This document shows, one piece after another, positions 1 to 16,034 of a stretch of 16,034 bases of DNA. The position numbers and the translations under genes are program-made. The stretch is from assembly GCA_001004085.1 (NCBI GenBank), contig LCQJ01000012.1, forward strand, positions 1-16,034. The letters run 5' to 3'. Numbering within the stretch: position 1 is the first letter of the stretch; each line of letters starts with the position of its first letter. The notes beneath the pieces are model-generated. The model ran no database searches. It saw nothing but the letters and a program-made list of their open reading frames with translations, and had not been told where the DNA came from. This DNA comes from Parcubacteria group bacterium GW2011_GWA2_50_10b (GTDB lineage Bacteria > Patescibacteriota > Minisyncoccia > Phycocordibacterales > Zambryskibacteraceae).

Positions 1-56
1 AAAGAGGTAGAGCCTTCTCAAGTATTGAGTAATACTTGAGAAGGCTCTACCTCTTT
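1..56. repeat. Perfect 26-bp inverted repeat (long hairpin) at the window edge
   Basis: Bases 1-26 are the exact reverse complement of bases 31-56, with a four-base loop (gagt). On the plus strand the hairpin is followed by TTTTATATTATA, so it could terminate plus-strand transcription. On the minus strand it lies just inside the predicted start of the promoter at 60-87, so it would form the 5' end of that RNA. The repeat begins exactly at base 1, which is also what a contig ending in a fold-back artefact would look like. Confidence 0.85.
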
Positions 57-59
57 TAT

Positions 60-87
60 ATTATATCAAAATATATAGCTTTGTCAA
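60..87 (-). promoter_or_regulatory. Near-consensus housekeeping promoter downstream of rplE
   Basis: On the minus strand TTGACA (87-82) and TATAAT (65-60) are separated by 16 nt, a perfect match to both sigma-70 boxes. Transcription would begin near base 53 and run out of the window, probably into the rest of the spc genes (rpsN, rpsH and so on), which would therefore be a separate unit from rplE. The start falls inside the 26-bp hairpin. Confidence 0.7.
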
Positions 88-164
88 ACATACACAATAA
101 CAAAACGGCCGTGAGCTTATTATGTAGGAGGACATAGAGAAAATACAGAGGAAAATCCTATGTA

Positions 165-677
165 TTATTTCTTAAACGGGAAGCCTAAGTGGGTGAGGAA
201 TTCCACCACCTCTTGCTTGGACTGGGCGGTGGTCACAATAGTCACGGCCAGGCCGAAAACGTCTTTGAGTTCCTCGTCGGTCGTCTCCGGGAAAATGGTG
301 TGTTCCTTGATGCCCAAAGTATAGTTGCCCATTTCATCGGCCGCGGTCGGGTTGATGCCGCGGAAGTCCTTGGTGCGGGGCAGGGCGATGTTGATGAGCC
401 GGTCGAGGAACTCGTGCATGCGCGCGCCACGAAGCGTGACCTGGTAGCCGACAATGTCGCCGGTGCGGGACTTGAAGCTCGCGATGGAGACCTTGGCGCC
501 CCGAGGGGCGGCTTTCTGGCCGGTAATCCGTGCCAGACGGTCCTCGACGATTTTGAATTTAGCCTTGTCTTTGAACGAGCCGACGCCGGCGGAAACGACC
601 ACCTTCAAAATCCGAGGAGTTTGCATCGGATTCTTGTAACCGGGAAGTTTTTGCGCTTTTTCTTTAAGAGTTGGCAT
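165..677 (-). CDS. rplE: Large ribosomal subunit protein uL5
   Basis: uL5 binds 5S rRNA and the central protuberance of the 50S subunit and contacts the P-site tRNA. The 170-residue product aligns with bacterial L5 from its start to the canonical FPFKK-type end, with the VTLRGARM, PRTKDFRG and GNYTLGIKEHTIFPE blocks intact. The ATG at 677 is preferred because it gives the normal N-terminus (MPTLKEKAQKLPGYKNPMQ). The frame is open 25 codons further upstream, but that part lies inside rplX and is not L5-like. The start overlaps the end of rplX by 14 nt, implying translational coupling. No ribosomal gene follows within the window; a promoter and hairpin do, so the usual rplE-rpsN link is interrupted. 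Confidence 0.96.
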   Translation of the reverse strand: MPTLKEKAQKLPGYKNPMQTPRILKVVVSAGVGSFKDKAKFKIVEDRLARITGQKAAPRGAKVSIASFKSRTGDIVGYQVTLRGARMHEFLDRLINIALPRTKDFRGINPTAADEMGNYTLGIKEHTIFPETTDEELKDVFGLAVTIVTTAQSKQEVVEFLTHLGFPFKK

Positions 678-888
678 GGAATTTGACGTTAGAAGCGTGG
701 ATGGGAAAGCTCTTCTCGATGACGCTGCCTTTTTGGCCGCTTTTCTTACCACGCTGATGCACCTTCTTGAGATTCACCCCGTCGACCAAGACGCGGTTTT
801 CCTTAGGCATGGCACGTAAAATCTTGCCGGTCTTGCCCTTGTCCTTGCCTGCGAGCACTATGATGTTGTCTCCTTTTTTGACATGCAT
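664..888 (-). CDS. rplX: Large ribosomal subunit protein uL24 (short form)
   Basis: uL24 is an assembly-initiating 50S protein that binds the 5' domain of 23S rRNA and sits near the exit tunnel. The KOW motif is clear at the N-terminus (KKGDNIIVLAGKDKGKTGKI, about residues 4-23), followed by the VDGVNLKKVHQR strand typical of the family. At 74 residues it is shorter than the usual 100 or so: the C-terminal part after the IHASNVKF strand is absent, which I consider normal for reduced patescibacterial ribosomes rather than damage. It starts 27 nt after the rplN stop, across a repeat-derived spacer, and its end overlaps the rplE start. Confidence 0.95.
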   Translation of the reverse strand: MHVKKGDNIIVLAGKDKGKTGKILRAMPKENRVLVDGVNLKKVHQRGKKSGQKGSVIEKSFPIHASNVKFHANS

Positions 889-900
889 AAAATTATTTAT

Positions 901-918
901 GGTGAGCTTGTCGAACTA
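901..918 (-). repeat. Stop-codon repeat module, rplN/rplX junction
   Basis: Read on the minus strand this is TAGTTCGACAAGCTCACC, whose first three bases are the rplN stop codon. Near-identical modules lie at 1755-1773 and 3291-3308 in the same position relative to a stop, and a core copy (TCGACAAGCTC) lies at 13292-13302. Confidence 0.75.
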
Positions 919-1287
919 TACGACTTCGGGAGCTAAGGAAATGATTTTTTGATAACCCTTTTCGCCGATTTCGCGTGGCACTGGGCCGAAGATGCGTCCG
1001 GCCAAAGGCTCTTTCTTGGCGTCGTCGAGCACGACCACCGCGTTTTCATCGAAGCGGATGTAAGTGCCGTCCTTTCTCCTGAAAGGAGCTCTCTGGCGCA
1101 CTACCAAGCCGTAAAGCACATCCTTTTTCTTGACGGCCTTTCTCGGCTCGGCTTTCTGAACCGAGAAAACCACCAATTCGCCGATGGAAGCGTAGCGCTT
1201 CTTCGAGCTCCCGAGCACTTTAAAGACCCGGCCGATTTTGGCTCCGGAGTTGTCTGCTATTTGGACGATGGATTGCGGTTGAACCAT
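916..1287 (-). CDS. rplN: Large ribosomal subunit protein uL14
   Basis: uL14 is a beta-barrel 50S protein that binds 23S rRNA and forms intersubunit bridges; in many bacteria it is the docking site of the silencing factor RsfS. The 123-residue length is canonical. The N-terminus (MVQPQSIVQIADNSGAKI), the centre (RRKDGTYIRFDENAVVVLDD) and the end (RIFGPVPREIGEKGYQKIISLAPEVV) match the family throughout. It follows rpsQ after 10 nt with no Shine-Dalgarno sequence. Its TAG stop is the first codon of the dispersed repeat at 901-918. Confidence 0.97.
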   Translation of the reverse strand: MVQPQSIVQIADNSGAKIGRVFKVLGSSKKRYASIGELVVFSVQKAEPRKAVKKKDVLYGLVVRQRAPFRRKDGTYIRFDENAVVVLDDAKKEPLAGRIFGPVPREIGEKGYQKIISLAPEVV

Positions 1288-1297
1288 AAAGGATTGG

Positions 1298-1540
1298 TTA
1301 TCTTACTACAAAGTGCTTATCTTTAGAAATCGGCCTCGACTCGACGATTTCCACCTTCTCCCCCACCTGCTTGGTATTGCCGGCGTCGTGAGCCTTGAAC
1401 TTCTTTCTCTTGGTGACGAATTTTTCGTACTTCGGGTGTTTCTCGTAGCTCTCGACCGAGACCACGATGGTGTCTTTCATCTTGTTCGAGACGACGGTGC
1501 CAGCGAGAACCTTTGGCTTTGTTGTTTTTGTATTATTCAT
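1298..1540 (-). CDS. rpsQ: Small ribosomal subunit protein uS17
   Basis: uS17 is a primary 16S rRNA-binding protein of the OB-fold type acting early in 30S assembly. The 80-residue product has the family blocks LAGTVVSNKMKDTIVVSVE, HPKYEKFVTKRKKFKAHD and GEKVEIVESRPISKDKHF in order. The short N-terminal Asn/Thr/Lys stretch is variable in the family. The spacer to rpmC (1541-1559) is an AT-rich run of degenerate AAGATT units with no Shine-Dalgarno sequence, and it resembles the spacer ahead of rplB. Confidence 0.96.
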   Translation of the reverse strand: MNNTKTTKPKVLAGTVVSNKMKDTIVVSVESYEKHPKYEKFVTKRKKFKAHDAGNTKQVGEKVEIVESRPISKDKHFVVR

Positions 1541-1559
1541 AAATCTTGAATCTTAAATC

Positions 1560-1745
1560 TTACTTTTTGCTGTTGAGCTCGGTCATAATGCGGGCGATTT
1601 CCTTCCGGGCCTTGGCACCTTCTTTGACGTTTCGGGATTTCGAGCCGGCCGAGCCAAAGCGGAACTGGCGCAGTTTCTCGCGCTCTTCATAAAGCGCCTT
1701 GGCCAAGTCCTTCTCCGGTTTTCCTTTGTAGCTGGTCTTTTTCAT
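1560..1745 (-). CDS. rpmC: Large ribosomal subunit protein uL29
   Basis: uL29 is a small two-helix protein at the exit-tunnel mouth beside L23, part of the docking platform for trigger factor and SRP. From the ATG at 1745 the product is 61 residues with the typical heptad-like helices (KDLAKALYEEREKLRQFRFG, then KARKEIARIMTELNSKK). A start 12 codons upstream at 1781 is also in frame, but that stretch is translated from the repeat module at 1755-1773 and overlaps rplP, so it is rejected. Confidence 0.93.
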   Translation of the reverse strand: MKKTSYKGKPEKDLAKALYEEREKLRQFRFGSAGSKSRNVKEGAKARKEIARIMTELNSKK

Positions 1746-1754
1746 ATTACTTGT

Positions 1755-1773
1755 GGTGAGCGTAGTCGAACTA
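1755..1773 (-). repeat. Stop-codon repeat module, rplP/rpmC junction
   Basis: The minus strand reads TAGTTCGACTACGCTCACC, beginning with the rplP stop codon, one base longer than the copy at 901-918. The bases that follow (ACAAGTAAT before ATG) are shared with the rpsS/rplV junction copy. Confidence 0.7.
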
Positions 1774-2187
1774 GCGGGCAACGACTTTGGTCTTTAAAGG
1801 TAATTTGGTGCCTGCCTTGCGCAACGCTTCTCGAGCGACAGGCTCGGTAACACCGTCGACCTCGAAAATTATCCGCCCCGCGAGCACCGGAGCCACATAG
1901 CCTTCCAAGTCGCCCTTACCTTTGCCAAGCTTCACTTCCGCCGGCTTTTTGGTGTAAGGCATGTCCGGGAAAATGCGCGTCCAGAGGCGGCCGGTCTTCC
2001 CCACCGAACGGCTCAAGACCTTCCTGGCCGCCTCTATCTGCTGGGAACGGATACGGGCGGCGCCGAGAGCCTTGAGGCCGAAGGAACCGAAAGCGACAGT
2101 TACCCCGCGCGAAGCTACGCCGACCTTTTTCGGGTTCTTCCTCATGGTCTGCCACTTGCGGTATTTAACTTTCTTGGGGAATAACAT
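1771..2187 (-). CDS. rplP: Large ribosomal subunit protein uL16
   Basis: uL16 completes the A-site tRNA corridor of the 50S subunit and is a late assembly protein. The 138-residue product begins MLFPKKVKYRKW and carries the family blocks VAFGSFGLKALGAARI, QIEAARKVLSR, IFPDMPYTKKPAEVKLGKGKG and the C-terminal KLPLKTKVV. The residue corresponding to the hydroxylated Arg of E. coli L16 appears to be Lys (EVKLGKGKG), a common substitution. The 76-nt spacer from rpsC is AT-rich and repetitive (see 2203-2263). Confidence 0.97.
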   Translation of the reverse strand: MLFPKKVKYRKWQTMRKNPKKVGVASRGVTVAFGSFGLKALGAARIRSQQIEAARKVLSRSVGKTGRLWTRIFPDMPYTKKPAEVKLGKGKGDLEGYVAPVLAGRIIFEVDGVTEPVAREALRKAGTKLPLKTKVVAR

Positions 2188-2202
2188 GATGGTAAATTAT
2201 TC

Positions 2203-2263
2203 TAATTTCTAATTATTCTAATCGAATTCATTTTAGGTTAATTAGTATAATTAGGTTAATTAG
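2203..2263. repeat. AT-rich tandem-repeat spacer between rpsC and rplP
   Basis: The segment is almost entirely A and T. It contains a perfect 13-bp direct repeat, TTAGGTTAATTAG, at 2233-2245 and 2251-2263, and further degenerate TTCTAAT units at 2203-2222. The same vocabulary recurs in the rpsL/rpsG spacer (14819-14847). No Shine-Dalgarno sequence or good promoter was seen. Confidence 0.7.
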
Positions 2264-2932
2264 TTATTTCTTCGCGTCAGCGAAGATATCGCCTTTATAG
2301 ATCCAGACCTTCACCCCGATACTGCCGTAAGGCATGATGGCCTTGGCCTGGGCGTAATCGATGTCGGCGCGGAGAGTCTGAAGCGGGATACGGCCGAGTT
2401 TGCGGTCTTCGGTGCGGCTCATGGTCGCTCCACCGAGGCGGCCGGCCAAAAAGACGCGCACTCCGAGCACGTCGCGGTTGGCCATGACCTTCTCAAGGGT
2501 CTGCTTCATGACCCGGCGGAACTGGAGGCGCTTTTCGAGCCCTTCAACCACCATCTGGGCGACGATGGCGGCGTTGGACTCGGCGGACTTCACTTCCTTG
2601 ATATCGAGCTTGACGTCTACCTTGTCTTCGAGCAGTTTGTGCTTCTCAAGCATTTTCTTGATGTCCTTGCGCAACACTTCCGCTCCGTCGCCGGCTCGGC
2701 CGATAATCATGCCGGGCCGCGAGGTCGAGACGATGATGCGCAGCGCCTTGGCGCTTCTCTCAATTTCGATGTCCGCAACAAAAAAGCCTTTCAGTTTCTT
2801 CTCCAGAAATTCGCGTATCAAAACATCGCCCTTCAGATGGGTCTTGTATTTGCCTTTGGGGGAAAACCAGCGGCTTTTCCAGTCGCGGAGGATGCCCAAG
2901 CGGTGTGAATATGGATGGACTGTGTGTGTCAT
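2264..2932 (-). CDS. rpsC: Small ribosomal subunit protein uS3
   Basis: uS3 lines the mRNA entry channel on the 30S head and contributes to mRNA unwinding with S4 and S5. The 222-residue product starts MTHTVHPYSHRLGILRDW like bacterial S3. It has a KH domain with the GxxG-type loop at RPGMIIGRAGDGAEVLRKDI (about residues 72-91) and the C-terminal domain with RRVMKQTLEKVM, GGATMSRTEDRKLGRIPLQT and IDYAQAKAIMPYGSIGVKVWI. It ends soon after that last block, the short-tail form. Only 1 nt separates its ATG from the rplV stop, so the two are probably translationally coupled. Confidence 0.97.
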   Translation of the reverse strand: MTHTVHPYSHRLGILRDWKSRWFSPKGKYKTHLKGDVLIREFLEKKLKGFFVADIEIERSAKALRIIVSTSRPGMIIGRAGDGAEVLRKDIKKMLEKHKLLEDKVDVKLDIKEVKSAESNAAIVAQMVVEGLEKRLQFRRVMKQTLEKVMANRDVLGVRVFLAGRLGGATMSRTEDRKLGRIPLQTLRADIDYAQAKAIMPYGSIGVKVWIYKGDIFADAKK

Positions 2933-2933
2933 G

Positions 2934-3278
2934 TTATTTTTTGGCCTTTGATTCGCCCAAAACGACGGTCACGTGCGAAGTGCGCTTGCGGATGGGATTG
3001 GCCATACCCCTTGAACGCGGACGGCGACGGTAAAGAGTGGCCCCCTCATCGACTTTGAGCTCCTTGATAACGAGGTCGGCAACGTTCATTTCCAGATTTT
3101 TGGCGTTGGCCAAAGCGGAAGCAACGAGCTTGGCCAGAGGCAGGGCCGCTCGGTTAGGCACCAAAGAAAGAATCTCGATTGCAGAAGCGACGGACTTGCC
3201 ACGCACTGAAGCGGCGACCAAACGAACTTTGCGGGGCGATTGTCGGTAACTTTTCAAATGTGCTTTGGCTTCCGGCAT
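2934..3278 (-). CDS. rplV: Large ribosomal subunit protein uL22
   Basis: uL22 extends a beta-hairpin into the nascent-peptide tunnel, where it forms the constriction with L4 and helps sense arrest peptides. The 114-residue product has the family N-terminus (SYRQSPRKVRLVAASVRGKSV), the AKLVASALANAKN helix and the tunnel hairpin (VDEGATLYRRRPRSRGMANPIRKRTSHVTVVL), all intact, including the Arg-rich tip. The spacer upstream is the repeat module at 3291-3308 plus ACAAGTAATCAC. No Shine-Dalgarno sequence is visible. Confidence 0.97.
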   Translation of the reverse strand: MPEAKAHLKSYRQSPRKVRLVAASVRGKSVASAIEILSLVPNRAALPLAKLVASALANAKNLEMNVADLVIKELKVDEGATLYRRRPRSRGMANPIRKRTSHVTVVLGESKAKK

Positions 3279-3290
3279 GTGATTACTTGT

Positions 3291-3308
3291 AGTGAGCTTG
3301 TCGAACTA
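3291..3308 (-). repeat. Stop-codon repeat module, rpsS/rplV junction
   Basis: The minus strand reads TAGTTCGACAAGCTCACT; the first codon is the rpsS stop. It is the third copy of the module also found at 901-918 and 1755-1773, each fusing a TAG stop to the same dispersed repeat. Confidence 0.75.
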
Positions 3309-3647
3309 TTTCTTGGTCTCGGTGGCGCCCTTGGCGGCCTTGGCGGCGGCGATTTCACCCTCCTTCTGGGCCATTTCCAGGTCCTTCTGCATCTTGCCTC
3401 CGTGGCGAACGAACTTCCTGGTCAGGGCAAACTCCCCGAGGCGGTGGCCGACCATATCTTCGGTCACGAACACTTCGATATGGTCCTTGCCATTGTGCAC
3501 CCCAAAGGTGAAGCCGACCATCTCCGGAGCGATTTGGCAGGCCCTCGACCACGTCTTAATAACACCGGCGGTGCTCGGTTTCTTGCCCTCGAGCTTCTTT
3601 AAGATGCGAGGGTCGACATATGGGCCTTTGATGGATGACCTGGTCAT
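3306..3647 (-). CDS. rpsS: Small ribosomal subunit protein uS19 with C-terminal extension
   Basis: uS19 sits on the 30S head with S13 and contacts the A-site finger. The canonical body is present ([63 protein letters not shown]). The 113-residue length exceeds the usual 92 or so because of an Ala/Lys/Glu-rich tail of about 20 residues ([19 protein letters not shown]). It is the first gene of a transcription unit, with its own promoter at 3695-3723 and a short leader hairpin. This restarts the S10-operon order after the rplJ-rplL island separates it from rplB. Confidence 0.96.
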
Positions 3648-3660
3648 TTGTAAGTAATTT

Positions 3661-3685
3661 CAAAACAAAAAGCGTGAGAACGCTT
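3661..3685 (-). promoter_or_regulatory. Leader hairpin with U-run upstream of rpsS (attenuator-like)
   Basis: On the minus strand AAGCGT (3685-3680) pairs with ACGCTT (3675-3670) across a TCTC loop and is followed by TTTGTTTTG. It lies between the predicted transcription start (about 3688) and the rpsS ATG at 3647. The shape is that of a short intrinsic terminator, so it could attenuate the operon. The stem is only 6 bp. Confidence 0.5.
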
Positions 3686-3694
3686 GTGGCAAAT

Positions 3695-3723
3695 ATAGTA
3701 TAGAAAACAAGGGTATAAGTCAA
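3695..3723 (-). promoter_or_regulatory. Promoter of the rpsS-rplV-rpsC operon
   Basis: TTGACT (3723-3718) and TACTAT (3700-3695) are spaced by 17 nt on the minus strand, five of six consensus bases in each. The predicted start is near 3688, giving a leader of about 40 nt before rpsS. It follows directly after the terminator at 3736-3772. Confidence 0.7.
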
Positions 3724-3735
3724 CGTTCCGTCACA

Positions 3736-3772
3736 TTAGCAAAAAGCCGCCCTACAGGCGGCTTTTTGCTAA
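3736..3772 (-). terminator. Intrinsic terminator after the TM-helix gene
   Basis: A perfect 16-bp stem (TTAGCAAAAAGCCGCC, 3736-3751, with its complement at 3757-3772) closes a five-base loop. The GC-rich top with flanking A and T runs makes it functional in both directions. On the minus strand it follows the stop of the gene at 3803 and precedes the rpsS promoter, insulating the two units. Confidence 0.85.
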
Positions 3773-3802
3773 TCAAGAGTATTATCTAGCTAATACCTTG
3801 TA

Positions 3803-4495
3803 TTACTGGTTTTTGCCGCTCATGTCGGCGCGCAGGCGCTCGAGGAAGCGAGCAGCCTGTTCCTGGCCTCCAAGGCCGAAGGAAAGGCCGAGAGCCAAAG
3901 AAATAGCGACCACAATGCCGGTAAAGAGAGTCTGGCTGAAGGCCGTAGCAATCCCGAGCTGAGAAAGCGCGACCAGGATACCGAAGACCCAGACCGCCCA
4001 TTTGGCGACTGCGCCGGCGAAGTGCGCGGAGCGTACTCCGGCGCTCTTGGCTGCCGTAACCACTACCCTCTCGATGACATCGCCGATAACGCCAGCCACC
4101 AGGATGACCAAAGCGCCGACAATGACCCTAGGAAGGTAAGCAAGCACGACTTCCTGCAGGAACAGATTGACCTGGGAAAGACCCAAGACGTCAAAGGCTG
4201 CCACCAGGAAAATGACGATGACGAACCATTTGACCAGGCCGCCGATGAAGGCACCGGAATCAAGGTTCATGCCACCGCGACGCACTACCGATTCGAAGCC
4301 CGCGTGACGCAGAGCCTCATCTACCTTAAGAGACCTGAACACCTGTGCGATAGCGCGGCCCAAGAGAGCCCCAACGAGCCATCCGAGGATGAGGATGACC
4401 AACGCGATAACAAGGTTCGGGACGAAATTAACCACACCCACCCAGAGATTCTGGAAGGAAAGGGTCAATACTTCTCCCCATGTATTTAATAACAT
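3803..4495 (-). CDS. MscS-related conserved TM-helix membrane protein
   Basis: The 230-residue integral membrane protein has about five hydrophobic segments (roughly residues 22-46, 84-105, 118-140, 162-182 and 187-208). The GLSFGLGGQEQAARFLE motif near the C-terminus is typical of the conserved TM-helix repeat family (Pfam TM_helix type) related to small-conductance mechanosensitive channels. Two similar units appear: Gly/Ala-rich helix, amphipathic linker, helix. The cytoplasmic beta domain of MscS is absent, so channel activity is not established. It has its own promoter (TATAAT at 4545-4550) and a terminator. Nothing in its surroundings links it functionally to the ribosome, and its place between rplL and rpsS looks like an insertion. 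Confidence 0.85.
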   Translation of the reverse strand: MLLNTWGEVLTLSFQNLWVGVVNFVPNLVIALVILILGWLVGALLGRAIAQVFRSLKVDEALRHAGFESVVRRGGMNLDSGAFIGGLVKWFVIVIFLVAAFDVLGLSQVNLFLQEVVLAYLPRVIVGALVILVAGVIGDVIERVVVTAAKSAGVRSAHFAGAVAKWAVWVFGILVALSQLGIATAFSQTLFTGIVVAISLALGLSFGLGGQEQAARFLERLRADMSGKNQ

Positions 4496-4544
4496 ATGTT
4501 CTTAACTGAATACTGTTAAATACCACTTTTAAGGGTATGCGCTT

Positions 4545-4573
4545 ATTATACACCTAAAAATAAAGGTGTTTTA
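4545..4573 (-). promoter_or_regulatory. Promoter candidate for the TM-helix gene
   Basis: A consensus TATAAT (4550-4545) on the minus strand lies about 43 nt upstream of the ATG, after the predicted start. The -35 is weak (a TTAAAA-like box 18 nt upstream, overlapping the stop of the regulator gene). A 6-bp inverted repeat (ACACCT at 4550-4555, AGGTGT at 4564-4569) spans the spacer and could be an operator or a weak terminator. Confidence 0.5.
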
Positions 4574-5158
4574 AGATGTGTGGATAGCTGGTTTCATCTC
4601 CAAACCCAGTTTATTGAAGATTTTCTTGTGCTGGGAGTCGAGAATATCCCTGATGAGCTTGTCGTAAATGCCCATCCGGTACTGGAAATCGCCGGTTTCA
4701 AAGACCGCGTAGCGCAACTCCTTACCGAGTTCGGCCTCGATGGTACTCATGACGGTATGGAGCTTCCCCTGCTTGATATGGTCCCCTACTATGAGAATAT
4801 CGACCCTGGAATCAGGGTTATGGAGGAAAATGCCCGAGATAAGAATCAGTTTGACGTTGCCGGAGACACTTATTTTCTTGACGATTTCCTTCTCGGAGAG
4901 TGGGTTGGCGTCGATGAGGAAGTTGCCGATGGCCGGCAGGTAGCGGTAAGCCCTGTTGAGCATATAACCTTTACCGCGCTTCTTGATGAGCCCGGCCTTG
5001 GCGAGAATTGCGAGTTCGCGGCGGGCGACATTGGGATTGGTCTTGGCGCGGGAAGCCACTTCGGAGGAGGTGAAAGCTAAAGTGGGGTTGAAAATGAAAA
5101 GGCGCATGATTTTTACCTTGGCTTCTCCGCCGAATATGTGAGAAACGGATTTTGACAT
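4571..5158 (-). CDS. Winged-helix regulator with degenerate nucleotidyltransferase-like domain
   Basis: Residues 1-75 form a winged helix-turn-helix (EAKVKIMRLFIFNP, then FTSSEVASRAKTNPNVARRELAILAKAGLIKKRGKGYML), a DNA-binding fold. Residues about 100-170 resemble the minimal nucleotidyltransferase fold, with a hydrophobic strand, a loop and a second strand (LILISGIFLHNPDSRVDILIVGD). The usual GS...DxD signature is degraded (SG, then RVD), so catalysis is doubtful. Proteins of this two-domain type occur in Parcubacteria; the target is unknown. It is transcribed singly from a leaderless-type promoter set in the rplL terminator. Its place just after rplJ-rplL makes stalk-gene or self regulation possible, but that is inference. 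Confidence 0.75.
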   Translation of the reverse strand: MSKSVSHIFGGEAKVKIMRLFIFNPTLAFTSSEVASRAKTNPNVARRELAILAKAGLIKKRGKGYMLNRAYRYLPAIGNFLIDANPLSEKEIVKKISVSGNVKLILISGIFLHNPDSRVDILIVGDHIKQGKLHTVMSTIEAELGKELRYAVFETGDFQYRMGIYDKLIRDILDSQHKKIFNKLGLEMKPAIHTS

Positions 5159-5164
5159 GCCCGT

Positions 5165-5192
5165 ATTGTACCCCCAAACAAAAACCGCGCAA
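5165..5192 (-). promoter_or_regulatory. Leaderless-type promoter of the winged-helix gene
   Basis: TACAAT (5170-5165) on the minus strand is followed by exactly six bases (ACGGGC) and then the ATG at 5158, so transcription should start at or next to the A of AUG. A partial -35 (TTGCGC, 5192-5187) is 16 nt upstream, inside the rplL terminator stem. No Shine-Dalgarno sequence is present, consistent with a leaderless mRNA. Confidence 0.55.
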
Positions 5193-5209
5193 TCGCGCGG
5201 TTTTTGTTT
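5176..5209 (-). terminator. Intrinsic terminator after rplL
   Basis: A perfect 15-bp stem (5176-5190 with 5195-5209) closes an AATC loop, with a CCGCGC top and A/T-rich base. It starts 17 nt after the rplL stop and reads as a terminator in both directions. It also contains the -35 region of the next gene. Confidence 0.88.
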
Positions 5210-5226
5210 TCGATTCCTCTGCGGGA

Positions 5227-5619
5227 TTACTTAAGAGTAACTTTTCCTCCTGCATCCTCAATAGACTTCTTGAGAGCCTGGGCTTCTTCCTTCTTCATGT
5301 CCTGCTTGAGCATGCTTGGGGCGGCGTCCACGAGGTCCTTGGCTTCTTTGAGGCCGAGTCCCAGGACTTCCTTGACCACCTTGATGACGGCAATCTTGTT
5401 GGCTCCGCCGTCTGTCAGTTCAACATTGGCAGTAGCCTTCTCTTCTTCGGCGGGGCCGGCGGCTACGGCCGGACCGGCGGCTACGGCGGTGGCGGAGACT
5501 CCGAACTTTTCTTCGAAGACCTTGACCAGCTCGTTCAATTCAAGGACCGACATGTTCTCGACTTCCTCGACAATTTTCTTGAACTTGGCGGGCACTTCCA
5601 CGTTTTTTGTTTCTTCCAT
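5227..5619 (-). CDS. rplL: Large ribosomal subunit stalk protein bL12 (L7/L12)
   Basis: bL12 dimers on L10 form the mobile stalk that recruits EF-Tu, EF-G and other translational GTPases. The 130-residue product has the N-terminal dimerisation helices ([29 protein letters not shown]), an Ala/Gly/Pro hinge with a duplicated unit ([12 protein letters not shown]) and the C-terminal factor-binding domain ([28 protein letters not shown], ending GGKVTLK). It is intact, unlike rplJ just upstream, from which 17 nt separate it. The rplJ-rplL pair normally follows rplK-rplA near rpoB, so its position inside the S10 operon is unusual. It ends at a strong terminator. Confidence 0.96.
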
Positions 5620-5636
5620 GTTATTTTTGGTTTTGA

Positions 5637-5861
5637 TTAATTTTTCGCCTTGGCGACTTCACTCATTGCTATGGCCATGCGCTGAATCGGCGAATTGATG
5701 ATGTTGACGAACTTGCCCCTAAGAACCTGAAGGCTCGGAATCATGGCCAATTCGAGAATTTCGGCCTGGCTCATGTAGCGGCCGGCAAAGACTCCACCGA
5801 GAATCTTTAAATTCTCAGGGAACTTTTTCTGAAAGGAATGCACTTCCTGTGTATGAGACAC
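5637..5861 (-). CDS. rplJ: uL10, C-terminal part (frameshifted from the N-terminal part)
   Basis: This frame encodes the C-terminal half of L10: [25 protein letters not shown], then the [32 protein letters not shown] helix region that anchors L7/L12 dimers. It is in a different frame from the N-terminal fragment at 5815-6006, with which it overlaps by 47 nt. The GTG at 5861 is only a possible start; the natural protein would begin at 6006. The block between the fragments, normally about 40 residues including the VAKKTL motif and a region of the rRNA-binding domain, is missing from both frames. Either rplJ is damaged or the assembly is wrong here, because an essential stalk base protein is expected. 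Confidence 0.7.
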
Positions 5862-6006
5862 CTTCGTTCTTCAGAGCTTGGCGCATCTGGGTGGTGTTGC
5901 CTACGGAGAGACCCTTGAAGTTCACGAACACCAGAGACTTGGCGCTTTTGAACGCTTGCTCTAGTTTCGCCACTACTTCGCTTTTCTTCTGCTTTGATAC
6001 AGCCAT
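5815..6006 (-). CDS. rplJ: uL10, N-terminal part (truncated by frameshift)
   Basis: Residues 1-53 ([50 protein letters not shown]) match the N-terminal domain of L10, which binds the stalk base of 23S rRNA beside L11. After SYT the family would continue with VAKKTL. Here the frame reads [11 protein letters not shown] and stops at a TGA, while L10 resumes in another frame as EVHSFQKKF. The apparent junction falls at about 5848, between two small inverted repeats. No Shine-Dalgarno sequence precedes the ATG, and the 338-nt region upstream is hairpin-rich. Confidence 0.75.
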   Translation of the reverse strand: MAVSKQKKSEVVAKLEQAFKSAKSLVFVNFKGLSVGNTTQMRQALKNEGVSYTGSAFLSEKVP

Positions 6007-6155
6007 AGAATAAGTTTGCAGCTTTCAACTGTTAGCTAGTAATGCACACATATAAGGAAAGAGAGATGGTGATCTCGGTGAGACTTCTGGGTTTCTGTAA
6101 GCTGTAAGCTACAAGCTGCCCTGCTCACTGTCTTTGACCTTACGGGAGATACTTT

Positions 6156-6199
6156 ACCCCCACACCTACTTTTTTGCAAGAAAAAGTAGGTGTGGGGGT
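6156..6199. repeat. Perfect 19-bp inverted repeat, 6-nt loop
   Basis: ACCCCCACACCTACTTTTT (6156-6174) pairs exactly with 6181-6199 across the loop tgcaag. There is no long U-run on the exit side in the rplJ direction, so it is not a standard terminator. It lies about 150 nt upstream of the rplJ start. Confidence 0.85.
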
Positions 6200-6233
6200 T
6201 TACAGAAACTAAAAATAAAATCAAGTATGCAAA

Positions 6234-6257
6234 AAGGAGAGGCTCGAGCCTCTCCTT
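6234..6257 (-). terminator. 24-nt perfect palindrome with U5 tract
   Basis: A perfect palindrome with 12-bp arms centred on CTCGAG is followed on the minus strand by five T's (6235-6231, partly overlapping the arm) and GCATAC. Together with the TATAAT at 6298-6293 it would delimit a transcript of only about 55 nt, or act as a second terminator after rplB. Confidence 0.65.
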
Positions 6258-6307
6258 GCCTTCCTCCTTTCCCGGGTGAGCCAATTCTCATGATTATACA
6301 TAAAAGC

Positions 6308-6346
6308 AAAATAAAAGCCCCCGGCCGGGCCGGGGGCTTTTATTTT
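6308..6346 (-). terminator. Strong bidirectional terminator after rplB
   Basis: Two perfect 19-nt arms (6308-6326 and 6328-6346) combine AAAATAAAA/TTTTATTTT flanks with a GCCCCCGGCC stem. The 5' arm overlaps the rplB stop codon. On the minus strand the RNA ends CUUUUAUUUU. It cuts the S10-operon transcript after rplB and separates it from rplJ. Confidence 0.92.
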
Positions 6347-7184
6347 AGTTCTTGCCAACTCTGCGGCGGTTGACGATGAATTTGTTTGAATACTTTTTGG
6401 CGCGACGGGATTTCTGACCTTTACCGGTCGGTTTGCCGTAATAAGAGATGGCGCGTCGGCGGCCGCGGCCCTGACGGCCTTCGCCTCCGCCGTGCGGATG
6501 GTCGACCGGGTTCATGGCAGTGCCGCGCACGGTCGGGCGGATACCGAGCCAGCGGCTGCGTCCGGCTTTGCCGAGGTTGACCAGGCGGTTCTCGTTGTTG
6601 GAGACTTCGCCGACGGTGGCCCAGGCGTTGGCCGGCACTTTTCTCACTTCGGTCGAAGGCAGTTTGATATCGACATATTCGCCGTCCTTGGCCAGAAGCT
6701 CCGCGTAATCGCCGCCGGAGCGGGCCAATTTTGCCCCGCCCTTGTGCTTGAGCTCCACGTTGTAAATAAAGGTGCCGACAATCATATGGCCCAAAGGCAG
6801 GCGGTTGCCGGGGGTCATGGGAGCCTTCTCGGAGACGAGGTAAGTGTCCCCGACTTTAGCGGTGTTGTGCAAAAGCACATAGCGCTTCTCGCCGTCGTGA
6901 TATTGAGCCAAGCCGATAAAGCCCGAGCGATTCGGGTCGTACTCGACAGATTTGATGGTGAAAGGAATATCGTATTTGTCGTATGAAAAATCCACGTCGC
7001 GGTGCAGGCGCTTGTGCCCGCCTCCTTTGTGGCGGGTAGTGATGCGGCCAGTGTTGTTCCTACCGTTGCCGCGGGAAAAGCCCTTGGTCAACGATTTTTC
7101 CGGCTCATTGGTGGTGATGAACTGGCGGTAGTCGATACCGGAGGCGCCGCGGCGCGATTTGGTTGTAGGTTTGTATTTCTTCAT
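6345..7184 (-). CDS. rplB: Large ribosomal subunit protein uL2
   Basis: uL2 lies close to the peptidyl-transferase centre and is needed for subunit association. The 279-residue product is full length: MKKYKPTTKSRRG at the start, the SH3-like and OB domains (GRITTRHKGGGHKRLHRDVDF; VGDTYLVSE; GNRLPLGHM; ELKHKGGAKLARSGG) and the conserved catalytic-region loop MNPVDHPHGGGEGRQGRGRR with its invariant His. The start is preceded by an AT-rich run of GATTTAAGATTTATG units rather than a Shine-Dalgarno sequence. Unlike the canonical order, rpsS does not follow: a terminator and a 2.7-kb island intervene. Confidence 0.97.
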   Translation of the reverse strand: MKKYKPTTKSRRGASGIDYRQFITTNEPEKSLTKGFSRGNGRNNTGRITTRHKGGGHKRLHRDVDFSYDKYDIPFTIKSVEYDPNRSGFIGLAQYHDGEKRYVLLHNTAKVGDTYLVSEKAPMTPGNRLPLGHMIVGTFIYNVELKHKGGAKLARSGGDYAELLAKDGEYVDIKLPSTEVRKVPANAWATVGEVSNNENRLVNLGKAGRSRWLGIRPTVRGTAMNPVDHPHGGGEGRQGRGRRRAISYYGKPTGKGQKSRRAKKYSNKFIVNRRRVGKN

Positions 7185-7203
7185 AAATCTTAAATCATAA
7201 ATC

Positions 7204-8034
7204 CTAAATCACTTCGATCTTATCGCCCTTCTTCAGATAGACATAAGCCTTGCGACCGCCCTTTTTGACACCCATTTTGCCGCGCACGAAGACCTTGCGG
7301 GCCGGAATACCGGCCACCCGAACCTTGACCGGCCTGACCTTGTAAGACTGGTGGACAGAATCAGCAATGGACTTTTTGGTCGCGCCCTTGGCCACTTCGA
7401 AAACGTAGACGTTGGATTTGTCCGCACCCAAAGCAGCCTTCTCGGTGATGCGAGGGCCTCTGAGTCGCGCTTCTACCACTTCGACGTTGCCCAGGTTCTG
7501 GAAAGCGCGCTCGGTTTCTTTGTTCTTGGTTGAAAGAGCAATAGCTACGGCGTTATTTTTTTTGCTGAAGATGTATTCGAAGCCTTTGATTCCTGAAAGT
7601 GAGTTGAGGGTACCGATAGCAATCTTGGTCTTCGGCTCTGTAAGAGCAATTGAATCGACGAAGAGTACTTCCCCTTCGCGGTACTTTTGAGAAAGTAAAG
7701 TGTGTAGAGCCTTGGCACGCATGTTTTTGGTTACCGTGCGTTCAAAATTCTTCTCCTTTCTCGGACCATGAGTGACACCGCCTCCAACCCAGATAGGAGA
7801 GCGGATGGAACCGTGTCGCGCACGGCCGGTGCCCTTCTGCTGCCAAGGTTTCTTGCCGCCGCCGCGCACTTCGCCACGATTCTTGGTATGAGCGACCGGC
7901 TTTCTCTTCGAAGAAAGAAGCGAGTCGGCTACCTGTTTGACCAGGTCGGCGTTCCAGCGCACGCCAAAGACACTTTCCGGAAGAGTGACCTTACCGACCG
8001 ACTTACCTGTCTGATTGTAGACTTGAGTTTCCAT
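7204..8034 (-). CDS. rplD-rplW: Fused large-subunit proteins uL4-uL23
   Basis: One 276-residue frame carries L4 and then L23. Residues 1-190 are L4, including the tunnel-loop block [35 protein letters not shown] and the [14 protein letters not shown] strand. At residue 191 the sequence switches to L23 ([51 protein letters not shown]). The last 20-25 residues of L4 (the usual LTxxAL..LEE helix) and the variable N-terminus of L23 are absent, with no stop or start at the junction (about 7465). L4 helps form the tunnel constriction and L23 the tunnel-exit docking site. The frame is clean, so the fusion could be real, or a junction deletion in the assembly could have joined two genes. Confidence 0.9.
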
Positions 8035-8127
8035 GTCTGTTAATTTCTAATGTTGAATGACTAATCAATTTCTAATGATTAAATTTTGAAATTTAGACTT
8101 TGCCATTGATTTAGCATTCGACATTTG
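8035..8127 (-). other. AT-rich repetitive spacer between rplC and rplD-rplW
   Basis: These 93 nt are strongly AT-rich, with echoes of TTTCTAAT (8042-8049, 8069-8076) and of ATTTAGA/ATTTAGC units further on. They resemble the low-complexity spacers elsewhere in the operon. No promoter or ribosome-binding site of quality was found. Confidence 0.55.
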
Positions 8128-8580
8128 TCATTTAGACTTTACTTCCAGAAGTGTCCCCTTGCGTCCGGGAAGGGCGCCGCGGATGAAGATCTCCTTGGAT
8201 TCCGGCAGGACTTTGATGACGCGCAAGTTCTTGACCGTCACGCGCTCATGACCCATGCGGCCGGCCATGCGCATGCCCTTCACAACGCGTCCACCGGCCC
8301 GGCCGCCACCGCCGATGGAACCGGCTTCCCTCTCGGAATGCTTCTGGCCGTGGGAGCGCCTGCCTCCCTGAAACTTATGGCGCTTGACCACTCCCTGGAA
8401 GCCCTTGCCCTTCGAGAGGCCGGAGACCGTAACCATATCGCCTTCCAAGGGGAGGGCTTGGGAATCAGTATCCAAGCCCTCCCCTTGGTTCTGTGCTACG
8501 ACGAGAGTGACAGGAAAGACTTCCCCGCTCTCGTCGAAGATCTGCGTCATATTCACTTTCTTGGCGATAATCTTTTTCAT
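8128..8580 (-). CDS. rplC: Large ribosomal subunit protein uL3, internally shortened
   Basis: uL3 initiates 50S assembly and sends a loop to the peptidyl-transferase centre. The N-terminus (KKVNMTQIFDESGEVFPVTLV) and the functional C-terminal half (VSGLSKGKGFQGVVKRHKFQ, GSIGGGGRAGGRVVKGMRMA, MGHERVTVKNLRVI, IRGALPG) are clear. The product is only 150 residues against about 205-210: between residue 30 and the SKGKGF motif it has about 57 fewer residues than E. coli L3, so much of the N-terminal barrel is missing. The remaining linker (residues 31-46) is encoded by a perfect 17-bp inverted repeat (8445-8488). The frame is intact and ends at the window's only TGA among full-length genes. The ATG abuts a leader hairpin at 8581-8664, and there is no Shine-Dalgarno sequence. 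Confidence 0.92.
   Translation of the reverse strand: MKKIIAKKVNMTQIFDESGEVFPVTLVVAQNQGEGLDTDSQALPLEGDMVTVSGLSKGKGFQGVVKRHKFQGGRRSHGQKHSEREAGSIGGGGRAGGRVVKGMRMAGRMGHERVTVKNLRVIKVLPESKEIFIRGALPGRKGTLLEVKSK
8445..8488. repeat. Perfect 17-bp inverted repeat inside rplC
   Basis: CCAAGGGGAGGGCTTGG (8445-8461) and its exact complement (8472-8488) flank a 10-nt spacer. The structure encodes L3 residues 31-46 and sits exactly where about 57 residues of the normal protein are missing. In mRNA it would be an exceptionally stable coding-region hairpin. Confidence 0.92.
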
Positions 8581-8664
8581 CCCGTTAGAAGTTACTTTGT
8601 TTTGGTGTTGTGGTCAATCCACCCGCTAAAGTCTATATGGTTAGACTTCTAACGGGATTCATGG
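8581..8664 (-). promoter_or_regulatory. Structured leader of rplC: CCCGTTAGAAGT hairpin abutting the AUG
   Basis: In the sense RNA the unit CCCGUUAGAAGUCUA (8656-8642) can pair in two ways. It pairs with a local copy, UAGACUUUAGCGGG (8635-8622), across a 6-nt loop with one bulge and one G-U, or with ACUUCUAACGGG (8592-8581), 12 perfect bp directly abutting the AUG at 8580. The element starts 1 nt after the rpsJ stop. A sister element precedes the protease gene (15944-16016). The mutually exclusive pairings suggest control of translation start, which is inference. Confidence 0.65.
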
Positions 8665-9066
8665 CTAGATCAATTTCACGTCGATGTTTACTCCCGAAGG
8701 CAGCGACATGTTGGTCAGAGCCTCGATGACTTTACCGGAAGGATTGACTATATCGATGAGACGCTTGTGGATCCGCATCTCGAACTGTTCTCGCGCATTC
8801 TTGTATACGAACGCCGCGCGGTTCACCGTATAGATTTTCTTTTCGGTCGGCAGAGGTATCGGTCCCTCCACCTTCGCGTCATAGCGCAGGGCGGTGTCGA
8901 TGATTTGCTTGACCGAAAGGTCGAGAATCTTCGACTCGTAGGCCCTGACTCTGATGCGCAGCCTTGAAGACACCTCTTCAGCAGAAGCTTTTCTGGCTCC
9001 GGCGCGTTTGGTGGCCGGAGCTCCGGCCTTGTGCCGGGGCTTTTTGGAAGAAGCAGCTTTAGGCAT
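8665..9066 (-). CDS. rpsJ: Small ribosomal subunit protein uS10 with basic N-terminal extension
   Basis: uS10 is part of the 30S head and, as NusE, also a partner of NusB and NusG in antitermination. The canonical protein starts around residue 34 (SRLRIRVRAYESKILDLSVKQI) and is complete (GPIPLPTEKKIYTV, REQFEMRIHKRLIDIVNPSGKVIEALTNMSLPSGVNIDVKL). Upstream of it is an Ala/Lys/Arg-rich, low-complexity extension of about 33 residues. The ATG at 9066 is used because it lies 4 nt after the tuf stop; an internal start would leave a long gap in an otherwise tight operon. Basic tails of this kind on ribosomal proteins are usually disordered rRNA-binding segments. Confidence 0.95.
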   Translation of the reverse strand: MPKAASSKKPRHKAGAPATKRAGARKASAEEVSSRLRIRVRAYESKILDLSVKQIIDTALRYDAKVEGPIPLPTEKKIYTVNRAAFVYKNAREQFEMRIHKRLIDIVNPSGKVIEALTNMSLPSGVNIDVKLI

Positions 9067-9070
9067 ATGA

Positions 9071-10264
9071 TTACTTGATAACCTTGGTTACCACTCCGGC
9101 TCCGACGGTCTTGCCTCCCTCGCGAATAGCGAAGCGCTGCTCCTGTTCCAGAGCAATCGGCGAAACCAGTTTGACAGTGAAGGTCGCGGTGTCGCCGGGC
9201 ATAACCATCTCGACGCCTTCGTTTAAGGTAACCTCGCCGGTAACGTCAGTGGTGCGGATGTAGAACTGCGGCTTGTAACCGGTAAAGAACGGAGTGTGTC
9301 GCCCGCCTTCCTCCTTCTTGAGGATGTAGACTTCGGCGGTGAACTCGGTGTGAGGAGTGACAGAACCCGGCTTGGCAAGCACCTGGCCGCGGTGAAGATC
9401 TTCCTTCTTGACGCCTCGGAGGAGGACGCCGGCGTTGTCTCCGGCTTGGCCGTCCTGCAAAGATTTGTTGAACATCTCAATACCCGTGACCGTAGTCTTT
9501 GAAGTATCTTTGATACCAACGATTTCCACTTCTTCGCCGACCTTAACTCGGCCTCTTTCGATACGACCGGTCACCACGGTGCCACGGCCTTCAATCGAGA
9601 AGATGTCCTCGATAGGCATGAGGAACGGTTTGTCGAGGTCGCGGACCGGAATCGGGAAGTAGGTGTCGAGAGCGTCGGTCAGAGCCAAAATCTGCTTGGA
9701 CCATTCGTCGTCGATACCAGTAGCTTCGAGAGCCTTGAGGGCCGAACCCTGGATAATCGGGGCATTGGCGCCGTCGTATTCGTACTTCTTGAGGAGGTCT
9801 CTGACTTCCTCTTCAACGAGACCGATGAGCTCCTTGTCGGGAACCATGTCGCACTTGTTGAGAAAAACGATGATTTTCGGCACACCAACCTGCTTGGCGA
9901 GGAGGATGTGTTCACGGGTCTGGGGCATCACGCCGTCAGTGGCCGCTACCACCAGTATTGCGCCGTCCATCTGAGCGGCGCCGGTAATCATGTTCTTAAT
10001 GTAGTCAGCGTGACCGGGAGCGTCGACGTGCGCGTAGTGGCGGGTGTCGGTCTCGTATTCCGAGTGGGAAAGGGCGATAGTAATACCGCGGGCCCTTTCC
10101 TCTGGAGAGTTGTCAATCTGGTCGACGTTCTTGACGGTCGCCTTCTTGCCCGCGCGGTGAAGCACGTTCAAAATAGCTGCCGTGAGAGTGGTCTTGCCGT
10201 GGTCAACGTGGCCGATAGTGCCTACGTTGATGTGCGGCTTGGAACGATCAAATTCTGCTGCCAT
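9071..10264 (-). CDS. tuf: Elongation factor Tu
   Basis: EF-Tu is the GTPase that delivers aminoacyl-tRNA to the ribosomal A site. The 397-residue length is canonical. G1 is GHVDHGKT at residues 18-25, the switch I RGITI block is at 59-63, G3 DAPGH is at 81-85, and NKCD and GSALKALE follow. Domain 2 ([15 protein letters not shown]) and domain 3 ([33 protein letters not shown]) are complete. The frame is open 47 codons further upstream, but that part is leader RNA, so the ATG at 10264 ([19 protein letters not shown]) is used. It has its own promoter (10418-10446) and a leader of about 147 nt with overlapping hairpins. Confidence 0.98.
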
Positions 10265-10303
10265 AATAATTTTTAAATTAATTGCTAAATAACACTCCTG
10301 ATA

Positions 10304-10351
10304 CAAAGAAAGCGCGCGAGAACCATTGCTTTCTTTGGTCCAAGAGCGCGC
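10304..10351 (-). promoter_or_regulatory. tuf leader: overlapping hairpins, pseudoknot-capable
   Basis: Two inverted repeats interlock. Stem 1 joins GCGCGC (10351-10346) to GCGCGC (10317-10312) and, inside it, GGACCA-type pairing (10341-10336 with 10325-10320, one G-U). Stem 2 joins CAAAGAAAGC (10337-10328) to GCTTTCTTTG (10313-10304), a perfect 10 bp whose 5' arm lies in the loop of stem 1. They must either alternate or combine as an H-type pseudoknot. The structure lies between the tuf promoter and start codon. Confidence 0.6.
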
Positions 10352-10417
10352 CATACACAATCCAGTCTTTATTGAGACAAATCTCAAAGAGCAAGAAACG
10401 TACAACGCGTAAGCGCC

Positions 10418-10446
10418 ATAATATACAAAGGGCCGAAAAATGTAAA
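10418..10446 (-). promoter_or_regulatory. Promoter of tuf
   Basis: TTTACA (10446-10441) and TATTAT (10423-10418) are spaced 17 nt on the minus strand, each one base from consensus. The predicted start near 10411 gives a leader of about 147 nt. It makes tuf-rpsJ-rplC independent of fusA transcription. Confidence 0.7.
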
Positions 10447-10529
10447 GGGGATGAATACAAAAGGCTCCTACACCATGACAGCGTAGGGGCAGGCTTTAAG
10501 CTGAAAACAGGTTGCGTCCCGCCTCATTT

Positions 10530-10550
10530 TGTGCAAGTCTGACTTGCACA
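10530..10550 (-). repeat. 9-bp hairpin just after the fusA stop
   Basis: TGTGCAAGT (10530-10538) and ACTTGCACA (10542-10550) pair perfectly across a 3-nt loop, 2 nt after the fusA TAG. The RNA continues AAAUGAGG rather than with a U-run, so it is more likely a 3'-end stabiliser or processing site than an intrinsic terminator. A weaker imperfect hairpin with a CUUUUG tail (around 10462-10495) might terminate fusA. Confidence 0.6.
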
Positions 10551-10552
10551 GA

Positions 10553-12715
10553 CTATTTGCTACCAGTGCGAGCTTCGATGATGCCTAGAGCAACATTGTT
10601 TGGCACGATGGCGTAGTGGTCGAATTCCATGGTCGAGGAACCGCGGCCTTCGGTCATAGAGCGGAGCGAGGTGACGTAGCCGAACATTTCGGAGAGAGGT
10701 ACTTTGGCCCGGACCACCTTGAGCTCTCCCCTGTCTTCCATGGCCTCGATTTGTCCGCGCTTGCCGGAGAGATTGCCGGTGATATCGCCCATGAACTTCT
10801 CCGGCACTACCACTTCCACTTTCATAATAGGTTCAAGGATTACAGGCTTGGCGCGTCTGGCGGCTTCCTGGAAAGCCTGTGAAGCAGCGATTTTATAAGC
10901 GATTTCTGAAGAGTCGACATCGTGGTAAGAGCCGTAATTGAGCTCGGCGGAAATGTCGACCATTTTGTAACCGGCAAGGATTCCTCGGTCCATGGCTTCC
11001 CTAATTCCCTTCTCAACCGCCGGAATAAATTCCTGCGGGATAACACCGCCCTTGATAGCATCAATAAATTCGAAGCCCGGCTCTCGATGCGCATTCTTCG
11101 GTACCTTTTCCTCCGGGTCATAGTGGGGCAGAGGCTTAATCTTGATTTTGACGTGGCCATACTGACCCTTGCCTCCAGTCTGCTTAATATATTTATTCTC
11201 CACCTCTGCTTCGGCCGTAATAGTTTCCTTATAGGCCACTTGCGGCTTACCGACATTGGCTTCGACGGCGAATTCGCGCTTCATGCGGTCGACAAGAATT
11301 TCAAGATGAAGCTCACCCATGCCCATGATAACCGTCTCTCCCGTTTCCTGGTCTGATTTAATTTTAAATGTCGGGTCTTCGTCGGAAAGGCGCTTAAGGG
11401 CCATGCCCATCTTCTCCTGGTCGGCTTTGGTCTTCGGCTCGATGCGTAAGGAGATTACCGGTTCAGGGAATTTGATCTGATCAAGAGCGATCGGATTGGC
11501 TTCATCGCAGAAGGTGTGGGAAGTCTTCGCGTCTTTCAAGCCTACAGCGGCGGCAATCTCGCCGGCAAAAACTTTTTTTACCTCCTCGCGCTTGTCGGCC
11601 TGGAGGCGAACGATTCGGCCCAGGCGTTCCTTGGTACCAGTGGTGGAATTGTATAAATAAGTGCCACTCTCGATGGTACCGGAATAAACCCGGAAGAAGG
11701 TCAGCTGGCCGACAAATGGGTCTGCTTGGAGCTTGAAAGCAAGCGCGGCAAAAGGCTCTTCGTCCGAGGCGTGGCGGATAACTTCTTCGCCCGTATCAGG
11801 ATGAACACCCTTAATTGGCGGGATATCCAAAGGAGAAGGCAGGTAGTCAACTACCGCATCGAGCACGAGTTGCACACCCTTGTTTTTGAGCGCCGAGCCG
11901 GTCATGACCGGGAAAATCTTGTTTTCGATAACTGCTTTGCGCAAAACTTTCTTGAGATCTTCGAGAGAGGCAACTTTCCCCTCGAGGTAGTCATTCATCA
12001 TCGCCTCGTCGTTCTCGACAATACGCTCGACCAGTTCGGCGCGGTATTTTGTAGCGTCGGAAAGCATTTGCTCGGGAATGTCCTTCTCGACCACCTTATT
12101 GCCCATCTCACCTTCGAAGTAATAAGCCTTCATCTTCAAAAGATCTACCACTCCCTCGTGATGATCCTCCTCCCCTATCGGAATCTGAAAACGGACGGCC
12201 TTTTTGGAAAGGCGGTCGAGGATGGACTTGTAAGAGCGCTCGAAAGAAGCGCCGGTGCGATCTAATTTATTGATAAAGCAGATGCGAGGCACCAGGGCAT
12301 CCTCCGCGTAACGCCAGTTGGTCTCTGACTGCGGCTCCACACCCGCCACCCCGTCGAAGACAACCACCGCCCCGTCGAGTACACGGAGTGAACGCTTCAC
12401 TTCGACGGTAAAGTCGATGTGGCCGGGCGTGTCGATGATATTGAAACGGTATTTGTTCTCTTTCTTCTCATGCTCAGCGGCCGGGATATAAGTCGGCGCC
12501 CAGAAACAGGTAATAGCCGCCGCAGTAATAGTAATACCGCGTTCCCTCTCCTGTTCCATCCAGTCGGTAGTGGTGTCGCCCTCGTGCACCTCGCCGATTT
12601 TGTGCTGACTTCCAGTATAGAAAAGGACACGCTCGCTGGTCGTGGTCTTGCCCGCGTCAATGTGGGCGATGATACCGAAGTTACGGACTCTTTCTAACGG
12701 ATAATCTCGTTGCAT
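10553..12715 (-). CDS. fusA: Elongation factor G
   Basis: EF-G is the GTPase that drives translocation and, with RRF, ribosome recycling. The 720-residue product has G1 AHIDAGKT (17-24), RGITI (59-63), DTPGH (95-99) and NKLD (149-152), then domains II-V through [27 protein letters not shown] short insertion at about residues 73-88 ([16 protein letters not shown]) between switch I and G3 makes it slightly longer than E. coli EF-G. The ATG at 12715 ([20 protein letters not shown]) is the family start; an ATA-rich in-frame extension of 17 codons upstream lies in the leader. A promoter candidate and a small hairpin with a U-run precede it. It is separated from rpsG by a three-gene island. Confidence 0.98.
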
Positions 12716-12733
12716 AATTTTAGATAAATAAAA

Positions 12734-12783
12734 GCCCAATTGGGCAACGGGAAAACTATATATCAACTTCTAAGTTTAAGCAA
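12734..12783 (-). promoter_or_regulatory. fusA promoter candidate and leader hairpin with U-run
   Basis: TTGCTT (12783-12778) and TATAGT (12760-12755) are spaced 17 nt on the minus strand; the -35 matches only three bases. Downstream, the palindrome GCCCAATTGGGC (12745-12734) is followed by TTTTATTTAT, a short attenuator-like hairpin between the predicted start (about 12748) and the ATG at 12715. Confidence 0.45.
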
Positions 12784-12793
12784 TATAACGCTT

Positions 12794-12817
12794 GAGGGCG
12801 AGCATATGCTCGCCCTC
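12794..12817 (-). terminator. 24-nt perfect palindrome after the small basic ORF
   Basis: Two 12-bp arms centred on CATATG form a hairpin 6 nt after the TAG of the gene at 12824. It is followed by AAGCGTTATATTGCTT, only a weak U-tract, so termination is likely but not textbook. Confidence 0.6.
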
Positions 12818-12823
12818 CGGGTT

Positions 12824-13135
12824 CTAGCTGCCGATGTCGACCACTCTGCCATTGATTATCATCATGACCGAGTGATTTATGGACGTTTCCATGAATCGCA
12901 CATGGCATCGGGACCGACAAGATCCAGACACCATACGACTATCGATGTTGACAGTAGCCGGTGTCCCCTCTTCTTCGTCCGCAAGTTCGCTGACATACGA
13001 AGTGCTCTCAATGTGCCTAGGACACTTGGGATAACGCTCGCAGGCAAAGTGAGGCTTTTCTACCTCCCTAATGCCTTGGTTCGCCTTTCGAGCTGGTCGA
13101 CTTCCCTTCTTCTTTTTCTTGGTTGCTTTACGCAC
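12824..13135 (-). CDS. Small basic Cys-containing protein of unknown function
   Basis: I do not recognise this 103-residue product. It starts with a Lys/Arg-rich stretch (about residues 2-20, KATKKKKKGSRPARK). Four cysteines follow in two pairs (ACERYPKC and SCRSRC) with nearby His, which could form a zinc site, and the product ends in a strand-like IINGRVVDIGS. It starts with GTG. The case for a real gene is a clear GGAGG six bases upstream of the GTG, rare in this window, and a perfect palindrome just after the stop. A longer open frame on the other strand overlaps it but lacks such signals. Its role and mobility are unknown. Confidence 0.6.
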   Translation of the reverse strand: MRKATKKKKKGSRPARKANQGIREVEKPHFACERYPKCPRHIESTSYVSELADEEEGTPATVNIDSRMVSGSCRSRCHVRFMETSINHSVMMIINGRVVDIGS

Positions 13136-13141
13136 TTTCTG

Positions 13142-13146
13142 CCTCC
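13142..13146 (-). promoter_or_regulatory. Shine-Dalgarno site GGAGG of the small basic protein
   Basis: GGAGG on the minus strand lies six bases upstream of the GTG at 13135. It decides the start of that gene. Most ribosomal genes in this window lack a recognisable Shine-Dalgarno sequence, which makes this one stand out. Confidence 0.65.
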
Positions 13147-13236
13147 AGTCTTATTTCTAACCATAACCTACTCTAAAAAACAATGGAGAGCAACCGAAAT
13201 ATAAAAGCTTCTCAAATTCGGATGAAGTTCAAGGCA

Positions 13237-13262
13237 GAAAAGAGCCCACCTGGGCTCTTTTC
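13237..13262 (-). terminator. Intrinsic terminator after the four-helix-bundle gene
   Basis: GAAAAGAGCCCA (13237-13248) and its exact complement (13251-13262) form a hairpin with U-runs on either strand. It lies about 130 nt after the stop of the gene at 13390 and just ahead of the promoter region of the small basic protein. Confidence 0.75.
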
Positions 13263-13280
13263 AAAACATTAATACTACCC

Positions 13281-13360
13281 TTCGACTTTCCTCGACAAGC
13301 TCGGAATAAACCGCTCAGGATAATTTCACTTCGTGAAATTATCAAGCGAAGTGAGCAAAT
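13281..13360. repeat. Composite dispersed-repeat block
   Basis: The block contains TTCGACTTTC, then TCGACAAGCTC (13292-13302, the core of the modules at 901, 1755 and 3291, here on the plus strand), CCGCTCAGGATAA, and an 11-bp inverted repeat (GATAATTTCAC at 13319-13329 with 13333-13343). GCGAAGTGAGC follows. It looks like nested copies of an intergenic palindromic repeat. No gene was seen between 13136 and 13389. Confidence 0.6.
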
Positions 13361-13389
13361 GCCTTGTTGGCTTTTGAAGATTTAAAGAT

Positions 13390-13869
13390 TTAAGGCTTTT
13401 TACCGTAAATGCCTGGGTGGATTTTTGCCAGTTGTTCTCGAGCATCAGCTAAGAAAGATTCTGTTTCTTGCTCATCCTTAGTCATTTCTCTTTTTCTCTG
13501 CAAACCGCTATTGGGAGAGCTTTTTACCGCTTTGATAAATGAATTTAGAAGCTTCGAGCATTCTTCTGCGTTATTCTTTAAATATTGAAATGTTTGAATA
13601 TTTAAATATCCAATATCAGATGCGGCATAGAGCTGGGCGCGCACTTCCCCGGCAGAGCCCTTGGCGATATAAAGATAATTGACAAATGAATCGCGCGTAC
13701 CGCTTTCAAAACCTTCGGAAATATTACTCATTATCGATACGCTCGCTCTCTGTATCTGATCGGTGAAACCGTAGTCTTTGCAATTTCGAAAGCTTCTATA
13801 AATCTCCGATGTGAGCTCGCGAGATTTCTTCCAACAGACGAGATCTTCGAATCTTTGCACCGTTGCCAT
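13390..13869 (-). CDS. Four-helix-bundle protein (IVP / S23-like)
   Basis: The N-terminal 120 residues fit the family first described as open frames in 23S rRNA intervening sequences: FEDLVCWKKSRELTSEIYRS, a DQIQRASVSIMSNISEGFE helix, then FVNYLYIAKGSAGEVRAQLYAA. These proteins form a four-helix bundle that assembles into pentamers and carries a basic patch; a nucleic-acid role is suspected but unproven. Here the gene stands alone, not in an rRNA. The C-terminal 40 residues (SGLQRKREMTKDEQETESFL...) are charged and less conserved. The ATG at 13869 is supported by a -10 box (TAGAAT, 13881-13876) six bases upstream, implying leaderless mRNA. Confidence 0.88.
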   Translation of the reverse strand: MATVQRFEDLVCWKKSRELTSEIYRSFRNCKDYGFTDQIQRASVSIMSNISEGFESGTRDSFVNYLYIAKGSAGEVRAQLYAASDIGYLNIQTFQYLKNNAEECSKLLNSFIKAVKSSPNSGLQRKREMTKDEQETESFLADAREQLAKIHPGIYGKKP

Positions 13870-13973
13870 GCAACAATTCTAACACTATTTAAACATTCAA
13901 AGATTTAAATATTTAAGGATGGAAAACCAGACACAATATCTGGGCTACTTTAAATCTTCAAATATTGAAATGT
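13870..13973. repeat. AT-rich spacer with repeated ATTTAAA/ATTCAAA units
   Basis: Units such as TTTAAACATTCAAAGATTTAAA at the left and a related inverted set (TTTAAATCTTCAAATATTG) at the right flank a central GC-richer segment (13918-13946). The two ends can pair imperfectly. The same wording recurs inside the neighbouring coding sequence at about 13578-13610 (TTTAAATATTGAAATGTTTG). Confidence 0.55.
13876..13884 (-). promoter_or_regulatory. Leaderless-type promoter of the four-helix-bundle gene
   Basis: TGTTAGAAT on the minus strand is an extended -10 (TGn plus TAGAAT). It is followed by six bases (TGTTGC) and the ATG at 13869. No good -35 is visible, as expected for an extended -10 promoter. 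Confidence 0.5.
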
Positions 13974-14312
13974 TTAAATCTCTCTCTTTATTCGATTTTT
14001 GTACAAACGATTATTGTGCAGAAGACTAAAAACATAAAGAATAATAACGATAAGAGGTATACCCAACGATAGTAAATTAACTAAAATAGTCGCCTTAAGA
14101 TACTTAAGCTTTACAATTGGCCCTGCATCGTAATAACAGGACAAAATCTCTCCAGATGCTTTGCTTCCGTGACACTCAAGAGGTTTCTGAAAAATGAAAC
14201 TTACCAATTGATCATGGTAAAAAAGAATCAAAATAACATAAGCCAGTATTAATAAGGCTCCTAAAAAAACTGGAGTTGAGAAATATCTCTTTCTAATAAA
14301 AATCTTGTTTAT
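13974..14312 (-). CDS. Two-helix membrane protein, unknown function, probable non-standard start
   Basis: I do not recognise the family. With the first canonical start (TTG at 14231) the product is 85 residues with one membrane helix. The frame stays open back to 14312, and those 27 codons encode a basic N-terminus plus a full membrane helix (IRKRYFSTPVFLGALLILAY), so the real protein is probably 112 residues. The loop between helices has two Cys (LECHGSKASGEILSC), possibly a disulphide outside the membrane. The second helix is about LLSLGIPLIVIILYVFSLL, with a basic tail. At 14312 the codon is ATA, exactly six bases after an extended -10. The gene is much more AT-rich than its neighbours, consistent with acquisition. 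Confidence 0.65.
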   Translation of the reverse strand: MNKIFIRKRYFSTPVFLGALLILAYVILILFYHDQLVSFIFQKPLECHGSKASGEILSCYYDAGPIVKLKYLKATILVNLLSLGIPLIVIILYVFSLLHNNRLYKNRIKREI

Positions 14313-14318
14313 TGATCA

Positions 14319-14327
14319 ATAATAGCA
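14319..14327 (-). promoter_or_regulatory. Extended -10 promoter of the two-helix membrane protein
   Basis: The minus strand reads TGCTATTAT, an extended -10 box. Six bases later is the ATA codon at 14312, which is in frame with the downstream membrane protein. The spacing is the same as at 5165 and 13876. Confidence 0.5.
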
Positions 14328-14347
14328 CTGATAATTAAAAATTCTAA

Positions 14348-14818
14348 CTACCACGCGAAGTGGGCGAAGGCCTTGTTGGCCTCGGCCATTTTATGGGTGT
14401 TTTCTCGCTTCCTGACGGCGTCACCTTCGTTGTTTGAAGCGGCAATGATTTCCTCGGCCAGTTTTTCCGCCATAGCCTTGCCTTTCTTGGCGCGGGCGGC
14501 ATCGATAATCCACTTCATGGAGAGAAACTGGCGGCGTTCCGGGCGCACTTCACGGGGCACCTGGTAGTTGGCGCCGCCGACGCGGCGAGAACGAACCTCC
14601 ATGGTCGGACCGGTGTTCTTGAGGGCGGCTTCGAGCACTTCCAGAGGATTCGGATTCTTGGTCTTATCCTTGATGAGCTCGAGGGAATCATAAACCACCT
14701 TCCTGGCGGTCTGCTTCTTGCCTTCAAGCATCACGTAATTAATGAATTTAGTGACCTTTTCGGAATCGTAGGCATAGTCGGGCTGGATTTTCGGCTTGGC
14801 TTTGAGTTTTCGTCTCAT
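14348..14818 (-). CDS. rpsG: Small ribosomal subunit protein uS7
   Basis: uS7 nucleates assembly of the 30S head, contacts the E-site tRNA and in many bacteria represses its own operon. The 156-residue length is canonical, with [20 protein letters not shown] at the start and [44 protein letters not shown] and [17 protein letters not shown] in order. It ends [15 protein letters not shown], as in the short bacterial form. The spacer from rpsL is an AT-rich run of TTTCTAATT units with no Shine-Dalgarno sequence. It is followed by the accessory island rather than by fusA. Confidence 0.97.
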
Positions 14819-14851
14819 TTTTAGAAATTAGAAATTAGGTCAATTAGAAAT
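14819..14851. repeat. AT-rich repeat spacer between rpsL and rpsG
   Basis: The spacer holds tandem TAGAAATTAGAAATTAGG-type units. The minus strand reads CTAATTGACCTAATTTC, close to the CTAATTAACCTAATT units at 2233-2263. There is no ribosome-binding site. Confidence 0.55.
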
Positions 14852-15265
14852 TTACTTGGCCTTGGGCTTCTTGGCGCCGTATTGGCTTCGGGTCTGACGT
14901 CTGCTCTCAACACCCGTGGCATCAAGCACGCCGCGGACGATGGAGTAGCGCAGACCGACGTCTTTGACACGACCGCCGCGCAAGAGCACTACGGAGTGTT
15001 CCTGGAGATTGTGGCCGATACCGGGAATATAGGCGGTCACTTCCATGCCGTTGGTCAGGCGGACACGGGCGATTTTCCGGATAGCGGAGTTAGGTTTCTT
15101 GGGAGTTTTGGTGGTCACTTTGGTGGCCACGCCGCGCTTGAAGGGAGAATTGAAAAAGACGGGGCGGTTTTTGAGAGTATTGAAGGCGCGCGTCAAAGCG
15201 ACCGACTTGGACTTGCGGCGGATAATCTTTCTTTTCTTCTTGACCAGCTGATTGATGGTACTCAT
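14852..15265 (-). CDS. rpsL: Small ribosomal subunit protein uS12
   Basis: uS12 sits at the decoding centre and controls fidelity. The 137-residue product is of the longer type, with [13 protein letters not shown] at the start, then the conserved [21 protein letters not shown] (Lys of the streptomycin site present), [20 protein letters not shown] and a basic end. One feature is odd: the almost invariant loop VKDLPGVRY reads VKDVGLRY, one residue shorter and without the proline. A Pro or neighbouring Lys change in that loop causes streptomycin resistance or dependence in model bacteria. A short hairpin with a U5 run lies directly upstream. Confidence 0.97.
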
Positions 15266-15267
15266 AC

Positions 15268-15287
15268 AAAAACGCTCCCAACGGGAG
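15268..15287 (-). promoter_or_regulatory. Hairpin with U5 run at the rpsL start
   Basis: CTCCC (15287-15283 on the sense strand) pairs with GGGAG (15279-15275) across GTT, followed by CG and five T's (15272-15268), ending two bases before the ATG. It can be a small intrinsic terminator. The GGGAG is also the only Shine-Dalgarno-like sequence, nine bases from the ATG, so the stem would also hide it. Confidence 0.5.
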
Positions 15288-15325
15288 AGTCATACTCTAC
15301 TAAAACACCGACTTAAATGCAAACT

Positions 15326-15943
15326 CTAGGGAGTGAGGCCGGTAATAAGCCTGAAGGCGAAAACGGCCAGCGGGAAAATGAACTGCCAGAGGAAAAAGAC
15401 CAGGAAAAGCACCAGTATCAGACCGTAACGCTCGAAAAAAGCCCTGAAACCGAGCATTTTCTCCGGGAAAAGGGCGAAAAGGAGCTTCGAGCCGTCCAAA
15501 GGCGGGATGGGCATGAGGTTAAAGACCGCCAAAATGAGGTTGATGAAGACGATGACGGCCGTAATTTGGACGAAAGCCGGACTGACCCACCCGGCCGAGG
15601 CCCCAAAGCGAAGCAAAAGCCCGAAAATCAAAGCGAGCGAGATGTTGGAAAGCGGGCCGGCCCCGGCCACTATCGCCTCCGACCAGCGGCCGGGGCGCAG
15701 ATTGTAGGGATTGTAAGGCACGGGCTTGGCCCAGCCGATGATAAAGCCGCCCAAAAGATATGAAATGGTCGGCACCAATATCGAGCCGACAAAGTCCAAG
15801 TGTTTGACGGGATTAAGGGTCAGCCTGCCCTGGTAGCGGGCTGTCTGGTCGCCCAAAAGGCTGGCGGCATAGCCGTGGGAAACCTCGTGAATGACGATGG
15901 ACATGATGAGCACGGCTATCTGGAAGAAGAAATCGAGCGACAT
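15326..15943 (-). CDS. Site-2-protease family (M50) membrane metalloprotease
   Basis: M50-family intramembrane zinc proteases cut substrates within the membrane, often in regulated signalling. The 205-residue protein has the HExxH zinc motif in a first hydrophobic segment (VIHEVSHGYAASLLGD; HEVSH at 19-23) and the second motif NLMPIPPLDGSKLLF (142-156), whose Asp completes the zinc site in the family. About five or six hydrophobic segments are present. There is no PDZ domain, so it belongs to the compact type common in small genomes; its substrate is unknown. It ends 60 nt before rpsL. The ATG abuts a leader hairpin like that of rplC. Confidence 0.93.
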   Translation of the reverse strand: MSLDFFFQIAVLIMSIVIHEVSHGYAASLLGDQTARYQGRLTLNPVKHLDFVGSILVPTISYLLGGFIIGWAKPVPYNPYNLRPGRWSEAIVAGAGPLSNISLALIFGLLLRFGASAGWVSPAFVQITAVIVFINLILAVFNLMPIPPLDGSKLLFALFPEKMLGFRAFFERYGLILVLFLVFFLWQFIFPLAVFAFRLITGLTP

Positions 15944-16016
15944 CCCATTAGAAAGTTTAAATTTATAAGGTTTTTAGGCATTTTAGGTTCCGTTGAACTT
16001 CTAACGGGACTCGTGG
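15944..16016 (-). promoter_or_regulatory. Structured leader of the M50 protease: second copy of the rplC-type element
   Basis: In the sense RNA CCCGUUAGAAGUU (16008-15996) pairs with AACUUUCUAAUGGG (15957-15944), 13 bp with one G-U and one bulge; the 3' arm directly abuts the AUG at 15943. The 24 nt at the 5' end (16016-15993) match those of the rplC leader (8664-8641) at 20 positions, and all four differences are transitions. G-C at one position in rplC corresponds to G-U here, so pairing is kept. Confidence 0.65.
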
Positions 16017-16020
16017 ACGG

Positions 16021-16026
16021 ATTATA
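16021..16026 (-). promoter_or_regulatory. -10 box upstream of the M50 protease leader
   Basis: A perfect TATAAT (16026-16021) on the minus strand. Its start would fall near 16014, at the very 5' end of the leader element; the -35 lies outside the window. Confidence 0.5.
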
Positions 16027-16034
16027 CCAATTAT

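Follow-up and report, generated by a model that had tools for sequence, protein, structure and literature searches.

A short palindrome at the start codon of rplC in a Parcubacteria genome is most likely an inserted mobile element

The stretch of DNA analysed here (the window) comprises 16,034 nucleotides of contig LCQJ01000012.1 of Parcubacteria group bacterium GW2011_GWA2_50_10b. On its minus strand, rpsJ (ribosomal protein S10, Pfam PF00338, positions 8665-9066) precedes rplC (ribosomal protein L3, 150 aa, PF00297, positions 8128-8580), and the mRNA-sense sequence across the junction reads, in order, the rpsJ stop TAG, CC, ATGAAT, CCCGTTAGAAGT, a variable part, ACTTCTAACGGG and ATGAAA. Three related units had been proposed between the two genes, and all were located on the minus strand: CCCGTTAGAA at 8656-8647, the intermediate unit TAGACTTTAGCGGG at 8635-8622, and TTCTAACGGG at 8590-8581, immediately 5' of the rplC ATG (8580-8578). 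Read as one putative mobile element, the palindrome covers 8580-8657, that is 78 nt including an outer T/A pair, with CCCGTTAGAAGT and ACTTCTAACGGG as arms that are common to 20 other sites of the genome. The A of the present start codon (8578-8580) is read as the last base of this element. On either side we recognised the two copies of a putative target-site duplication, the TGAA of an upstream ATGAA (8658-8661) and the TGAA in codons 1-2 of the present rplC (8576-8579). The upstream ATG (8660-8662), which would be the original start codon, stands 2 nt past the rpsJ stop TAG and opens a leader frame, M-N-P-V-R-S-L-T-I-stop (8633-8662), that meets UAG at codon 10 and ends 52 nt before rplC; past this UAG the frame is otherwise open as far as a UAA (by eye).

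The rest of the window has some peculiarities of its own. L4 and L23 are apparently fused in one ORF at 7204-8034 (Pfam L4 16-189, L23 192-274), and the order of the S10 cluster is unusual, with rplL, a mechanosensitive-channel-like gene and an HTH gene between rplB and rpsS (3663-6284; rpsS recognised by eye). Two ORFs upstream of rplL (5815-6006 and 5637-5861) resemble, by eye, a frameshift-broken L10 gene. Between fusA and rpsG (both by eye), positions 13390-14000 hold a gene for a 23S rRNA intervening-sequence-type protein (PF05635) and AT-rich repeats. The contig starts with a perfect 26-bp inverted repeat with a 4-nt loop (1-56), either a terminator or an assembly end.

The window gave no Rfam match at gathering score. 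With a minimum free energy of -27.8 kcal/mol, the rplC leader RNA folds far better than 300 dinucleotide-shuffled controls (z = -4.9). This fold includes the pairing of the 5' unit with the far arm, named in the original prediction, and two bases of the AUG, the A and the U, belong to its stem. That the 5' unit could pair instead with the near arm (8622-8635), in a mutually exclusive manner, was also correct on paper, but the near pairing is weak: the fold forced to contain it reached -18.5 kcal/mol, 9.3 kcal/mol worse, and its CCCG/CGGG end had a base-pair probability of 0.00 in the free ensemble.

The same palindrome recurs throughout the genome. The exact CCCGTTAGAA occurred 26 times in 384 kb, versus 2 for the reversed control, and allowing one mismatch revealed a second form, CCCATTAGAA, that makes inverted pairs with the first. 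The consensus of the element is [Y]CCCRTTAGAA-variable-TTCTAAYGGG[R]. We counted copies only when both arms, CCC(A/G)TTAGAA and TTCTAA(C/T)GGG, were present, so that decayed copies are missed, and copies shorter than 40 or 50 nt (some of 25-48 nt exist) were excluded from several counts. This genome, 78% complete, holds 21 distinct full-armed copies, 17 of them with an exact 4-bp direct repeat next to the outermost base pair. Sixteen adjoin, with offset zero, a start codon that opens an ORF of 60 codons or more; one further copy adjoins rpmJ (38 aa, full Pfam match from residue 1), another precedes an ATT that opens an M24-peptidase frame (Pfam), two precede shorter ORFs (40 and 44 codons) that Pfam did not match, and one lies at no start codon. 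By comparison, 185 of 19,914 TNNR sites (0.9%) lie at a first start codon in the stretches around the exact matches, from which these copies were extracted; for 16 of 21 copies this gives a binomial probability of 6e-29 that is a rough guide only, sites being treated as independent. A family of hairpins abutting start codons with a 0-nt offset, which the original prediction had anticipated, is thus the general rule in this genome.

Pfam named 16 of the 20 scanned proteins downstream of these copies: L9, two PBPs, pyrophosphatase, IF-1, S5, M24 peptidase, NDK, a thioredoxin-fold protein, TypA, L36, RNase III, an FAD oxidase, SOD, M50 and L3. The M50 gene is the one next to the second region singled out beforehand (15944-16016), which indeed holds another copy, at 15943-16009 on the minus strand, adjoining the start codon ATG of the peptidase. 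Its left flank is ACGAGT, without a matching duplication, and a -10-like TATAAT lies nearby at 16021-16026 (by eye). Two 76-nt copies at separate sites of the window's genome are identical, and genome G127 has three identical 100-nt copies (L206:5786, 6287 and 7273) inside 1.6 kb, each preceding GTAAAT.

We then considered start-codon copies from several genomes, in sets (63 and 30 copies) that include genomes picked for high copy number, with a duplication defined here, as in the frame and in-ORF counts below, by at least 3 of 4 matching bases. Sixty-three copies had a duplication and a start codon on the left, and they follow the pattern A-TGNR-[Y CCCR..YGGG R]-TGNR-N, in which the last base of the element is the first base of the present start codon. 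The left codon was ATG in 62 of the 63, the right one ATG in 46 and GTG in 17, and the latter followed the outer pair of the element in every case (63/63), T..A giving ATG and C..G giving GTG. As the left codon is nearly invariant and the right one depends on the outer pair, the left copy is best read as the old start codon. The 82 extra nucleotides at rplC resemble such an insertion, with a TGAA duplication. The remaining 30 of 93 start-codon copies lacked the duplicated-ATG pattern; the M50 copy (15943-16014, flank ACGAGT) belongs to this class. Ten of the 30 (L005, L008, L020, L029, L031, L032, L066, L068, L081 and L088) share a left flank AC(C/T)TGT and have no duplication; in RNA, its UGU could pair with the AUG (by eye).

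Comparison with relatives also points to an insertion. Among 28 relatives of the family having both genes, the exact left arm was absent between rpsJ and rplC in 27, and some of these junctions have the tight spacing expected of an empty site (TAA-CC-ATG in L235, TAA-ATG in L255); in five relatives (L250-L254, including G012) the gap is 133-358 nt, and a copy with a mutated left arm would escape there. The 28th relative, G012, from another genus of the family, has a decayed copy of the ACTTGT type (L253:1099-1206) that ends at the rplC start. Since this copy is differently flanked, the rplC start codon was probably struck at least twice, independently.

The original prediction linked similar repeats to Parcubacteria, which was right but too narrow, as the element recurs across bacterial phyla. 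Matches to the pattern were found in 77 of 285 genomes of the window's class and in 16 of 31 genomes of its family. Among the matches listed, a non-random and incomplete sample, 80 of 117 genome-contig loci had full arms, and full-armed copies came from Planctomycetota/Phycisphaerae, Nitrospirae, Deltaproteobacteria, Syntrophaceae, Omnitrophica, WOR-3, KSB1 and many Patescibacteria. Copies lay at start codons in 24/46 cases in Patescibacteria, among the matches listed, and few did so in other named phyla (5/31); the figure for unnamed bacteria was 3/10. Requiring a short upstream extension in addition to the start codon gave, again among the matches listed, 22/46 in Patescibacteria versus 3/31 in other named phyla (Fisher p = 0.00045), and 3/10 in unnamed bacteria.

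Each arm is a 10-mer of almost fixed sequence; one covarying pair lies outside it and two inside. The bases of the outer pair were complementary in 118 of 121 copies. Among 193 distinct elements, 184 and 181 had Watson-Crick matches at the two inner pairs, where column make-up predicts 99 and 100. Further inward, pairing at the two following positions was at chance (62 and 51 of 193; 58 and 50 expected), whereas positions 5 and 9 exhibited a partial excess (74 and 71 of 193 versus 49 and 48), suggesting that some interiors carry structure of their own. In L161-L168 and others, the middle of GC-rich copies reads as further hairpins whose sequence varies and whose inner repeats look complementary (by eye). 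As the variable arm positions covary, which double-stranded ends would not require, we infer a folded hairpin as the form in which the element is mobilised or through which it is copied. In the sense RNA of the 16 start-codon copies of this genome, the fourth pair was A.C in 8, G.U in 5 and G-C in 3, so that strict RNA pairing is not maintained.

We next asked how the reading frame that starts at the old ATG fares within the 63 copies. It was open through the element in 41, whereas shuffling the dinucleotides of the interior predicts 16.3 (z 8.0). Only 4 copies were open in the +1 frame (3.8 expected) and 23 in the antisense (18.1 expected), and the third frame always has a stop in the arm. 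The unweighted figure is inflated by relatedness; weighting by sequence cluster gave 18.0/31 versus 8.4 (z 4.3) and weighting by record 17.7/31 versus 9.5 (z 3.5). Start-codon copies without duplication were open no more often than by chance (10/28 versus 8.3). Intergenic copies, read on both strands, also had an excess (78/152 versus 58.8, z 3.7), so that part of the signal may stem from composition or ancestry. The excess at start codons sits in copies with lengths not divisible by 3: in one out-of-frame length class 17 of 23 were open (4.2 expected), ending UAA-CGGG-RUG, and in the other 15 of 21 (5.0 expected), 14 of these ending in AUGA. In-frame copies exhibited little excess (9/19 versus 6.3). 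The frame was closed in 22 of the 63, the rplC copy included.

Copies inside genes were delimited by removing the element and one duplication and looking, on all strands and frames, for a restored ORF of 60 codons or more to each side, which takes in a few start-codon copies. Among 22 such copies with duplication, 18 had a length that is a multiple of 3 and 16 were open, reading mostly PVRS..TSNG or PLEV..LLTG and close variants; by comparison, 54 of the 144 copies without such restored ORFs were multiples of 3. Twelve more copies in long ORFs (9 multiples of 3) have no duplication and stand outside the 22. The copies inside genes thus appear to be translated, in a manner that resembles the in-frame insertion of Rickettsia palindromic elements.

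A different arrangement was observed in tRNA genes. At several loci a complete tRNA gene lies between copies or near-copies of the arms, within the apparent anticodon loop of another tRNA gene and without target duplication: L188:1263-1365, L191:1199-1305, L200:1508-1615, L202:1271-1376 and L222:1233-1339, together with L181 (minus strand, arm CCCGTTACAA), L257 and L273 (minus strands). The flanks are mostly CYYG..TRAA or its reverse complement. With the element removed, ARAGORN called a host tRNA in 7 of the 8 loci and none in L200. In G127, rated 100% complete, ARAGORN found 45 tRNAs in the stretches around 45 RF00005 matches (L201-L222, L180, L257-L294); tRNA-Asn(GTT) was absent from those 45 stretches, and no nested host resembles it (by eye).

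No autonomous long copy with these ends was recognised in the loci scanned. Of the transposase families, Y1 (discussed below) and DDE_Tnp_1 were looked for in carrier genomes, and neither tracks the element. DDE_Tnp_1 was present in 1 of 7 carrier genomes and was rejected as mobiliser. Arm pairs 130-5000 nt apart with matching flanks (five in one scan, four in another) are read as neighbouring short copies. Carriage by phages was likewise rejected, as full arms were found, among the matches listed, in 4 of 120 viral-contig loci versus the 80 of 117 genome-contig loci, and most of the viral-contig matches are likely chance.

How does the element compare with known systems? Bacterial MITEs are described, in the review PMC10969869, as short, dispersed copies with terminal inverted repeats and a target duplication. 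The present element is likewise short, with terminal inverted repeats and a 4-bp target duplication, dispersed and apparently mobile (empty sites, identical copies), but no parent transposase was found among the Y1 and DDE_Tnp_1 families searched, its variable end positions covary, its interiors are hardly conserved and most copies in this genome lie at start codons. According to the same review, Rickettsia palindromic elements (RPE) are palindromic repeats inserted in frame into protein genes and translated. The in-frame, open insertions in ORFs are alike at the level of description; in contrast to RPE, the element occurs in many phyla and has a start-codon mode with a proposed out-of-frame hand-over. 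REPINs/BIMEs, associated with RAYT, have two inverted conserved ends, a variable middle and a hairpin; the element has all three, but it differs in its target duplication and in the lack of co-occurrence with Y1_Tnp. Integron attC sites are folded, with conserved ends and a variable interior, in the order RYYYAAC..GTTRRRY. Here the order is inverted (GTTAGAA..TTCTAAC), as seen in the rplC and M50 copies for a family that was searched in that order only, and the copies are dispersed rather than arrayed. In termination-reinitiation coupling, a stop codon lies at or overlaps the next start; the stop/start arrangement is the same here, except that it would be brought by a mobile element.

Several other explanations have to be weighed. 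In a cis-acting translation switch at rplC, the 5' arm would hide the AUG by pairing with the far arm and free it by pairing with the near one. Both pairings do exist on paper, the far stem includes the A and U of the AUG and the fold is strong, yet the near fold is far weaker, the device is unconserved at orthologous genes (the exact left arm is missing from rplC in 27 of 28 relatives), and the 82 extra nucleotides look inserted. In addition, out of 9 sister copies 76-79 nt long, only 3 or 4 retain the GGG of the near arm (by eye), half of the 16 start-codon copies of this genome have an A.C mismatch in the sense far stem, and few copies in named phyla other than Patescibacteria lie at start codons. 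We thus consider this switch, the central proposal of the original prediction, very improbable. An intron-like element removed from RNA, whose presence at a start codon or in the anticodon loop of a tRNA would be silent, would be in line with the eight tRNA-carrying loci and with the host tRNAs recovered upon removal in seven of them. On the other hand, these cases lack a duplication, no boundary common to the tRNA hosts yields a single clear anticodon, L200 has no host call, and the copies in ORFs keep to the reading frame, a constraint that splicing would render superfluous and that argues against RNA removal; this explanation appears just as improbable.

The inverted conserved ends, the variable interior and the three Y1_Tnp genes of this genome would fit mobilisation of a REPIN-type element by a RAYT (Y1) transposase. 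Within the family, however, Y1_Tnp and the element occur independently of each other: the pattern is absent from G017, which carries 7 Y1 genes, and present in G004, G005 and G008, in which Y1 was not found. Y1 is also missing from three of five high-copy genomes (96-100% complete). The RAYT of C9 moreover has a different inverted repeat, and we regard this origin as the least probable of those considered. (At L009:8200-8920, a RAYT-type Y1 gene lies between its own, different inverted repeat, CCACTTGGCGGT..) More weight is due to a targeting of transcription starts, in which insertion would prefer open promoters, start codons would be struck as many genes are leaderless, and the element may then supply a promoter. 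Of the 63 copies, 18 have a -10-like hexamer at leaderless spacing 5' of the old ATG (3.3 in shuffles) and only 4 have a Shine-Dalgarno-like motif (a count without shuffle control); AT-rich interiors contain TATAAT-like stretches (by eye). But 45 of the 63 have no such -10, and rplC lies directly behind rpsJ, with no promoter-like site found on the gene strand in a scan of 8500-9100; we consider such targeting unlikely, although clearly less so than the three preceding explanations.

We conclude that the rplC hairpin is most likely a short mobile element inserted precisely into the start codon of the gene. The insertion at rplC is well supported by sequence comparison, namely by the inverted arms, the TGAA duplication, the junctions without it in relatives, the sister copies at other starts and the outer base that forms the first base of the new codon. 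Among the papers listed by searches of the open-licence literature, none dealt with this element. We suggest that the old upstream ATG still takes the initiating ribosome, by a leaderless start or by coupling from the preceding gene, and that this ribosome would read through the element, unfolding the hairpin. It would then either stop at UAA-CGGG-RUG or AUGA and restart on the gene, or continue in frame into it, and insertion into a start codon could thereby be survived in every reading frame. Hand-over of the ribosome from leader to gene is likely, judging from the open frames, and the rplC copy is no clean example of it. Since UAG at codon 10 interrupts its leader, expression of rplC would probably depend on less efficient re-initiation and should be lowered. 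Taken together, the best explanation, and in our opinion quite a probable one, is that a MITE-like palindrome recently entered the start codon of rplC, with leader hand-over. The wider scheme, in which a palindrome enters start codons, overwrites their first base and moves as a folded hairpin, while the old start translates a leader that hands the ribosome over in any frame with neutral effect on expression, is more tentative, and we would put it somewhat below an even chance.

The case also cautions that a leader hairpin from one genome can pass for a riboregulator. If the proposed reading is true, usually essential genes of a reduced genome (L3, S5, IF-1, L36) bear a mobile element at their first codon and presumably keep their function despite it, which would provide a natural experiment on the passage of ribosomes from leader to gene. 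It would also explain some odd start codons (ATG to GTG) and N-termini in the annotations of Patescibacteria, and it would point to a transposition machinery that may read a hairpin.
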